Shown: positions 1 through 64,000 of the stretch, in pieces
Layout: each line of letters begins with the position of its first letter
How positions within the stretch are numbered: the first letter of the stretch is position 1
From: Thermosulfurimonas sp. F29
Lineage (GTDB): Bacteria; Desulfobacterota; Thermodesulfobacteria; Thermodesulfobacteriales; Thermodesulfobacteriaceae
NCBI RefSeq assembly: GCF_019688735.1
Contig: NZ_JAIFYA010000003.1
Location: forward strand, 248,001 to 312,000
DNA length: 64,000 nt
Reading direction: 5' to 3'
Notes under the pieces: generated by a model
Told to the model about the DNA's origin: nothing
What the model saw: only the letters and a program-made list of their open reading frames with translations
Databases searched by the model: none
Made by a program: the position numbers and the translations under genes

Positions 1-408
1 CATCGGGGGCTTTATGCCTACACCGTGGGACAGAGACGGGGGCTCGGGCTGAGGCTGGGGCGTCCCTACTATGTGGTGAGGCTGGATGCCCGGAGAAACC
101 GGGTCGTCGTGGGGGAAAAGAAGGATCTTTTCTGCCGGAGTTTTCTCGTGGGCGGGGTGAACTTCATCTATCCCCTGGATCCGGGAAGGCCCTTTCGGGC
201 GGAGGTGCGGATCCGCTACCGTCACCGGGAGGCCCCGGCGGAAGTGCAACCCTTGGCGGACGGCCTTTACCGGGTAATATGGGAAAGACCCCAGAAGGCC
301 GTGACGCCCGGGCAGTTTGCGGTCTTTTACCGGGGGGATCTGGTGCTTGGTGGGGGAGAGATCCTTCCGGAGGAGGACGATGGCCAGGATCAGGTTTCTT
401 CCGTTTGA
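1..408 (+). CDS. mnmA: tRNA-specific 2-thiouridylase MnmA, C-terminal part
   Basis: This is the 3' end of a gene that starts left of the window; frame 1 is open from base 1. The visible part has the late MnmA signature YTVGQRRGLGLRLG followed by the C-terminal beta-barrel domains (strings such as YYVVRLD and GQFAVFYRGDLVLGGGEI). MnmA places sulfur on U34 of Lys, Glu and Gln tRNAs in the cytoplasm. The N-terminal PP-loop and catalytic cysteines lie outside the window. Its end overlaps the next gene by 29 bp, so the two are probably co-transcribed. Confidence 0.9.
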   Translation, partial: HRGLYAYTVGQRRGLGLRLGRPYYVVRLDARRNRVVVGEKKDLFCRSFLVGGVNFIYPLDPGRPFRAEVRIRYRHREAPAEVQPLADGLYRVIWERPQKAVTPGQFAVFYRGDLVLGGGEILPEEDDGQDQVSSV

Positions 409-2263
409 GGTGGAGGTAGAGGCCGAGGAGGGGGAAAATGTCCTTCATGCGGCCATGCGGGTCGGGGTGCACATCAACGCCTCGTGCGGAGGGGCGGGGG
501 TGTGCAATAAGTGCCGGGTGTTTTTGGAGGAAGGACGCGCACGCGGAGAGGAACTTCCGGACGGGGGCTACAAGGCCTGCACCCTCGTCCCGGATACCGA
601 TCTCGTGGTGCGGGTGCCGGTGGAGAGCCATCTGGATCGGCGCGCCCTCCTGCGGGCTCCCAAGCGCCGGGCCACCGCCTGGCTGGCCGCCGCCGAACTG
701 CGAGCCGTCTCCCCGGAGCCGGCCTTCCGGCGCGTCTTCCTCGAGCTTCCGCCCCCGGACCTCTCCGACAACCTCCCCGACCTCCGCCGGCTGAAAAGGG
801 CCCTCCGGGAAAGGACGGGGACGGAGCCGGAGGCGGAATGGAATCTTCTCCGCTCCCTTCCCCATGTGCTGCGGGAGGAGAACTTCCGGGTCACGGTGGG
901 TCTCTACGACCACCCTGAAAGAAACCTCCCGGTGATAAGGCAGGTCTGGCCGGGAGATCGATCCGGCCGGGGACTTGCCGCCGCTGTGGACATAGGCACC
1001 ACCACCCTGTGCGCGGAACTGGTGGACCTTCGCGAGGGACGGGTGCTGGCGGAGACCTCGGATTACAATCCGCAGATCAGTTACGGCGAGGATGTAATAA
1101 GCCGCATCGAATTCGCCCGGCGGGAAAAGGGTCTGGCTCTTCTTTCCGAAAAGGTGCGAGATCGGGTGGGCGGACTCATCAGGGAACTGTGCGAGAAGGC
1201 CGGAGTGGCTCCGGAAGACCTCGACCTCGTTTCGCTGGCCGGCAACACGGTGATGACCCATCTCTTTCTGGGACTTGAACCGCGTTTCCTCCGGGAGAGT
1301 CCTTATGTGCCGGTGGCGGCCTTTTATCCTCCGGTTCCGGCGCGGGAGCTCGGTCTTCCCGTCGCCGAGGGGGCCATGGCGGAATTCGCCCCCTCGGTGG
1401 CCAGTTATGTAGGGGGCGACATCGTGGCCGGGGTGGTGGCCACCGGATTTTTCGAGGAGGAACCCCTCACGCTTTTCATCGACATCGGGACCAACGGGGA
1501 GATCGTGGTGGGTAATCGAGACTTTCTGGCCTGCGCGGCCTGTTCGGCGGGGCCGGCGTTCGAGGGTGGAGGGATCCGCCACGGAATGCGGGCCACCTCC
1601 GGGGCCATCGAGGCCGTGCACATAAATCCTCATACCCTTGAGCCCATGATCCTCACCATAGGAGGTAAGCGAGCCAAGGGAATCTGCGGTTCGGGGATCA
1701 TCGCCCTTCTCGCCAACCTCTTTCTCACCGGTCTCGTGGATCGATCCGGAAAGTATCGCCGGGATCTGGATCATCCCCGACTCCGGGAGGGCCGGGACGG
1801 GTGGGAGTATGTGGTGGTGTGGGCGGAGGAGTCCGCCACCGGGGAGGACATCGTTTTCACGGAGGCCGACATCGACAATCTGATCCGGGCCAAGGGAGCC
1901 ATGTTTGCGGGCTATCAGACCCTGCTTGAGTCGGTGGGACTTTCGGTGGAAGCGGTGGAGCGGGTCATTCTGGCGGGAAACTTCGGAAGTTATCTCGACC
2001 TGGAACAGGCCATCACCATCGGCTTGCTTCCGGATCTTCCTCGGGATAGATTTTTCTTTGCGGGTAACAGCAGTTTACTGGGGGCGCGGCTCATGGCCCT
2101 TTCCCGAAAGTATCGGGAAAAGGCGGTGGAGGTGGCGCGGATGATGACCCACTTCGAGCTCTCCGCTCATCCCGGATACATGGATTACTACATGTCGGCG
2201 CTGTTTCTGCCGCACACGAACATAGAATTCTTTCCTTCGGTCAAGGAGAAGCTGGAGGAGTAG
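380..2263 (+). CDS. RACo-like [2Fe-2S] ferredoxin / ASKHA ATPase (DUF4445 family)
   Basis: This 627-residue protein begins with a plant-type [2Fe-2S] domain; Cys36, Cys42, Cys45 and Cys67 fit its ligand spacing. A linker and an actin-like ASKHA ATPase domain follow from about residue 200 (VDIGTTTLCAEL, later FIDIGTNGEIVVG). The family includes RACo, which uses ATP to reactivate corrinoid iron-sulfur protein or corrinoid methyltransferases. The ATG at 380 is chosen because GGAGGA lies just upstream and the ferredoxin domain starts there; an upstream in-frame start would only add mnmA-overlapping sequence. No corrinoid protein gene is nearby, so its partner must be elsewhere. Confidence 0.85.
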   Translation: MARIRFLPFEVEVEAEEGENVLHAAMRVGVHINASCGGAGVCNKCRVFLEEGRARGEELPDGGYKACTLVPDTDLVVRVPVESHLDRRALLRAPKRRATAWLAAAELRAVSPEPAFRRVFLELPPPDLSDNLPDLRRLKRALRERTGTEPEAEWNLLRSLPHVLREENFRVTVGLYDHPERNLPVIRQVWPGDRSGRGLAAAVDIGTTTLCAELVDLREGRVLAETSDYNPQISYGEDVISRIEFARREKGLALLSEKVRDRVGGLIRELCEKAGVAPEDLDLVSLAGNTVMTHLFLGLEPRFLRESPYVPVAAFYPPVPARELGLPVAEGAMAEFAPSVASYVGGDIVAGVVATGFFEEEPLTLFIDIGTNGEIVVGNRDFLACAACSAGPAFEGGGIRHGMRATSGAIEAVHINPHTLEPMILTIGGKRAKGICGSGIIALLANLFLTGLVDRSGKYRRDLDHPRLREGRDGWEYVVVWAEESATGEDIVFTEADIDNLIRAKGAMFAGYQTLLESVGLSVEAVERVILAGNFGSYLDLEQAITIGLLPDLPRDRFFFAGNSSLLGARLMALSRKYREKAVEVARMMTHFELSAHPGYMDYYMSALFLPHTNIEFFPSVKEKLEE

Positions 2264-2264
2264 G

Positions 2265-2792
2265 GTGCGGGTGGGCCCGGCCGAGGTTCGGGTGGTCGGA
2301 AATTTTTACCCGTCTTCCGGCGGTAGGGGCACCCGACCGGACGAGCCGGCGGAGGTTTCTCGCGGGACGGAGGGGGGAACCTTCCGGCAGAAGAATCCCG
2401 CGGTTTCCGACCGGGAGGAAGACTGGCGCGTTCTCATGGAGATAGCCCGTCTGCGGCGCATCGATCAGATGGTTCGGGCCCACGAGCGGGCTCACCTCGT
2501 GGCCGGAGGGGACATCGTCAGAAGCGGCCCCCATTATGTTTACCGACGGGGGCCGGACGGAAAACTCTACGCGGTGGGAGGAGATGTGACCATAGACACC
2601 TCCCCGGTGCCGGGGGACCCGGAGGCCACCCTGCGCAAGGCGGAAAAGATCGTGCGGGCCGCCCTCGCTCCCCTGGATCCCTCGCCTCAGGACATAAGGG
2701 TGGCCATGAGGGCACAGATGATGGCCATGCAGGCCCGTCTCGAACTGGCCCGCGAAAGGATGGAGGTTAAGGGTGAGGAAAATCGCTCCTGA
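2265..2792 (+). CDS. SprA-related putative metalloprotease
   Basis: This 175-residue protein matches the SprA-related family (PF12118 type). Residues 73-77 form HERAH, which fits the HExxH zinc-protease motif. The family-typical core with SGPHYVYRRGPDGKLYAVGG and DTSPVPGDPEAT follows. Residues 1-50 look disordered and no signal peptide is visible. The GTG start sits 4 nt after a GGAGGAG site and 1 nt after the preceding stop. Its end overlaps psd by 20 bp. The substrate of this family is unknown to me. Confidence 0.7.
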   Translation: MRVGPAEVRVVGNFYPSSGGRGTRPDEPAEVSRGTEGGTFRQKNPAVSDREEDWRVLMEIARLRRIDQMVRAHERAHLVAGGDIVRSGPHYVYRRGPDGKLYAVGGDVTIDTSPVPGDPEATLRKAEKIVRAALAPLDPSPQDIRVAMRAQMMAMQARLELARERMEVKGEENRS

Positions 2793-3420
2793 GGCTTTTC
2801 CCTTTCTTCTTCCCCTGGCGGGGCTTGCGGGACTTTCGGTCCTGCTGCGGCGCCCCCGGATGGCCCTCGTCGCCGGAGGGCTTTCCGGGGCGGTGAGCTG
2901 GTTCTTCCGCGATCCTCACCGGGAACCGGTGCTGGATCGCGAGGCCCTCGTCTCTCCCGCCGACGGGGTGGTGGTTACGGTCCGCTATTTAACGGAACAC
3001 GAGGATTTCGAGGGGCCGGTTTTTCGGGTGGGAATCTTCATGCGGATCTTTGATGTGCATGTCAACCGGGCCCCGGTTTCCGGACGGGTGCTCAAGGTGG
3101 CCGAGGCCCGAGGGGAGAAGCTCCCCGCTCAGCGGGAGGAGGCCTTTCGTCGCAACGAGAAACGCTTTTACTGGTTTGAGCGGGACGACGGGGTGCCGGT
3201 GCTCATGGTGCAGGTGGCCGGGCTGCTGGCCCGACGCACGGTGAGCTATGTGCGCCCCGGGGACGAGGTGCTGGTGGGGGATCGGGTGGGGATCATCAAG
3301 TTCGGGTCCCGGGTGGAGGTCTTTTTCCCGGCCGAAGGGGCCCGAATCCTGGTGAGGGAGGGACACCGGGTGCGGGCCGGGGAAACCCCCCTGGCCCTGA
3401 TCCCCTGGAGGAACCCTTGA
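2773..3420 (+). CDS. psd: phosphatidylserine decarboxylase proenzyme (short form)
   Basis: The 215-residue product matches the short, archaeal-type decarboxylases that make phosphatidylethanolamine from phosphatidylserine. Two N-terminal hydrophobic segments anchor it, the core carries FMRIFDVHVNR and SPADGVV, and the self-cleavage site is KFGS with Ser179 as the expected pyruvoyl precursor. It starts with GTG inside the previous gene and overlaps pssA by 4 bp (TTGA). The psd-pssA pair supplies both steps from CDP-diacylglycerol to phosphatidylethanolamine. Confidence 0.93.
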   Translation: MRKIAPEAFPFLLPLAGLAGLSVLLRRPRMALVAGGLSGAVSWFFRDPHREPVLDREALVSPADGVVVTVRYLTEHEDFEGPVFRVGIFMRIFDVHVNRAPVSGRVLKVAEARGEKLPAQREEAFRRNEKRFYWFERDDGVPVLMVQVAGLLARRTVSYVRPGDEVLVGDRVGIIKFGSRVEVFFPAEGARILVREGHRVRAGETPLALIPWRNP

Positions 3421-4178
3421 GGAAGATCGCGCTTCTTCCGCACATCTTCACCACCGGGAACCTCTTTGCCGGGTTTTTCGCCCTGGTCTCGGCCCTTTCG
3501 GGAAAGATCACCGTGGCCTCGTGGGCCATCTTCGTGGCCATGATCTGCGATGTTCTGGACGGACGCCTGGCCCGGCTCACCTCCTCGGCCACCCGCTTCG
3601 GCATGGAATACGACTCCCTCTGCGACATGGTCTCCTTCGGGGTGGCCCCGGGGCTTCTGGCCTACGAGTTCGCCCTGAAACCTTACGGGAGATACGGATG
3701 GCTTGCCGCCTTCATCTATGTGGCCTGTACGGCCCTGCGGCTGGCCCGCTTCAATGTGGAAGAGCCCGGAGTCAAGGCCTACTTCAAGGGTCTTCCCAGT
3801 CCGGCCGCGGCGGGATTGGTGGCCGCCACGGTCATCTTTCTCAACCAGGTGGGAGCGGTCTTCCCGGTCAAGCATGTGGCCCTGGTCCTCATGATCTATC
3901 TGGTCTCCTTTCTCATGATTTCTCCGTTGCCCTACCCCAGTTTCAAGGTCCTTCGCTTCAGGGAGAGTCAGCTCACCTACTTACTTCCGGCCCTCATCCT
4001 GGCCTTTGCGGTGGTGGCCGCGGAACCCCGTATCACCCTTTTTATAGTCTTTGCCCTGTACGCCTCCTGGCCTCCCCTGAAAATCCTGGCTCTGCGCCTT
4101 GTCCGCCTTCTTTCCCCGGGATGGAGAAGGTCTTCGGAGGCCGAGCCCCGGTTTGACATCCGTAAAAATGAGGATTAA
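3417..4178 (+). CDS. pssA: CDP-diacylglycerol--serine O-phosphatidyltransferase
   Basis: This is a 253-residue multi-spanning membrane enzyme of the CDP-alcohol phosphatidyltransferase family. The signature is complete: DGRLARL, then GMEYDSLCD, giving the DG-x2-AR-x8-G-x3-D-x3-D pattern. It joins serine to CDP-diacylglycerol. The TTG start overlaps the psd stop codon, and a CTGGAGGA site lies 4 nt upstream, so translation is probably coupled. Ordinary length for the family. Confidence 0.93.
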   Translation: MRKIALLPHIFTTGNLFAGFFALVSALSGKITVASWAIFVAMICDVLDGRLARLTSSATRFGMEYDSLCDMVSFGVAPGLLAYEFALKPYGRYGWLAAFIYVACTALRLARFNVEEPGVKAYFKGLPSPAAAGLVAATVIFLNQVGAVFPVKHVALVLMIYLVSFLMISPLPYPSFKVLRFRESQLTYLLPALILAFAVVAAEPRITLFIVFALYASWPPLKILALRLVRLLSPGWRRSSEAEPRFDIRKNED

Positions 4179-4215
4179 AAAGAAAGCGCAAACTTGACCA
4201 AGGGAGGAAGAGGAA

Positions 4216-4551
4216 ATGAGTTGTAAGTGCCGTTTGCTCAACATCGGTTTTGGTAACTCGGTGGTGGCCGAAAGGGTGATTGCCATCGTGAATCCCAATT
4301 CGGCGCCCATGAAGAGGCTTCGGGAGGAGGCCAAGGAATCCAAGCGACTCATCGACGCCACGCAGGGGCGGAGGACCCGTTCCATCATCATTACGGATTC
4401 CAATCATGTGATCCTTTCGGCCATTCAGGCGGAGACCATTGCCCAGAGGCTCACCTCGGACCTCCTCAAGATGCACGAGGAGTGCGCCGAGGCCCAGACC
4501 GTTTCCGAGGAGGAAAAGGCTTCATCAAGGCGGCGCAAGAAATCCGGCTAA
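4216..4551 (+). CDS. remA: RemA/DUF370 family regulatory protein
   Basis: The first 80 residues ([19 protein letters not shown], then [15 protein letters not shown]) match the DUF370/RemA family, a DNA-binding regulator of matrix genes in Bacillus that often precedes gmk elsewhere. Here it again sits 3 bp before gmk. The last 25 residues form a charged Lys/Arg-rich tail beyond the usual domain. A strong AGGGAGGAAGAGG site precedes the ATG. What it regulates in this organism is not visible. The usual third neighbour, yicC, lies apart at 25487-26362. Confidence 0.85.
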
Positions 4552-4554
4552 GTC

Positions 4555-5139
4555 ATGGGAAAGAGGGGGCTTTTGCTGGTGGTCTCCGCCCCTTCGGGAG
4601 CGGGTAAGACGACTTTATGTCGTCTTCTTCTGGAGAGGTTCCCCTTCCGGTTTTCGGTTTCTCACACCACCCGTCCCCCGCGGCCGGGTGAGGTGCACGG
4701 GAGGGACTATTACTTCGTCTCCCGGGAGGAATTCCGGGAAATGATCCGGGAGGGGGCCTTTCTGGAGTGGGCGGAGGTGCACGGGAACCTTTACGGGACC
4801 AGTTTTTCCGAGGTGGAGAGGGCCCTTTCCGGGGAGGAGGATCTGCTTCTCGACATAGATGTGCAGGGGGCCTCGCAGGTGCGTGGACGCCTGGGGGCCC
4901 GGGCCGTTTTCGTGTTCATCCTGCCGCCCAGTCTTGAGGAACTGGAAAGACGCCTCAGGCGGCGCGGCACGGAGGACGAGGAGACCCTAAGGCGGCGCCT
5001 GGCCCGGGCCCGGGAGGAGATTCGATTTGCCCCCTGGTTCGACTATGTGGTGATTAACGACGAGGTGGAACGGGCCTTCGAGGATCTCGCGGCCATCATC
5101 CGGGCCGAAAGGTGTCGGCCCGCACGGGCCCTCTCATGA
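4555..5139 (+). CDS. gmk: guanylate kinase
   Basis: The 194-residue protein phosphorylates GMP to GDP. It has the P-loop SAPSGAGKTT near the N-terminus, the GMP-binding RPGEVHGRDYYFVS region and the DIDVQGA segment. It follows remA by 3 bp, and its TGA overlaps the ATG of rlmB, so the remA-gmk-rlmB stretch looks translationally coupled. Confidence 0.95.
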   Translation: MGKRGLLLVVSAPSGAGKTTLCRLLLERFPFRFSVSHTTRPPRPGEVHGRDYYFVSREEFREMIREGAFLEWAEVHGNLYGTSFSEVERALSGEEDLLLDIDVQGASQVRGRLGARAVFVFILPPSLEELERRLRRRGTEDEETLRRRLARAREEIRFAPWFDYVVINDEVERAFEDLAAIIRAERCRPARALS

Positions 5140-5882
5140 GCCGGGTGGTCTGGGGCCTTAACCCGGTCCTTGAACTCCTCAAAAGTCAGCCCGACAAGGT
5201 GGAAGAGATATGGCTGGCCGCGGCGGGGCTGAGAGGGCGTCGCTTTCGCGTTCTGGAACTGGCCCGGTCCCTGGAGATCCCGGTGAGGGTGGTCCGTGAT
5301 TTCCATCCTCCCAAGGTTCCGGCAGAGGCCCGCACTCAGGGAGTAGTGGCCTATCTCAGGGAATTCGCCTACGCCTCCCTGGACGAGCTCGAGGAGAGGT
5401 TGACCCGTTCCCCGGCCCCGCTGGTGGTCTTCCTGGACGAGCTGACCGATCCGCAGAATGTGGGCTCCCTCATCCGCAGCGCGGAGGTGTTCGGGGCTCA
5501 CGGGGTGGTTATTCCCAAACACCGGGCCGCGGGGGTAACCCCCACCGTGATCAAGGCCTCCGCCGGAGCGGTGTTTCACCTTCCGGTGGTGCGGGTGGTG
5601 AACCTCCGGCAGGCCATCCGGCGTCTCCGGGAGGCGGGGCTTGCGGTGTACGGTCTTTCCGCGGACGCCGAACGGGAGATACCGGAGGTGGACCTCACCG
5701 GACCGGTGGGGCTGGTGGTGGGAAGCGAGGGTCGGGGATTACGCGAGGGGGTGCGCCGGGAGTGTGACGAACTTATCCGCATACCCATGCGGGGGAAAAT
5801 CGGGTCCCTTAACGCTGCGGTGGCCGGGGCCGTGGCCCTTTACGAGGTACTGAGACAGCGAGTTCTTAAAGATACTCGTTAA
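5136..5882 (+). CDS. rlmB: 23S rRNA (guanosine-2'-O-)-methyltransferase RlmB
   Basis: This is a SpoU-type RNA 2'-O-methyltransferase of 248 residues with the small L30e-like substrate domain first (WGLNPVLELL) and the SPOUT knot after it. Motif 1 is LTDPQNVGSLIRSAEVFGA, motif 2 is GLVVGSEGRGLR and motif 3 is IPMRGKIGSLNAAVA. RlmB modifies G2251 of 23S rRNA. I chose the ATG at 5136, which overlaps the gmk stop as ATGA; a GTG at 5112 would add eight poorly conserved residues. A different SpoU target cannot be excluded. Confidence 0.88.
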   Translation: MSRVVWGLNPVLELLKSQPDKVEEIWLAAAGLRGRRFRVLELARSLEIPVRVVRDFHPPKVPAEARTQGVVAYLREFAYASLDELEERLTRSPAPLVVFLDELTDPQNVGSLIRSAEVFGAHGVVIPKHRAAGVTPTVIKASAGAVFHLPVVRVVNLRQAIRRLREAGLAVYGLSADAEREIPEVDLTGPVGLVVGSEGRGLREGVRRECDELIRIPMRGKIGSLNAAVAGAVALYEVLRQRVLKDTR

Positions 5883-5894
5883 AGCAGGCGCGTC

Positions 5895-7130
5895 GTGTAC
5901 GGAATCTACCGACTCCTCAGCGGGCTGGCGGAAAAGACGCTGGCGCGACGCTATCCGGAGAGGTTTTCGGCCGTGGCGGTGGATGCTCCGGCGGAGGTGT
6001 GGATGCACGCCGCCTCGGTGGGGGAGTCCCGTGTGGCTGCGGCTATAGTGCGCCGGCTACTGGAATTGAGGTCCCGAACCCGGGTCTTCCTCACCCTCCA
6101 GACCGAAACCGGTCTTTCCGAGGCCCGAAAGCTGCTGGCCCATCTCCAGGGGGTCCGGGTAGAATTGGCCCCGTGGGACGGGCCGTGCGTGGTGAGGGAC
6201 TTCCTCGAGCGCCTGCGCCCCCGGGTGCTCGCCCTCGTCGAGACCGAACTATGGCCCAACCTTATGCGTGAGGCGGTGGGGCGAGGTGTCTCGCTGTTAA
6301 TCCTGAACGGACGCCTCTCTCCGCGAAGTTTCACCCGGTACCGCTGGCTGATTCCGCTTTTCCGCCCGGTTGTGCGCGGAGTGGCTCTGGCCGGGGTGAT
6401 TTCCGAGGAGGACGGGGAACGCTTTCGGATCCTCGGGGTCCCGGCGGAAAGAATAGTGGTCGGCGGAAACGCTAAACACGACCTCACCTTTGAGAGAATC
6501 GGGGAACTGGACCCCGCTCCTCTCGTAAGGAGGCTGGGCCTCGGCCCGGGCGAGAGGGTGGTGATCTTCGGGAGCATGCGAGTCGGTGAGGAGGATCTGG
6601 TACGGGAGACGGTGGCGGCGTTGCTCGGGGAAGAAGGGGTTCGGTTCGTGGTGGTTCCCCGCCATCCGCAACGAGCGCCGGACTTTTATCAAGGCCTTTC
6701 GGGGCTGGGGGCCACCGTGGCCTTTTTCCGGAGGGGGGATCCCTCACGGGCCAGGATCGTGGTGGTGGACGAGGTAGGGTCTCTTTTCGGCCTTTACGCC
6801 CTGGCGGAGGCGGCGGTGGTGGGGGGAGGCTTCGTGCCCAAAGGGGGACAGAATCCCGTGGAACCCGCCATGCTGGGCAAACCCGTGATCTTCGGACCGC
6901 ACATGGAAAACTTCCTCCCGGAGGTGCGGACCCTTCTTGCCGGAAAGGGAGCCGTTCAGGTCGGTACCGCCGGGGAACTCTCCTCCGTGCTCCGCCGGTG
7001 GCTCAGGGACCCGGCGGGGGCCCGGGAGGTCGGACGCCGGGCCTTTTCCGCGGCCCGGAGACTCCGGGGGGCCTCCCGGCGCTACGCCGAAATGCTCCTC
7101 CGCTTCCTCAATGGGCCTCCTCCAGCTTGA
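5895..7130 (+). CDS. waaA: 3-deoxy-D-manno-octulosonic acid (Kdo) transferase
   Basis: The 411-residue product is a GT30 glycosyltransferase that adds Kdo to lipid A on the inner face of the cytoplasmic membrane. Visible marks are WMHAASVGE, TLQTETG, the ETELWPNLM stretch and the C-terminal GGGFVPKGGQNPVEPAMLGKP sugar-nucleotide site. The start is GTG without a clear Shine-Dalgarno site. Together with lptD it shows the cell makes LPS. It converges on and overlaps the Lrp-type gene by 23 bp. Confidence 0.93.
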   Translation: MYGIYRLLSGLAEKTLARRYPERFSAVAVDAPAEVWMHAASVGESRVAAAIVRRLLELRSRTRVFLTLQTETGLSEARKLLAHLQGVRVELAPWDGPCVVRDFLERLRPRVLALVETELWPNLMREAVGRGVSLLILNGRLSPRSFTRYRWLIPLFRPVVRGVALAGVISEEDGERFRILGVPAERIVVGGNAKHDLTFERIGELDPAPLVRRLGLGPGERVVIFGSMRVGEEDLVRETVAALLGEEGVRFVVVPRHPQRAPDFYQGLSGLGATVAFFRRGDPSRARIVVVDEVGSLFGLYALAEAAVVGGGFVPKGGQNPVEPAMLGKPVIFGPHMENFLPEVRTLLAGKGAVQVGTAGELSSVLRRWLRDPAGAREVGRRAFSAARRLRGASRRYAEMLLRFLNGPPPA

Positions 7131-7356
7131 CCACCGGACAGGTCATGGTGTGCTGGATGGAGGGGATGGCCTGAAGTTTCTTCAGCACCACCTCGGAAAG
7201 CGTGTCGTGGTTCTCGGTCTCCACCTCGGCGATGATGTCGTAAGGCCCCATGATTATGTCCAGTTTTTTGACCTCCGGCATTGCCAGTAAACTTCTAGCC
7301 ACCTCGGCGGTTTTACCTATCTGAGTATTTATGAGAATGTAAGCTCGAAGGGACAT
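7108..7356 (-). CDS. stand-alone Lrp/AsnC ligand-binding (RAM) domain protein
   Basis: The 82 residues are the alpha/beta RAM domain of Lrp/AsnC regulators (AYILINTQIGKTAEVA, VKKLDIIMGPYDIIAEVET) with no helix-turn-helix. Such proteins form rings and can bind amino acids or modify partner regulators. A GGAGG site lies 5 nt before the ATG. It lies downstream of the nickel/cobalt transport operon on the same strand, 34 bp after cbiQ, so it may share that transcript. Its role is not evident. Confidence 0.85.
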   Translation of the reverse strand: MSLRAYILINTQIGKTAEVARSLLAMPEVKKLDIIMGPYDIIAEVETENHDTLSEVVLKKLQAIPSIQHTMTCPVVKLEEAH

Positions 7357-7390
7357 AAAGAACCTCCTTTGCGAGGAATTGTTTTGAATT

Positions 7391-8137
7391 CTACCAGAAA
7401 AAATTACCCAACAGAAGGAGAATGGCTAGACCAAGAAGAGGCGAGGCTTTCAGGAGCTGGCGAGGGGTTAAGGGTTCGAGAGGAGGAACTTTCGGGGAAG
7501 AAAAACCCCGGGCGTACATAGCCAGGAGTACCTTTTCGGTATCCTCGTAGGCGCGAAGGAAAAGAAGGGCGTAGAGACGGGCCTTAATCTCGTAGGTGCG
7601 TCGATTGGTTCCCTCTCGGAACCCTCTGGCCTGCAAGGCCAGAGAGAGGTTGCGGGCCTGGTCAAGCAGAGTGAAAAGATAACGATAGGTAAAGAGAAAT
7701 AGAATCAAGAGCTTTTCCGGGACTCCCAGGGCCCTTGCAGCCCTTACCGTTTCGAAGAGCGGGGCGGTGGCAACCAAGGCCAGAAAAAAGATGAAACAGG
7801 CCAGAATCTTGCATAACACCGTTATCGCTAATGTCAAACCGGGGAGAGCGAGTGGGGCCGAGGTTGGCGTTCTGTTCCCGAAGAGGGCCAGGAAGATGGC
7901 CAGGATCAGGGCCAGTCCGGCCGGGGCCCGCAGATGCCACAATACGAAACCAAGAGGGAGCCGGGATAGGAGAAGCAAGGCCACGCTTACCCCCAGGAAA
8001 AGAAGCGCCCGGGAGAGATCCCAGGTGAGGTTTACGGCGAGGAGAAAGAGCGCCAGAGCCAGGAGTTTCAGTCGCTCGTCAAGGTTGTGGAGGGGGCTTT
8101 CTCCCCGGCCGTAGCGATCAATCTCGGGAAGATGCAA
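7391..8137 (-). CDS. cbiQ: cobalt/nickel ECF transporter T component CbiQ
   Basis: This 248-residue membrane protein has the CbiQ start (HLPEIDRYGRGESPLHNLD) and the coupling helices with ARG motifs (LQARGFR and YARGFSS) that contact the ATPase. I chose the TTG at 8137 because it gives the family N-terminus and follows an AAGGAGG site; a longer frame would add 18 unrelated residues. It overlaps the cbiM end by 20 bp. It forms the transmembrane coupling unit of a group I ECF transporter. No cbiO follows. Confidence 0.9.
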   Translation of the reverse strand: MHLPEIDRYGRGESPLHNLDERLKLLALALFLLAVNLTWDLSRALLFLGVSVALLLLSRLPLGFVLWHLRAPAGLALILAIFLALFGNRTPTSAPLALPGLTLAITVLCKILACFIFFLALVATAPLFETVRAARALGVPEKLLILFLFTYRYLFTLLDQARNLSLALQARGFREGTNRRTYEIKARLYALLFLRAYEDTEKVLLAMYARGFSSPKVPPLEPLTPRQLLKASPLLGLAILLLLGNFFW

Positions 8138-9173
8138 GGCGGTTGAGCCTCCTTCGGGTGTCCCAGGAGAGGATGAAACCGGCCAGTCCAAAAATGAATC
8201 CCAGTCCGGCGAGCACTCCGTTTATGGGGAAGGGCTCCCGATGAGATCTGGCGGGTGAAACAGGTGAAGGAGAGGGAGTGGTGGCTGGCGCCTGGGGTCT
8301 TGCGGAGGAGAGCCTCACTGTGCGTTCCGCTCGATGGCCTAGTTTACCCATGACCACCACATGAGCCTCCGCACACCGTGGTCGGGGCAAGAGAGCTATT
8401 CCTTTCTTATCGGTTACCGTGCTGGCCACCTTCCGGTTTCCGCAGAAAAGGAGAACCTGATCGCCCCGTGCCGGGGTGCCGTCGGGGAAATAGGCTTCCA
8501 CCCTGAGGCCTGAGGGAATAATGTAGACATCCATGTCAAGGCGATGAGCCTGAGCCGGAGCAACCCAGAGAAGGGCGAGTGTCAGGGCCACCGGAAGGAG
8601 TCCGGGACTTATCCGACGAAGGGCAGCCACGGTGAGCGCGGTCACCATCCCTTCCACGGCAGCCACAGGTAGATGGGCCACCAGGGCCAGCCGGGCCACC
8701 TGATAAAAGGCTTCTCCGGAGAGGGAGAGTACAAGGGCCAGTAAAATTCCGGAAAAGAGGACAGCTCCTCCTCCCAGAATTCCGGAGAAAAAGGGGCGTA
8801 TTATTCCGGGATATCTGCGCGAAAGCCAACCTACGAGAAAGGCCGGCCCGCCCATGACCAGGGTGTTCACCCCTAGTGAAAAGAGCCCCCCGAACTGAAA
8901 GAGAAGGGCCTGAAGCAGGAGGGCCACAAAGAAGGCCAGGAAGGCCAGAGGTCCAAGAAGGATCCCGGTCAGTCCGTTCAGAACGAGATGCACGCTGGTG
9001 GGACCCAGGGGAACATGAATCAAAGAGGCCATAAATACTGCGGCGGTCAGCAGCCCCAGACGGGGGATATCCTCCGGAGGGAGCCTTCTCAAACTAAGAC
9101 CCAGCCCCGGGATGGTAATTGCCCATCCTCCCGCCGATACCCAGGCCGGAAGCACACCATCGGCAATATGCAT
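8118..9173 (-). CDS. cbiM: CbiM/NikM substrate component with fused CbiL-like domain
   Basis: Residues 1-205 are the six-to-seven-helix CbiM/NikM fold. The N-terminus MHIADGVLPAW provides the metal-binding amine, His2 and the second-helix region HVPLGPTSVH. Residues 210-290 form a soluble beta domain like CbiL/NikL (HRLDMDVYIIPSGLRVEAYFP). A Pro/Ser linker and a final membrane helix (about 318-338) follow, resembling the CbiN/NikN small subunit. The whole is one 351-residue chain, so three usual subunits appear fused. Strong AAGGAGG site before the ATG. Confidence 0.88.
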   Translation of the reverse strand: MHIADGVLPAWVSAGGWAITIPGLGLSLRRLPPEDIPRLGLLTAAVFMASLIHVPLGPTSVHLVLNGLTGILLGPLAFLAFFVALLLQALLFQFGGLFSLGVNTLVMGGPAFLVGWLSRRYPGIIRPFFSGILGGGAVLFSGILLALVLSLSGEAFYQVARLALVAHLPVAAVEGMVTALTVAALRRISPGLLPVALTLALLWVAPAQAHRLDMDVYIIPSGLRVEAYFPDGTPARGDQVLLFCGNRKVASTVTDKKGIALLPRPRCAEAHVVVMGKLGHRAERTVRLSSARPQAPATTPSPSPVSPARSHREPFPINGVLAGLGFIFGLAGFILSWDTRRRLNRLASSRD

Positions 9174-9186
9174 GGAATTTCCTCCT

Positions 9187-10020
9187 TTAATTACCTAAAA
9201 GTTCGAGACCGGTGGGGGCCACTGCCTTAGCGGGAAATACATATAGCCACATCCCTGAACGGATTATCAGGGGAAAAGTACGATTGGCATAAGAGGTCCG
9301 GCCAGAGGGGAGAGAGGCATTTATGACCCACCATCCCGCCTCAGGAAAACCCACTGCAAAGAAACCGTTTTCGTCCGTAACCACCGTTTGGGTTATGAGG
9401 GGATCGTTAATGCGTCCGTAAGCGTCCACCGGAAGCTTTTCCTCCGGTACATAGAACCCGTTGAACTTTTCCACCTCAAGGACGAGTCCGGCCGCCGGTT
9501 TTCCGTTGAGAAGTACTTTTCCCCGGAAGACCTGCCCCACCCTGAGTCCGTAGGGCCGGGTAAGGGGGATGATTTCCAGCTTAAAGCCACAGCGGTTGCG
9601 CCATCCCCGTTCCACCTGAACATGGAAGGGGGTTTTCATGAAGTCCTTCCAGACCTCTCCCTCCTCCTGGTTGAGATAGGGACGGGCCTCGAGACAGAGG
9701 AGATGATCGCCCCTTTCCGTGGGAAGATAATCCACCCGGTACCCGAAACGCTTTTTACCGGAGGCGTAGTCCTTTATCTCAATGCGGGTAAAGGAAACAG
9801 TGGCCTTTTCCCCGGAAGGGGTAATTACATATCCTTTCGGAACTTTTAGATCAAACAGAATTCCTTCAAAGGGATGCCCGAAAAGCACCCGGAAGGAAAT
9901 CTCCTGTCCCCTCAGCCCATAGCCCTGTCCTTTAATAGGCACGGCTATGATAAAGTGCGCCCATGCCAGAGCCGGGAACAAAATCCCTATCAAAACACAA
10001 CCCAAGATCCCCTTTCGCAT
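9187..10020 (-). CDS. DUF4198 periplasmic nickel/cobalt uptake accessory protein (NikK-like)
   Basis: The protein has a signal peptide (ILGCVLIGILFPALAWA) and mature sequence starting at HFIIAVP, the usual DUF4198 start. Two beta domains follow, the second resembling a carboxypeptidase-regulatory fold (AGLVLEVEKFNG, VVTDENGFFAV). NikK-type proteins act with NikM/CbiM in metal uptake, and cbiM follows 13 bp later. Two ATGs stand in tandem; the second (10020) has the better 7-nt spacing to GGAGG. The metal specificity is inferred from the operator upstream, not from this protein. Confidence 0.8.
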   Translation of the reverse strand: MRKGILGCVLIGILFPALAWAHFIIAVPIKGQGYGLRGQEISFRVLFGHPFEGILFDLKVPKGYVITPSGEKATVSFTRIEIKDYASGKKRFGYRVDYLPTERGDHLLCLEARPYLNQEEGEVWKDFMKTPFHVQVERGWRNRCGFKLEIIPLTRPYGLRVGQVFRGKVLLNGKPAAGLVLEVEKFNGFYVPEEKLPVDAYGRINDPLITQTVVTDENGFFAVGFPEAGWWVINASLPSGRTSYANRTFPLIIRSGMWLYVFPAKAVAPTGLELLGN

Positions 10021-10044
10021 CATCCGACCTCCTTCTTTTCTTGT

Positions 10045-10081
10045 GTGCTACTAAACTACTAAAAATAGCACCAAAAGTCAA
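10045..10081 (-). promoter_or_regulatory. promoter with NikR-like operator for the ECF metal transporter
   Basis: On the minus strand a TTGACT -35 box (10076-10081) is followed at once by the inverted repeat GTGCTA-N15-TAGCAC (10045-10071), which covers the spacer and the weak -10 region. NikR operators in several bacteria are about 27-28 bp palindromes with 6-7 bp arms and this spacing. A repressor bound here would block polymerase. The identity of the regulator is inferred; no nikR gene is in the window. Confidence 0.55.
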
Positions 10082-10172
10082 GCAAGAGATTTTCGGAATA
10101 GTCTGAGTAGTAGGGGAGTTTCAAAATACAGAATCTATTGATCATCTTTCAATCTATGGTTAATAAAAAAAC

Positions 10173-11171
10173 ATGCCGCTCGTGGCGCTGGATTGTGAGG
10201 GGCCCATCACCCTCAACGACAACGCCTTTGAGTTTGCCGAGGCCCTTATTCCCCGCGGGGGGGACTTCTTCGCCCGGGTTTCCCGTTACGACGACTATCT
10301 GGCGGATGTGGAGAGGCGCCCTGGTTATAAGGCCGGAGACACGCTGAGGCTGATCCTGCCTTTCCTCAAGGCCTTCGGGGCCACCAACCGGGGCCTCCGG
10401 GAGTTCTCCCGTCGGACCTTAAAGGTCCTCCCCCGGGCGGTGGAGACCCTGCGGGCCCTGAACCGCATGGTTCCCACCTTTATCATAAGCACCAGTTATC
10501 GTCCCTATCTCGAGGCCCTGTGCGCGGTTTCGGATTTTCCCCTGGAACGGGTCTTCTGTACGGAGGTGGACTTCCATCTGGTGAAACTCTCCCCGGCCGA
10601 GGAGAGGGAGCTCCGGAGGATGGTGGAGGAGATCCTGGCCCTTCCCCTGATAGAGATCCCCTCCGGAGCCCGGACCCTTTCCGACCTTCCTCCGGAGAGC
10701 CGGCGCGCCGTGGAGGTCATGGAAAGGATCTTCTGGGAGAGGCTTCCGGAGATGGAGTCCGGTCGGTTTTTGAGGGAGGTCAATCCCGTAGGGGGCCGGG
10801 AGAAGGCCCGGGCCCTGGAGGCGGCGCTTACCGAGGCCGGAGGGCCGCCCCTCTATGTGGGGGACAGCATTACCGATGTGGAGGCCCTGGAGCTGGCCCG
10901 CGAGAGAGGGGGCGGGGCAGTGGCCTTTAACGCCAACCGCTACGCCCTTAGAGTCGCGGAGTTCTATGTGCTTTCCGAAACCGCCGAGCCGGAAAGGTTG
11001 CTCGCCGAGGTCTTTCTCTCCGAGGGGCGGGAAGGGCTCCGTGAGTTCGTTCGCCGCGCAGGGGAGGGTTTTGAGGCGGGTGTGGTGGAGGAGGCCGGGC
11101 CGGATCTGATCCCCCGGAGCGAGGCCTTCCGCAAAGGGGTGCGCGGAGAGTCCATAGGGGCGCTGGGATGA
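10173..11171 (+). CDS. HAD-superfamily hydrolase, EhaR-like
   Basis: The 332-residue protein opens with the HAD motif I as LVALDCEGPIT (nucleophile Asp, then a Glu in place of the usual second Asp). It has an alpha-helical cap and motif IV as YVGDSITDVEALELA. The overall pattern, including LDCEGPITLNDNAFE, resembles proteins named energy-converting hydrogenase A subunit R in methanogens, whose reaction is not established. It overlaps the rhomboid gene by 4 bp (ATGA). The ATG follows a TTAATA box by about 8 nt with no Shine-Dalgarno site. Confidence 0.7.
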   Translation: MPLVALDCEGPITLNDNAFEFAEALIPRGGDFFARVSRYDDYLADVERRPGYKAGDTLRLILPFLKAFGATNRGLREFSRRTLKVLPRAVETLRALNRMVPTFIISTSYRPYLEALCAVSDFPLERVFCTEVDFHLVKLSPAEERELRRMVEEILALPLIEIPSGARTLSDLPPESRRAVEVMERIFWERLPEMESGRFLREVNPVGGREKARALEAALTEAGGPPLYVGDSITDVEALELARERGGGAVAFNANRYALRVAEFYVLSETAEPERLLAEVFLSEGREGLREFVRRAGEGFEAGVVEEAGPDLIPRSEAFRKGVRGESIGALG

Positions 11172-11914
11172 TCCCGCTCCAGGACATTCTGCCCCGCCGC
11201 CGGGTGCCCATAGTTACCTGGGGAATCATCGCCGCCAACACCCTCGTCTTCGTCCTGGAGATCCTCCTTCCGGAGGGAACCAGGGATCTCCTCCTTCACT
11301 ATCTCGGTCTCGTTCCCGCCCGGATAACCGATCCGACATGGGCCCGCCTGCACGGGTTTCCCCCGGGAGCCTACCTCACCTTCCTGACCCACCTGTTTCT
11401 CCACGGGGGCTGGGTGCACTTCCTAGGCAACATGTGGACCCTCTGGATCTTCGGCGACAATGTGGAGGATCGTCTGGGACACTTTCGCTTCCTGATGTTC
11501 TACCTCCTGTGCGGAATAGCCGCGGCCCTGGTTCAGGTTTACATGCACCCCCATTCCCCCATCCCCACCATAGGGGCCTCCGGGGCCATTTCCGGGGTGC
11601 TGGGGGCCTATCTCGTCATGTTCCCCCTGGCCAGAGTGGTGGTGCTGGTGCCCGTCTTCTTCATTCCTCTTTTTTTCGAGATCCCTGCGGTGCTTTATCT
11701 GGGCTACTGGTACCTCCTTCAGGTCTTCTCCGGAACGCTTTCCCTGGCCCTTCCCGAACCGGTGGGAGGGGTGGCCTGGTGGGCGCATGTGGGAGGCTTC
11801 CTCGCCGGCGTGATTACCCACCGGCTGTTTCTCCCACGCGAGCGTTACCTGTGGCGCGACGAAGAGTTGCCCTGGGGCAATGTGGTCTCCTATCTGGATC
11901 GAATAAATCGCTGA
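11168..11914 (+). CDS. rhomboid family intramembrane serine protease
   Basis: This 248-residue, multi-helix protein has the rhomboid catalytic dyad: Ser138 in IGASGAISG and His207 in WWAHVGGFLAG. The loop-1 signature FLHGGWVHFLGNMWTLWIFG is complete. Rhomboids cleave transmembrane helices inside the membrane. It is coupled to the HAD gene upstream and stands 13 bp before an SDH-type proteinase gene, which suggests a membrane-proteolysis unit. Confidence 0.92.
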   Translation: MIPLQDILPRRRVPIVTWGIIAANTLVFVLEILLPEGTRDLLLHYLGLVPARITDPTWARLHGFPPGAYLTFLTHLFLHGGWVHFLGNMWTLWIFGDNVEDRLGHFRFLMFYLLCGIAAALVQVYMHPHSPIPTIGASGAISGVLGAYLVMFPLARVVVLVPVFFIPLFFEIPAVLYLGYWYLLQVFSGTLSLALPEPVGGVAWWAHVGGFLAGVITHRLFLPRERYLWRDEELPWGNVVSYLDRINR

Positions 11915-11927
11915 AGAGGGGGTAAAC

Positions 11928-12794
11928 ATGAGCGGTTTTGACTTCTTCTGGTTCTTTTTCATGCTGGCGGCCCTGCAGCCCATTATCCGCCAGCGACTGC
12001 TCGAGGCCGCCCGCCAGCGCATGATCGCGAGAATTGAAAAGATGCGCGGCTCGAGGGTCATCCTCCTGGTGCATCGACAGGAAACCATGAGTCTTCTGGG
12101 GTTTCCGGTCATGCGTTTCATCGACATAAACGACTCGGAACAGGTGATACGGGCCATTCACATGACCGATCCGGAGGTCCCCATCGATCTCATTCTCCAC
12201 ACCCCCGGAGGGCTGGTGCTGGCGGCTCTTCAGATCGCCCGGGCGGTGAAGAAGCACCCGGCGAAGGTCACCGCCTTCGTTCCCCATTACGCCATGAGCG
12301 GGGGGACGCTTATTGCGCTTGCCGCCGACGAGATCGTCATGGACGAGCACGCGGTACTGGGGCCGGTGGACCCCCAGCTGGGGCAGTTCCCGGCGGCTTC
12401 CATCGTGCGAGCCGCCCGGGAAAAACCTCTGGAACATGTGGAGGATCAGACCCTGATCCTGGCGGACATGGCCGAAAAGGCCCTGCGGCAGATGAGGGAG
12501 AACCTGCGGGACCTCCTGTCCGGAAAGTACCCGCCGGAGAAGGTGGACGAGCTCTCGGAGCTCCTCACCCAGGGGCACTGGACCCACGACTACCCCATCA
12601 CCTTTGAAGAGGCCCGCAAGATGGGGCTTCCGGTGCGCAAGGACATGCCCCACGAGATATATCAACTCATGAGTCTCTTCCCGCAACCGGTGCGTCAGGC
12701 CCCTTCCGTGGAGTTTACCCCGGTGCCGCGTCGGGCGCCCGCGGGCTCCCAGAATCAGCACTCCATTTTTTCCCTGCTGCGCCGGTGCCTTTAG
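11928..12794 (+). CDS. membrane-anchored Clp-fold serine proteinase (SDH family, PF01972)
   Basis: One N-terminal helix (DFFWFFFMLAALQPII) anchors a ClpP/crotonase-like domain. The nucleophile is expected at Ser124 in YAMSGGTLIALAAD, and HTPGGLVLAA forms the upstream oxyanion segment; the later Lys/His/Asp partners are less certain. The family, named serine dehydrogenase proteinase, has members in archaea and bacteria with unclear targets. A GAGGGGG site precedes the ATG. A C-terminal tail of about 40 residues rich in Pro and Gln lies beyond the domain. Confidence 0.85.
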   Translation: MSGFDFFWFFFMLAALQPIIRQRLLEAARQRMIARIEKMRGSRVILLVHRQETMSLLGFPVMRFIDINDSEQVIRAIHMTDPEVPIDLILHTPGGLVLAALQIARAVKKHPAKVTAFVPHYAMSGGTLIALAADEIVMDEHAVLGPVDPQLGQFPAASIVRAAREKPLEHVEDQTLILADMAEKALRQMRENLRDLLSGKYPPEKVDELSELLTQGHWTHDYPITFEEARKMGLPVRKDMPHEIYQLMSLFPQPVRQAPSVEFTPVPRRAPAGSQNQHSIFSLLRRCL

Positions 12795-12800
12795 ATTCGG

Positions 12801-12829
12801 TTGACCCCGCCGGGCTTCCCGGCTAATTT
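12801..12829 (+). promoter_or_regulatory. sigma70-type promoter with a palindromic spacer
   Basis: TTGACC (12801-12806) and TAATTT (12824-12829) stand 17 bp apart, 31 nt before the aminopeptidase ATG. The spacer contains the inverted repeat GCCGGG-CTT-CCCGGC (12809-12823), which could be an operator or the hairpin of a terminator for the upstream gene. The promoter reading is by eye only. Confidence 0.45.
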
Positions 12830-12859
12830 GGGCGATAAGATCCCTGCCAGGAGGTGCCC

Positions 12860-14272
12860 ATGGCCCGCAAGAAGAAAGACGAGGTCAAGGAACTGAAGGA
12901 GAAGCTGGCGCTTTCGCCTAGACCGGTCTGGGATCAGCTTTCCGAAAAGGAGAAAAAGGCCGTCGAGCGGCTTGCGGAAGACTATCGCCGGTTTCTTTCC
13001 CTGGCCAAGACCGAGCGGGAATGCGTGGAGGCTATGGTGGCCCTCCTCAGAAAACAGGGATTTACCTCCGAGCCCTCGGCCCGGTGTTATACCGTGTTCC
13101 GGGACAAGATGCTGGCGGTGATGGTGGCCGGTCAGAAACCTCCTTACTACGGTCTGCGTCTCATCGCCACCCACATCGACAGCCCCCGTCTGGACCTTAA
13201 GCTCCATCCCCTCTACGAGGATCTGGATCTCGCCTTCTTCAAGACCCATTACTACGGGGGAATAAAGAAGTACCACTGGGTGGCCCGGCCGCTGGCCCTC
13301 CACGGAGTGGTGGTCAAGCCCGACAGAAGCCGCGTCCGGGTGGTGGTGGGAGAGGACCCCGGGGATCCCGTGCTCACGGTCTGCGACCTCCTTCCTCACC
13401 TTTCCCGAAAGATTCAGGGGGACAAGAAGCTCGCCGAGGCCATTCCCGGGGAGAAGCTCAATGTGCTCGTGGGAGGGCTTCCCCTGGTGGGCGGCCCGGA
13501 GGACAAGGAGCGGATCAAGCTTTCCATCCTTAAGATCCTGCACGAGAAGTACGGTCTCACGGAGGAGGATTTCGTGAGTGCGGAACTGGAGGTGGTGCCC
13601 GCGGGACCGGCGGTGGAGGTGGGGCTCGATCGGGCCTTCATCGGGGGCTACGGTCAGGACGACCGCATCTGCGCCTTCGCGGCGCTGGCCGCGGTCCTGG
13701 AGGTAACGGATCCCCCCTATTCCACCCTGGTGGTGTTCATGGACAAGGAGGAAATAGGTTCCGACGGAAACACCGGGGCCAAGAGTCGATTCCTGGAAAA
13801 ACTGATCTACGAATTCCTGAAGCTCTACGGCGTGACCCCCCAGGGGGACACCGTGCTCGAGACCTTTCTGCGCACCAGGGCCGTCTCCGGGGATGTCACC
13901 GCCGGTATGGATCCCCACTACATGGAGGTTCACGAGAAGTTGAACGACGCCCGGATGGGCTACGGGGTGGTGCTGACCAAGTACACCGGACACGGCGGGA
14001 AATACATGGCCAACGACGCCCACGCGGAATACATGGCCTGGCTGAGACGAATCTTTGCCGAGGCGAAGGTGGTGTACCAGGCCGCCTCCATGGGGAAGGT
14101 GGACGAGGGCGGCGGTGGCACCGTGGCCAAGTACCTTGCGGCCTACGGCATGGACATCGTGGACCTGGGGCCGCCGCTTCTTTCCATGCACTCCCCCTTT
14201 GAGGTGGCTCACAAGGGCGACCTTTACATGACTTACCGGGCCTACAAGGCCTTCCTTTCCGCCGGTGACTGA
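12860..14272 (+). CDS. M18 family zinc aminopeptidase
   Basis: The 470-residue cytosolic enzyme removes N-terminal residues from peptides. The dinuclear zinc ligands are recognisable in THIDSPRLDLK, the DDRICAFAAL region, DKEEIGSDGNTGA and the C-terminal MHSPFEVAHKGD. GGKYMANDAHAEYMAW is also family-typical. The ATG at 12860 is preferred to a GTG at 12854 because AGGAGG lies 6 nt before it. Its stop overlaps the trmI start by one base (TGATG). Confidence 0.93.
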   Translation: MARKKKDEVKELKEKLALSPRPVWDQLSEKEKKAVERLAEDYRRFLSLAKTERECVEAMVALLRKQGFTSEPSARCYTVFRDKMLAVMVAGQKPPYYGLRLIATHIDSPRLDLKLHPLYEDLDLAFFKTHYYGGIKKYHWVARPLALHGVVVKPDRSRVRVVVGEDPGDPVLTVCDLLPHLSRKIQGDKKLAEAIPGEKLNVLVGGLPLVGGPEDKERIKLSILKILHEKYGLTEEDFVSAELEVVPAGPAVEVGLDRAFIGGYGQDDRICAFAALAAVLEVTDPPYSTLVVFMDKEEIGSDGNTGAKSRFLEKLIYEFLKLYGVTPQGDTVLETFLRTRAVSGDVTAGMDPHYMEVHEKLNDARMGYGVVLTKYTGHGGKYMANDAHAEYMAWLRRIFAEAKVVYQAASMGKVDEGGGGTVAKYLAAYGMDIVDLGPPLLSMHSPFEVAHKGDLYMTYRAYKAFLSAGD

Positions 14273-15045
14273 TGAGCGAGACCATCCGGGAGGGGGATCC
14301 CATCCTGCTGTGTCTTCCCGAGGGGGGGTCCTACCTCCTTCGGGCCGAGGAACGGGTGTTTCACACCCATCGAGATCGCGTTCCCCTTTCCGGGTTCATT
14401 GGAAAACCTTACGGTAGCAGGGTGATAGGCCCCAACGGCACCCCTTTTTACGCGCTTCGGCCCACCATCCACGACTACCTCATGAAGGTGCGCCGGGCCA
14501 CTCAGATCATTTACCCGAAGGACATAGGCCTGATCCTCCTCAAGCTCGATGTGGGGCCGGGGAAGGTCGTACTCGAGTGCGGCACCGGTTCCGGCGCCCT
14601 CACCACCGCTCTGGCCCACGCGGTGGGGCCGGAGGGCCGGGTGATCTCCTACGAGCGGGAGGAGCGTTTCCGGGAACTGGCCCGGGAAAACCTGCGTCGG
14701 GCCGGGCTGGCCGAAAGGGTGCTCCTCAAGGGCGAGGCCACGGAGGGATTCGAGGAGAAAGAGGCCGTGGATGCGGTCTTTCTGGATGTGCGCGAGCCCT
14801 GGGAGTTGCTCCCTGCGGCCTGGCGAGCCCTCAAGGGTGGAGCTCCTCTGGGTGTGCTGGTCCCTACGGTGAATCAGGTCTCGCGCCTGCTTGCGGCCCT
14901 TGAGGATCACCCCTTTGTGGGGCTCGAGGTCCAGGAGATCCTTCAGCGTTTCTACAAGGTTAATCCCGAACGACTGCGCCCGGAAGACCGTATGGTGGCC
15001 CACACCGGCTACCTCATCTTCGCCCGGAAGGTGCTGGAAAGGTGA
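14272..15045 (+). CDS. trmI: tRNA (adenine-N1-)-methyltransferase TrmI
   Basis: The 257-residue protein methylates A58 in the T-loop of tRNAs, a modification that stabilises tRNA in thermophiles. The N-terminal beta domain carries [20 protein letters not shown], and the Rossmann domain has the SAM-binding motif [15 protein letters not shown] followed by motif [15 protein letters not shown]. It is translationally coupled on both sides (TGATG before, GTGA after). Confidence 0.93.
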
Positions 15046-16214
15046 GACGCGAAACTTTCCTTTATCGGAAACTCGAGGAGGCCCTAGAGCTTCTGGGGGT
15101 CCCGGACAAGACCTTTGATCTGCATCTGGTAAACGACCGAAGGATAGCCGAAATAAACTCTCGATACCTGGGGAGGTCCGGCCCCACCAATGTGATTTCC
15201 TTTTCCCTCTGGGAGAGACGGCGTCCCGCCGGGCATCCTCATCTGGGGGAGATCTTCATCTCCGTGGAGACCGCCCGGCGCGAGGCCCGGGAATACGGAC
15301 TCCCGGTGAGGGACTACCTTCTGGCCCTTGCCCTTCACGGGCTGCTTCACCTCCTAGGCTACGATCACGAACGGGGACTCTACGCCCCGGCCCTTATGGC
15401 CCGAAAAGAGGCCTGGCTTCTTGAAAAATTATTGGGGGCGGGGCATAAAGCTATAGTGAACTTCGTGAAAAGGAGGGAATACATGCCGGCCAAACTTGCG
15501 GTGAATGTGGATCATGTGGCCACGGTGCGGGAGGCCCGCAAGGTCCACTATCCGGATCCGGTTCACGCGGCGGTGCTTGCCGAACTGGGAGGGGCCCACG
15601 GGATCGTGGTGCATCTGAGGGGCGATCGTCGCCACATCCAGGAGCGGGATGTGCGCCTTCTGCGGGAGATAGTCAAGACCAGGCTGATCCTGGAAATGGC
15701 CCCCACGGAGGAGATGATGGAGTTTGCCCTTTCGGTCAGGCCTGATCAGGTGACCCTGGTTCCGGAGCGCCGGATGGAGATCACCACCGAGGGGGGTATG
15801 GCGGTGAAGGGTCGGGTGAAGAGGGTGCGCACCGCGGTGGAACGGCTAAAGGAGGGGGGGATCCCCAGGGTGAGCATATTCATCAATCCGGATCCGGCGG
15901 AACTCAAGTCCGCGGCCAGGACCGGAGCAGATGTGGTAGAGCTCCACACCGGCCACTACGCGGAAGCTACCACTTACGAGGAACGGGAACGGGAGCTTGC
16001 CCGCCTTGAGGAGGCCGCCCGGGTGGCCCGGGATCTCGGCTTTGAGGTCCACGCCGGCCACGGACTTTCTTACGAGAATGTGGGGCCGGTGGCCGCTATT
16101 CCGGACATAGAGGAATTCAGTATCGGTCACGCCATTGTCGCCCGGGCCATCATGGTGGGGATGAAGGAGGCGGTACGGGAGATGCTCTCCCTTATCGAGA
16201 AGGCCCGGGGTTAG
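15042..16214 (+). CDS. ybeY-pdxJ: fused YbeY endoribonuclease and PdxJ pyridoxine 5'-phosphate synthase
   Basis: One uninterrupted 390-codon frame encodes two enzymes. Residues 1-138 are YbeY, the zinc endoribonuclease of rRNA maturation, with His99, His103 and His109 in [11 protein letters not shown]. Residues 148-390 are PdxJ, which condenses 3-amino-2-oxopropyl phosphate with deoxyxylulose phosphate to make vitamin B6 ([37 protein letters not shown]). About ten residues join them. The start is GTG overlapping the trmI stop. A strong internal site allows separate PdxJ synthesis (next entry). A one-base shift before the junction would end YbeY at TAG, so a sequencing or recent indel event is possible. 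Confidence 0.9.
15483..16214 (+). CDS. pdxJ: pyridoxine 5'-phosphate synthase from an internal start
   Basis: The ATG at 15483 is preceded by AGGAGGGAATAC, an ideal Shine-Dalgarno site and spacing, and gives a 243-residue PdxJ of normal family length. It lies in frame inside the YbeY-PdxJ frame. I infer that free PdxJ is made from this start even if the fusion is also translated. Confidence 0.75.
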
Positions 16215-16217
16215 GTC

Positions 16218-16448
16218 TTATTGAGGGCGTTCGGCCTCCGGGAGCTTCGCCGCTTCCAGGCGTTTGAGGGCCTCCTCGAGGCTCATGATACCCTTGGCCA
16301 CGGCGTAGGCCACATAGGGATAAACCCGGGGATCGTAACCCTCGGGACGGGGGAAAAGCCCCTTGGCCCGAAGCTTGGCCAGTTTCGCTCGCCTCCGGCG
16401 CCGTCTCTCGATCTCCCTCTTCCGCTCGATCTTTTTGTGTCTGGCCAT
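16218..16448 (-). CDS. small basic protein of unknown function
   Basis: The 76-residue product starts with MARHKKIERKREIERRRRRR and continues with a short helical part containing VAYAVAKGIMSLEEALKRLE. The Arg/Lys-rich start suggests RNA or ribosome binding; it faintly recalls DUF6800-type proteins, but I cannot assign a family. It converges on pdxJ with 3 bp between stops. A GGGGTGAGG stretch precedes the ATG. Confidence 0.6.
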   Translation of the reverse strand: MARHKKIERKREIERRRRRRAKLAKLRAKGLFPRPEGYDPRVYPYVAYAVAKGIMSLEEALKRLEAAKLPEAERPQ

Positions 16449-16541
16449 GAGTTCGCCTCACCCCTTGATTTTCGTTTTCGGCCCTTTTATATAAAGGCTA
16501 CCCCTGCTTCCGTCAAGAACTTATATTTAGGGTGAGCGGAG

Positions 16542-16787
16542 ATGCGGTGTGCAAGGTTGAGGACTCTGGCTCGAGATTGGTTTTTGAAGGTGCGGGAGGA
16601 TGCCCTGGCACCGGCCAGGATGATGGAGTTCATCCATCGTCACATTCGGCAGTGTGCGGTGTGTCAGGATGACCCGGATCTCCCTCAGGAAGTGGAGAAG
16701 ATCCGGGAGTTCATCCGGGCTCCGGAGGTCGTTCCCACGGTTCGGGAGATCTCCGAAGAGGTCGACGAAGACAACCCTCTTGTCTAA
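16542..16787 (+). CDS. small protein with a zinc-finger-like H-x3-C-x2-C motif
   Basis: The 81-residue protein has His34, Cys38 and Cys41 in HRHIRQCAVC, matching the H-x3-C-x2-C pattern of zinc anti-sigma (zf-HC2) domains. The remainder is acidic and helical. It is shorter than most anti-sigma factors, has no membrane segment and no sigma factor gene beside it, so the role is open. The start has a weak GAGCGGAG site. Confidence 0.55.
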   Translation: MRCARLRTLARDWFLKVREDALAPARMMEFIHRHIRQCAVCQDDPDLPQEVEKIREFIRAPEVVPTVREISEEVDEDNPLV

Positions 16788-16823
16788 ACGGGAAATCGGT
16801 TAAAAAATATGAGTTGGATTTAG

Positions 16824-16900
16824 GCCCCCGTAGCTCAATCGGATAGAGCAGCGGCCTTCTAAGCCGTTGGTTGGGGGTTCGAGTCCTCCCGGGGGCACCA
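16824..16900 (+). tRNA. tRNA-Arg (anticodon TCT)
   Basis: A full cloverleaf can be drawn: acceptor GCCCCCG/CGGGGGC, D-arm GCTC...GAGC, anticodon stem GCGGC/GCCGT with loop CTTCTAA, T-arm with TTCGAGT, and an encoded ACCA end. The loop gives anticodon TCT, which reads AGA/AGG. Confidence 0.96.
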
Positions 16901-16921
16901 GGTTCTTAACAAGTTAATCCT

Positions 16922-17006
16922 GCGGGAGTGGCGGAATTGGTAGACGCTGCGGACTTAGGATCCGCTGGGGTTGTACCCCGTGGGGGTTCAAGTCCCCCCT
17001 CCCGCA
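16922..17006 (+). tRNA. tRNA-Leu (anticodon TAG)
   Basis: The acceptor is GCGGGAG/CTCCCGC, the anticodon stem GCGGA/TCCGC with loop CTTAGGA, and a long variable arm (TGGGGTTGTACCCCG) marks a class II tRNA. The T-arm is GGGGG-TTCAAGT-CCCCC. Unlike the neighbouring tRNA-Arg no CCA is encoded after the discriminator A. Confidence 0.95.
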
Positions 17007-17010
17007 CTTT

Positions 17011-17048
17011 AATCTCCCATCCTGGGTAGTTTGAAAAATAGGGAGTCA
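17011..17048 (-). repeat. solitary IS-end-like repeat copy
   Basis: Read on the minus strand this begins TGACTCCCTATTTTTCAAAC and resembles the ends of the two IS3-type remnants at 31551 and 59343. Over a 28-nt core it differs from the 59301-59343 copy at four positions, all transitions. Its first three bases are the stop codon of speB. No transposase sequence accompanies it, because tRNA-Leu begins immediately. Confidence 0.4.
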
Positions 17049-17909
17049 AAAGTTGTTTTCGGCGAGGTAGGCCAGAAACTTGTAAACGGTTCGGGCGGCC
17101 AGGTATTCGGTGCGGGGGTCGCCGGGAAGGGGTAAAAGCTCCACCAGGTCGAATCCCAGAACCCTGGCGCGGGAGACGCGACGGAGGATTTCCATCAATT
17201 CCTCCCAGCGCAGGCCTCCGGGCTCGGGAGTGCCCACGCCGGGGGCCTCGGAGGGATCCAGGCCGTCGAGATCGATGGTCACATAGAGAGGGACCTCGTG
17301 GAGACATTCCTCGAGCCGGGAAAGAAAGGACGCAAAGTCTTTCCGGACCTCCCGGGCCCAAAAGACCCGATATCCGCGCCCCCGGCGGATGAATTCGTAT
17401 TCCTCGCGACTGGCCGTACGCACCCCAACGGCCACGACCTCAAGCCCCAGTTCAAGGGCCCTCCGCATGACGCAGGCATGGCTGAAGGGGCTTCCCTGAT
17501 ATGTGTCCCGCAGATCGGGATGAGCGTCGATCTGAAGGATCCGGAAGGGGAAGTGTCGCTTTCTCAGGGCTCGAAGAGCGGCCAGGGTGACGGTGTGCTC
17601 TCCGCCCAGAAGGACCGGAAATTTGCCCTCAGCCAGGGCCTCCTCCACCAGTCCCTCCAGGGCTTCCAGAGCCTTGCCGGGGTCTACCGGAAGCTCCGGC
17701 TGAGGGTAAGTGTAAAACCCAAGGGTGCGGTGAGGTTCCCGTTCGGTTTCCTCGTCGAAAAACTCCAGCTGAGGACTGGCCGCAAGGATAGCCGCCGGGC
17801 CGAAACGCGTTCCCGGACGCCAGGAGGTGGTCCCATCGTAAGGGGCGGGAATAAGGGCTACCCGGGCCCGGGAACGGTCCTCGGGTAGCCCCAGAAAGGT
17901 TGCCCTCAT
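17046..17909 (-). CDS. speB: agmatinase-family ureohydrolase
   Basis: The 287-residue enzyme belongs to the arginase/agmatinase family. Its manganese ligands are visible in GGEHTVT, QIDAHPDLRD and IDLDGLDPSEAPGVGTPEPGG. Agmatinase splits agmatine to putrescine and urea; in some thermophiles the homologue acts on aminopropylagmatine to give spermidine. The gene starts right after the speD stop, which supports a polyamine role. No arginine decarboxylase gene is visible here. Confidence 0.9.
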   Translation of the reverse strand: MRATFLGLPEDRSRARVALIPAPYDGTTSWRPGTRFGPAAILAASPQLEFFDEETEREPHRTLGFYTYPQPELPVDPGKALEALEGLVEEALAEGKFPVLLGGEHTVTLAALRALRKRHFPFRILQIDAHPDLRDTYQGSPFSHACVMRRALELGLEVVAVGVRTASREEYEFIRRGRGYRVFWAREVRKDFASFLSRLEECLHEVPLYVTIDLDGLDPSEAPGVGTPEPGGLRWEELMEILRRVSRARVLGFDLVELLPLPGDPRTEYLAARTVYKFLAYLAENNF

Positions 17910-18368
17910 TTAAACGGCCAGCTGATTCCTCTCCGCCCGAATGAAGCGTTCCACCGCCCGGATGGAACGCGGAAACTCGTGCCCCCGATCCAGAAGCCTT
18001 ATCTCGCTCTTCTTGACCTCAAAGAGGCGGGTGATGTCCTCGATGGCCTTGTCCACATCAAAGGGCTTGCACGAGAAGATGTCCACGCTCAGGTAAAGTT
18101 TCTCCGGAAAGGTGTGGATGCTGATATGACTTTCGGCAATGATCACGAACCCGGAGATCCCCCAGTCCTCCGGCACCGGGGCATAGTACTTGAACACATA
18201 AGGCGGCATAATCTTGGTCATGTTGATCTGATCCGGATATTCGCTCAGGAAGTTGTAGATAAAGTCGAGATCCATCAACTTGTCGCGATTACAACCGTAG
18301 CCGTCCAGGATGAGGTGCTGGCCGAAGCCGTACTCAACCTTTTCCGATTCCGTGAACTTCTTTTCCAT
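17910..18368 (-). CDS. speD: S-adenosylmethionine decarboxylase proenzyme
   Basis: The 152-residue protein supplies decarboxylated SAM for spermidine synthesis. Self-cleavage is expected before Ser80 in IIAESHISIHTFPE, producing the pyruvoyl group. I chose the ATG at 18368 because AAGGAGG lies 6 nt upstream and it matches the E. coli-like class (LDGYGCNRDKLMD, then Cys in DIFSCKPF); an upstream frame would add 31 unrelated residues. It is translated with speB as a two-gene operon. Confidence 0.93.
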   Translation of the reverse strand: MEKKFTESEKVEYGFGQHLILDGYGCNRDKLMDLDFIYNFLSEYPDQINMTKIMPPYVFKYYAPVPEDWGISGFVIIAESHISIHTFPEKLYLSVDIFSCKPFDVDKAIEDITRLFEVKKSEIRLLDRGHEFPRSIRAVERFIRAERNQLAV

Positions 18369-18538
18369 GGCCGCCCTCCTTGGTGAAATTCCTCTGCATG
18401 GGCGCCACCCCGGCGCCTGAAGCTCGTGAGGCCCCCGGCCTAAAAAATTAAGGGTAGCCACCGGACATGGCCACCCTTGGCGGCCAAAAAGATACTCGTC
18501 TTTCAGCTTTTGTCAAGGTGGGTTATACTGGTGAAACA

Positions 18539-19165
18539 ATGAACATCCACCAGGTGCCCTTTGAGGAAATTCTCGCCGAATCCGTAAGGGTACACGGGCA
18601 CCTGTGCGCCGGACAGGTGCTGGGCGTGCGCCTGGCCCTCCTGGGACTGAGACTCATCGGGATAAAAGATCCCCGGGGGGCGGATCGAAAGAAGTTTCTG
18701 GTTTTCGTGGAGATAGATCGCTGCGCCACCGACGCCATCCAGTCGGTAACCGGGGCCAGTCTGGGCAAACGCTCACTCAAGTTCTACGACTACGGCATCA
18801 TGGCCGCCACCTTCCTGAATCTCGAGACCGGACGGGCCTTCCGGGTAATCGCCAGAGAAGAGGCCCGAGAACTGGCGGATCGCTACTTCCCAGAGATTGA
18901 GGATCGCTACCGGAGACAGCTCGAGGCCTACCGGGTCATGCCGGAAGAGGAACTCTTCACCGTGCAGGAGGTGGAGGTGGACCTTTCGGAGTTTGATCTT
19001 CCCGGAAGACCACGACGCCGGGTGCGGTGTGAGGTTTGCGGAATACATGTTCAGGACGGACGCGAGGTGGAACTTGAGGGACGCATCCTGTGTCGTCCCT
19101 GTGCCGGTGGAGGATATTTCCGGCTCAGGAAGCCGGGGAAGAGTTCTCCGAAAGCTTCAGAATAA
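18539..19165 (+). CDS. FmdE family protein with C-terminal zinc ribbon
   Basis: The 208-residue product has the FmdE domain (HGHLCAGQVLGVRLALLGL, then DRCATDAIQSVTG with conserved Cys) and a C-terminal four-cysteine ribbon (CEVCGIHV ... CRPCAGGGYF). FmdE was named from formylmethanofuran dehydrogenase operons, but in bacteria it occurs without that enzyme and is linked to molybdenum/tungsten or formate metabolism only by context. The ATG at 18539 gives the family start. A TATACT box at 18524-18529 stands 9 nt before it, suggesting a leaderless message. It converges on and overlaps holB by 41 bp. Confidence 0.85.
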   Translation: MNIHQVPFEEILAESVRVHGHLCAGQVLGVRLALLGLRLIGIKDPRGADRKKFLVFVEIDRCATDAIQSVTGASLGKRSLKFYDYGIMAATFLNLETGRAFRVIAREEARELADRYFPEIEDRYRRQLEAYRVMPEEELFTVQEVEVDLSEFDLPGRPRRRVRCEVCGIHVQDGREVELEGRILCRPCAGGGYFRLRKPGKSSPKASE

Positions 19166-20081
19166 GGGTAAGAAGGGTTAATTCGGCGTTGAGGTGTCGT
19201 TCCAGGCCCCGGCGCAGGTCTTCTACCACATCCATGAGGGAAAGGGACTTTTCCGCCGGAGCAGGCTCCGGAAAGAGGCGGGGGAACTCCGCGAGTCTGC
19301 GCGCCGTAAGATAGGAATACCACAGCCACAGCCGAACCAGGTAAAGGAGGTCGGGGAGATCCTCTTTCCTGGCGGATAGGGTCTCCGCCGCCCGCAGTTT
19401 TAGAGCCGGGTCCGGGTGCCTGGCCACCGTCACCAGGCGGTTCAACTCCTCGAGCAATCCTTTCTCGGAGAAGGCCAGTGCCCGCCCCAGGCTGCCCTCG
19501 GCAAGGAGGGCGAGAGCCCGGGCTTCCTCCGGCTCCTTTCCGAATCTGTCGCGGAGGATCTCCTCGATGAGTTCGGGGGGCAGCGGCCTGAAGCGCACCA
19601 CCTGGGAACGGGAGACGATGGTGGGAAGCAGGCTCTCGGCGGAGACCGCGGTGAGGAGGAAGTGGGCGTAGGGAGGAGGTTCCTCCAGGGACTTGAGGAG
19701 GGCGTTGGCGGCCTCGGGGGTGAGGCGTTCCGCCTCGGGAATGAGCACCACCCGTACCGGGGCCTCCAGAGGACGAAACCGCAGAAATTCCTCGGCCTCC
19801 CGCACCTGGGCAATGCGGATGCTTTCTCCCCGGGGGCGCAACACCAGGAGATCGGGGTGAACTCCCCGTTCCAGTTTTCCGCAGGCCCGACATCCTCCAC
19901 AGGCCTCCCGGAACTCGCAGAAAAGCTCCCGCACCACCGCCAGGGCGCAGGTTTCCTTGCCCGTGCCCTCGGGGCCCACCAGGAGATAGGTCTGGGCCAG
20001 GCGCCCCGTGGCCAACGCTCGCCGGAAGAGCCTAACCGCCGGAGCCTGGCCCGCAAGGTCCGAAAGACGCCGGGCCTTCAT
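19125..20081 (-). CDS. holB: DNA polymerase III delta' subunit
   Basis: This 318-residue clamp-loader AAA+ protein has Walker A GPEGTGKET, a zinc module with clustered cysteines (CEFREACGGCRACG), Walker B VVLIPEAERLT and the SRC-like motif VSRSQVVRF. Delta' usually lacks ATPase function, yet the P-loop here looks largely intact. The ATG at 20081 is preceded by GAGAGGAAA and fits the N-terminus LAGQAPAVRLFRRAL. It begins inside the murA 3' end (50 bp overlap). Confidence 0.87.
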   Translation of the reverse strand: MKARRLSDLAGQAPAVRLFRRALATGRLAQTYLLVGPEGTGKETCALAVVRELFCEFREACGGCRACGKLERGVHPDLLVLRPRGESIRIAQVREAEEFLRFRPLEAPVRVVLIPEAERLTPEAANALLKSLEEPPPYAHFLLTAVSAESLLPTIVSRSQVVRFRPLPPELIEEILRDRFGKEPEEARALALLAEGSLGRALAFSEKGLLEELNRLVTVARHPDPALKLRAAETLSARKEDLPDLLYLVRLWLWYSYLTARRLAEFPRLFPEPAPAEKSLSLMDVVEDLRRGLERHLNAELTLLTLILKLSENSSPAS

Positions 20082-21342
20082 AGCGTTTCCTCTCAATCCG
20101 GGCTCCCAGGGCCCGGAGCTTCTTCTCCATCCCTTCGTAGCCCCGATCCAGGTGCTCAAGGCCGTAGATGCGGGTTATTCCCTCGGCCGAAAGGGCCGCA
20201 AGCACCAGACAGGCACTGGCCCGTAGATCCGTGGCCTCCACCTCGGCCCCCTGAAGCATCACCGGCCCCCGGATCACGGCGGTGCGCTCGTCCACCTCTA
20301 TATCCGCACCCATCCGGCGCAGCTCAAAGACATGCTGGAACCTCTTTTCGAAGAGGTTTTCGGTAATGAAAGAAAGACCCTGGGCGCGGGTGAGAAGGGC
20401 CATGATCTGGGCCTGAAGATCCGTAGGAAATCCGGGGTAAGGAGCGGTGGCCAGGCGCAGGGGACGAAGTCTCCCCCCGGCCCGGGCGTGAATGCGATTC
20501 CCCTCCACCTCGATCTCGAGACCGGCCTCCCGGAGCCGGGCGATGGGAGTCTCGAGGTGGGCGGCCTCGGCCCCCACCAGGGTGATCTCCGCGGGAATCA
20601 GTCCGGGAAGCATGAGATAGGTGCCGGCCTCGATGCGATCCGGGATAATGGAAAGAGGGGCAGGGGGCGGGGAAAGCTCATTCCTTCCGTGAATGATCAG
20701 GTGATCGGTTCCCAGGCCCTCGATCCGGGCCCCCATGGCCCGAAGCATCTCTCCCAGGAAGACCACCTCCGGTTCCCGGGCCGCGTTGTGGATCTCGGTG
20801 CGTCCCCGGGCCAGCACCGCGGCCATCATGAGGTTCTCCGTGGCGGTGACCGAAGGAAAGTCGAAGACTATCTCCGCTCCGCGGAGACCTTCGTCGGCCC
20901 GGGTCAATATGTAGCCGTGCTCAAGGGTTATCCGGGCGCCCAGTCGTTCCAGACCGCGGAGGTGAAAGTCCACCGGCCGTTTGCCTATGGGGCAGCCTCC
21001 GGGCATGGCCACCCGGGCCCTTCCGAAACGGGCCACGAGCGGCCCCAGAACGAGGATGGAGGCCCGCATCCGTCGCACCAGCTCGTAGGGAGCCTCCATC
21101 CCCTCCACCGTGGAGGTGTCCACCTCGAGAACTTCCCCGCGCACCTCCACCCTGGCCCCTAGGTGGCCGAGGAGTTCCAGCATGGTGCAGAGGTCCCGGA
21201 GACGAGGCCAGTTGGTGAAACGATACCGGCCCGGGGCCAGGAGCGTGGCCGCAAGGGCCGGAAGCACCGCGTTCTTGGCCCCGCTCACCACGATCTCCCC
21301 GGAAAGCGAATAGCCTCCCTCGATTTCGAGATACTCCCTCAC
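20032..21342 (-). CDS. murA: UDP-N-acetylglucosamine 1-carboxyvinyltransferase
   Basis: MurA makes the first committed peptidoglycan precursor by adding enolpyruvate to UDP-GlcNAc. The 436-residue protein has GAKNAVLPALAATLL at the start, the mobile loop with Cys117 in PGGCPIGKRPVDFH (the fosfomycin target residue) and the FPTDLQAQ segment. It starts with GTG overlapping the prmC stop. The C-terminus is about 15 residues longer than usual and overlaps holB. Confidence 0.95.
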   Translation of the reverse strand: MREYLEIEGGYSLSGEIVVSGAKNAVLPALAATLLAPGRYRFTNWPRLRDLCTMLELLGHLGARVEVRGEVLEVDTSTVEGMEAPYELVRRMRASILVLGPLVARFGRARVAMPGGCPIGKRPVDFHLRGLERLGARITLEHGYILTRADEGLRGAEIVFDFPSVTATENLMMAAVLARGRTEIHNAAREPEVVFLGEMLRAMGARIEGLGTDHLIIHGRNELSPPPAPLSIIPDRIEAGTYLMLPGLIPAEITLVGAEAAHLETPIARLREAGLEIEVEGNRIHARAGGRLRPLRLATAPYPGFPTDLQAQIMALLTRAQGLSFITENLFEKRFQHVFELRRMGADIEVDERTAVIRGPVMLQGAEVEATDLRASACLVLAALSAEGITRIYGLEHLDRGYEGMEKKLRALGARIERKRYEGPASFGPCGPGSGG

Positions 21343-22172
21343 GGCGTCACCACCGCCACCCGGAATGTTCCGGAAAGATCCGGCACGAAACGCACCGCAA
21401 ACCCTCTCTCCTCACAGAGTTCCCGTACCCTGTCCTTCTGATTATATCCGATTTCGAGGAAAATCTTTCCCCCCGGCTGAAGGAAAGGCGGTCCCTCGAC
21501 GAGGGTGCGCCGGATGAAGACGAGCCCCTCCGGCCCTCCCCACAGGGCCTCCCGGGGTTCGTGATCCCGCACCTCGGCGGGGAGCTCCGCCCATTCCTCT
21601 TCGGCCACATAGGGAGGGTTCGTCACCAGGGCGGCGAATCGCCGTCGCGGGGCCAGGGGAGAGAGCCAGTCCCCCCGCACGAGGAAGGTCCTTTCCGCAA
21701 GGCCCAGGTCCTCGGCGTTCCTGCGGGTCAGCCTAAGGGCAAGCGGGCTAACATCCACCCCCACCCCCCACCGGGAGGAGTCTTCGGCCAGAAGGGTGAG
21801 GAGCACCACTCCGGATCCCACCCCTAGCTCCAGGAGCGGCCCCGGGGGGAGGTCCTCGGCGAGTACGGTCTCCACCAGGACCTCCGTCTCCGGACGGGGG
21901 ATGAGCACTCCGGGCTCCACCCGGAAGACCCTTCCGTAAAACTCCACCTGCCCCAGGATGTAGGCCAGGGGCACGCCCCGCATCCTCTTCGCCAGGGCCT
22001 TTCGGAACCTCTCCTCCGGGATCTCTCTCTCAAGAGAAAGATACACATCGAGGGGCCGCACCCCGAGGATGTGCCCCAGGATCATGCGGACCTCCCGGAG
22101 GGCCTCCTCGGCAGACCAGCCCGCCGCCTCAAGTAAGGCCCTGCCCTCCCTCAGGGCCTCGGTCACCCGCAT
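21339..22172 (-). CDS. prmC: release factor glutamine N5-methyltransferase
   Basis: PrmC methylates the GGQ glutamine of release factors RF1 and RF2. The 277-residue protein has the helical N-terminal domain, the SAM site LELGVGSGVVLLTL and the catalytic NPPY in LVTNPPYVAEEEW. Its start touches the preceding methyltransferase stop by one base, and its TGA overlaps the murA GTG. prfA, the usual partner, is not in the window. Confidence 0.92.
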   Translation of the reverse strand: MRVTEALREGRALLEAAGWSAEEALREVRMILGHILGVRPLDVYLSLEREIPEERFRKALAKRMRGVPLAYILGQVEFYGRVFRVEPGVLIPRPETEVLVETVLAEDLPPGPLLELGVGSGVVLLTLLAEDSSRWGVGVDVSPLALRLTRRNAEDLGLAERTFLVRGDWLSPLAPRRRFAALVTNPPYVAEEEWAELPAEVRDHEPREALWGGPEGLVFIRRTLVEGPPFLQPGGKIFLEIGYNQKDRVRELCEERGFAVRFVPDLSGTFRVAVVTP

Positions 22173-22804
22173 TAAAAACCTTTGGGACGCAGACGGTTCA
22201 GAACGATCTCAAAGGTCTCGTTTTCCGTGCGAAGACGACGCAGGCTGGTGGCCACCTCGTACTCGTGTTCGGCCCGTTTGAGGAAGGGGACCAGCACCCG
22301 GGCCCGTTCCCGGTCGTGGGCCAGGTAGATCTCCCCCCCGGGGAGCAGATACCGCCGGAAGATGTCCAGCAGGGGCTGAAAGAGACGGCCGGCGTAAACC
22401 ACCTCCGCCCCGACAATGACCTCGAACTCTCCCAGGTCGTGGGGATTGAGCCAGTCCAGGCGGGCCACCCGGACGGAAAGACCGTTGGCCTCGGCGGAAC
22501 GGCGGGCCAGTTCAAGGGGGGTGTCCTCGTAGTCGGTGAGGGTGACCTCGTGGCCGAAGGCCGCGGCGGTTAGGCCCGGCACCCCCAGACCGGCCCCGAT
22601 CTCTAGGATCTTCCTGGGAGGCTCGAGGGTGGCCACGAAATCGGCGAGCACTATGGCCGCCTCCCAGAGCTTGGCCCAGAAGGGGAATCGGGATACCTGG
22701 GAGGCCTCCCCCTCCAAAAAGGGCTCCAGGCTGGCCGGACGAAAAACCGTAAGTTCCTTCCCCCTGATCTTTAAGGTTTCTTTTTCCAAGGGACAATTCT
22801 TCAT
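22172..22804 (-). CDS. class I methyltransferase of the METTL21/lysine-methyltransferase type
   Basis: The 210-residue protein shows SAM motif I as ILEIGAGLGVPGLTAA, then LTDYEDTPLELARRSAEANG and GAEVVYAGRLFQPLLD. This order resembles the PF10294 group of protein lysine or nicotinamide methyltransferases. The target is unknown. It overlaps the uppP fusion gene by 4 bp and prmC by one base, so it belongs to that operon. Confidence 0.75.
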   Translation of the reverse strand: MKNCPLEKETLKIRGKELTVFRPASLEPFLEGEASQVSRFPFWAKLWEAAIVLADFVATLEPPRKILEIGAGLGVPGLTAAAFGHEVTLTDYEDTPLELARRSAEANGLSVRVARLDWLNPHDLGEFEVIVGAEVVYAGRLFQPLLDIFRRYLLPGGEIYLAHDRERARVLVPFLKRAEHEYEVATSLRRLRTENETFEIVLNRLRPKGF

Positions 22805-24507
22805 CCTTCCGGTCTCCTGGTTAATTTCACCTTAATATACCGAATCCGCCCCGATCTCCAAACCTTGAGCCGGAGGACCTCTCCCGGTTCCTTCGAAAGG
22901 ATCAGGGAAAATAGATCCTCAGGGCTCGAGAGAGAAAGATCGTCTGCGGCAAGGATCAAGTCCCCATCCAGGGGATAGAGAACATTTCCTATAGCTTTTA
23001 GTCTTTTCCCGGCTCGCAGTTTCACCGCATCCGCCGGACTTCCGGGATATACCCGAATTACCAGAAGTCCCTTTTCCACCGGGAACCCCGCGGCCCGGGC
23101 TACCACCGGGGAAAGGGGAACGGTTTCCACCCCCAGCCAGGGCCATTCCACCCTTCCCTTTTTGAGGAATTGCCGGAAGGCTCGTTCAATTATCCAGGAG
23201 GCCTCGGCCAGCTGAAACTCTGTTCCTCCCGCCCCCTTCACATGAAATCCGCACAAACGGCCATCCGGAAGGAAAAGAGGGCCGGAGCGATCCCCGGTAA
23301 GGACGGTCTCCAGGAGATCCGCCCGAAGGTATCCCCGCACCCGCCGCAGGGCCGGGGCCCTGATCACCCAGCCCGGATACACGGCCGGTTTAAAGGTCCT
23401 CGTGATCAGGAGGACCTGCGTGCCCGGCGAGGGCCAGTCCCTGAGGATGCGCAGGCGCTCCCGTTCTCGAACCTGGGCGGAAAGCTCCAGGAAGGCGAGA
23501 TCCGTAAAACGATCGTAGGCCTTCAGTCGGGCGGCGAGAGTGGTTCCATCGGGAAGGAGGGCTTCAATAAAAACGGCCTGCTTGACCTCGGGATAGGCCG
23601 CCAGCACATAGCGTCCCCCGGGAAGGAGAAGCCCCGTGGTAATTCCCCGTGGTCTTTCCTGGAAGAGCCGCTCCGGGGGGCCCTGCGCGGTGATGAGGGT
23701 CACCACCCGGGAGAAGGGAGGAGCCGCAAGGGAAGGGGTGGGCCAGAGAAGAAGGATGAGGGCACCCAGGGCCACCCGGTACACCACGAAGGGGTAAAGG
23801 GAACGGGTCCTGAGGAACCGGAGCAGAAAGGAGATGGCCAGCCATCCGGAGAGGAAGGCCGAAAAGGCCCCCAGGAACATAATTTTCGGTGGCAGTCCCT
23901 CGGCCAGCGCCTTCACCCCTTCCAGAATCCCGGCCCCGGCGATGATGGGAGCGGAAAGGAGGAAGGAAAACCGGGCTGCTTCGGCGCGGGTGAGTCCCAG
24001 GAGAAGCCCGGCGGCGATGGTGATCCCGCTTCGGGAGGTCCCCGGGATGAGGGCCAGGGCCTGGGCGAGACCTACCATAAGCGCTCCGCCGAAGCCCAGA
24101 GAACGCCAGTCCTTCTCCCGGCGCCCCAGTATCTCCCCCAGCACCAGAGGTAAACTCATCATCACCAGCACCAGGGCCACCACCCCGGGGCGACGAAAGT
24201 AATTCTCTACGGACCCTTCCAGCACCACTCCGGCCACCGCCCCGGGAAGGGTAGCCAGGACGAGCATGAGAAGTAGTCGCCGCCCCTCCCCGGGACGAAA
24301 AATTCCCGAAAGGATCTCCCTCCATTCCTTTCGAAAGTAAAGAAGAACGGCCATCAGGGTACCCAGGTGGATAAAGGCGTCAAAGGAAAGCTTTCCTTGA
24401 ATCTTCAGAAATTTTTCCACCAGAATCAGATGTCCGGAACTGGAAACCGGCAAAAACTCGGTAAGTCCCTGTACCACGCCGAGAAGTACGGCCGACCAGT
24501 CCTCCAC
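22801..24507 (-). CDS. uppP: undecaprenyl-diphosphatase UppP fused to a degenerate HtrA-like protease and PDZ domain
   Basis: Residues 1-262 are a complete UppP/BacA, which regenerates the undecaprenyl-phosphate carrier (EFLPVSSSGHLIL, then PGTSRSGITI near 155-164). After the last helix and the segment PTPSLAAPPF come a trypsin-like fold of the HtrA type (about 265-445) and a PDZ domain (455-563, WLGVE, GSPADAVKL). The protease triad is broken: Pro306 stands at the His position and Arg407 at the Ser position, while Asp336 is kept. The normal family length is about 265, so 300 residues are added. The start is GTG one base after the corA stop. The added part should face the periplasm, by inference. 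Confidence 0.9.
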   Translation of the reverse strand: MEDWSAVLLGVVQGLTEFLPVSSSGHLILVEKFLKIQGKLSFDAFIHLGTLMAVLLYFRKEWREILSGIFRPGEGRRLLLMLVLATLPGAVAGVVLEGSVENYFRRPGVVALVLVMMSLPLVLGEILGRREKDWRSLGFGGALMVGLAQALALIPGTSRSGITIAAGLLLGLTRAEAARFSFLLSAPIIAGAGILEGVKALAEGLPPKIMFLGAFSAFLSGWLAISFLLRFLRTRSLYPFVVYRVALGALILLLWPTPSLAAPPFSRVVTLITAQGPPERLFQERPRGITTGLLLPGGRYVLAAYPEVKQAVFIEALLPDGTTLAARLKAYDRFTDLAFLELSAQVRERERLRILRDWPSPGTQVLLITRTFKPAVYPGWVIRAPALRRVRGYLRADLLETVLTGDRSGPLFLPDGRLCGFHVKGAGGTEFQLAEASWIIERAFRQFLKKGRVEWPWLGVETVPLSPVVARAAGFPVEKGLLVIRVYPGSPADAVKLRAGKRLKAIGNVLYPLDGDLILAADDLSLSSPEDLFSLILSKEPGEVLRLKVWRSGRIRYIKVKLTRRPEG

Positions 24508-24508
24508 T

Positions 24509-25447
24509 TTAAAACAACCTCTTCTTTATGAAGTAAAGGGTAAGCAGGATGGAGACGGCAAAGGAGATGCTCATGATGATCCAGAAGGCGTGGGGATTGT
24601 CCTGGAGCGGAAGCCGGATGTTCATCCCGTAGATACTGGAGATCATGGTGGGAAGGGCCAGGACGATGGCCAGGGCGGTGAGGAACTTCATCACGATGTT
24701 CAGGTTGTTTCCGATAATGGAGGCGTAGGCGTCCATGGTGCCGCTCAGGATGTCGGAGTAAATTTTGGCCATCTCGATGGCCTGACGGTTTTCGATCTGT
24801 ATGTCCTCCAGCACCTCCAGATCCTCGTCGGAGAGCCTGACATACCGACCGGACTGGATGCGGGTGAGCACCACATCGTTTCCGCGAAGGGCGGTGTTGA
24901 AGTAGACCAGGCTTTTTTCCAGACTCAGGATCTTGAGGAGTTCCCGGTTGCGGAAGGAACGGTGCAGCTCCCTCTCGTAGTCCTCGATGAGGCGATCTAT
25001 GAGCCGGAGGTAGCGCAGGTAGAGATTGGCCACGCAGTAAAAGACCAGGAAGAGAAAAGAAACGGGATGTTCCAGGTCCACCTTTATGAAACGACCGGAT
25101 TGGGCCAGGACCTCCTCGAAAAGCAGATTTTCCTTGAGACAGACGGTGACCACCACCTCCTCGGTGATGACGATCCCCAGGGGGACGGTTTCGTATCGAA
25201 TGATGTCTCCCTCGTGGCGGGGATCGGGTATGTGGAAGATGATGAGGAGCTGTTTGCCCTCCACCTCGATGCGGGGGCGCTCCTCCTCGTCCAGAGGGTA
25301 CTTCAGGAAATCCGGAAGGATCCCGAACCGGGTTTCCACGAAACGGAGTTCCTCCTCCGAGGGCGCGGTGAGGGAGACCCAGGTTCCGGGCCCGGGACGC
25401 TCCGCCGGTACCAAAAATCCGTTTTCCGAGGCATAAAGCTTGAGCAT
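24509..25447 (-). CDS. corA: CorA family magnesium/divalent cation transporter
   Basis: The 312-residue protein has a large cytoplasmic alpha/beta funnel domain and two C-terminal helices, with the pore signature YGMN in SSIYGMNIRLP. CorA proteins form pentameric Mg2+ (sometimes Co2+/Ni2+) channels. It opens the minus-strand run that continues into uppP, prmC and murA. The ATG lies 39 bp after yicC. Confidence 0.92.
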   Translation of the reverse strand: MLKLYASENGFLVPAERPGPGTWVSLTAPSEEELRFVETRFGILPDFLKYPLDEEERPRIEVEGKQLLIIFHIPDPRHEGDIIRYETVPLGIVITEEVVVTVCLKENLLFEEVLAQSGRFIKVDLEHPVSFLFLVFYCVANLYLRYLRLIDRLIEDYERELHRSFRNRELLKILSLEKSLVYFNTALRGNDVVLTRIQSGRYVRLSDEDLEVLEDIQIENRQAIEMAKIYSDILSGTMDAYASIIGNNLNIVMKFLTALAIVLALPTMISSIYGMNIRLPLQDNPHAFWIIMSISFAVSILLTLYFIKKRLF

Positions 25448-25486
25448 GGCTCCTTTACTTTAGCACTTTTTGCCGGAGAAACCAGC

Positions 25487-26362
25487 CTATTCCAGGTTCT
25501 GCACCTGTTCCCGTAGCTTTTCGATGAGGGCCTTAACCTCAACGGCCAGTCTGGAGATCTCCGCGGAGGCCGCCTTGTTGGAAAGGGTGTTGATCTCCCT
25601 GAACATCTCCTGGCAGAGAAAGTCCAGTTTGCGGCCGTGGGGTCCGGGAGACTCCATGACCTCCTCGAAGTGTCTTCGATGGCTGCGCAGGCGATCCAGC
25701 TCTTCGGTAAAGTCCAGCCGGTCGGCCAGGATGGCGGCCTCCTGGTGAAGACGCACGGGATCGAGTCCTCTTTCGGCAAGAAGCTTCGAAAGTCTATCCT
25801 CCAGGCGGCGCAGGGCCTCGGACAGGTGTCCCTCCTTGAGCGAGGCGATCCGATCCAGAAGCACATCCAGTTCCCTCAGGTGAGCGTAAAGGACCTCCCG
25901 GAGGTATTCCCCCTCGCGCCGTCTCATCCGGGAGAGTTGCTCCAGGGCCTCGAAAAACGGCGGTGAAAGTTCGGTCCACAGGGCCTCCACCTCCGGAGTT
26001 TCCTCGGCCAGAACGAAGATCTCCTTGAGACGGAGAAGATCCGAAACGGAGAGTTCCCCCGAAAGCCCCCACTCCGCGGAAAGGGAGCGCAGGTGGGCCA
26101 GATACTGGGAAAGCAGGCTCCGGTCCACGAAGACCCGGGCCGTGGCCGGCGGCGTGCCCACCAGGCGCACCTGAACCTCGAAACGCCCCCGGTGAAAACG
26201 GGCCTGGATCTCCCGCCTCAGGCGTTCCTCCAGCACCTGATAGCGCCGGGGAAGCCGGCATACGATCTCCATGAAACGGTGATTAAGGGACTTGACCTCC
26301 ACCTGGAGCCCGAAACCCTCCCCCTGAAACTCTCCCCTTCCGAAACCGGTCATGCTCTCCAT
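25487..26362 (-). CDS. yicC: YicC family endoribonuclease
   Basis: The 291-residue protein carries the family start MESMTGFGRGEF and SLNHRFMEIVCRLP, and the C-terminal DUF1732 block (LDFLCQEMFREINTLSNK). YicC proteins cleave RNA in E. coli and Bacillus. In many genomes yicC precedes remA and gmk; here those genes lie 21 kb away on the other strand. A GGAGG-type site (GGAGGTGGACC) precedes the ATG. Confidence 0.93.
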   Translation of the reverse strand: MESMTGFGRGEFQGEGFGLQVEVKSLNHRFMEIVCRLPRRYQVLEERLRREIQARFHRGRFEVQVRLVGTPPATARVFVDRSLLSQYLAHLRSLSAEWGLSGELSVSDLLRLKEIFVLAEETPEVEALWTELSPPFFEALEQLSRMRRREGEYLREVLYAHLRELDVLLDRIASLKEGHLSEALRRLEDRLSKLLAERGLDPVRLHQEAAILADRLDFTEELDRLRSHRRHFEEVMESPGPHGRKLDFLCQEMFREINTLSNKAASAEISRLAVEVKALIEKLREQVQNLE

Positions 26363-26414
26363 GGTCCACCTCCGGGCCTTCTATTTACTCCCTAATCGTG
26401 TTAAATAAAAGGTC

Positions 26415-26996
26415 ATGCCGTATCTTTCCGGTCTTCGACACCTGCGGGAAACACGTCCGGATCCCACCAGACTCATCGAGGAAAAGATGGTTCTTGCCGA
26501 GGACCTTTACCGACTGTGGGGGGAAAGCCTCCTGCGGGATCCGGAGGTTTCCCCTCTTCTCGAGGCTTACCGGGGGGCGGTGGCCCGTTCCAATCGGGCC
26601 ATGGAGGAGGCCGGTACCTTCCGGGAATGTTATGTCTGCACCGTGGAGGACGGTCAGGGGTGCTGCAAGATCGGCCTTGAGAACGAATGCACGGTGCTCA
26701 TCCTGCTCCTGAACCGTTTGCTGGGGGTAACCTTTCCCGAGGCGAGGGAGGTGCCCGGGCGCTGCTTTTTCGTGGGACCTCTGGGGTGCAAGATCCTGGC
26801 CCGGCCCATGCTGTGCCGGGATTACTTTTGTCGCCGCCATTATTCCAGGATTCCCGAAAAGATCATGGCCGGGGTGACCGCGGTGCTGAACGAGGAGCTG
26901 ACCCTGCTTTACCGGATTACCTCTCTCCTCCGGGCCCGGCTGGAATTCTGGACCGGAGACTTTCTGCAGGAACTCGACCTTACCGGTTACACTTAA
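26415..26996 (+). CDS. cysteine-rich protein of unknown function
   Basis: This 193-residue soluble protein has nine cysteines between residues 72 and 139 (ECYVC, GCC, NEC, GRC, GC, MLC, YFC), a pattern suited to zinc or an iron-sulfur cluster and loosely like YkgJ-type proteins. Flanking parts are helical. I do not recognise the family. It is the first gene before pal, skp and glk (17-nt gap to pal). A TTAAAT box at 26401-26406 sits 8 nt before the ATG, suggesting a leaderless message. Confidence 0.6.
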   Translation: MPYLSGLRHLRETRPDPTRLIEEKMVLAEDLYRLWGESLLRDPEVSPLLEAYRGAVARSNRAMEEAGTFRECYVCTVEDGQGCCKIGLENECTVLILLLNRLLGVTFPEAREVPGRCFFVGPLGCKILARPMLCRDYFCRRHYSRIPEKIMAGVTAVLNEELTLLYRITSLLRARLEFWTGDFLQELDLTGYT

Positions 26997-27013
26997 GTTT
27001 CGGGAGGGCGATC

Positions 27014-27631
27014 ATGAAGAAGATACTCTTTTTGGGAGTTTTTTTATGGCTTGCGGTTTCCTGTGCCCCCAAGCCCAAGGAGGTGCCGGTGGGGCCGCTT
27101 CCCTCTCCGCAGGTCTCGGGGGAGGAAGTCCAGCCTCCGGCCTCCCCTCCCCCGGCAAAGGGAGATGAAAAGCGGACCCGGGCCGTGGCTCCGCCCCCGT
27201 CCTTTAAGGAGGAGACTCTGGCCGCCGCGGAGGCCCGGGCCGCCTCCATGCCCCTGGAGGAACGCTGGAAGCTCTACGGACGCAGCACCCCTCCCCTCAA
27301 GGCCATCTTCTTCGACTTCGACGACTATCGCATTCGCCGGGACATGCTCCCCCGTCTCCGGGAAGACGCCCGCTTTCTCCTGGAACATCCGGAATACCGG
27401 GTGGAACTTCAGGGGAACTGTGACGAACGCGGGGACAGGGACTACAACCTGGCCCTGGGGGAAAAGAGGGCCCTCGAGGTGCGCCGTTTCCTGATCAACC
27501 TGGGGGTTTCGCCGGAGCGTCTTTCCACGGTAAGCTTCGGGGAGGAACGCCCCCTGGCCCCGGGGCACGACGAGGCCTCCTGGGCCATCAATCGGCGGGT
27601 GGATCTGGTCATCGTAAACAAGAATCCCTGA
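27014..27631 (+). CDS. pal: peptidoglycan-associated lipoprotein (Pal/OmpA-like)
   Basis: The 205-residue protein has a lipoprotein signal ending in LAVSC with Cys17 as the lipidation site, a Pro-rich linker, and a C-terminal OmpA domain (FFDFDDYRIR, NCDERGDRDYNLALGEKRA, SFGEERP) that binds peptidoglycan. Pal ties the outer membrane to the wall, usually with Tol proteins; no tol genes are in the window. The gene is followed by skp, another envelope gene. The ATG at 27014 follows GGGAGG. Confidence 0.9.
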   Translation: MKKILFLGVFLWLAVSCAPKPKEVPVGPLPSPQVSGEEVQPPASPPPAKGDEKRTRAVAPPPSFKEETLAAAEARAASMPLEERWKLYGRSTPPLKAIFFDFDDYRIRRDMLPRLREDARFLLEHPEYRVELQGNCDERGDRDYNLALGEKRALEVRRFLINLGVSPERLSTVSFGEERPLAPGHDEASWAINRRVDLVIVNKNP

Positions 27632-27650
27632 AAAAAGGAGGTAAGAGGAC

Positions 27651-28187
27651 ATGAAAAGGTTTCTAATCGTTGTTTTGGCCTGGACGGTGCTTCTGGCGGG
27701 CGCGGCTTTCGCTGAGGCCCCCAGAATCGCGGTGCTGGATCTCCAAAAGGTGGTCCGTTCCTCCAAGGCCGGTCAGGAGGCCATGCAGCAGCTCCAGGCC
27801 AAGTTTAAGAAGCTTCAGGCAAAACTCGAGGCCAAGAAGAAGGAGATCGAGGCCTTCCAGCAGGAGCTCCAGAAGAAGGCCCCGCTCCTTTCCGAGGAGG
27901 CCCGGGCGGAAAAACAGCGGGAGTATCAGAAAATGGTCCGGGAATTTCGGGCCATGCAGGAAGACGCGCAGTTCGAGATGAAGGAAGCGGAGAAAAAGGC
28001 CCTGAAACCCATCTTTCAGGATCTGGAAAAGGTCATCAGGGATATGGCCCGGAAGGAGGGCTACGACCTTATTCTGGAAAAGAACATGCCCGGAGTCTAT
28101 TGGGCCTCGCCCCGGGTGGACATCACCCAGCATGTGATCCAGCTCTACGACCAGTATCGGGCCAGCGGTAAAGGCCAGGCCAAATGA
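27651..28187 (+). CDS. skp: OmpH/Skp family periplasmic chaperone
   Basis: A signal peptide (IVVLAWTVLLAGAAFA) precedes the start IAVLDLQKVVRSSKAG and a long Lys/Glu-rich coiled coil, the tentacle region that holds unfolded outer-membrane proteins, ending in YDLILEKNMPGVYWA. The 178-residue length is normal. An AAAGGAGG site precedes the ATG. Its stop overlaps the glk start as ATGA. Confidence 0.9.
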   Translation: MKRFLIVVLAWTVLLAGAAFAEAPRIAVLDLQKVVRSSKAGQEAMQQLQAKFKKLQAKLEAKKKEIEAFQQELQKKAPLLSEEARAEKQREYQKMVREFRAMQEDAQFEMKEAEKKALKPIFQDLEKVIRDMARKEGYDLILEKNMPGVYWASPRVDITQHVIQLYDQYRASGKGQAK

Positions 28188-29128
28188 TTCTTGCGGCGGA
28201 CATAGGGGGGACCCGCTCCCGTCTGGCCCTTTTCAGGGAGGAGGGCCCCCTGCGTCCCCTGAAGCCCCGGATCTTTCCCAGCAGGGACTTCCGGGGGCTC
28301 TCCGAGCTACTGCGGAGCTATCTTGAGGAAGTCCGGGAAAGACCTCGCCGGGTGGTGCTGGCCCTGGCCGGGCCGATCCTGGGCTCCCGCGTTCATCTTA
28401 CCAACCTGGGCTGGACGGTCTCGGTGGCGGGCCTGAAAAGGAACCTGGGTTTTGAGGAGGTCTTCCTCCTGAACGATCTCGAGGCGGCGGCCTACGGGAT
28501 TCCCGTCCTCTCGGGGGCACGGGTGAGGACCGTCAAGGCCGGAGGGGGACGGGGGCGCGTGGCGGTGGTGGTGGCCCCGGGCACGGGCCTGGGTGAAGCC
28601 ATTCTGGTGCGAAGCGGGCCCCGCCCTCTGGTCCTCCCCACCGAGGGAGGGCACGCGGAGTATCCTCCGGCAAGCGACGAGGAATGGGCCCTTTATCGGG
28701 AGCTGCGCCGCCGATACGGGCATGTGAGCCTCGAAAGGGTGATCTCCGGTCCGGGGCTTACCGAGGTTTACGCCTTTTTTTCCGGAGAGACGGTCTCTCC
28801 GGAGGAGATTATCGAGCGGGCCCGGGGCGGGGATCCACCGGCGGACAGGGCCGTTCGCCTGGTGACCAGGGCGCTGGGCCGAGAGGCCGGCACCCTGGCC
28901 CTGAAGACTCTGGCCCTCGGGGGAGTGTATCTTTCCGGAGGGCTGGCTCCGGCGCTTTCCCCGTGGTTCGAAAGCGAGTTCCTCCCGGCCTTTCTCGACA
29001 AGGGGCGACTCCGGGAGATTCTTCTAAAGATCCCCGTGCGGTTGATCACCCACCCCGCACCGGCCCTACTGGGTGCGGCCTTTTACGCCCGTTCAATGCG
29101 GATCTCCCGTTCTTCTTCGGAGAGGTAG
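28184..29128 (+). CDS. glk: glucokinase
   Basis: The 314-residue ROK-unrelated (E. coli Glk-type) glucokinase has the phosphate motif ADIGGTRSRLALF, LNDLEAAAYG with the catalytic Asp, APGTGLGEA and EGGHAEYPP. It phosphorylates glucose. Coupling to skp by a 4-bp overlap is unusual and probably only positional. It converges on and overlaps tsaE by 46 bp. Confidence 0.9.
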   Translation: MILAADIGGTRSRLALFREEGPLRPLKPRIFPSRDFRGLSELLRSYLEEVRERPRRVVLALAGPILGSRVHLTNLGWTVSVAGLKRNLGFEEVFLLNDLEAAAYGIPVLSGARVRTVKAGGGRGRVAVVVAPGTGLGEAILVRSGPRPLVLPTEGGHAEYPPASDEEWALYRELRRRYGHVSLERVISGPGLTEVYAFFSGETVSPEEIIERARGGDPPADRAVRLVTRALGREAGTLALKTLALGGVYLSGGLAPALSPWFESEFLPAFLDKGRLREILLKIPVRLITHPAPALLGAAFYARSMRISRSSSER

Positions 29129-29499
29129 GTAAAGTGGATCCTGTAGCGGGGGGACCAGCCCTCCCCGAGCCTTTCCGCCCATTCCACCACCATGACCCCT
29201 CTGGAGAGCATTTCGTAAAGTCCCAGCTCCTCCACCTCCTCCGGGCCGAGACGGTAAAGATCCACATGAAAGAGGGGAATCCGGCCCGGATATTCGTTTA
29301 CCAGGGAGAAGGAGGGACTCACCACATAGACCTCTTCGGGCACCCCCAGTCCCCGGGCCAGCCCCTGAACGAAGGTGGTTTTTCCGCTTCCCAGATCTCC
29401 GTAAAGGAGGAGGAGATCGCCGGGGACGAGCTTACGGGCCAGGGCTTCGCCCAGGGCCCGGGTCTCCTCGGGGGAGCGGGTTCTATACACCTCCGGCAT
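29083..29499 (-). CDS. tsaE: tRNA threonylcarbamoyladenosine biosynthesis ATPase TsaE
   Basis: The 138-residue P-loop protein (YGDLGSGKTTFVQGLA, then SPSFSLVNEY and FHVDLYRL, and VVEWAERLGE) supports t6A37 synthesis with TsaB, TsaC and TsaD. The ATG at 29499 matches the family start; a longer frame would add residues from the nnr reading. It overlaps the nnr end by 17 bp, a common gene order. Confidence 0.92.
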   Translation of the reverse strand: MPEVYRTRSPEETRALGEALARKLVPGDLLLLYGDLGSGKTTFVQGLARGLGVPEEVYVVSPSFSLVNEYPGRIPLFHVDLYRLGPEEVEELGLYEMLSRGVMVVEWAERLGEGWSPRYRIHFTYLSEEEREIRIERA

Positions 29500-31051
29500 A
29501 AAACTCGAGTTCCCTGAGAACGCGGGGCAGGTTTTCCGCCACCTCCGAGGCCGTGTATCCGAAGGGTCCGTGCCTCCGGGCGAGGAGGTCGCCGGAGGCG
29601 CCGTGGAGGAACACCCCCAGGCAGGCGGCCTCGAAGGGGTCGTAGCCCTGGGCCAGAAAGGCGGCGATGATCCCGGCCAGCACATCACCCATTCCCCCCT
29701 GAGCCATCCCGGGATTGCCCGAGGAGTTCACCGCTTCGCGGCCGTCGGGGCCGGCCACCACCGTGGCCGCTCCCTTGAGGACCACCACCTGTCCGCTCCG
29801 GCGGGCGGCTTCCCGGGCCGCTTCCAGACGATCGGCCTGGATCTCCGCCTTGGAACGGGAAAGGAGCCGGGCCATTTCCCCAGGATGTGGGGTGAGCACC
29901 CGGGGCGCCCGGGCCTCGCGAAGTTGCTCCGGCCTTCCGGAAAGAGCCGTGAGGGCGTCGGCGTCGAGCACCGCCGGCACGGGAAGCTCCAGGGAAAGCC
30001 TCACGGAAAGCTCCCGGGCCTCCGGGGAAAGTCCGAACCCCGGTCCCAGCACCGCCGCATGCATCCGTTCACAGGCCGAAAGGATCGCCTCCGCGGAGGC
30101 CGGAGTCAGCTCCTGATCCGGCGTTTCCGGAGAGAGCCCCAGGGTAAGGGCTTCGGGAAGGTATCCGGCCATCAGGGGTTGAAGACTGCGGGCGCAGGCC
30201 AGGGTCACCAGACCGGCTCCGGCGCGGAGGGATCCCTTTGCGGCGAGCACCGCCGCTCCCGTCTTACCCCTCGAACCCGCAAGCACCAGCACATGGCCGT
30301 AGGTGCCCTTGTGGGTGTCCGCCGCCCGGGGCCGGAGGACGCCTGCGGCCCATTCCCGATCCAGGTACTCACGGGGTGGGGCTTTTTCCCGGACGACCCT
30401 TTCGGGCATCCCGATGTCCACCACCCGAAGCTCCCCCACATATTCCCTTCCCGGATAGACGACCTGCCCCACCTTGGGAAGGGCCATGGTGGCGGTGAGG
30501 GTGGCCCGCACCGCCACCCCCAGCGGACGCCCGGTATCCGCCGAAAGCCCGGAGGGCATGTCCACCGCCACCACCGGGACCCCGGCCTGATTCACGAGCT
30601 CCACCGCCAGGGCGAAGCGGCCGGTGAGCTCCCGGGAAAGCCCGGTCCCGAAAAGGGCGTCCACCAGGACTCCGGCGGCCCGCATCTCCCCGGCCAGAGT
30701 TCGCACCGCCTCCTCGTCCAGGGCCGGAATCAGGGGGATCTCCGCGTAGCGGGCGATCCTCAGGTTCGTTCCCGCTTCGCCCCGGTACTTCTCCTCCGGG
30801 GCCAGCAGGATCACCCGGACCGGAACGCCTCTCCGGTGAAGGTGTCGGGCCACCACCAGGCCGTCTCCGCCGTTGTTCCCCGGCCCGCAGAGGACGATCA
30901 CTCCCCGGTACACCTCCCGGGGAAAACGCTCGAGAAGGAGGTCCACCACCCCCCGACCGGCGTTCTCCATGAGGACCTCCGCCGGAACTCCCACCTCCTC
31001 GATGGTGAACCGATCCAGGGCCTGCATTTCGGCGGCGTAGACCAGACGCAT
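29483..31051 (-). CDS. nnr: bifunctional NAD(P)H-hydrate epimerase / dehydratase
   Basis: Residues 1-210 are the YjeF-N epimerase (CGPGNNGGDGLVVARHL, VAVDMPSGLSADTG), and the C-terminal half is the ADP-dependent dehydratase (LTPHPGEMARLL, NSSGNPGMAQGGMGDVLAGI). The enzyme repairs damaged NAD(P)HX, which forms faster at high temperature. The ATG at 31051 fits the AAGGGGTGAG site better than a GTG two codons earlier. It follows acpS by 2 bp. Confidence 0.93.
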   Translation of the reverse strand: MRLVYAAEMQALDRFTIEEVGVPAEVLMENAGRGVVDLLLERFPREVYRGVIVLCGPGNNGGDGLVVARHLHRRGVPVRVILLAPEEKYRGEAGTNLRIARYAEIPLIPALDEEAVRTLAGEMRAAGVLVDALFGTGLSRELTGRFALAVELVNQAGVPVVAVDMPSGLSADTGRPLGVAVRATLTATMALPKVGQVVYPGREYVGELRVVDIGMPERVVREKAPPREYLDREWAAGVLRPRAADTHKGTYGHVLVLAGSRGKTGAAVLAAKGSLRAGAGLVTLACARSLQPLMAGYLPEALTLGLSPETPDQELTPASAEAILSACERMHAAVLGPGFGLSPEARELSVRLSLELPVPAVLDADALTALSGRPEQLREARAPRVLTPHPGEMARLLSRSKAEIQADRLEAAREAARRSGQVVVLKGAATVVAGPDGREAVNSSGNPGMAQGGMGDVLAGIIAAFLAQGYDPFEAACLGVFLHGASGDLLARRHGPFGYTASEVAENLPRVLRELEFYAGGV

Positions 31052-31053
31052 GT

Positions 31054-31434
31054 TCACTCACCCCTTTCGAGAATCACTACGGCCATAGCCAGGCCGCCCT
31101 CGTGAGTGACCGAGACCCACACCCGGTCGGCCCGGGCCTCCACCAGGGCCCGGGCCCGCCCGTAAAGCCGCACGGAAGGCCTCCCCGAGGAGGGATCCCG
31201 AACCAGGGCCACCTCCCGGAGAGAGAACCCCGAAAGACCGGTCCCCAGGGCCTTGCCCAGGGCCTCTTTTACCGCAAAGGAGGCCGCCAGGGACTCCGTC
31301 ATGCGCTCCTTCCCCCGGGCGTAGGACAACTCTTCCGGCGCGAAAACTCGCCTGAGGAACCTCTCCCCGTAACGGGAAAGGAGCCCCTCGATCCTCGCCA
31401 CCCGCACCAGATCCACTCCCACACCGCAAATCAT
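31054..31434 (-). CDS. acpS: holo-[acyl-carrier-protein] synthase
   Basis: The 126-residue AcpS transfers 4'-phosphopantetheine to acyl carrier protein. The Mg-binding GVDLVRVARIE at the start, FAVKEALGKALGTG and VSVTHEGGLAMAVV are present. It heads the acpS-nnr-tsaE run. The promoter must lie in the AT-richer region to the right, next to an IS remnant. Confidence 0.93.
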   Translation of the reverse strand: MICGVGVDLVRVARIEGLLSRYGERFLRRVFAPEELSYARGKERMTESLAASFAVKEALGKALGTGLSGFSLREVALVRDPSSGRPSVRLYGRARALVEARADRVWVSVTHEGGLAMAVVILERGE

Positions 31435-31850
31435 ACCACTCAGAAACCTTCATCAGTGAGGTTCGGCCCAAACGATGCTTCCACATTAAAATATTTCGTG
31501 ATACTTTTTCAAGTCATCGCTATCTTTGAAAGGCCTTAAGGTTTTCTTGATGGCCTGCTCCTCATTTTTTTGAACCACCCCGGGATGTTAGGATCAATTA
31601 GGAACGGTGCCTCGCGAAACCTTCTACCGCCGGCGAAAAAATACCGGAGGAGGTATGACGGGAACGGGGACTCCCAGAGGGCTTATCGGAAATAGAGGAT
31701 CTTGCGGAGGGCGGTTCCGGATTCCAGCCCGGGATATCGCTCCCCCGGAGAAATCCGGGAGGAGAGGCATACTCACATGTGCACGGCCCGGAAAAACGGC
31801 GACGATAAAAATCAGGTTGTTAATTTTTCACCTTGCCGTACGGTCCAATT
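31435..31850 (+). mobile_element. decayed IS3-type element (end plus transposase OrfA fragment)
   Basis: This 416-bp gap holds no intact gene. From 31551 it reads TGGCCTGCTCCTCATTTTTT and continues through GAACCACCCCGGGATGTTAG to about 31593, nearly the same as the minus-strand sequence from 59343. From 31608 a short frame with SRETFYRRRK-like residues matches IS3 OrfA and aligns at DNA level with the other remnant. The leader and helix-turn-helix part of OrfA is deleted between 31593 and 31608. The rest to 31850 is AT-rich, without recognisable coding. Confidence 0.6.
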
Positions 31851-33425
31851 TTATGAATTTAATAACTTCTCCTGAGCGATTTTAATTACGATTTTTTCTG
31901 CAAGTCTTTCCGGTGGCTCAGTGGTCTCAAGGCGAATGAGACTCCCGATGGGGATTTCCTCGGGAGCCTCAAAATGTTTTTTCTGGTGCAGATAGATTTC
32001 CCATCGACCGTCCGAGGGCTCACCTTCTTTCCGGGCCCGCATATTCAGCCTTTGCTTTATAATCGTGTCGGGGGTTTCACATAGTACAAAAAGGACGGGT
32101 ATATCCAATTTTTTGGCAAATTTAAGAACGCCCTCACGATATTTCCGGGAGCGGTAGGTGGCATCCAGGATCACATCCCGGCCGGCCAGGAGTTCGGCCT
32201 CGGCCCGGCGGAGAAGCTCCGCATAGGTACGCTCGGTCATCTCCGGAGCGTAAAGTCCCCTCTCGTAGGGCTCGAACCGGTGCTCGGTGGGGGAGAGTCC
32301 GGCAAGCTCCTTGCGTACTACATCGGAGTTGTAATGCACGGCAAGGAGTTCGGTGGAGAGGACCCGGGCGAGAGTGCTTTTTCCCGTTCCCGAAAGTCCG
32401 AAAATTACGATGAGAAAGGGTTTGCCTCCCGCATAACGGTAGGCCAAATCAAAGTAACGGCGGGCCTTCATCAGGGATTTCTCCCGTTCCATCTCGGGCA
32501 CTCGGTGATCGGCCCAGGTAAAACATCCGATCTTGCCCCGCACATACGCCCGATAGCACTTATAAAAGTCGAGAATCTCATAAAGGCCACGATCGCTGGA
32601 GAGTTCCACATAACGATCGATGAAGAAACGCGAGAGATCGTTGAGTCCGTGGAAGTCGAGATCCATAGCCATAAAGGCCAGATCCTGGGCCACATCTCCG
32701 CACCGGAACCGTTCGTTAAATTCGATGCAGTCGAACACATAAACCGCTCGCAGGTCATCGTAACAGACATTGGCGGAGTAGAGATCGCCGTGTCCGTCCC
32801 GTACGAACCCCTGCCGGATTCGTTCTTCGAAAAGCCCGCGATTTTCCTCCATGAAGCGTCTTGACCATGAGACGATGTGTTCGTAGCGCAGGCGGTTAAG
32901 GGCCTTTCCCACGAACTCCCGGGTCTGCTCGAAGTTTTCCTCCACATTGAAGCGCACGATCTCCGGGGTTCCGTAACGGTTGACCTCCGGACCGGTGGCC
33001 GCTTCCCTGAAGAAAGGCACCAGTTTCTGTACCAGAAGCTCCAGATGGGCCTCCTCAAGGCGCCTCTGAGTGATGAGGCGCCCCATCATCCCCTCTTCGG
33101 GAAGACGCCGCATTTTAACCGCCCACTCCACCACCTCGCCCTCCTCCTCAAACCGAAGCCCCTCGGGAGTCCTCACCAGCGGTGCCAACCCCAGGTAAAT
33201 CTCCGGACAGAGACGGCGGTTGAGCTCCACCTCCCTCCGGCAGAAGTGTTCGCGCTTTTCCAGGGTGGTGAAGTCCAGAAAACCGAAGTTGACCGGTTTT
33301 TTGATCTTGTAAACCAGGTCCCCGGCTAGAAAGACCCAGGAGATGTGGGTCTGGCGCAATTCTACCCTTTGCGGTCGATGGGGATAGGCCTCGGGACGAA
33401 GCAATTCCTCAACTGGAAAGCCCAT
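31851..33425 (-). CDS. APH-like phosphotransferase fused to a P-loop kinase
   Basis: The 524-residue protein has an N-terminal half with an aminoglycoside-phosphotransferase-like kinase fold (VYKIKKPVNFGFLDF, HGDLYSANVCYDD as the catalytic loop, FDCIEFNE) and a C-terminal zeta/gluconokinase-type P-loop domain (FGLSGTGKSTLARVLS near residue 343, ILDATYRSRKYRE). The architecture recurs in many bacteria without a proven substrate. The residues needed for phosphotransfer look intact in both halves. It lies between an IS remnant and a damaged coiled-coil gene. Confidence 0.82.
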   Translation of the reverse strand: MGFPVEELLRPEAYPHRPQRVELRQTHISWVFLAGDLVYKIKKPVNFGFLDFTTLEKREHFCRREVELNRRLCPEIYLGLAPLVRTPEGLRFEEEGEVVEWAVKMRRLPEEGMMGRLITQRRLEEAHLELLVQKLVPFFREAATGPEVNRYGTPEIVRFNVEENFEQTREFVGKALNRLRYEHIVSWSRRFMEENRGLFEERIRQGFVRDGHGDLYSANVCYDDLRAVYVFDCIEFNERFRCGDVAQDLAFMAMDLDFHGLNDLSRFFIDRYVELSSDRGLYEILDFYKCYRAYVRGKIGCFTWADHRVPEMEREKSLMKARRYFDLAYRYAGGKPFLIVIFGLSGTGKSTLARVLSTELLAVHYNSDVVRKELAGLSPTEHRFEPYERGLYAPEMTERTYAELLRRAEAELLAGRDVILDATYRSRKYREGVLKFAKKLDIPVLFVLCETPDTIIKQRLNMRARKEGEPSDGRWEIYLHQKKHFEAPEEIPIGSLIRLETTEPPERLAEKIVIKIAQEKLLNS

Positions 33426-33449
33426 TTTAAATCCACTCGAAACTCTGGA

Positions 33450-34052
33450 TCACCATAAAAACGGCCTTTCGGGCCTTTTTCGGACTGGTAGGATGAGCCA
33501 TATGGGTGACGATGACAACCACCATTCCTCGCCGTTTCTTCTAATCCGGTCGAAGTCTCCTCCCGCTAGGGTGCGGACGAGCTTCTCCTGCACAGCAATG
33601 CCGTGACGGTTCTTGAGGAAGGGTGCCAGCCACCCGAGCTCACTTCCTCTCCTTTGCTGTTCCCGGGCGAATCTTCCCTGGTCCTCGGAGAGTTTTTTGA
33701 TCTCCTCCGTTTTCTCCCTGGCCTCCGCCAGTTCGTGAACAACCTGCCATACCCGCCTTAAGTTCTCCTCGGTCTGTTTCCCGAATGGGTTAAGGCATTC
33801 CTTCGTCCGCCTCTGCGCCTCGGCCGGGGCCTTTACCTTCCGGCTCGGCCCGGACAGGTTTTCGCTCAGCACATTCAGATTCCGGGAAAGGTTTTCCACC
33901 GTCTTGTTCAGGACCTGAAGGTCCTCCCGGATGCCCTGATTCTCCAGACGCTCGGCGTGCCTTTCCACCTTTTCGAGCGCGGCCAGAAGAATCTCCCGGA
34001 ACCGGAGATCCGCCTCGGTTATCTTACATATCAGGGCCGCGAAAAAGGGCAT
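33450..34052 (-). CDS. coiled-coil protein with a probably frameshifted C-terminus
   Basis: The 200-residue frame is mostly coiled coil (about 10-135) and then [29 protein letters not shown]. The last 20 residues are unlike a protein end. In another frame the DNA encodes [19 protein letters not shown] and ends in VIQSFEWI at 33427, which looks like the true end of DUF3782-type coiled-coil/nuclease-like proteins. A frameshift near 33524-33545 and loss of the nuclease core are inferred. AAGGAGGGGAAGGG precedes the ATG at 34052. Confidence 0.5.
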
Positions 34053-34114
34053 CCCTTCCCCTCCTTTTACGAAGATATTATAATACCCGAAGAGTACTGC
34101 CAAGGGAGGCCTTT

Positions 34115-34891
34115 ATGTACCTGTCTTTTTATTTTCTCGTTCTGCTGGTGATACTTTTTCTTTCCTCGGCCATCCGGATCCTTCGGGAATACGAGCGGGC
34201 GGTGGTCTTTCGTCTGGGGCGGTTTCTGGCGGTGAAGGGGCCGGGGCTCATCATCCTCGTCCCGGTCATCGACAAGATGCGCAAGGTGGATCTCCGGGTG
34301 GTTACCCTGGATGTGCCTCCGCAGGAGATCATCACCCGGGACAATGTATCCATCAAGGTGAGTGCGGTGGTTTACTTCCGCGTGGTGGAGGCGGACAAGG
34401 CGGTCATCCAGGTGGAGGACTACTACTACGCCACCAGCCAGCTGGCCCAGACCACTCTGCGGAGCATATGCGGGCAGGCCGAACTCGACGAGATCCTTTC
34501 CGAGCGGGAGAAACTGAACGCCCGGATCCAGAAGATCCTGGACGCCGACACCGAGCCCTGGGGGGTGAAGGTCTCCAAGGTGGAGATCAAGGAGATCGAT
34601 CTTCCCGAGGAGATGAAGCGGGCCATGGCCAAGCAGGCCGAGGCCGAACGGGAACGCCGGGCCAAGATCATCAACGCCGAAGGTGAACTCCAGGCCTCGA
34701 AGACCCTGGCCGAGGCCGCCCGGATCATGACTCAGGAGCCGGCCTCCCTCCAGCTCCGCTTCCTCCAGACCCTGCGGGAGGTGGCCGCGGAGAACAACTC
34801 CACCATCGTGTTTCCCCTCCCCATAGACCTCGTCAAACCCTTCCTGGAGAAGCCTGCTGCCCCGGGGGAGCCGGAAAGCCGAAAAGTCTAG
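34115..34891 (+). CDS. slipin / stomatin-like SPFH membrane protein
   Basis: One N-terminal hydrophobic helix is followed by the SPFH domain ([37 protein letters not shown]) and a helical region with [18 protein letters not shown]. Slipins organise membrane microdomains and are often paired with an NfeD-type protease partner, which is missing here. AAGGGAGG precedes the ATG. The stop overlaps the convergent pabBC stop by 4 bp. Confidence 0.92.
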
Positions 34892-36624
34892 GGCAAGAAC
34901 TCCACCGTTTCCACCGGAACCAGACCCCGCACGGAGTTTCCCAGAAAGAGCCTTCCGGAAAGGAGATCCGCCACCCGGATCTCCCTCTCCGCGCAGCGTC
35001 CGCTCTCCAGAAGCTCCTCCCGCAGCACCCCGGGCAAAAGCCCCAGTTCAAGCGGAGGGGTGTAGAGCCGGCCCTCGATCTCCAGGAAGACATTACTGAT
35101 GGTCCCCTCGAGGAGGCGTCCCTTCTCGTCGAAAAAGACGATCTCGGCCAGGCCCAGTCTCTCCGCCTCCCGCCGGGCCTCATCGTAGTAAGGTCGGTGG
35201 GTGGTCTTGTGGAAGAGAAAGGCCTCCGCGGAAAAGTCCCGTCGTTTCAATCCCACCCTTACCGGCCGGGGGAACTCCTGCAGGGGGTGCACCTCCACCC
35301 GCACCTCCCCCCATTCCGAAAGGAGAATTCGCACCCGGGCCCCCTGTCGCAAATCAGCCGTCCGTCTTTTAATCTCCTCCCTTATCCTTTCCTCCGGAAA
35401 GGGCAGGGTGAAGAACTCCGCCGAACGCCTGAGGCGGGCCAGGTGCCTCTCGAGGCGCACCAGGCCCCTTTCCGGCTCAAAACGCAGGGTCTCCACCAGG
35501 TCGAATTCCGGCGGCTCCTCGGTGAGAAAGCGGGCCTTGAGCAGACACTCCCGCCACTCCTCCTCAGGGTCGCTGTCCCACACCACCCCGGAGCCGATGC
35601 CGAACTCCCCACGGTTGCCTTCCAGGACCACCGTGCGGATGGCCACATTGAAGACGAAGTCACCGTTGGGCCGGATGAATCCCACGGCTCCGGTGTATAT
35701 CCCCCGGGGTTCGGCCTCGAGCTCCGCGATGATCTCCATGGTCCTTATCTTCGGGGCCCCGGTCACCGAACCGCAGGGGAAAAGGGCCCTCACGATCTCG
35801 CCGAAGGAGGCTCTCTCACGCAGCCTCCCCTCCACGGTTGAGATCATCTGGTGCACCGTGCGGTAGCGTTCAACTTTGAAAAGCTCCGGCACCCACACCG
35901 ACCCGGGCTCGCACACCCGCCCCAGGTCGTTCCGGATGAGGTCCACGATCATCACATTCTCGGCCCGGTTCTTGGGGTCCGAGGCCAGGCCGCGGGCGAC
36001 CTCCTCGTCCTCGGCGGGGAAGCGCCCCCGGGGGGCGGTGCCCTTCATGGGTGAGCTGCAGAGCCTGCGCCCCTCCCGCCGCAGGAAGAGCTCGGGCGAG
36101 AGACTCACCACCGAAAACTCCGGGGTCTCCAGAAGGGCCGCGTACCGCACCCTCTGTTTTCGCAGCAGGCGGAAAAAGAGGGCCTCCGGCTCTCCCTCGA
36201 ACTCAAAGTGATACTTCAGGGTGTAGTTCACCTGATAGGTGTCGCCGGAGGCGATGTAGGCCTTGATCCGGGAGATGGCCCGGTAGTAGTCCTCCTCGGT
36301 GAGGTTGAGGCGGAGGTTCTTCACTTCGGCCGGAGAGGTCCGCGGACGCGCCTCAAGCCGCACGGCCTCCGGGGCCTCGAAGACCCCGAACCAGGCCAGC
36401 GGCACCCCTTCCGGCCTTCGTCCCCTCAAAGGGGCCAGCTTTCCCTCAAGCCAGTATCCGAATTCGTAAGCCAGGAACCCCGCCGCGTAAAATCCCTCCC
36501 TTACCGCCTCCTCCAGCTCCAGCAGGAAATGCTCCGGGTCTCCCCCCTGAAAGACCAGCACCCTGCGTGGGGAGGAAAAAAGCCAGCCCTTCCCCTTTAT
36601 CCCTTCGAGCCAGAGAAACCGCAT
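34888..36624 (-). CDS. pabBC: fused aminodeoxychorismate synthase component I and aminodeoxychorismate lyase
   Basis: The 578-residue protein makes p-aminobenzoate for folate. The chorismate-binding PabB part spans about 1-350 ([50 protein letters not shown]). The PLP-dependent PabC part spans about 370-578, with the lysine in [13 protein letters not shown], then [12 protein letters not shown] and GLLPGVLRE. PabBC fusions are known in many bacteria. The glutaminase PabA is not in the window. Confidence 0.92.
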
Positions 36625-36670
36625 TCCTTTCTAAGTAAACCCCTTCCTCCCTTCTTACAAGACTTCCCCG

Positions 36671-36689
36671 TTGGGGGCTTCGCCCCCAA
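36671..36689. terminator. GC-rich hairpin between divergent genes
   Basis: TTGGGGGC-TTC-GCCCCCAA forms an 8-bp stem with a 3-base loop in the 186-bp gap between pabBC and the radical SAM gene. Both genes point away from it and no T-run follows, so it is more likely a leader hairpin or a dispersed palindrome than a classical terminator. Confidence 0.35.
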
Positions 36690-36810
36690 ACCCCCGTGGT
36701 GCCTGTGGGTGCGGGTTTTCGGTTAACGAAAGCCAGGGTTAATGGCCCGTATCACCGAATTTGCCGTTCTGGAGGCGGAGGTCCGCCGGATATTCGGGTA
36801 AAATTAAGGT

Positions 36811-37920
36811 GTGGGGGTCTGCAGGGTCTGCGGGAAGGAGGCCAGAACCATATCCTCGAGGATCGGGTTCTGCGTCCGCTGCATCAGGGAATACTGGCCG
36901 GAGATTGAACCGGAAATAAGAGAACTTCACGCCCGCACCCGCCGGGCTTTCGGTCTTCCCGAAGCTCCTCCCCGGGCCGAGGAAGGCCTTCCCTGCAACC
37001 TCTGTTTTCACCGTTGCCGCATCCCGGAGGGGGCCTTCGGTTACTGCGGGGTGTGGCAAAATCGGGAGGGAAGACTCGTCGGGGCAGGTCCAAACGAAGC
37101 CCATGTGTCCTGGTATCTCGACCCCCTGCCCACAAATTGCGTGGCCGACTTCGTCTGTGCCGGAGGCACCGGAGCCGGTCATCCCCGCTTCGCCCATCGC
37201 CCCGGGCCTGAGTACGGCTACTTCAACCTGGCCGTCTTTTACGAGGCCTGCAACTTCAACTGCCTCTACTGCCAGAACTGGCACTTCCGGCGAAGATCCC
37301 TGCGGGACCGGGGACGATCCCCGGAAAGGATGCTTGCGGACCTGCGGCCCGAGGTCTCCTGCATCTGTTACTTCGGCGGAGATCCGGGCCCTCAGGCTCC
37401 CCACGCCTTGGCCCTGTCACGCAGGGCCCTGGAGAGGACTCCGGGCCGCATCCTTCGGATCTGCTGGGAGACCAACGGGGCCGAAAACCCCCGGATTCTG
37501 CGCCGGATGATGGAACTCTCCCTGGAGACCGGCGGCACCCTCAAGGTGGACCTCAAGGCCTTCAGTCCCCCGGTGCACCGGGCCCTCTGCGGAGTGTCCA
37601 ACACGGCCACCCTGGAGAACTTCCGGGCCATGGCGGAGCTGGTTTCCGCCAGGGCCGACCCCCCTCCTCTCGTGGCCTCCACCCTGCTCGTGCCGGGCTA
37701 TGTGGACGAGGAGGAACTGGAAGCCCTGGCCCGCTTTCTGGCCGAACTCAACCCCGAGATTCCTTGGGCCCTCCTTGCCTTTCATCCCGACTTCTACCTG
37801 AACGACCTCCCCACCACCTCCCGCCGGCACGCAGAGGCAGCCCTGGCCCTCGCCCGCTCCGCCGGCCTCAAAAGGGTCAGCCTGGGTAATGTGCACCTGC
37901 TGGACCCATTTTCTTATTGA
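36811..37920 (+). CDS. radical SAM enzyme of the AmmeMemoRadiSam / PflA-like type
   Basis: The 369-residue protein starts with a small zinc motif (CRVCGKEA ... CVRCIRE), then CNLCFHRCRI, and has the radical SAM cluster site CNFNCLYCQNW and the TNGAENP strand. The order matches the AmmeMemoRadiSam-associated and pyruvate-formate-lyase-activase-like groups; the substrate protein is unknown. The GTG start stands 6 nt after a TAAAAT box (36799-36804), so the transcript may be leaderless. Confidence 0.8.
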   Translation: MGVCRVCGKEARTISSRIGFCVRCIREYWPEIEPEIRELHARTRRAFGLPEAPPRAEEGLPCNLCFHRCRIPEGAFGYCGVWQNREGRLVGAGPNEAHVSWYLDPLPTNCVADFVCAGGTGAGHPRFAHRPGPEYGYFNLAVFYEACNFNCLYCQNWHFRRRSLRDRGRSPERMLADLRPEVSCICYFGGDPGPQAPHALALSRRALERTPGRILRICWETNGAENPRILRRMMELSLETGGTLKVDLKAFSPPVHRALCGVSNTATLENFRAMAELVSARADPPPLVASTLLVPGYVDEEELEALARFLAELNPEIPWALLAFHPDFYLNDLPTTSRRHAEAALALARSAGLKRVSLGNVHLLDPFSY

Positions 37921-37979
37921 TCTCGGCGTCTATCTAGGATAAAATTTCTAAAAATTAAAAGGAAAAAAACGACTTAAAT

Positions 37980-38618
37980 ATGCAAATAGGGATTTATTTC
38001 AAACAAAAACTGTTAGCCGAAGCTCTTGACCATTATTTAAAAACAAATGGGCTTGAATCTCATGTTATTTCTGACGATAATAACCTCAAATGTGATATAC
38101 TTTTAGTGGATTATACGACCCTTCTTTCCAGTTCTGCAGTGATTCGAAATTCCTCGTCCAGGATTGTATTATTTGATACCGGACTTAGTAATCTTCACAA
38201 AAAAATAGCCTTTTTCTTGTTTGGAATTCAAGGAATTATTTGTCCGGATACATCCTGGCCTTTGTTTGTAAAAGCCCTGCAAGAAATCCATAAAGGAGAA
38301 ATTTGGTTTAAGCGCTCTTTTATGGAAGAAATGCTTAATTTTTATAAGACTACCAATAATATAAGACCTTTCTCTCAAAGAGAAAAAGAAATTCTTTTTT
38401 GGATTTGTGTGGGACTCAAGAATGAAGAAATTGCTAAATGCTTAAATATAAGTCTATCTACAGTAAAGATTACTGTTTCAAAATTGCTTAAAAAATTAAA
38501 TGTAAAAAATAGAACTCAATTGCAAACAACTCTGCTAAGTAGTGCTTTATGGAATCAAATGAGTGAAATAAACTTTTTTGAAAGTCTCAAGTCCTTGTTA
38601 TGTTTGACAGAAATTTAG
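37980..38618 (+). CDS. LuxR-type response regulator, low GC, probably acquired
   Basis: Residues 1-115 form a receiver-like domain; Asp44 in DILLVDYTT could be a phosphorylation site, but the acidic pocket is weak. Residues 130-195 are a LuxR helix-turn-helix (FSQREKEILFWICVGLKNEE, ISLSTVKITVSKLLKKL). The gene is very AT-rich, about one third GC by eye, against neighbours well above 60 per cent, and uses AAA, ATT and TTA codons freely. No histidine kinase lies beside it. Horizontal transfer is likely. Confidence 0.8.
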   Translation: MQIGIYFKQKLLAEALDHYLKTNGLESHVISDDNNLKCDILLVDYTTLLSSSAVIRNSSSRIVLFDTGLSNLHKKIAFFLFGIQGIICPDTSWPLFVKALQEIHKGEIWFKRSFMEEMLNFYKTTNNIRPFSQREKEILFWICVGLKNEEIAKCLNISLSTVKITVSKLLKKLNVKNRTQLQTTLLSSALWNQMSEINFFESLKSLLCLTEI

Positions 38619-38732
38619 AATCCGTGTGAACTCTGAGGCGGACTTTATTCGGGATCCTAGGGGCCGGTGGTGCCCTTATAACCGAATTGAGGGGGCTTTA
38701 CTTTTATTCGGTCCGGAGCTTAAATCTTTTTG

Positions 38733-39578
38733 ATGCGAGAGAAGGTACTTGTATTTTCTTCTCTCCTGGTTCTATTCTGTGCCGCTGTTTCTTTATGGGC
38801 GCTTGATATCAATACCGCCACGGAGAAAGAGCTTGCCGGGCTTCCGGGGATCGGGCCGGTGCTGGCCCGTCGAATAGTGGAGTATCGCCGGAGGCACGGT
38901 CCTTTTCGCAGCCCCGAGGATCTCCTGGCTATTAAGGGTATCGGTCCCCACCGATTGGAACGGCTGCGGCCCTACCTAAATTTCGGTCCTGGCGGGGGCG
39001 AGGGACCCTCCTCCGCTCCGGTTTCGGAGGGTTCCATCTACCGCTGGGTGGACGAAAAGGGAGTGGTTCACTTCACTCAGTTTCCGGAGGAAATCCCCCG
39101 GCGTTATCGTTCCCGGGCCAAAAGGATTCCCTTTCCCGCCGGGAAAGCCCTCGGTGAGGCAAGCCCTTCGGAAAATTCCTCGGGAGGGTTAGGGCAGAGG
39201 TTAACCCCCGGTCCGGCGAAACCTGCTACGGACATTCTGGGGCGAGACATCGAATGGTACCGTCGGGAGAAGACCCGGCTTAAAAACGAGATTGCTCGCC
39301 TTAAAAAACAGACTCGTGAAAATCGCGAGGTGATGCACCTCCTTCTCAGAAATTCTCCCCGGGCTCGACGGGGAATTCGTACCGAATATGGTCTCCGGAT
39401 CGGCGAAGGGCGATTTCTTCAACGCTGGGCGGAATACAGGCGCCTGCGGCGCATCAATCAGGAGCTGGAAAAGAAACTCGCCGAACTCGAGTATCGTCTT
39501 GAGAAGGGTCTTTACCGGGAGGCCTTGAGAACCCACGCTCCGGAGGAGGTGCTCCGGTTCCTCAGTAACGATCCCTGA
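38733..39578 (+). CDS. secreted ComEA-like HhH protein with DUF4124 and coiled coil
   Basis: A signal peptide (LVFSSLLVLFCAAVSLWA) is followed by a helix-hairpin-helix pair of the ComEA type (DINTATEKELAGLPGIGPVL, KGIGPHRLERLRPYL), then a DUF4124 domain (IYRWVDEKGVVHFTQFP) and a C-terminal charged helix (about 170-280). ComEA binds incoming DNA in natural transformation; adding DUF4124 is unusual. A TTAAAT box (38720-38725) lies 7 nt before the ATG. It overlaps the convergent cobD by 17 bp. Confidence 0.8.
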   Translation: MREKVLVFSSLLVLFCAAVSLWALDINTATEKELAGLPGIGPVLARRIVEYRRRHGPFRSPEDLLAIKGIGPHRLERLRPYLNFGPGGGEGPSSAPVSEGSIYRWVDEKGVVHFTQFPEEIPRRYRSRAKRIPFPAGKALGEASPSENSSGGLGQRLTPGPAKPATDILGRDIEWYRREKTRLKNEIARLKKQTRENREVMHLLLRNSPRARRGIRTEYGLRIGEGRFLQRWAEYRRLRRINQELEKKLAELEYRLEKGLYREALRTHAPEEVLRFLSNDP

Positions 39579-40653
39579 AGGCCGGAAGTTCCCGCGCCAG
39601 GCCATGAAGAAGCCTTTCGTTTTCCTCCGGGGTTCGCAGGGCGATTCGGAGGTATTCTTCGGAAAGCCCCCGGAAGTTGTGACAGGAACGCACCAGGAGG
39701 TGATGTTGCCGGAGGAGGCGGTCGCGGAGAAGGGGGGCGGAAGTCCCCGGGGGAAGCTTGACCAGGAGGAAGTTGGCCCGGGAGGGAAAAGTCCGGAGTC
39801 CCAGGCCGGAAAGCCTTTCGGCGAGATGCCTTCTTTCCTCGGAGACGAATCGGCGCACCCGTTCCTCGTGGAATTTCTGCCGGAGCAGATATTCCCCGGC
39901 CACCTGGGCCAGACGATTTACCGCCCAGGGAAGCTCCCTTGAAGCCAGTTTTTTCCGTAAAGCGGCCCCGGCCGCGGCAAAGCCCAGCCTGAGTCCGGGC
40001 ACGCGATAGATCTTGGAGAAGGAAAAGAGAACCACCAGGTTTTCGGGAAAGGGACTCGCGGTAAGGAGGCTTTCCCGGTCTTCGGCGGCGAAGGGGAGGT
40101 AGGACTCGTCCACCACGAAGAAGGTCTCCCCGTGTTTCCGGATCAGGGTGAGAAGTGATTCCCTTTCTAGGAAGGCCCCGGTGGGATTATTGGGATTGCA
40201 GAGAAAGACCAGATCTCCGGGGGATGCGGCGGCCTCGAGCTCCTGGAGGGGGGGACGGAAGTCTTCCTCCTCACGGGCCGGGAAGAAGAGCGGGACTTTT
40301 CCGGCGCGTCGGGCCGCGTCCTCGTAATCCGCGTAGGTGGGCGTAAGGATCAGAATTCGTCGGGCCCCGAGGGCCTCCGGCAGGGCGAAGATCCATTCCG
40401 TGGTCCCGGAGGAGGGGAAGAAGGCCTCCGGCGGAGGGCCGAAACGCTCGGAAAGGGCCCTTCGCAGAGCGAAACTGTCCACTTCGGGCAGGTGCTCGAT
40501 CTCCCGGAGGTGCTCCGACAGGACCCGGTAAAGTCCCTCCGGCGGGGGGAGGGGACTCACATTGCTGCTGAAGTCGAGGATGTCTTCCGGGGCGAGACCC
40601 AGTTCCCGGGCCAGGTGATAAATCTCGCCCCCGTGGCCCCGGATCACCTCCAC
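39562..40653 (-). CDS. cobD: threonine-phosphate decarboxylase-like aminotransferase
   Basis: The 363-residue fold-type I PLP enzyme has the CobD start (HGGEIYHLARELG, DFSSNVSPLPPP), CNPNNPTGAF, and the PLP lysine in FSFSKIYRVPGLRLG. CobD makes aminopropanol phosphate for the cobalamin lower-loop linker. Histidinol-phosphate aminotransferase is the main alternative, but the N-terminal HGG and SSNVSP favour CobD. cobO at 58104 is a second cobalamin gene in the window. It overlaps the formyltransferase by 10 bp. Confidence 0.8.
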   Translation of the reverse strand: MEVIRGHGGEIYHLARELGLAPEDILDFSSNVSPLPPPEGLYRVLSEHLREIEHLPEVDSFALRRALSERFGPPPEAFFPSSGTTEWIFALPEALGARRILILTPTYADYEDAARRAGKVPLFFPAREEEDFRPPLQELEAAASPGDLVFLCNPNNPTGAFLERESLLTLIRKHGETFFVVDESYLPFAAEDRESLLTASPFPENLVVLFSFSKIYRVPGLRLGFAAAGAALRKKLASRELPWAVNRLAQVAGEYLLRQKFHEERVRRFVSEERRHLAERLSGLGLRTFPSRANFLLVKLPPGTSAPLLRDRLLRQHHLLVRSCHNFRGLSEEYLRIALRTPEENERLLHGLARELPAFRDRY

Positions 40654-41435
40654 TCTCCGGTTCGGAGGTGTCGTTCGATCCGTCCGGACAGATCCAGGGG
40701 ACGCCCGGGATTTCTCGGATCGACCTCTCCCTCGGCAAGGGCCTTAAGGGTGTAAACGATGAGGGGAAGCTCGCGCCGCACCCCTTCCTCCCTGATCCGG
40801 CGAAAGAGGGGTTCCGCTTCGCCTTCCTCGGAGATGAGGGCAGAGAGTCCCTTCGAAAGAAGTTTCTCCTCGCAGGCTTCCCAGAGAGGGCGAAAGGATT
40901 CGTCCCGTACGGAGAAGCGACAGAAGGTTATAGCCGGCCCCTCGTCAAGCACCGGGGTGACCCGATGCATCATGACCCCGGTTTCCGCGGCCCGGGCCGA
41001 GATGAGCTGCCAGATGACCTCCTGCCAGGTCCCCTTGGGCCCCCCGGGAAGGGCCGGATGGAGATTGATCATGGGGAGCCTTTCGCACATCTCCTCCGAG
41101 ACCACCCACATGTACCCGGCCAGCACCACCAGGTCCACCTCTTCGGGGAGCTTCTCCAGCACCGCGCGGTGATAAAGGGTGCGCCAGAGTTCCCGATCCC
41201 TCCGGCGGAGTTCGGGCTCGAATTCCCTGGCCGAGAGGTGGATCACGGGCAGGTTCAATTCCCGGCAGAGATCGAGGAAGATATCCGATTCCCGACTCTC
41301 CCCGGGCCTGCGGCTGAGAAACACATAGGTGATCTCCGCGGGTAGAAATCCCTCGCGAATGCGGTCGTGGACCGTCTTGAGCAACCATCGCGCCGCTTCG
41401 TCTCTTCCGGTGGAAAACCAGCCCAGACGGTACAT
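40644..41435 (-). CDS. formyltransferase-family protein (PurN-like)
   Basis: The 263-residue protein has a formyltransferase core: LAGYMWVVSE, the catalytic Asn-His in INLHPALPGG and the Asp in HRVTPVLDEGP. It thus resembles glycinamide ribonucleotide formyltransferase (PurN), but the N-terminus (LGWFSTGRDEAARWLL) and about 60 extra C-terminal residues differ. It may act on another amine substrate. Its 5' side adjoins a MITE-like element. Confidence 0.75.
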   Translation of the reverse strand: MYRLGWFSTGRDEAARWLLKTVHDRIREGFLPAEITYVFLSRRPGESRESDIFLDLCRELNLPVIHLSAREFEPELRRRDRELWRTLYHRAVLEKLPEEVDLVVLAGYMWVVSEEMCERLPMINLHPALPGGPKGTWQEVIWQLISARAAETGVMMHRVTPVLDEGPAITFCRFSVRDESFRPLWEACEEKLLSKGLSALISEEGEAEPLFRRIREEGVRRELPLIVYTLKALAEGEVDPRNPGRPLDLSGRIERHLRTGEWR

Positions 41436-41478
41436 GCTCCTCCCTCAAATTTCATACCTTCTTTTCCCCGCCGGGGCA

Positions 41479-41643
41479 AGTTTTAGTGGAGGGTGTTCGG
41501 AAAATGGGAAGAGTTTTCCCGTTTGACTTTATTTGCACCCTCCCCCTGACCCCCTCCCGGAGGGAGGGGGGTCAGGTTCCCTCCCCCTCTGGGGGAGGGT
41601 AAGGGAGGGGGATAAGGGTTTTCGAACACCCTCAGTTTTAGTG
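41479..41643. mobile_element. 145-bp MITE-like element with 10-bp target duplication
   Basis: The element spans 41489-41633. It is bounded by inverted ends GAGGGTGTTCG and CGAACACCCTC and flanked by the direct repeat AGTTTTAGTG at 41479-41488 and 41634-41643. Inside lie GC-rich nested palindromes (CCCTCCC ... GGGAGGG and CTCCCCC ... GGGGGAG). There is no coding frame of note. The right duplication contains the dgt stop codon. A transposase of an IS256-like or related family with 8-10 bp duplications would be needed in trans; that is inference. Confidence 0.7.
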
Positions 41644-42720
41644 GCGTTCAATGAAGAGGGGGTGAGGTCTGGGGAGGAAGAGCTTTTCGTAGAGATAGAG
41701 GGCGTAGCGGTCGGTCATGCCGGCGATGAAGTCGCAGACCATTCTTTCCTTGGGCACTCCCCGGGAATAGCAGGGCATCTCCCTTTCCCACACGGTATCC
41801 CTGTGAAGGTAGTATTCGTAAAGTTCGATCAGGATTCTGCGGGCCTTTTCGAACTCCCGGCGCACCTCCGGGGCCCGGTAGACCCGCTCGAAGAGGAAGG
41901 AGCGCAGATCGGTAAGGGCCTTCAGGATCCGATCCGAAAGGTGAAGGCGGCCGTCGGCGGCAGCCAGCGTCTCCCGGATCAGGTCGGTCACCATGGTGTT
42001 GATGCGGGCCGCGTGTCTCCGCCCCAGGATGCGCAGGAGATCCGGTGGGATGTCCCGTTCCCGGATGACTCCGGCCCGCAGGGCGTCGTCCAGATCGTGA
42101 TTCACATAAGCGATAAGGTCGGCCAGCCTCACCACTTCGGCCTCAAGAGTCATGGGACGGTCTTTTTCTCCGGTATTCAGTATGGGGCCCAGGCCCTTGG
42201 AGTGTTTCAGGATTCCGTCCCTCACCTCGTGGGTAAGGTTGAGGCCGCGGCCTTCCTTTTCCAGGCAATCCACCACCCGCAGGCTCTGCTCGTAGTGCCG
42301 GAACCCTCCGGGGACGAGTTCGTTGAGAACTTCCTCTCCGGCGTGTCCGAAGGGGGTGTGCCCCAGGTCGTGTCCCAGGGCGATGGCTTCGGTGAGGTCC
42401 TCGTTGAGACGGAGGGCCCGGGAAATGGTGCGGGCGATCTGGGCCACCTCCAGGGTGTGGGTGAGCCGGGTGCGGTAGTGGTCTCCGGTGGGAGCCAGGA
42501 AGACCTGAGTCTTGTGTTTGAGGCGCCGGAAGGCCTTGCTGTGGATGATTCTATCCCGATCCCGCTGAAAGCAGGTACGCAGGGGACACTCCGGCTCCCG
42601 CACCGGGCGCCCCCGCGAACGACGGGCCCTGGCCGCCCAGGGCGAAAGCCGCTCTTCCTCCTCTCGCTCCAGCCTCTCCCGAATACTACTGCCTTTCTCT
42701 AAAATAGGATCGGATCCCAT
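41638..42720 (-). CDS. dgt: deoxyguanosinetriphosphate triphosphohydrolase-like HD protein
   Basis: The 360-residue protein has the dGTPase marks [21 protein letters not shown], the HD motif in [18 protein letters not shown] and [12 protein letters not shown]. The family hydrolyses dNTPs to nucleosides and triphosphate. The first 11 residues ([11 protein letters not shown]) are read from a palindromic repeat and are not typical of the family, so the true start may be a later non-ATG codon. A small upstream frame overlaps the start. Confidence 0.88.
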
Positions 42721-42820
42721 TTTTCGGTCACCCGTACTTTTGGTACTTCTGTTCCTATTCTTAGATGAGAGCGATGCGTTTTCAATGTGTTGCCTCCAAA
42801 ATAGGATCGGATCCTATTTT
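42698..42820. repeat. pair of GGATC palindromes between dgt and queA
   Basis: AAAATAGGATC-G-GATCCTATTTT (42798-42820) is a perfect 11-bp-arm palindrome that ends at the queA stop codon. A near copy lies at 42701-42723 in the same orientation, covering the dgt ATG, with one changed arm base. The copies are about 97 bp apart. They could act as terminators, protein sites or a dispersed REP-like pair. Confidence 0.6.
42699..42785 (-). CDS. possible 28-residue leader peptide upstream of dgt
   Basis: A TTG at 42785 stands 7 nt after GGAGG and opens a 28-codon frame beginning [14 protein letters not shown] and ending KWDPILF, whose stop lies beyond the dgt ATG. The ideal ribosome site makes translation plausible and would couple it to dgt. 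It might equally be chance coding across a repeat. Confidence 0.3.
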
Positions 42821-43914
42821 TACAGGATGAGCATGGCATCACCGTAAGAAAAGAAACGGTAGCGTAGTTTGACCGCTTCCCGATAGGCTTTGAGAACCGG
42901 TTCGCGCCCGGCAAAAGCGGAGACCAGGATTAAGAGACTGGAACCCGGAAGATGAAAATTGGTGATCATGGCCTGAACCACCCGGAAGCGGAACCCGGGA
43001 TAGATGTAAAGGTCACACCAGCCCTTACGGGGCTCCAGCCTTCCGGAAAGTGCTCCCCACTCCAGGGCCCGGACGGTGGTGGTGCCCACGGCGACGACGC
43101 GTCCCCCCCTCCGGTGGGTCTCCTCCACGGCCCTCACGGTCTCCCCGGGAATCTCCACATATTCCCTGTGGAGACGGTGCCTGCGGATGTCCCGGGTCTT
43201 CACCGGGGCAAAGGTCCCGTAACCCACATGAAGCGTGAGGAAGGCCAGTTGCACGCCCTTTTCCCGTAGCCGTTCGAGCAGACCCTCCGAAAAGTGAAAG
43301 CCCGCGGTGGGGGCGGCTACGGAGCCGTCGCGACGGGCGTAAACGGTCTGGTAACGGGAGAGGTCGCTTTCCCGGGGCTCCCGTTTTATGTAAGGGGGAA
43401 GCGGTGCCTTCCCCACCCGTTTTATGGCCGAAAGGAGATCCTCCGGGCCCTCTAGAAGGAGCTCCAGTTTCCCCTCCGGGGTTTTGGCGAGAACCCGGGC
43501 CGAGAGTTCCTCGGAGAAGATTACCCGGTAACCCGGAAGGAGTTTTTTCCCCCGGTAAAGGGCCGGAACGGGTTTTCCGGATTCCGGAAGCTCAAGGAGC
43601 AGGATCTCCACCCTCCCTCCGGTCTCCTTGCGTCCCGTAAGCCGGGCCGGAAACACCCGGGTGTCGTTTAAGACCAGAAGGTCCCCGGCGCGGAGATATT
43701 CCTCTATTTCGGAAAAACGCTTCCGGTGCTCCATCCGACCGCTATCCCGATGTAACACCAGAAGCCGGGATTCCTCCCGCCGCTCCGGGGGATGATAGGC
43801 GATGAGTTCCTCCGGAAGTTCGTAGTGGTAGGCCTCCAGTCGAAAGTCCTCAGGAAGATCCTCCGAGAAAGTGGCGTTCGAGGGCTCTGCGATTGTATTC
43901 GGTGACGGTTTCAT
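42820..43914 (-). CDS. queA: tRNA preQ1(34) S-adenosylmethionine ribosyltransferase-isomerase
   Basis: QueA adds the epoxycyclopentanediol ring in queuosine synthesis. Visible marks are YELPEELIAYHPPERREESRL, LVLNDTRVFPARL, PTAGFHFSEGLLERL and NFHLPGSSLLILVSAFAG. The ATG at 43914 puts about 20 extra residues before the usual start and gives a 65-bp overlap with glnE; no better start codon exists downstream. The 3' end runs into a palindrome. Confidence 0.93.
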   Translation of the reverse strand: MKPSPNTIAEPSNATFSEDLPEDFRLEAYHYELPEELIAYHPPERREESRLLVLHRDSGRMEHRKRFSEIEEYLRAGDLLVLNDTRVFPARLTGRKETGGRVEILLLELPESGKPVPALYRGKKLLPGYRVIFSEELSARVLAKTPEGKLELLLEGPEDLLSAIKRVGKAPLPPYIKREPRESDLSRYQTVYARRDGSVAAPTAGFHFSEGLLERLREKGVQLAFLTLHVGYGTFAPVKTRDIRRHRLHREYVEIPGETVRAVEETHRRGGRVVAVGTTTVRALEWGALSGRLEPRKGWCDLYIYPGFRFRVVQAMITNFHLPGSSLLILVSAFAGREPVLKAYREAVKLRYRFFSYGDAMLIL

Positions 43915-46570
43915 AGCGTTCCCGCAACCCCGGACCCAGCCAGACCTCAAGGGCCGAAAGGTCCTTCAGGGAATAGACGGGATCCTCCTCCTTCGGATCG
44001 TAAAGAAGGATAAGCCGTTCTCCCACTTCCCGCAAGAAGTAGTAATTTTGGCGAAGAATTTTTCCCTCCGGGAGGAGTTCCAGCAGTTCGGGCGTGTGCG
44101 TTTCGGCGAAGGAGGAATCTCCGGCGAGGGTCTCCAGACGGGCCAGAGCGGCCAGGAACTCGAGATCCGCAAGTGCCCCCCGGCCCACTTTGGGGTTTAT
44201 GCGTTCTTCGTCCTCCCGGGCCCGTTCCCTTTCCATGTAAAGACGCATTTCAAGGAGTTTCTTCCGGTCTTTCTCCGAAAGACGACGCCCCGAGAGGATT
44301 TTCCGGAGCCCTTCCTCCACCCGATGCCCCAGTTCCCGGTCTCCGGCCACGAACCGGAGCCGGGTGGCCGCCACGAGTTCCCAGAGGTCGGCCTCCTCCC
44401 GCCAGTAGCGCAAAAGCCCTTCGGCGGTGGTGGTAAGGGGACCCTTGCGTCCCTCGGGACGCAGTCTCGCATCCACGGGATACCCCTCTCCGGCGGGAAG
44501 CCCGAGGGATAGGTAGGAAAGGAATCGCTGGGCCAGGCGGGCCGAAAGGAAGGCCATCTCCCCCGGGCCCTCGTAAACGAAGATCAGGTCCAGATCGGAA
44601 CGATACCCCATCTCCCGGGCCCCCAGTTTGCCCAGGGCCAGCACGGCAAAGGTCCCGGGAAGCCTCCGGGAAAGTTCCTCCTCGAGCTTCCTGCGGGTTA
44701 TCTCGTAGGTGAGGAGGGTGAAGCCTTCGGCCACCCGGGTAAGCCGCCGGAGAACCACGGAGAGAGCCGTTTTCCCCTGGAGGTGTTCCACCGCGGTCCG
44801 CACCAGGGTTTCCTCCTTAACCGTCCGTATCTCCGTCAGGGCCTCGTCGTAGGGGCGGGATAGCAGTCTCCGCAGGTCTTCCCGGGAAGGGAAGGTCCCG
44901 GGCTCAAAGAACACCTCGGCCAGCGCGGGATGAGTTTCCAGTTTGCTCCAGAGGTAATCCGAAATGGTGAGCAACTGGAGGAGGTCCTTGAGACGATCCG
45001 GTCTCTCCCGGAAGGCGGCGAAGAGGGCGAAGCGGCCTCCCAGCCGTTCGAAGAAGGTGAGCCCCCGGGAGAGGGCCCTGGGAGGGGAGGAGCTTTCCAG
45101 CACCGCCTCGAGAAAAGGCGCGAGCAACTCCCGGAGAAAGGCCGCTCTTCTTGCCGCAACCGGGCCTCCGGAGGCCCTTAGCTGGCGATGGAGGTCGCGC
45201 AGGAGGTGTTCCGGAAGGGAGGCGCAGGAGGAGAGCCGGGGGAGGTCCTCTCCGGAAAGGAGGGCTTTTTGCAGTTCTTCCACCAGCTCGGAGCGTTCCC
45301 GGGGACAGGTGGGGGCCAGGAACTCCGCGAAGGCCCGGGAGACCCGGCGGCGGATTTCGTTAAGGCGCGCCAGAAATTCCTCCGTTTCGGTAAAACCCAG
45401 CGCCGCGGCGAGTTCCTCAAGGGCCGCCGGTTCCCTGGGAAGACGGAAGGTCTGCTGAAAGTACCTGGTTTGAAGGCGATGTTCTACGGTTCTAAGAAAG
45501 GTGTAAGCCTCGGCGAGGAAGCGACTTTCCTCCTCCGAAAGGATACCCGCCCCGGAAAGACGCTTAAGCGCCAGGGTGATCCGGCGCACCCGGAGTTCCG
45601 GGTGTTTCCCCCCGTAGATGCTCTGGAGACCCTGTACCAGAAATTCCACCTCCCGGATACCCCCTTCCCCGATCTTGATGTCGTCTTCCGCGCCTCGACG
45701 GAGGGCCTCGCGACGAATGCGCTCCTTCAGCTCCCGTATGTGTTCGAGATAAGCAAAGTCCAGGTAACGGGGATATATTACCGGGCGAAGATCCGCGAGA
45801 AACCGATAACCCAGAGCCAGATTTCCGGCCACGGGTCGAGCCCGGATCAGGGCCAGTCTTTCGAAGGGGTGAAGCCGATAAAGATAGTATTCCCGGGCAT
45901 AGGGGAGCGAAAGGCTGAGTTCGCTCTCCTTTCCTCCGGGCCGCAGACGCAGATCCACCCGCCAGAGGCGGTCTCCCTCCACCAGGGCGTCGAAAAGGCG
46001 GGTGAGTTCCTCGAAGAGTTTTATAACTGCGGTTTTGGGAAGCCCGGGGGTGTGGAAGTAGGCGAGATCTATGTCCGAGGCGTAGTTTAGCTCCCGGCCT
46101 CCGAACTTTCCGAAGGCCAGCACCAGGAGTTTTTCCTCCGGGATTCCGTGACGCGCACAGAGGTACTCCAGGGCCGCCCGGAGGAGTCCCTCCGCCAGGC
46201 GGCTGATCCTCTTCACCGTGCGCTCGAAGGGGGCGCCGCGCAGATCCAGGGCCAGGATCTTCAGGACTTCCCTCTGCTTTTCCAGACGAAGGATCCGGGC
46301 CGCTTCCCGGAAGTCCGGTCGGGGGGTCAGCTTTTCGGAAAGACGCCGCCTGAGCCCCGGCCCGGAAAGGGGGCGAAGTCCGTCTTTCTCAAGAAAGGGC
46401 CTCAGGACCTCCTCCCGGGTGGAAAGGAGATTCGCGGCGTAGGGAGAAAACCGAACCACTTTCAGAAGAAGGGAGAAATGGGGGGAGGAGAGGACGCGCT
46501 CGCGAAGTTCCTCCCCCAGATTTTCCCGCAGGCGTTCTAGATACCTTTCGCCGACCTCGGGGAATCGCAA
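43850..46570 (-). CDS. glnE: glutamate-ammonia-ligase adenylyltransferase family protein
   Basis: The 906-residue protein has the two nucleotidyltransferase domains of GlnE, the de-adenylylating one with FGKFGGRELNYASDIDLAYF (about 150-170) and the adenylylating one with LGKLGAREMGYRSDLDLIFV (about 645-665), plus the linking helices. It controls glutamine synthetase by AMP addition and removal. No glnA or glnB is in the window. The start is TTG one base after the ccsB stop. Confidence 0.92.
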   Translation of the reverse strand: MRFPEVGERYLERLRENLGEELRERVLSSPHFSLLLKVVRFSPYAANLLSTREEVLRPFLEKDGLRPLSGPGLRRRLSEKLTPRPDFREAARILRLEKQREVLKILALDLRGAPFERTVKRISRLAEGLLRAALEYLCARHGIPEEKLLVLAFGKFGGRELNYASDIDLAYFHTPGLPKTAVIKLFEELTRLFDALVEGDRLWRVDLRLRPGGKESELSLSLPYAREYYLYRLHPFERLALIRARPVAGNLALGYRFLADLRPVIYPRYLDFAYLEHIRELKERIRREALRRGAEDDIKIGEGGIREVEFLVQGLQSIYGGKHPELRVRRITLALKRLSGAGILSEEESRFLAEAYTFLRTVEHRLQTRYFQQTFRLPREPAALEELAAALGFTETEEFLARLNEIRRRVSRAFAEFLAPTCPRERSELVEELQKALLSGEDLPRLSSCASLPEHLLRDLHRQLRASGGPVAARRAAFLRELLAPFLEAVLESSSPPRALSRGLTFFERLGGRFALFAAFRERPDRLKDLLQLLTISDYLWSKLETHPALAEVFFEPGTFPSREDLRRLLSRPYDEALTEIRTVKEETLVRTAVEHLQGKTALSVVLRRLTRVAEGFTLLTYEITRRKLEEELSRRLPGTFAVLALGKLGAREMGYRSDLDLIFVYEGPGEMAFLSARLAQRFLSYLSLGLPAGEGYPVDARLRPEGRKGPLTTTAEGLLRYWREEADLWELVAATRLRFVAGDRELGHRVEEGLRKILSGRRLSEKDRKKLLEMRLYMERERAREDEERINPKVGRGALADLEFLAALARLETLAGDSSFAETHTPELLELLPEGKILRQNYYFLREVGERLILLYDPKEEDPVYSLKDLSALEVWLGPGLRERYETVTEYNRRALERHFLGGSS

Positions 46571-46571
46571 C

Positions 46572-47492
46572 TTAGGAAGCGCTGGCGTAGCTGTGCAGCC
46601 CGGAAAGCCAGAAGTTCACCCCGAAGTAGGTGAAAAGCACGGCGAAGAACCCCACCACCGCCAGCATGGCCATGCGTTTCCCGGTCCAGCCCCGGGTAAG
46701 CCGGGCGTGAATGGCCGCAGCGTAAATGAACCAGGTAATGAGCGACCAGGTCTCCTTGGGATCCCAGCTCCAGTAAGAGCCCCAGGCCTGATCCGCCCAG
46801 ACCGCCCCGGTGATGATCCCCACGGTGAGCCAGAAGAACCCGAAGAGGATGAGTTTGTACATGAGGGTGTCCAGGACTTCCTTTCCGGGCACATGCCGCC
46901 AGAGGGACCCGGGGCCCGGAGTTTGGGGACGAAACAGGTAAACCAGACCCAGACCGAAGGCCACGGCAAAGGCTCCGTAGCCCAGGAAGCAGGTGATCAC
47001 ATGCGCGGTGAGCCAGTTGCTCTGAAGGGCCGGGACCAGGGGTTCGATGTCGGTATTGGTTCCGAAGGAGGCGTAGGCCATGATGAGGGAGGCTACCGGG
47101 GCCACGAACGCTCCCAGAATCTTGCCCCGGAACTTGAGCTCCAGAAAAAGGTACACGGCCATGGTGGCCCAGGCGAAGAAGATCAGGGATTCGTAGAGGT
47201 TGGAGAGCGGGATGTGCCCGTAGCCCAGCTGATGAGACTCCCACCAGCGGAGGACCCAGCCCACCGTGTTGAGAACGAGTCCGGACCAGGCCACCGAGGA
47301 GGCCACGCGCCCCATTCCCTCCCAGGAAAAGATCCAGTGGAGGAGGTAGGCCGCCCCCGCGGCCAGATAGATAAAGGTGACCAGGCTCAGGAGATAGGCG
47401 TTGGGTACCCAGGGCGTGCCGCGTTTTGCGGCGACAAGGACATAAATGACGACGGAAAGAAGGATTCCTCCCAGGACTTCTCTGATACGCAT
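46572..47492 (-). CDS. ccsB: cytochrome c biogenesis protein CcsA/CcsB type (WWD domain)
   Basis: This 306-residue, eight-helix membrane protein carries the heme-handling WWD signature WGSYWSWDPKETWSLITW and conserved histidines, plus PLSNLYESLIFFAW. It belongs to the system II heme-delivery proteins. Its usual partner ResB/Ccs1 is not next to it. A stretch with TTAGAAG before the ATG holds no strong Shine-Dalgarno site apart from GGAGG at the GGCGGAGGTC position. Confidence 0.92.
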   Translation of the reverse strand: MRIREVLGGILLSVVIYVLVAAKRGTPWVPNAYLLSLVTFIYLAAGAAYLLHWIFSWEGMGRVASSVAWSGLVLNTVGWVLRWWESHQLGYGHIPLSNLYESLIFFAWATMAVYLFLELKFRGKILGAFVAPVASLIMAYASFGTNTDIEPLVPALQSNWLTAHVITCFLGYGAFAVAFGLGLVYLFRPQTPGPGSLWRHVPGKEVLDTLMYKLILFGFFWLTVGIITGAVWADQAWGSYWSWDPKETWSLITWFIYAAAIHARLTRGWTGKRMAMLAVVGFFAVLFTYFGVNFWLSGLHSYASAS

Positions 47493-47587
47493 GTGAAAGA
47501 CCTCCGCCTCGGTTTAGAAGCATTCTAACAGAGGGTCCCGGATCGCGCAATTTGCACCCGGTTAACCCTGTGTTAAATTAGCGCTAC

Positions 47588-48088
47588 ATGGAGGAGAGAC
47601 GGGTCCTCTGGGCCCCCTGGCGGGCCGAATATGTGGGCGGGAAAAAGGAGCCGGGTTGCATCTTCTGCCCTCCGGAGGGAGACCTTCCCGACGAGGAGAG
47701 ACTTATCCTTTACCGGGACGAACGGGTCCTGGTGTTGATGAACAAGTTTCCTTACAATACGGGCCACCTCCTGGTTTCCCCCGGACGACATGTGGCCGAG
47801 CTTGAGGACCTTACCCGGGAGGAGATAGCCGACCTGATGGAGATGGCCCAGCATTGTCTGCGTATTTTGAGGAAGGTGCTTAAGCCCGACGGCTTCAATG
47901 TGGGGTTCAACCTGGGAAAGGTGGCCGGGGCCGGATATCCGGATCACCTTCATCTTCAGATCGTTCCGCGCTGGGAGGGGGACGCCAACTTTATGGCCGT
48001 GCTGGCGGACCTTCGGGTGATCCCGGAACATCTTCTGGCCACCTATCGCAAGCTTTTTCCCCACTTCGAGGCCCTGCGTCAGCGATAG
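47588..48088 (+). CDS. HIT family hydrolase/phosphorylase
   Basis: The 166-residue protein has the histidine triad in DHLHLQIVPRW and a zinc-like CIFC near residue 25, plus WAPWRAEYV, features of AP4A phosphorylase-like HIT proteins. It splits dinucleoside polyphosphates or AMP-linked compounds. An extended -10 TG-T-TAAATT (47571-47579) lies 8 nt before the ATG with TTGCAC at 47552, so the message may be leaderless. Confidence 0.88.
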   Translation: MEERRVLWAPWRAEYVGGKKEPGCIFCPPEGDLPDEERLILYRDERVLVLMNKFPYNTGHLLVSPGRHVAELEDLTREEIADLMEMAQHCLRILRKVLKPDGFNVGFNLGKVAGAGYPDHLHLQIVPRWEGDANFMAVLADLRVIPEHLLATYRKLFPHFEALRQR

Positions 48089-48594
48089 ACCGGAATTCCT
48101 CCCCGGGAATGCGCCCGGGGATGGAGACGGTGTTCCCTGACCGCTCCCTCCGGCAGGATGTGGAGGACCCGGAAACCTTTCAGAAGCAGGGCATCGGCAA
48201 GGAACCAGCGATGACAGCGCCAGGGAAACCCCTCGGCGCACATCACCGTGGTGCTTTCCCGGTGGGCGATTTCAAGCAACCTTTCGAGATCCGCCCGGAA
48301 TTCTACGGTGTGCATGTGATCCGCATAGCCCCGGAACCCCGGGTTTTCGAGACCGGTATTGGGAGAGTCCGATCGAGGGCGTCGCCAGCCTCCCAGACCG
48401 GGAAGGTGTAGATAGGTGATTCCGGAGCGGGAAAGCCATTCCCGCAGGGCCTCTTTCTGGAAATGAGGAAACTTGCGGGACCCCGGCCAGCGCCTTACAT
48501 CCGCCAGCACCCGTATTCCGAACCGTTCTAGGAGTTTGAGGAAGGTTTCCGGATCGTGCCGGGAATGTCCTATGGTGTAGAGGACCTTTTCCAT
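48079..48594 (-). CDS. DUF488 family protein
   Basis: The 171-residue protein starts YTIGHSRHDPETFLKLLERF and has LADVRRWPGSRKFPHF and the Cys-containing VMCAEGFPWRCHRWFLAD, all typical of DUF488. The family may be a nucleic-acid-related hydrolase; the reaction is unknown. It converges on the HIT gene with a 10-bp overlap. Confidence 0.85.
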   Translation of the reverse strand: MEKVLYTIGHSRHDPETFLKLLERFGIRVLADVRRWPGSRKFPHFQKEALREWLSRSGITYLHLPGLGGWRRPRSDSPNTGLENPGFRGYADHMHTVEFRADLERLLEIAHRESTTVMCAEGFPWRCHRWFLADALLLKGFRVLHILPEGAVREHRLHPRAHSRGGIPVYR

Positions 48595-48635
48595 TTGAGG
48601 GCTCCGGTATTTTCTGTTTTAATCATAGCCCATCT

Positions 48636-49487
48636 ATGGCGATCGCGGTGCGTGTGGAAGGTCTGATCAAGGACTACGGGAGACTTCGGGCCCTTCACGG
48701 GATCTCCTTTGAGATCAGGGAGGGGGAGCTCTTTGCTCTCCTCGGCCCGAACGGGGCCGGAAAGACCACCACCATAAGGATCCTCACGGGTCTCACCCGG
48801 CCCACCGCCGGCCGGGCCTATTTTTTTGACCGGGATATCTTTGCGGAGCCGCTTTCGGCCAAGAAAATGGCCGGTCTCGTGCCCCAGGCCACCAACCTGG
48901 ATCTGGAACTTACCGTGTGGGAGAATCTTCTCATCCACGGTTTCCTTTTCGGACTTAGCCGGGGGACCATCCGGAGCCGGGGACGGGAACTTCTGGAATT
49001 TTCCGGGCTCTGGGAGCGGCGTCACGACAAAGTGAAGACCCTTTCCGGGGGGATGCGCCGGCGTCTTCTCATCATCCGGGCGCTCCTTCACGAACCGCGC
49101 ATTCTCTTCCTGGACGAGCCCACCGTCGGGCTCGATCCGCACATCCGTCGCCGCCTCTGGGGGCTCATCAAACAGATCCAGACCCGGGGCACCACAGTGC
49201 TCCTTACCACCCATTACATCGAGGAGGCCGAGTTCCTGGCCGACCGGGTGGCCTTTCTCGATCAGGGACGCATCGTGGCCCTGGATAGCCCCCGGAACCT
49301 CATGGCTCACCTGGGAGAGGTGGCCGTGGATGTGGTAACCCCCGAGGGGCTCAAGACCCGCTTTTTCGCGAACCGGGAGGCCGCGGAAAGAGAGGCGGTG
49401 AAGCTCTCCCGTTCGGGGGAGACGGTGACCATACGGCGCGTAAATCTGGAGGACGCCTTTCTGCACTTCACCGGGAAAAAGGTATGA
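48636..49487 (+). CDS. ABC-2 type exporter ATP-binding protein
   Basis: The 283-residue ATPase shows Walker A GPNGAGKTTTIRIL, signature LSGGMRRRLLIIRAL, Walker B ILFLDEPTVGLD and the switch His in LLTTHY. It resembles DrrA/NodI-type exporters. It overlaps the permease gene by 4 bp. A TTTAAT box at 48618-48623 precedes the ATG and no Shine-Dalgarno site is seen. Confidence 0.93.
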   Translation: MAIAVRVEGLIKDYGRLRALHGISFEIREGELFALLGPNGAGKTTTIRILTGLTRPTAGRAYFFDRDIFAEPLSAKKMAGLVPQATNLDLELTVWENLLIHGFLFGLSRGTIRSRGRELLEFSGLWERRHDKVKTLSGGMRRRLLIIRALLHEPRILFLDEPTVGLDPHIRRRLWGLIKQIQTRGTTVLLTTHYIEEAEFLADRVAFLDQGRIVALDSPRNLMAHLGEVAVDVVTPEGLKTRFFANREAAEREAVKLSRSGETVTIRRVNLEDAFLHFTGKKV

Positions 49488-50218
49488 AGGGCTTCCTTGC
49501 CGTCTACCTTAGGGAACTTCTCATCATCTGGCACCGACTTCCCCGGATGCTTCTTTCCTTTTCCGTATCACCGACCCTTTATCTGGTGGCCTTCGGTTTC
49601 GGGCTGGGCAAAAATCTAACCGTGGGGGGAAGGCCCTATCTGGAATTTCTGGTTCCCGGGGTGGTGGCGGCCTCCTCCATGATGCAGGGCTTTGGCATCA
49701 ATGTGGAGATCAATGTGGCCCGTTTCTATCTACGGATCTTCGAGGAATTTCAGGCCGCACCCATTTCCAACTGGTCCTATGTGCTGGGAGAGATCCTGGG
49801 GGGGGTGACCCGGGCCTTCCTTTCCACCTTTGTCATCCTGGCCATCACGGCGCTGGCCGGGATACACCTTCACTTCGGCCCCTGGTTCTTCCTGGGGGTG
49901 TTCCTCAACGCCTTCGTGTTCGCCTCTCTGGGGGTGACCTCCGCCATGCTCATCCGCTCTCACGCCGATCAGGCCCTGGTCACCAATTTCATCATCACCC
50001 CCATGGTCTTCCTGGGAGGGACCTTTTTCCCGGTGGAGGGACTTCCGGCCTGGGCCCGGTGGCCGCTCAAGGCCCTTCCCCTCACTCATGCCTCGCGGGT
50101 GATCCGCTCCGCGGCTTACGGCGAGACCGTTCCCTGGTCTTCCCTGGCTCTTCTGGCGATTCTGGCTCTTCTGGGAGTGATTCTGGCCTACCGCTCCGTG
50201 GACCGGGCCCGGGATTAG
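49484..50218 (+). CDS. ABC-2 type exporter permease
   Basis: The 244-residue protein has six hydrophobic helices and the ABC-2 signature around TNFIITPMVFLGGTFFPVEGLP. With the preceding ATPase it forms a NodJ/DrrB-like exporter. The exported compound is not evident. A stem CCTCCGTG/CACGGAGG follows its stop at 50233-50253. Confidence 0.92.
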   Translation: MKGFLAVYLRELLIIWHRLPRMLLSFSVSPTLYLVAFGFGLGKNLTVGGRPYLEFLVPGVVAASSMMQGFGINVEINVARFYLRIFEEFQAAPISNWSYVLGEILGGVTRAFLSTFVILAITALAGIHLHFGPWFFLGVFLNAFVFASLGVTSAMLIRSHADQALVTNFIITPMVFLGGTFFPVEGLPAWARWPLKALPLTHASRVIRSAAYGETVPWSSLALLAILALLGVILAYRSVDRARD

Positions 50219-50289
50219 CGGTTCGAAGTCAACCTCCGTGTGATCCACGGAGGAACGATCGTCTTACGGGAAAAGAAAAAGCGGAACTT

Positions 50290-50315
50290 CCGAAAAGGCT
50301 TGTTAGCCTTTTCGG
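50290..50315. terminator. bidirectional terminator
   Basis: CCGAAAAGGCT-TGTT-AGCCTTTTCGG is an 11-bp stem with a 4-base loop and internal T/A runs. It lies between the convergent exporter and methyltransferase genes and includes the methyltransferase stop codon. Confidence 0.75.
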
Positions 50316-50956
50316 GCTGAGAGGACAAAAAAGCCGGCCCCCGGGTAAAATCCGGTTTTTACTTCCTGATTTGATACAGGCCTTTCCGTTTGGGGAGGTT
50401 CAAAAAGGGTGCTTAATATCTTTCCAATAACGAAACCGGTCTCGGATAGCATTTTCGAAAGCTCTACAAAGGAGTAAAAACGAGCCCTTCTGTAAATGGG
50501 ATGTCCATTTCTACCTTTTTCTTCATAAAACCTGGCCCAGGGGCTTTCTTTAAGGATGAGGCCGAGGACGAGGCGTCCCCCCGGACGCAAAACTCTTGCC
50601 ACCTCTCGAAGCACATCCTCCGGACGATCCACAAAACATAGAGTGACCATTAGAAGAACCAGGTCAAAGGTGTGAGTTGAAAAGGGAAGGTCTTCCCCTC
50701 TGGCCTGGACGGCGGTTATGCCTCTTTTTAGGGCAATCTTCAGCATACTGTAAGAGGGATCAATGCCGCAGGATATTCCAAGGGGGGCGGCAAAACGTCC
50801 TGTTCCTACCCCTATCTCCAACCCCCGGTGAAAGTTTTTCACAAGCTTTTTTAACACATCAAGTTCCAGTGCATACGCTGAGGCCCCAAAGGGTTCTTCA
50901 TACCACCGGTCATATCTTTCGGCCAGCTGATCAAAAATTTCCCAGGAGGGATTCAT
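50303..50956 (-). CDS. class I SAM-dependent methyltransferase (UbiE/Methyltransf_11 type)
   Basis: The 217-residue protein has FDQLAERYDRWYEEPFG, motif I LEIGVGTGRFAAPLG, DPSYSMLKIA and VLRPGGRLVLGLI. The substrate is unknown. The ATG at 50956 follows GGAGGAAAA and is preferred to a start 16 codons earlier. Its GC content is lower than its neighbours by eye, so transfer is possible. Confidence 0.82.
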   Translation of the reverse strand: MNPSWEIFDQLAERYDRWYEEPFGASAYALELDVLKKLVKNFHRGLEIGVGTGRFAAPLGISCGIDPSYSMLKIALKRGITAVQARGEDLPFSTHTFDLVLLMVTLCFVDRPEDVLREVARVLRPGGRLVLGLILKESPWARFYEEKGRNGHPIYRRARFYSFVELSKMLSETGFVIGKILSTLFEPPQTERPVSNQEVKTGFYPGAGFFVLSARKG

Positions 50957-51075
50957 TTTTCCTCCGTGCTTCCCGGGTTTCAATTCGGACAGGCATTTTA
51001 ACATTGAAATAAAAACAGGGCGATAAATGGCCTCTGTGGTAAAATAGAGGGGAGGCTTGTGGTGTCTTCTGTCTC

Positions 51076-52209
51076 ATGACGCTCTGGGAAAAACTCGAGA
51101 TCCTGGGTGCGGCGGCCAGTTACGATCATTCCTGCACCGGAACCGGACTTGCCCCGGATCTTCCCTTTACCCTGGAGGGCCGCAGGCATCTTCCGGGTAT
51201 TTATCTGGCGCATACCTCCCTTGGGCGCCGCATTCCGCTCCTCAAGGTGCTTCTCACCAACCGCTGCCGTCTCGACTGCGCCTATTGTGTGAACAGGGCC
51301 TCCAACCGGGTACCCCGAACGGCCTTTGAGCCCCGGGAGCTGGCCGAGGTGGCCCGGGAGCTCTTCCGCCGGGGGCTCGTTCAGGGAATTTTCCTGAGTG
51401 CCGCCATTCAGGGCTGTCCGGACGATACCATGGAACGCCTGGTGGAGACGGCCCGCATCCTTCGGAGGGACCTTTCCTTTCGGCATTATCTTCACCTGAA
51501 GATTCTTCCCGGGGTTTCTCCGGAGCTGGTTAGGGAGGCGGTGCGACTGGCCACCAGGGTAAGCGTGAACCTGGAGTTCGTGAAGCGCCGTTCTCTTCAC
51601 CGACTAGCCCCGGGCAAGGAAAAAGGGGGATTGATCCGGGCTCTCGCCCAGGCCCGGGAATTCGCCCTGGAGGAGGGACGAATTCCCTCCCTCACCACTC
51701 AGGTCATCGTGGGTGCCACCCCGGAGACGGATTACGATCTCCTGCGTACCGCTCAGAATCTTTACCGACAGGGGCTCCTGAAACGAATGTACTTTTCGGC
51801 TTACATCCCGGCCAACCGGGACCCTCGCCTTCCCCCTCCAGGGGCTCCCCCTCCCCTTCTCCGGGAACGCCGTCTTTATCAGGCGGATTACCTCCTCCGT
51901 CTCTACGGCTTTGATTATCGAGAATTGCTTGAACCGGGGAAGAATTTACCTCTGGATAGGGATCCCAAACTGGTCTGGGCCGAACGGCATCCGGAATTCT
52001 TTCCGGTGGACCTCCTGCGTGCCTCCTACGAGGAAATTCTCCGCGTGCCCGGTATAGGTCCCCGGACCGCTCGTCGCATTCTGGAGGCCCGTCGGCGGAC
52101 CGTCCTTACCCCTGAAGGGCTGCGTCGGGCCGGGGTGCAGCTATCCCGGGCGCTTCCCTTCATCGCTCTGGGAGGCCGCTATCTCCCTCGCCAGCTTTCC
52201 CTTTTCTGA
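51076..52209 (+). CDS. putative DNA modification/repair radical SAM protein
   Basis: The 377-residue protein matches the rSAM_link_UDG type (TIGR03916): KLEILGAAASYDHSC at the start, radical SAM site CRLDCAYC in LLTNRCRLDCAYCVNR, YFSAYIPANRDPRLP, and a C-terminal helix-hairpin-helix (LRVPGIGPRTARRIL). In many genomes it sits beside a uracil-DNA-glycosylase-like gene that is absent here. A GGGGAGG site lies 20 nt upstream, farther than usual, so the start region deserves care. Confidence 0.87.
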   Translation: MTLWEKLEILGAAASYDHSCTGTGLAPDLPFTLEGRRHLPGIYLAHTSLGRRIPLLKVLLTNRCRLDCAYCVNRASNRVPRTAFEPRELAEVARELFRRGLVQGIFLSAAIQGCPDDTMERLVETARILRRDLSFRHYLHLKILPGVSPELVREAVRLATRVSVNLEFVKRRSLHRLAPGKEKGGLIRALAQAREFALEEGRIPSLTTQVIVGATPETDYDLLRTAQNLYRQGLLKRMYFSAYIPANRDPRLPPPGAPPPLLRERRLYQADYLLRLYGFDYRELLEPGKNLPLDRDPKLVWAERHPEFFPVDLLRASYEEILRVPGIGPRTARRILEARRRTVLTPEGLRRAGVQLSRALPFIALGGRYLPRQLSLF

Positions 52210-52217
52210 GCCCTTTC

Positions 52218-52240
52218 CCCGGGTAATCTTTTTACCCGGG
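52218..52240 (+). terminator. hairpin terminator after the radical SAM gene
   Basis: CCCGGGTAA-TCTTT-TTACCCGGG forms a 9-bp stem right after the radical SAM stop. There is no long T-run behind it. It is the probable end of that transcript. Confidence 0.55.
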
Positions 52241-52446
52241 CATTCCGGATGGAAAGGTCTCCAGTAATTTAGACGGGGAAGAGACCTCAAAGCGAATTTT
52301 TACCCTGCGAAAAGGATGTTCTATGGATCAGGGAGAGGTTGTTGTGGCAGGCCCTTAGAGGGAATAAAAGATCCTCCCGTGCTTGAAACTCTCTCAGGGG
52401 TGATGATATTTAAGATAGGTGTTAATTTGCCTAAAGGGGGAAGCAC
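52241..52446 (+). other. intergenic region with possible structured leader
   Basis: This 206-bp stretch has no gene. It contains a stem AGGTCTC/GAGACCT (52255-52287) and further GA-rich segments, then the AAGGGGGAAGCAC ribosome site of the next gene. It does not fit the cobalamin, TPP, c-di-GMP or SRP consensus by eye. A leader RNA or small RNA is possible. Confidence 0.25.
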
Positions 52447-53049
52447 ATGGAAACGCTCGTGGTGGTCCTGCTGGCAGTGGGGATTCTGGTTCTTCTGGCC
52501 CTGGTGATGGTGCTCTGGAAGCTGAAGGAAGTACTCGAGCGGGCCCAGGGTCTGGTTTCCCGTTCGGAGGAGACCGTAGCCACGGCTCGGGAAACTCTTT
52601 CCCGGGTGAATCGTTTGAGCGAGGAGTTGATGATTCTTCCCGGGGCAGTAAAGGAGCTCATGGATTCCTTCGGGGAGATCGCCCGGGATCTCTCCGAGGA
52701 AATAAAGGGACGACTGGAGCGGCTGGACAGTTTGGTGGAGGCGTTGGAGGCGCGGGTGTCCGGAGAGGTTCCACGGGTGCTCTACCGGGCGGAGCAAACG
52801 CTTTCTCAGGCCGAGCGGTTGCTTGCCGGAGCCAACGAGAAACTCTCGGCCCTGGACGATCTGGTGGAGGCCGTTCGGGGACTTTCCCGTTCGGTTAAGG
52901 AGGTAAGCACCACCGCCACTCTTGCGGTGGAGACCATCAATCGCGAGGTGCGCAATCTGGTGGTGGAGCTTTCAGCGGCCGTGGCCGGGGTTCGAGAAGG
53001 GGTGAAGGTAATCTCGAAGGTCTGGCCTTTTCGTCGCAAACAAATCTAA
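52447..53049 (+). CDS. membrane-anchored coiled-coil protein (DUF948-like)
   Basis: One N-terminal helix (VVVLLAVGILVLLALVMVLW) is followed by a long heptad-rich region (about 30-190) similar to DUF948 proteins. Its cellular role is unknown; such proteins are often stress-linked. It stands 15 bp before a YtxH gene, the usual neighbour. AAGGGGGAAG precedes the ATG. Confidence 0.78.
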   Translation: METLVVVLLAVGILVLLALVMVLWKLKEVLERAQGLVSRSEETVATARETLSRVNRLSEELMILPGAVKELMDSFGEIARDLSEEIKGRLERLDSLVEALEARVSGEVPRVLYRAEQTLSQAERLLAGANEKLSALDDLVEAVRGLSRSVKEVSTTATLAVETINREVRNLVVELSAAVAGVREGVKVISKVWPFRRKQI

Positions 53050-53064
53050 TAGGGGGTGATGGAG

Positions 53065-53457
53065 ATGGCGGAGAAGGGTTTTTCGGTGGGTGGTGTGCTT
53101 ACGGCCTTTTTTCTCGGTGGGCTAGTGGGAGCGGGGCTGGCGCTTCTTTTTGCACCGGCCAGTGGTGAGGAGATTCGAGAGAGGCTCAGGGCTACCGGTG
53201 AGGAGGCCCGGGGGCGGGTGCGGGAAAAGACCCAGGAACTGAAGATCCGGGCTGAGGAGCTCAAGGAGCGGGCCGAGGAGCTCAGGGCCAGGTTGCTTAC
53301 CGAGGCTGAGGAGCTCAAGAGCAAGAGTCTTGAAACTCTGGAAGAGGCCAAGCGGGTGCTGGAGGAGGCCATTGAGGCCGGGAAGGAGGCCATGCGCCGG
53401 GAGAAGGAGAAACTGACCCAGAAACTTAAGGGAGACCAGGCTGCGGCTTCGGTCTAG
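53065..53457 (+). CDS. YtxH domain protein
   Basis: A glycine-rich helix (GVLTAFFLGGLVGAGLALLFAPASGEE) is typical of YtxH and is followed by a Glu/Arg/Lys-rich amphipathic helix with 11-residue periodicity (EELKERAEELRAR), like LEA-type stress proteins. The ATG at 53065 has an 8-nt spacing to AGGGGG; GTG at 53056 and ATG at 53059 are alternatives. It overlaps the convergent nadK by 4 bp. Confidence 0.82.
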   Translation: MAEKGFSVGGVLTAFFLGGLVGAGLALLFAPASGEEIRERLRATGEEARGRVREKTQELKIRAEELKERAEELRARLLTEAEELKSKSLETLEEAKRVLEEAIEAGKEAMRREKEKLTQKLKGDQAAASV

Positions 53458-54251
53458 ACCTTGCTTTCCCCCCACCCGAGTTTGTCTCTCAGGATGGCAA
53501 AGTAGCTCCGGGTGGGGGAGGTAATCAGGCGAAGGGGTCTTTCGGCTTCCCTAACGGTGAGTTTTCCGCCGGGAGGAAGTTCCCGGTGGAGGCTTCCATC
53601 CACCACCAGGTGGACTTCAGGGGAAGGGCTAATCAACTGAATCTCCACAGGGGTTCCTGCGGGAAGTACCAGAGGGCGGGCGCTTAGCATGAAGGGACAG
53701 ATAGGGGTCAGAACCAGGGCCCGGGCCTGAGGATGGAGTATGGGACCTCCGGCGGAGAGGTTATAGGCGGTGGAACCTGTGGGGGTGGCCACTATGAGTC
53801 CGTCTCCGTAGTAAGTGGTAAGGTATTCTTCTCCGGCCCGGACCCTCAGATGGATCATGTGCCCTAAGGGGCCTTTGAGAACAGCCACCTCGTTCAGGGC
53901 AAGAAATTCCTCCTCGCCCAAACGCACGCGGAACATCAGTCGCTCCTCTACGGAAAATTTCCCGGCGGCAAGGCGGGTAAGGGCCAGTTCGGCTTCATCG
54001 AGCTGCACCTCGGTAAGGAAACCCAGTTTCCCGAAATTTATGCCCAGTATGGGGACATCAAGTTCCCAGGCGAGCGGCGCCGCACGCAGGAAGGTCCCGT
54101 CTCCGCCCACCACCAACACCGCTTCGGCCCCTTTCCGGGTATCGGGGGTGAGGATCCGTACCCCTTTCTCCTCCAGCGTTCGTCTAAGAAGGTGTCGGAA
54201 CTCCGGTGGAAGTTCCAGCCCTTCTTTAACACAAAGCAGTATAGCCCTCAT
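53454..54251 (-). CDS. nadK: NAD kinase
   Basis: The 265-residue enzyme makes NADP. It has GGDGTFLRAA, GINFGKLGFLTEV, and the NE/D motif TPTGSTAYNLSAGGPI. Start and length are ordinary. Together with nadE and nnr it makes three NAD-related genes in the window. Confidence 0.94.
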   Translation of the reverse strand: MRAILLCVKEGLELPPEFRHLLRRTLEEKGVRILTPDTRKGAEAVLVVGGDGTFLRAAPLAWELDVPILGINFGKLGFLTEVQLDEAELALTRLAAGKFSVEERLMFRVRLGEEEFLALNEVAVLKGPLGHMIHLRVRAGEEYLTTYYGDGLIVATPTGSTAYNLSAGGPILHPQARALVLTPICPFMLSARPLVLPAGTPVEIQLISPSPEVHLVVDGSLHRELPPGGKLTVREAERPLRLITSPTRSYFAILRDKLGWGESKV

Positions 54252-54289
54252 CAGTTGACATTTTAGAAGCCCTGGGCGAAAGGTAAAGT

Positions 54290-56422
54290 GTGAAAACGGT
54301 ATCTGCAGTTTTGCTTTTGATAATTCTTTTTTGGCCAGGGACGGGTAAAGCGGCCTGGCGCATCGAGGCCCGCAAACTTATCATATACCACGATCGGAGG
54401 GTGGCTCTGGCCGAGGGGCAGGTGGTTATCTCGGGAAAGGACCTCACCATCTTCGCCACAAAAGCCCGCTACGAGATGGAAACCAAGCGTCTCTACCTCT
54501 GGGGACCGGTAAAGATTCTCACCCCTCACGGAGACTGGCTGAAGGGGCGCTGGGCTTTTATGGATCTCCGTTCCGGTGAAGGAGAAATAGGCGGAGCTCT
54601 GCTCTTTATTCGAAAGGATCGGGTCCGGGTCCGGGCCCGGAGGATGCGCCGTCTGGGTGAGGATCACTATCTCGCCTATCAGGCCATCATCACTACCTGT
54701 GAGCTCACCTGTAAAGAGTCACCGCCCTGGAGTTTTCACGCTCGAAAGGTGGAAATTCGGGGAGGACACGCCCGGGCCCGCTGGGTCTCCTTCTGGGTCA
54801 AAAAACTTCCGCTTGCAGCAAGTCCTTATGTGAGCGTAGCGGTGAAAACACGGCGTAAAAGCGGCTTTCTATTTCCCAGACTGGTCTCCGGTTCCCGAAC
54901 CGGGGTGGGAATCGAGGTCCCGTTTTTTCTCGCCCCTCACGACAGTTTTGATTTCACCGTGTATCCTTTGTGGCTTTCCCGCCGGGGCCTTCTCTTTTCC
55001 GCCGAGGCACGCTGGCGCCTTTCCGAAACCACCCGGGGCATAATCCGCTATCGCTACCTTCACGATCGTCTCAAGGACGATGATTACAACCGGGACGGGA
55101 TCGTGCGCGGAAACCGTACCCGCTATTGGGTGGTGGCGAAGATTGATCAGGGAATTTCTCCGCGCACGGATCTCCATCTGGATCTCGATCTGCTCTCCGA
55201 CCGGGACTTTCTGGAGGAATTTCCCGGCGGTGCCCTGGGTTTTCCGGCAAGTCATCGAAGCTTTTTAGAGTGGTTCGGACGAGGACTGGAAGAGAGAAAT
55301 CAGCGCTATCGCACCTCAAGGTTATGGCTTTCCCATCGAAGGGAAAATACTTACCTGGAACTCGGGGGGGTCTATCGGGATTGGGTGCTCCCCCGGGGAC
55401 AGAGCACGGTTCTTTCTCCGCTTGCCTACCTTCATCTCTTCTCTATGACCCGTCCCCTATTCGGTCCCTTCACCTTTTCCGGGAACTTAGAGACTGCCTA
55501 CTGGTACCGGGAGGAGGGAGCCCGGGGACTTCGGCTTAACCTGGCACCGGAGTTGACACTGAATCTGCCTGTGGGACCCTTTGAAAATCAGGCCACTTAT
55601 CGTCTTATTCATACCCGCTACGCGGTGGACTGGGATAACGGTACCACCGAGGACCTCACCCGCACCCTCTACGAAATAGAAGCCGAGACGGCTCTGGAAT
55701 TATACCGGGTGTATTCTTTTAAAAGATGGAAACTTTCAGGACTCAGACACAGCCTGCGTCCCTATATACGCTACTTTTATCGTCCTCCGAAGAATCAGGA
55801 TGATCTTCCTCTTTTTGTGAGTGAAGATCGTCTTCCTCCGGCCCATTATCTGGAATACGGCCTGCTTCAGTTCCTTACGGTCCGGAAGGACTCTCCCATG
55901 GGGCCCCGCTACTGGGATCTTGTACGCTTCAAATTATCTCAACGCTACGACTTTCGAGAGGCCGCACGATCTCCTGCTTCCGCCGGGGAGGAACGGCGTC
56001 CCTTCTCCAACCTTTTCGGAGAATTTGAGCTCCGGACGCTATCCCGTTTGAGCCTCCGTTACGACTGGGTATATAACTTCTACGGACTGGGTCTCACCCG
56101 TCAGCAATTGAGCTTATCGACCAATAAGGTCCTCTTGGATTCTTTCTCTTTAAGTTACCAGAGGGATCGTTTACGCCGGGTCAAACAGCTCAATCTATCG
56201 GTCCGAAAGGGTCTGGGAAATCATCTTGTTCTTTACGGGTCTCTCTCACGCAATCTTCTCCGTTCGGAAACCTCCTCAGCTCGAATGGGAATAATTTTTC
56301 ACAATTCTTGTTACACGGTGGATATTTCTCTGGGGGTGACCCCGGAGGATACCCGTTTCTCCTTCTGGGTGAATTTGCTGGGTCTTGGGGGATACGGAAG
56401 ATCCTTTACCCGGGGCCCGTAA
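54290..56422 (+). CDS. lptD: LPS-assembly protein LptD
   Basis: The 710-residue outer-membrane protein has a signal peptide (ending GKAAW), an OstA/LptA-like jellyroll (AEGQVVISGKDLTIFATKARY) and a large C-terminal beta-barrel with the LptD pattern TTCELTCKESPPWSFHARKV. It inserts LPS into the outer leaflet. LptE and LptA are not in the window. The GTG start follows AAAGG weakly; TTGACA at 54255-54260 may be a -35 box. Confidence 0.9.
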   Translation: MKTVSAVLLLIILFWPGTGKAAWRIEARKLIIYHDRRVALAEGQVVISGKDLTIFATKARYEMETKRLYLWGPVKILTPHGDWLKGRWAFMDLRSGEGEIGGALLFIRKDRVRVRARRMRRLGEDHYLAYQAIITTCELTCKESPPWSFHARKVEIRGGHARARWVSFWVKKLPLAASPYVSVAVKTRRKSGFLFPRLVSGSRTGVGIEVPFFLAPHDSFDFTVYPLWLSRRGLLFSAEARWRLSETTRGIIRYRYLHDRLKDDDYNRDGIVRGNRTRYWVVAKIDQGISPRTDLHLDLDLLSDRDFLEEFPGGALGFPASHRSFLEWFGRGLEERNQRYRTSRLWLSHRRENTYLELGGVYRDWVLPRGQSTVLSPLAYLHLFSMTRPLFGPFTFSGNLETAYWYREEGARGLRLNLAPELTLNLPVGPFENQATYRLIHTRYAVDWDNGTTEDLTRTLYEIEAETALELYRVYSFKRWKLSGLRHSLRPYIRYFYRPPKNQDDLPLFVSEDRLPPAHYLEYGLLQFLTVRKDSPMGPRYWDLVRFKLSQRYDFREAARSPASAGEERRPFSNLFGEFELRTLSRLSLRYDWVYNFYGLGLTRQQLSLSTNKVLLDSFSLSYQRDRLRRVKQLNLSVRKGLGNHLVLYGSLSRNLLRSETSSARMGIIFHNSCYTVDISLGVTPEDTRFSFWVNLLGLGGYGRSFTRGP

Positions 56423-56460
56423 GCTTGACCGGCTGCGGGGCGCGTAATAGTCTTTCGGGC

Positions 56461-58107
56461 ATGAGGATTGCCCTTGCCCAGATCAATCCCACCGTCGGTG
56501 ACCTTTCCGGAAACCTGGAAAGGATCCTCGAATTTTACGAGAAGGCCCGGGAGATCGGGGCCCGGCTGGTACTCTTTCCGGAGCTCTGTCTCTGCGGGTA
56601 TCCACCGCGAGATCTACTCTACAGGCGTGAATTCCTGCGGGCCGTAAAGGAAACTCTTTCCAGGCTGGTTCGCTCCATCGGGGAACCCGCGGTGGTGGTT
56701 GGCTATCCGGAGGAAAACGAGGCCTTAGGCCGGCCGCTCTTCAATACCCTTGTGCTGATCGAACACGGACGCATCCTTTACCGCTACCGTAAAACCCTCA
56801 TTCCCTACTACGATATTTACGAAGAACCCCGTTACTTCAAGGCCGGAGACCTTCCGGGAATTTTTGAGTTTCGGGGCATACGCCTGGGCTTTACCATCTG
56901 CGAGGACATTTGGAACGAACCCGGCTATGTGCCCAAACTTTACGAGGAGGATCCGGTAGAAGCGCTCGCCTCCAAAGCCATTCGGGCGGCGCTCAATATT
57001 TCCGCCAGTCCCTTCCATTTGGGCAAGGGATCTTTAAGGGAGAGTTTGCTTGCCACCAAGGCCAGACGGCTCGGAGCCCACCTTTTTTATGTGAATCAGG
57101 TGGGAGCGCAGGATCACCTCATTTTCGATGGTCAAAGTCTTGTGGTGTCCCCGGAGGGACGGGTCCTGGCCCGCGCCCGAGATTTCGAGGAGGACCTTGT
57201 TTTTTATGATCTCGATACCGGGGAGGGGATTGTGCATCCGGTCTCGGAAAGACGGGCCGAGTCCCTGCTCAAGGCCCTTATCCTCGGAGTGCGTGATTTC
57301 TTTCGCAAGGTGGGGGCCCGGGGGGCTATTGTGGGGCTTTCCGGAGGGATTGACTCCTCGGTCACCGCGGTGATTGCCGTCCGGGCCCTTTCGCCGGAAA
57401 GGGTCCTGGGAGTGCTTATGCCCTCCCCTTATAACAGTCCGGAAAGCGAGGAGGACGCCAGGGCCCTTGCCAGTAATCTCGGTATTCGCACTCTACGAAT
57501 TCCTATAAAGGAAATTCTTTCCGTATGCAAGCGTACGCTTTCTACAGCCCTTTCGGAAGAAATCTCCGGACTCGCCGAGGAGAATCTCCAGGCCCGGTTG
57601 CGTGGTCTTCTTCTTATGGCTCTTTCCAATAAATTTCCCGGTTATCTCGTCCTAAATACAGGCAATAAGAGCGAGCTGGCTGTGGGGTACTGCACCCTTT
57701 ACGGTGATACCTGCGGGGCCCTTTCGGTCCTCGGGGATGTAACCAAGGATCTGGTCTACGAGCTGGCTCTTGAGATCAACCGGGAGAGGGTGATCATTCC
57801 GGAACGGGTTCTACGCAAACCACCCTCGGCGGAACTGCGCCCGGCTCAGAAGGACGAGGATGACCTTCCTCCTTATTACCTGGTGAACAATGTGGTGCGA
57901 GCCTATGTGGAGGAGGGACTTTCTCCTGAGGAGATTGTCTCGCGCGGATTTCCGGAAAAGGTGGTTCGGGAGGTGGTGGGACGGCTGCGGCGAGCGGAGT
58001 TCAAACGCTGGCAGCTTCCTCCCGCCCTCCGGGTCACGCCCCAGGCCTTTGGATACGGGTGGCGGTATCCCATTGCCCACCGATTTCCCATGGAGGATCC
58101 GCGGTGA
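56461..58107 (+). CDS. nadE: glutamine-dependent NAD+ synthetase
   Basis: Residues 1-270 are the nitrilase-type glutaminase (RIALAQINPTVGDLSGN, FPELCLCGYPPRDLL, Cys in LGFTICEDIW), and 280-548 the ammonia-using synthetase (GLSGGIDSSVTAV, LNTGNKSELAVGYCTLYGD). The ATG at 56461 gives the standard start. TTGACC (56425) and TAGTCT (56448) with 17 bp between suggest a promoter whose start site is at the ATG. It overlaps cobO as GTGA. Confidence 0.94.
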   Translation: MRIALAQINPTVGDLSGNLERILEFYEKAREIGARLVLFPELCLCGYPPRDLLYRREFLRAVKETLSRLVRSIGEPAVVVGYPEENEALGRPLFNTLVLIEHGRILYRYRKTLIPYYDIYEEPRYFKAGDLPGIFEFRGIRLGFTICEDIWNEPGYVPKLYEEDPVEALASKAIRAALNISASPFHLGKGSLRESLLATKARRLGAHLFYVNQVGAQDHLIFDGQSLVVSPEGRVLARARDFEEDLVFYDLDTGEGIVHPVSERRAESLLKALILGVRDFFRKVGARGAIVGLSGGIDSSVTAVIAVRALSPERVLGVLMPSPYNSPESEEDARALASNLGIRTLRIPIKEILSVCKRTLSTALSEEISGLAEENLQARLRGLLLMALSNKFPGYLVLNTGNKSELAVGYCTLYGDTCGALSVLGDVTKDLVYELALEINRERVIIPERVLRKPPSAELRPAQKDEDDLPPYYLVNNVVRAYVEEGLSPEEIVSRGFPEKVVREVVGRLRRAEFKRWQLPPALRVTPQAFGYGWRYPIAHRFPMEDPR

Positions 58108-58631
58108 AGAAAGATTTTCAGGGCTGCGTACAGGTCTACACCGGAGACGGGAAGGGTAAGACCACCGCGGCTCTGGGCCTTATCGTTCGGGCCCTGGGGG
58201 CCGGTTTTCGGGTGGCCCTGGTGCAGTTCTTAAAGAAGGGAGACTACAGTGAAATTCGAACCCTCAGACGTTTCGAGCCACAGCTTTCCATTTATCAGTT
58301 TCACTCCGGGGGGTTCGTGAGAGGACACCCTGATGCGACGGTATGTCGGGCCGTGGCGGAGGGATGGCGTTGGGCCCGGGAGATTATAAAAAGCGGTGAG
58401 TTCCAGTTGGTGGTACTCGATGAGATAAATGTAGCTTTATCCCTGAAACTCCTTTCCCCTGAGGAGGTCGTTTCGGTCTTAAGGGAGCGACCGTCCGGGG
58501 TGGAGGTGGTCCTCACCGGTCGCAATGCCCCCGAGGAGGTAATAGAGTTCGCCGACCTGGTCACCGAGATGCGCAAACTCAAACATTATTACGAACGGGG
58601 GATTCCCGCCCGTCTCGGAATCGAAAAGTAA
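58104..58631 (+). CDS. cobO: cob(I)alamin adenosyltransferase (CobA/CobO/BtuR)
   Basis: The 175-residue enzyme adenosylates corrinoids. It has the P-loop VYTGDGKGKTTAALGL, VALVQFLKKGDYSE, LVVLDEINVALSL and LTGRNAPEEVIEFADLVTEM. The GTG at 58104 overlaps the nadE stop and follows GGAGG by 7 nt; an upstream frame start would only add 15 residues of overlap. With cobD it implies cobalamin synthesis or salvage. Confidence 0.94.
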   Translation: MKKDFQGCVQVYTGDGKGKTTAALGLIVRALGAGFRVALVQFLKKGDYSEIRTLRRFEPQLSIYQFHSGGFVRGHPDATVCRAVAEGWRWAREIIKSGEFQLVVLDEINVALSLKLLSPEEVVSVLRERPSGVEVVLTGRNAPEEVIEFADLVTEMRKLKHYYERGIPARLGIEK

Positions 58632-58689
58632 GGGTGTGGAAGGTTGGATTCTTGATTTTGTTATTACCGAGGTTAAAATGGATGAAAGC

Positions 58690-58784
58690 GGAGGGGTGCC
58701 CGAGTGGTCGAAGGGGTGCGGCTGGAAACCGCATGTGCGGGGCATAACCCCGCACCGAGGGTTCGAATCCCTCCCCCTCCGCCA
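58690..58784 (+). tRNA. tRNA-Ser (anticodon GGA)
   Basis: The acceptor is GGAGGGG/CCCCTCC with discriminator G and encoded CCA. The anticodon stem is TGCGG/CCGCA with loop CTGGAAA, giving GGA. A long variable arm (TGTGCGGGGCATAACCCCGCACC) marks a class II tRNA. The T-arm is GAGGG-TTCGAAT-CCCTC. It marks the border between the core run and the accessory region. Confidence 0.96.
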
Positions 58785-59402
58785 AATTCAGCTTTTCTCG
58801 GTGGGGGACACTTTGGGGACAATACCGGGGACGACTTACAGCCTCAAGGGCTCCACATTGAGAGCGTTTCGCAATAAGGACTATTCTTAAACTTTCAATT
58901 TCGGTTTTCGGCGATTATTTAAACACAACTTTTACCTCCTGGAATTCCTTAAAGCGAAATTCAGGACCATCGTCCCGCCTTATCTCCTCCGGTGGCCCAT
59001 AATGCCGGCATAAATCTTTTTAAAGGCTCCCTGGCAACCTCAATGGGAAAAGCTTCTTCCGTTCTCGGGGTCCGCCGCCAGCCTCGCTTCTAGCGAAGAC
59101 AAAGACTAAGACCAAGCTGAGGAAAATCCGCGGTATTTTTTGCGGAAGCGTCCGGATGGTTTCGCGATACCCTGTATTTTCTTGCGATAGCGGCTACGGA
59201 GTTACCCGGAGTGTCGGCCTCGGCCAGGATTCTGATGGATCTGATCGATAGTAAACTTTTTCATGACTCACCTGCATTATTTTGAGTTGTCATTTCTATA
59301 AATCCTAACATCCCGGGTGGTTCGAAAAATGGGGAGCAGGTCAAAATACGATGTTCCGTAAAACTATCTAGTACTAATACAAAAGCAACGGTGGTTTTTT
59401 GC
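58785..59402 (-). mobile_element. decayed IS3-type element and tRNA-proximal scar
   Basis: This 618-bp stretch has no intact gene. Read leftward from 59343 it starts TGACCTGCTCCCCATTTTTC, then an OrfA-like frame from the ATG at 59264 (KKFTIDQI, then after a frameshift IRILAEADTPGNSVAAIARK and YRVSRN), and after a large deletion a piece of the DDE integrase (HYGPPEEIRRDDGPEFRFKE, 59004-58915). Between it and tRNA-Ser lie repeats of GGGGACA type (58803-58830) like integrase arm sites. Both frameshifts and deletions show it is dead. Confidence 0.7.
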
Positions 59403-59660
59403 CTAAGATGCCAAATCTTCGTCTTCCTTCTCGATCTCGTACTTCATCATGTACTCCGGCACCCCCAGTTCCCGCCACTTCTCCTTCGGCTCAACGGCCA
59501 TAATCAACAGCACTTTTGTCTGGTCCTCCCCGTTCGGAAAATCTCGCTCTAGCCTCTTGAGATCCTCGGACGACACCAAAAGAAGCATCGGCAGTATCCA
59601 TTGTCTGCGAAGCTCTTCGAAAGTTTGTGGCGACCAGTTCACTTTTAATGTTCTTGCCAT
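59403..59660 (-). CDS. small acidic protein of unknown function
   Basis: The 85-residue frame reads MARTLKVNWSPQTFEELRRQ, then ILPMLLLVSSEDLKRLERDF and an acidic tail (KYEIEKEDEDLAS). Its composition is more protein-like than the competing frame over the same DNA. It has no family I recognise. It would start inside the preceding methylase-like fragment, which allows coupling. No strong ribosome site is seen. Confidence 0.4.
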   Translation of the reverse strand: MARTLKVNWSPQTFEELRRQWILPMLLLVSSEDLKRLERDFPNGEDQTKVLLIMAVEPKEKWRELGVPEYMMKYEIEKEDEDLAS

Positions 59661-59949
59661 GGCTCCTCCTATTTACTTTGTAAATCTCAAATCCCCGTTC
59701 TTTTAAAGCCCTCGCCAAATCTTCATCCCAAGTGTTCGTAACTATGAATTTAACTCCTTCCTGCGACTTGGGAAGAACGATGCGATTAAATTTTTCAAGA
59801 AAAGTTTTTAACTCCTTGTCTTCGGCAGTAACCTCATACCCTGCTACCTTACGTCCCTGTTCCCGAATGTAATCTGGATCAAAAATCACCAAGTCCCCTG
59901 GACGGGCTTCTTTCTGTACAAGCTTCCAGGCATCTCCTCGTCTAATCAT
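59491..59949 (-). pseudogene. DNA adenine methylase-like fragment
   Basis: About 105 residues resemble the C-terminal part of D12-class DNA adenine methylases: GDLVIFDPDYIREQGRK in the place of motif IV (DPDY for DPPY), then VKFIVTNTWDEDLARALKER and GKNIKSELVATNF, the usual end. The N-terminal SAM-binding part is missing, because the CRISPR array begins 17 bp upstream. After VATNF the frame runs on with non-protein-like residues. It is probably a remnant of a restriction or phage methylase. Confidence 0.45.
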
Positions 59950-59965
59950 AAGGAACTTCTCTCAA

Positions 59966-62535
59966 GTTTCCATTCCTCATAGGTAGGCTCGAAACAGTAT
60001 GTCCTCGATATGCAAAGACGAATATGGGAAAGTTTCCATTCCTCATAGGTAGGCTCGAAACCCTTCTTATTTTCCTTTTCTTTTTCTTTTTCATTTTCCC
60101 GTTTCCATTCCTCATAGGTAGGCTCGAAACGCCACGGGCCCCACGGGCCCGCACGGGACGATCAAATGTTTCCATTCCTCATAGGTAGGCTCGAAACAAG
60201 TCTCGTGCTCCGGAGGCTCAGGAGTTTGTTCGTGGTTTCCATTCCTCATAGGTAGGCTCGAAACGAATTGCTCAAGTCTAATTCTAACATTGTCGTCGAT
60301 AGTTTCCATTCCTCATAGGTAGGCTCGAAACGAATTGCTCAAGTCTAATTCTAACATTGTCGTCGATAGTTTCCATTCCTCATAGGTAGGCTCGAAACGC
60401 TTATTATAAACAAAACGCCCAGGTTGAAAACTACGGTTTCCATTCCTCATAGGTAGGCTCGAAACAGCTTTCCCTCGTGAATACGCAAAGTCCACTTACG
60501 CTGTTTCCATTCCTCATAGGTAGGCTCGAAACGGTTTTTTAAAAATGCCTTAAAAGGCATTTTCCTGGGTTTCCATTCCTCATAGGTAGGCTCGAAACAT
60601 TAACTCTCTCCAGGCAGCAAATGTCCCCGTAAATGTTTCCATTCCTCATAGGTAGGCTCGAAACATCTAGACTTGGAATACTATACTGTATCTGGTGCAT
60701 AGTTTCCATTCCTCATAGGTAGGCTCGAAACTGGTTTATCCTTGATATCGATTATGGCCATTATGATGGTTTCCATTCCTCATAGGTAGGCTCGAAACCA
60801 TGCTGACCTAGCTAAAGTTCTTCTTGAAGCTTAGTTTCCATTCCTCATAGGTAGGCTCGAAACGGGTTCCTGAGATAATTAGGGTAGTTTCGTTTGAGAA
60901 GTTTCCATTCCTCATAGGTAGGCTCGAAACCAGTAGGAATATTCGAAGAAGACAAAGTCGAATTAAGTTTCCATTCCTCATAGGTAGGCTCGAAACTATT
61001 CTGTCTTTATTTTAGTGAGGGGGGGAGCCTAAGTTTCCATTCCTCATAGGTAGGCTCGAAACGGTTTTCCAAGCTTGACGGCGGCGGCATCAAGCCCGGT
61101 TTCCATTCCTCATAGGTAGGCTCGAAACATGCGTTAGCACTCTGGGGGCGTGCCTTGGAGCGTCGTTTCCATTCCTCATAGGTAGGCTCGAAACTGTGGA
61201 CACGGTGGGAAAGCAAAAAACCATTGAGAAGGGTTTCCATTCCTCATAGGTAGGCTCGAAACAAGTACCATCCGAAAGGTAAAAATAGAGACGGCCATGT
61301 TTCCATTCCTCATAGGTAGGCTCGAAACAAGTCTCGTGCTCCGGAGGCTCAGGAGTTTGTTCGTGGTTTCCATTCCTCATAGGTAGGCTCGAAACACCGC
61401 CCAAATAGACGCAATAGCCCCTACAATTACACGTTTCCATTCCTCATAGGTAGGCTCGAAACAATAGCGTCATGAAAGCAGTATAAAGCAACAATCGAAG
61501 TTTCCATTCCTCATAGGTAGGCTCGAAACGACGCTTCCACTCCCGGGCGTCGGCAGGGTAAAAGTTGTTTCCATTCCTCATAGGTAGGCTCGAAACCACC
61601 TGGACCCGCATACGATTAAACCGCCAATTCCGCGTTTCCATTCCTCATAGGTAGGCTCGAAACCTCGCCCCCCAGAAAAAATGGGGAAGGCCGAGGATAA
61701 CGTTTCCATTCCTCATAGGTAGGCTCGAAACTCAGTAAAATTATCAACAGTACGATTCGCAAAATCCGTTTCCATTCCTCATAGGTAGGCTCGAAACAAG
61801 CGTGGCGTCCGGCATTGGCATATCTGCTTGTTTCCATTCCTCATAGGTAGGCTCGAAACTTAGGAGTTTTGAGGATTTTTTAAACCGCAGGATTTGTTTC
61901 CATTCCTCATAGGTAGGCTCGAAACGCGCATGGGGGTTTCTCGGTCTCAGATGATTAATAATCGTTTCCATTCCTCATAGGTAGGCTCGAAACGGGTCCT
62001 TCGGCAAAGAAATACGACCCACATTCTCGCGTTTCCATTCCTCATAGGTAGGCTCGAAACTCGTAAGGTTAAGCGCCATCTTGATTATTTTACTCGAGTT
62101 TCCATTCCTCATAGGTAGGCTCGAAACCCACGCTGCTTGAGCAGTGTCTCACGGCCCTGGAGTTGTTTCCATTCCTCATAGGTAGGCTCGAAACTCGGCG
62201 TCCATGGGATTCTGGGCGATGTAGGCCTGCCACGTTTCCATTCCTCATAGGTAGGCTCGAAACAAGACGGTGGAGTACCAGGGGAAGAAGAACGAATCTT
62301 CCGGGTTTCCATTCCTCATAGGTAGGCTCGAAACGAGCTGGTCAGCCGCCTTTTGCATGGCTTCAAGAGCCTGTTTCCATTCCTCATAGGTAGGCTCGAA
62401 ACTGATATACGCCCATCTTGCCCCTGACCATCTAAAGCGTTTCCATTCCTCATAGGTAGGCTCGAAACTGATCCGAAGACTTCCTGGGATGACGACGGGG
62501 CCCGTGTTTCCATTCCTCATAGGTAGGCTCGAAAC
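59966..62535 (-). CRISPR. CRISPR array with 39 repeats and 38 spacers
   Basis: Thirty-nine copies of a 30-nt repeat occur, on the plus strand starting GTTTCCATTCCTCATAGG and ending GGCTCGAAAC, with no differences that I could see. Spacers are 32-41 nt, mostly 36-37. The reverse complement ends in GGAATGGAAAC, like Thermotoga-type repeats, and the AT-rich leader and cas2-cas1 lie on the right, so I infer transcription on the minus strand with new spacers added at 62535. One spacer is present as adjacent copies (60265-60301, 60332-60368) and another as distant copies (60198-60234, 61329-61365). Subtype cannot be fixed from cas1 and cas2 alone. Confidence 0.98.
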
Positions 62536-62822
62536 CCCTCTAAAACTACTCGGTACATATTTACCATAAAGAATTTGGAAAATAAAGGGTTTGAAGGGGG
62601 GCTAAAATAAAGAACGAGGGATTCAAGCGGGAATAAAGGCCGCTAAACCTCCAATAGAGCAAAAAAGTCCTTTCGTCCGGCGGCAAGAAGGCTAGTATTT
62701 TTAGAGCTGAATAGTATGACTAAAAATAACATCCTGTTATCGAGAAATTAGCTTTAGGGGGTACCTGAATACATGTATGAAATAGAAAAATACAAAAATG
62801 ACGAAGATTGGTAGGTATTAAT
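62536..62822 (-). promoter_or_regulatory. CRISPR leader region
   Basis: The 287 bp between the array and cas2 are AT-rich, with no coding frame, and carry A-runs and TATA-like strings (such as 62795-62815). Position next to the newest spacers and to cas2 fits a leader that drives the array on the minus strand and guides spacer insertion. Exact promoter elements are not assigned. Confidence 0.7.
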
Positions 62823-63089
62823 TCATAGAAACCGTTTTTCCGGATCCTGTTTCTTGCGGCCTAGGAGGCGACGCAGAAAATACCGCCGGGTGCGAAAGGT
62901 ATAAACGATCACCGAGTCCTCCTCGGAGTTCATTACCTCCCTGAGCTCTGCCAGCAACCGCTCAAGCTGGGCCAGACTCAACTCTCCCTCAAAGACCGAA
63001 AGCTGAACCCAGTTGAGGTATTTGCGACAGATCTTGTGAAACTTCTGAACCCGCTTAACTCCGGCATCATAGACCAGTATTACAAACAT
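62823..63089 (-). CDS. cas2: CRISPR-associated endonuclease Cas2
   Basis: The 88-residue protein starts MFVILVYDAGVKRVQKFHK with the conserved Asp8 and has the family region WVQLSVFEGELSLAQLERL. Cas2 binds Cas1 to insert new spacers. CAGGAGG precedes the ATG by 8 nt. It lies between the leader and cas1 on the same strand. Confidence 0.95.
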   Translation of the reverse strand: MFVILVYDAGVKRVQKFHKICRKYLNWVQLSVFEGELSLAQLERLLAELREVMNSEEDSVIVYTFRTRRYFLRRLLGRKKQDPEKRFL

Positions 63090-63326
63090 CCCAGAGGCCT
63101 CCTGAAAATTTTCTTTAAATTTTTAGGATTTTTGATAAATTGATATTACTATGAGCGGGAAACGAAACAAATCTTCCCTCAAAAAAGAGGATATAAATTT
63201 TTTCAAAAAGAAAATCCTTTCCGGAAGGGGTAAACTTCTTATAAAACACATGCGGGGCCGTGGCACAGTCAAGCTTTCTACGGACGAAATTTTGAACCTC
63301 ACCCGTGGAGAAGATTAATCCCAGAT
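63090..63326 (-). other. cas1-cas2 intergenic region, no gene assigned
   Basis: This 237-bp AT-rich gap is unusually long for adjacent cas1 and cas2 genes. A minus-strand frame crosses it but overlaps the cas1 end and has no family likeness. It could be the worn remains of a small cas or accessory gene. Confidence 0.3.
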
Positions 63327-64000
63327 CTACCGCGTCCTCACATAGGGAAAATAGACCTCCTCGCCGAGGAAGTGTTTGTAGAGCTTGTAACACTCAAGAC
63401 GAATCAGGCGCCGGTAGGAGACTTTGCGTTTGAGGCCCTTGTGCATCACGGTCTCGGAAAGGCGGGCGTCATAGGCCTCAAGAAAGCGTTTCAGGCCTCG
63501 TTCCTTAAGATATATACCGCCTAACTCCTCTCGGAAGTCCTCGGCCTTGATTTCACGGCGGTTCACCAGGGCGAAGATCACCCGGTCCACGATGAGGGGT
63601 TTAAAGACCTCGGCAAGGTCAAGGTTCAGGGAAAAACTCCGCTCGTTGGTCTCGTGGAGAAACCCTATGCGGGGGTCAAGATGGGTGCGGTAGATCTCAG
63701 AGAGGGCCGTTACATAAAGAAGGGAGTTTCCGAAGGAGATGAGGGCGTTTAAGCGGTTTTCCGGAGGCCTTCGGCTGCGGCGCTCGAAACGAAAGTCGGA
63801 ATTTTCGAGAATGGCGTCAAAGGCGGAGTAATAGATCTCGCGGGCACGGCCTTCTAAAGCCATAAGCTCCGCCGGGCTTTGCGCGGCGTTAAGCCCTGCC
63901 ATCACTTCTTCTATCCCGGTGATTTGTTCGGATACCGGTTTCCCCCCGCGAGCCGTAGACCCTGAGGTTAAAGAGCATGTTACCCATGGCTCCGTAGACG
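63327..64000 (-). pseudogene. cas1: CRISPR-associated integrase Cas1, 3' part, frame broken
   Basis: The last 190 codons give the Cas1 catalytic domain with its metal ligands: Glu in MALEGRAREIYY, His in RIGFLHETNERSF and the acidic residue in LNLDLAEVFKP. Upstream the reading continues as GKPVSEQITGIEEVMAGL, but the preceding piece, GNMLFNLRVYGSRG, is in another frame. The switch is at a run of six G (63942-63947 on the minus strand); five G would restore one frame. The N-terminal domain lies right of the window. It may be a true mutation, slippage or a base-call error. Confidence 0.85.

Follow-up and report, generated by a model that had tools for sequence, protein, structure and literature searches.

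Array and neighboring genes

The window, by which we mean the whole 64,000-nucleotide stretch of Thermosulfurimonas sp. F29 that was analyzed, carries a CRISPR array on the minus strand at positions 59966–62535. Parsing of the array yields 39 repeats of 30 nt and 38 spacers of 32 to 41 nt. The repeats are regular and identical to each other, as expected of a CRISPR array, and the 38 spacers comprise 36 distinct sequences. About 1.2 kb to the left of the array lies a gene for tRNA-Ser (gga) at 58690–58784.

The genes beside the array (locus L009) are cas2, a cas1 in two parts, cas4, cas3, the genes for Cas5b (TIGR01895), Cas7/Cst2 (TIGR02585) and Cas8b1/Cst1 (TIGR01908), and cas6, all of them on the minus strand. 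This is the gene set of a type I-B CRISPR-Cas system, and the array belongs to such a system. The product of cas2 (62823–63089, minus strand) matches the NCBIfam model TIGR01573 with 46.1 bits against a cut-off of 24.5. The type I-B cas1 (63327–64000, minus strand) continues beyond the end of the window and, in this assembly, falls into two frames near a run of Gs at 63937–63950.

Judging from the order cas1, cas2, array, the stretch between the array and cas2 (62536–62822, minus strand) is presumably the leader. We take the crRNA sense of the repeat to be the strand reading ...GGAATGGAAAC, which is the pattern we associate with such repeats. The cas genes lie on this assumed sense strand too. 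A related locus, L057, shows the same arrangement, with the array placed after cas1 and oriented like it. Repeat sense and gene order, the latter as in relatives such as L057, would thus place the leader at the right end. If order reflects age, then spacer 38 is the newest spacer, and spacer 4, one of the two copies discussed below, holds the older position.

Two duplicated spacers

Two spacers of the array occur twice. The first was pointed out in the initial annotation, and parsing agrees with that description: the same 37-nt spacer is found on the trailer side as spacer 4 (60198–60234, minus strand) and on the leader side as spacer 21 (61329–61365, minus strand). The two copies agree at 37 of 37 positions and lie 17 units apart, and the neighbors of spacer 4 (spacers 3 and 5) differ from those of spacer 21 (spacers 20 and 22). 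Together with the repeats on both sides and 2 further nucleotides, the identical stretch is 99 nt long (60166–60264 around spacer 4 and 61297–61395 around spacer 21, both minus strand). A match of two unrelated 37-mers would arise by chance with a probability of about 4 × 10−20 (703 spacer pairs, uniform base use). Allowing up to 3 mismatches, the sequence has only these two sites in the bacterium's own assembly (2,345,565 bases in 9 contigs).

The second duplicate was absent from the initial annotation. Spacer 5 (60265–60301, minus strand) and spacer 6 (60332–60368, minus strand) are identical and form a tandem pair that abuts the trailer-side copy. In the window array, no two spacers differ in length only or are shifted against each other, and no non-identical ones have 16 nt in common.

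Searches for the protospacer

The proposal that the duplicated spacer be compared with viral and plasmid sequences was followed up, and no protospacer was found in IMG/VR or among the phages, plasmids, and genomes searched. Spacer 4 gave no match in IMG/VR with two 20-mers (one per end) and three patterns of every third base; neither did spacer 5 with two 19-mers (one per end). A 23-mer of spacer 4 had no match in a collection of genome contigs, from which the bacterium's own genome may have been excluded. When spacers 4 and 5 were compared with 99 genomes at up to 3 mismatches, and the array repeat with 198 genomes, the bacterium's own genome, which was included in both sets, was the only one to match.

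The other 34 distinct spacers were covered by searches with the whole array against phages and plasmids. Among phages, 20 records were returned, all with E values of 0.8 or weaker. Among plasmids there were 15 records, the strongest being plasmids of thermophiles that match in many pieces at about 70%. To us, these strongest matches look like the arrays of other organisms. Short exact plasmid matches of 22–24 nt had E values of 0.7 or weaker.

Duplicate spacers in related arrays

To the window we added 122 loci around cas1 genes (L056–L177). Arrays with at least 10 spacers were kept and repeats of the same array were removed, which gave 68 arrays with 3,805 spacers from 63 sources; 17 of the 68 are cut by the end of a contig or of the fetched sequence. 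Counting the window, an exact duplicate is present in 21 of the 68 arrays, and 16 of them have an isolated pair, that is, two identical spacers that are not adjacent. For arrays with repeats of 29 or 30 nt the counts are 19 of 59 for any duplicate and 15 of 59 for an isolated one. Measured against the number of spacers, duplicates are scarce, with 63 extra copies among the 3,805.

Within the 29/30-nt set, 20 isolated families and 4 partial blocks compare with 10 single tandem duplicates and 3 full blocks. The copies of an isolated pair are separated by a median of 9 units, and by at least 15 units in 8 of 21 pairs; 12 loci added later to this set brought no further isolated pair. Exact isolated pairs lie nearer to each other than random placement would give (mean distance 11.0 versus 24.1).

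A tandem pair lies next to an isolated copy not just in the window; the same is seen in L057 and L160, though not in L132. Among 62 arrays, four carry both an isolated and a separate tandem pair, and in three of these four one pair of each kind is adjacent; no further array with both kinds came from the extended set of 68. Random placement would give 0.61 adjacent tandem pairs on average instead of 3 (p = 0.014, for a pattern that had been noticed before it was tested).

Two surveyed pairs resemble that of the window closely. In L070 (spacers 9 and 25) a single exact copy lies at a distance of 16 units, and in L134 (spacers 83 and 98) at a distance of 15 units; both arrays are next to cas1 genes of the I-B type. 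Repeats, spacers, and organisms differ from ours, and the origin of these pairs is likewise unproved. Separately, one array (L071, 11044–14149, in a one-contig genome) is heavily reshuffled: among its 41 spacers a multi-unit block is repeated at an offset of 7 units, and there are more isolated copies.

How often is one protospacer captured twice?

A protospacer that is taken up a second time should keep its start on the PAM side, whereas its length may change. In the arrays with repeats of 29 or 30 nt there are nine pairs that share the 5′ start and differ by 1–2 nt in length, and none that share the 3′ side only. The nine pairs are spacers 18/22 and 23/55 of L096, 30/33 of L101, 78/80 of L117, 58/88 of L127, 82/94 of L131, 35/43 of L153, and 3/11 and 17/20 of L154. 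A further 14 pairs have the same start but contain mismatches, as would result from variant invaders; in 5 of these 14 the length is equal. We left out one pair of equal length with mismatches (L129, spacers 35/47), because it is inside a duplicated block. Recapture of one protospacer thus very probably happens in these systems. In addition, spacers 16 and 20 of L089 are reverse complements of each other over 37 nt within one array; perhaps one protospacer was inserted in both orientations.

The nine length variants allow us to predict how many recaptures should be exact. With the ratio from the mismatch pairs (equal length in 5 of 14), we expect 5.1 (1.3–17.1), to be set against 20 isolated exact families, which corresponds to 25% (7–86%). 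If the marginal length distribution is used instead, the prediction is 3.8. Spacers shared across arrays could have served as an independent estimate of how often lengths are equal, and we found no such pairs. Copying is therefore the probable origin of most isolated exact pairs, although the interval is wide. The spacer 4/21 pair, with the same start and the same length, is compatible with copying and recapture alike. Distance within the array was dropped as a discriminator, as the length-variant recaptures span 2–32 units and overlap with the exact pairs.

Simulated routes to isolated pairs

For slippage, our simulation used a mean block length of 2.7 units, which is the published value for deletions and was applied to duplications too. 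Short slippage combined with deletion placed 0.2–0.8% of isolated pairs at least 15 units apart, compared with the 8 of 21 observed, and we reject it as the usual source of such pairs. For the window, we also reject a single tandem block event with no subsequent deletion, since neither copy shares neighbors with the other. With block lengths drawn uniformly at random, 17–20% of isolated pairs were at least 15 units apart; tandem pairs made up 2–3% and partial blocks over half, and in these two shares the model is unlike the survey. When a single unit was copied to a random position, 32% of isolated pairs were at least that far apart, and almost no blocks arose.

No single simulated model fits all classes of pairs. 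Since short slippage almost never reaches 15 units, pairs this far apart need an event of longer range. The simulations favor long-range transfer, which could be gene conversion, template switching, or exchange between sister arrays; the long range also fits recapture.

Discussion

Our results suggest, with moderate confidence, that the spacer shared by positions 4 and 21 was duplicated by recombination-type copying within the array. One spacer-repeat unit would have been copied to a second place through recombination between the identical 30-nt repeats. As all 39 repeats are identical, any two of them are able to misalign. The copying may have taken the form of misaligned gene conversion or of template switching during replication. 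It may also have been a single unequal exchange between two sister arrays with only the trailer end 1-2-3-S in common, where S is the duplicated spacer: if an array X (1-2-3-S-5..20) was joined to S-22..38 of an array Y, the order that we observe would result, with S alone duplicated. Both copies would give the same crRNA, hence no new target would be gained.

The initial annotation had held that recombination between repeats would have to duplicate a whole block. This does not agree with the isolated pairs in 16 of 68 arrays or with the lone far units reported for Mycobacterium tuberculosis (PMC7708916). The argument also fails for the unequal exchange described above, which would leave a single duplicate. 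Of the three origins it had listed, gene conversion gains from our analysis, with recombination-type copying in general better supported; capturing the same protospacer again may account for about a quarter of such pairs (7–86%).

No new spacer has entered the M. tuberculosis array for 5000 years or longer (PMC7708916). That report lists 16 tandem duplications and 4 that involve rearrangement; three of the latter four are single units and one is a block of four units (PMC7708916). Among the far copies it describes are DVR3 between 12 and 13 and DVR38 between 55 and 56; that of DVR35, also one of the three single units, may go back to the common ancestor (PMC7708916). Single far units in an array without acquisition imply that recombination can act without a whole block being duplicated. 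The window resembles these DVR cases in that one unit is duplicated far off, next to neighbors unlike its original ones, and in both, as far as that account goes, tandem single-unit duplications occur alongside the far copy. The comparison is one between different organisms and loci; in M. tuberculosis many isolates attest to the lack of acquisition and far copies are the minority there, whereas our case comes from a single genome.

A broader precedent is the SpacerPlacer analysis of CRISPRCasdb, which counted 805 duplicate candidates among 24,090 spacers, none of them in 171 of 333 groups, and calls such events rare (PMC11472070). Duplication was the class assigned to 695 of the 805 candidates (86%) and rearrangement that assigned to 43, while reacquisitions (8) and independent insertions (7) made up about 1% each (Table 2 of PMC11472070). 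These cases are like ours in that an identical spacer occupies two array positions. According to the same source, their classification relied on a tree and on comparison of related arrays, of which there were several, whereas our pair is known from one array.

The main competitor of copying is independent recapture: the same PAM-anchored protospacer would have been captured on two occasions, separated by 16 other acquisitions. We consider this possible but unlikely. The nine length-variant pairs and the 14 pairs with mismatches speak for it, and in Legionella pneumophila, during priming by a type I-C system, 2 of 23 independently acquired spacers are reported to have come from one protospacer (PMC5071653). 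A review likewise mentions that a second encounter could conceivably yield the same spacer twice (PMC8047081). An equal length would not be a rare coincidence either, given that 18 of the 38 window spacers are 37 nt long. Yet recapture predicts only about 5 of the 20 isolated exact families, isolated exact families outnumber the length-variant recaptures, and the window array itself contains neither a length-variant pair nor a shifted one. The tandem pair 5/6, itself a duplication that abuts copy 4, points to local rearrangement, and the failure to find a protospacer in the collections searched is weak evidence against recapture. What counts against copying is that the recapture share reaches 86% at its upper bound, and that the excess of isolated over tandem pairs in our survey could be due to recapture. 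The ratio of isolated to tandem pairs is higher in the survey than in the acquisition-free M. tuberculosis, which lowered our confidence in copying from fairly firm to moderate, and moved recapture from rather unlikely to somewhat less so. Faster loss of tandem copies could also account for the isolated excess; duplicated spacers may indeed be lost faster, as the SpacerPlacer paper notes (PMC11472070). Our inference of recombination over recapture draws on survey statistics and published precedent.

That the second copy is an assembly artefact is very improbable. Short reads that did not span the identical stretch of 99 nt might have produced a false copy in this draft of 9 contigs, and the frameshift at the G-run of the adjacent cas1 could be a sign of consensus errors. 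However, unique spacers flank both copies, and a genome with one copy should offer an assembler neither two entries nor two exits. Isolated exact pairs are also found in one-contig genomes (L057, spacers 42/48; L070) and in L134, whose record bears the title complete genome.

A spacer duplicated far apart is an ordinary and already known kind of array change. Hence, a spacer that is present twice is by itself no evidence for a repeatedly met invader; with no protospacer found in the collections searched, our spacer does not establish that there was one. Similarly, the position of a spacer in an array is no clean time stamp. The survey provides a yardstick: pairs with the same start and different lengths indicate recapture, while exact isolated pairs probably have mostly another origin.

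One could also imagine a common origin for the copy of S and the adjacent tandem pair, namely a single template-switching event with several jumps, in which the nascent strand slipped by one repeat and then jumped about 16 repeats and back. This is a speculative idea, and we think it improbable. If it were true, such jumps would continually supply type I-B arrays with isolated copies, and the order of spacers could be trusted less as a clock than is assumed.

The frameshift in cas1 may bear on how the array can change. In the relatives L057, L063, L065, and L078 the gene lies in one open frame (65–79% identity per part). The frameshift near the G-run may mean that adaptation has truly been lost, or it may be a homopolymer or other sequencing error. 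If it is real, the system's own Cas1 could no longer extend the array, and recombination would be the main route of change that is left. The genome has a second CRISPR array with different repeats of 37 nt (L075, contig C2, 10612–11573), and this array is adjoined by its own cas1, which is in one open frame.
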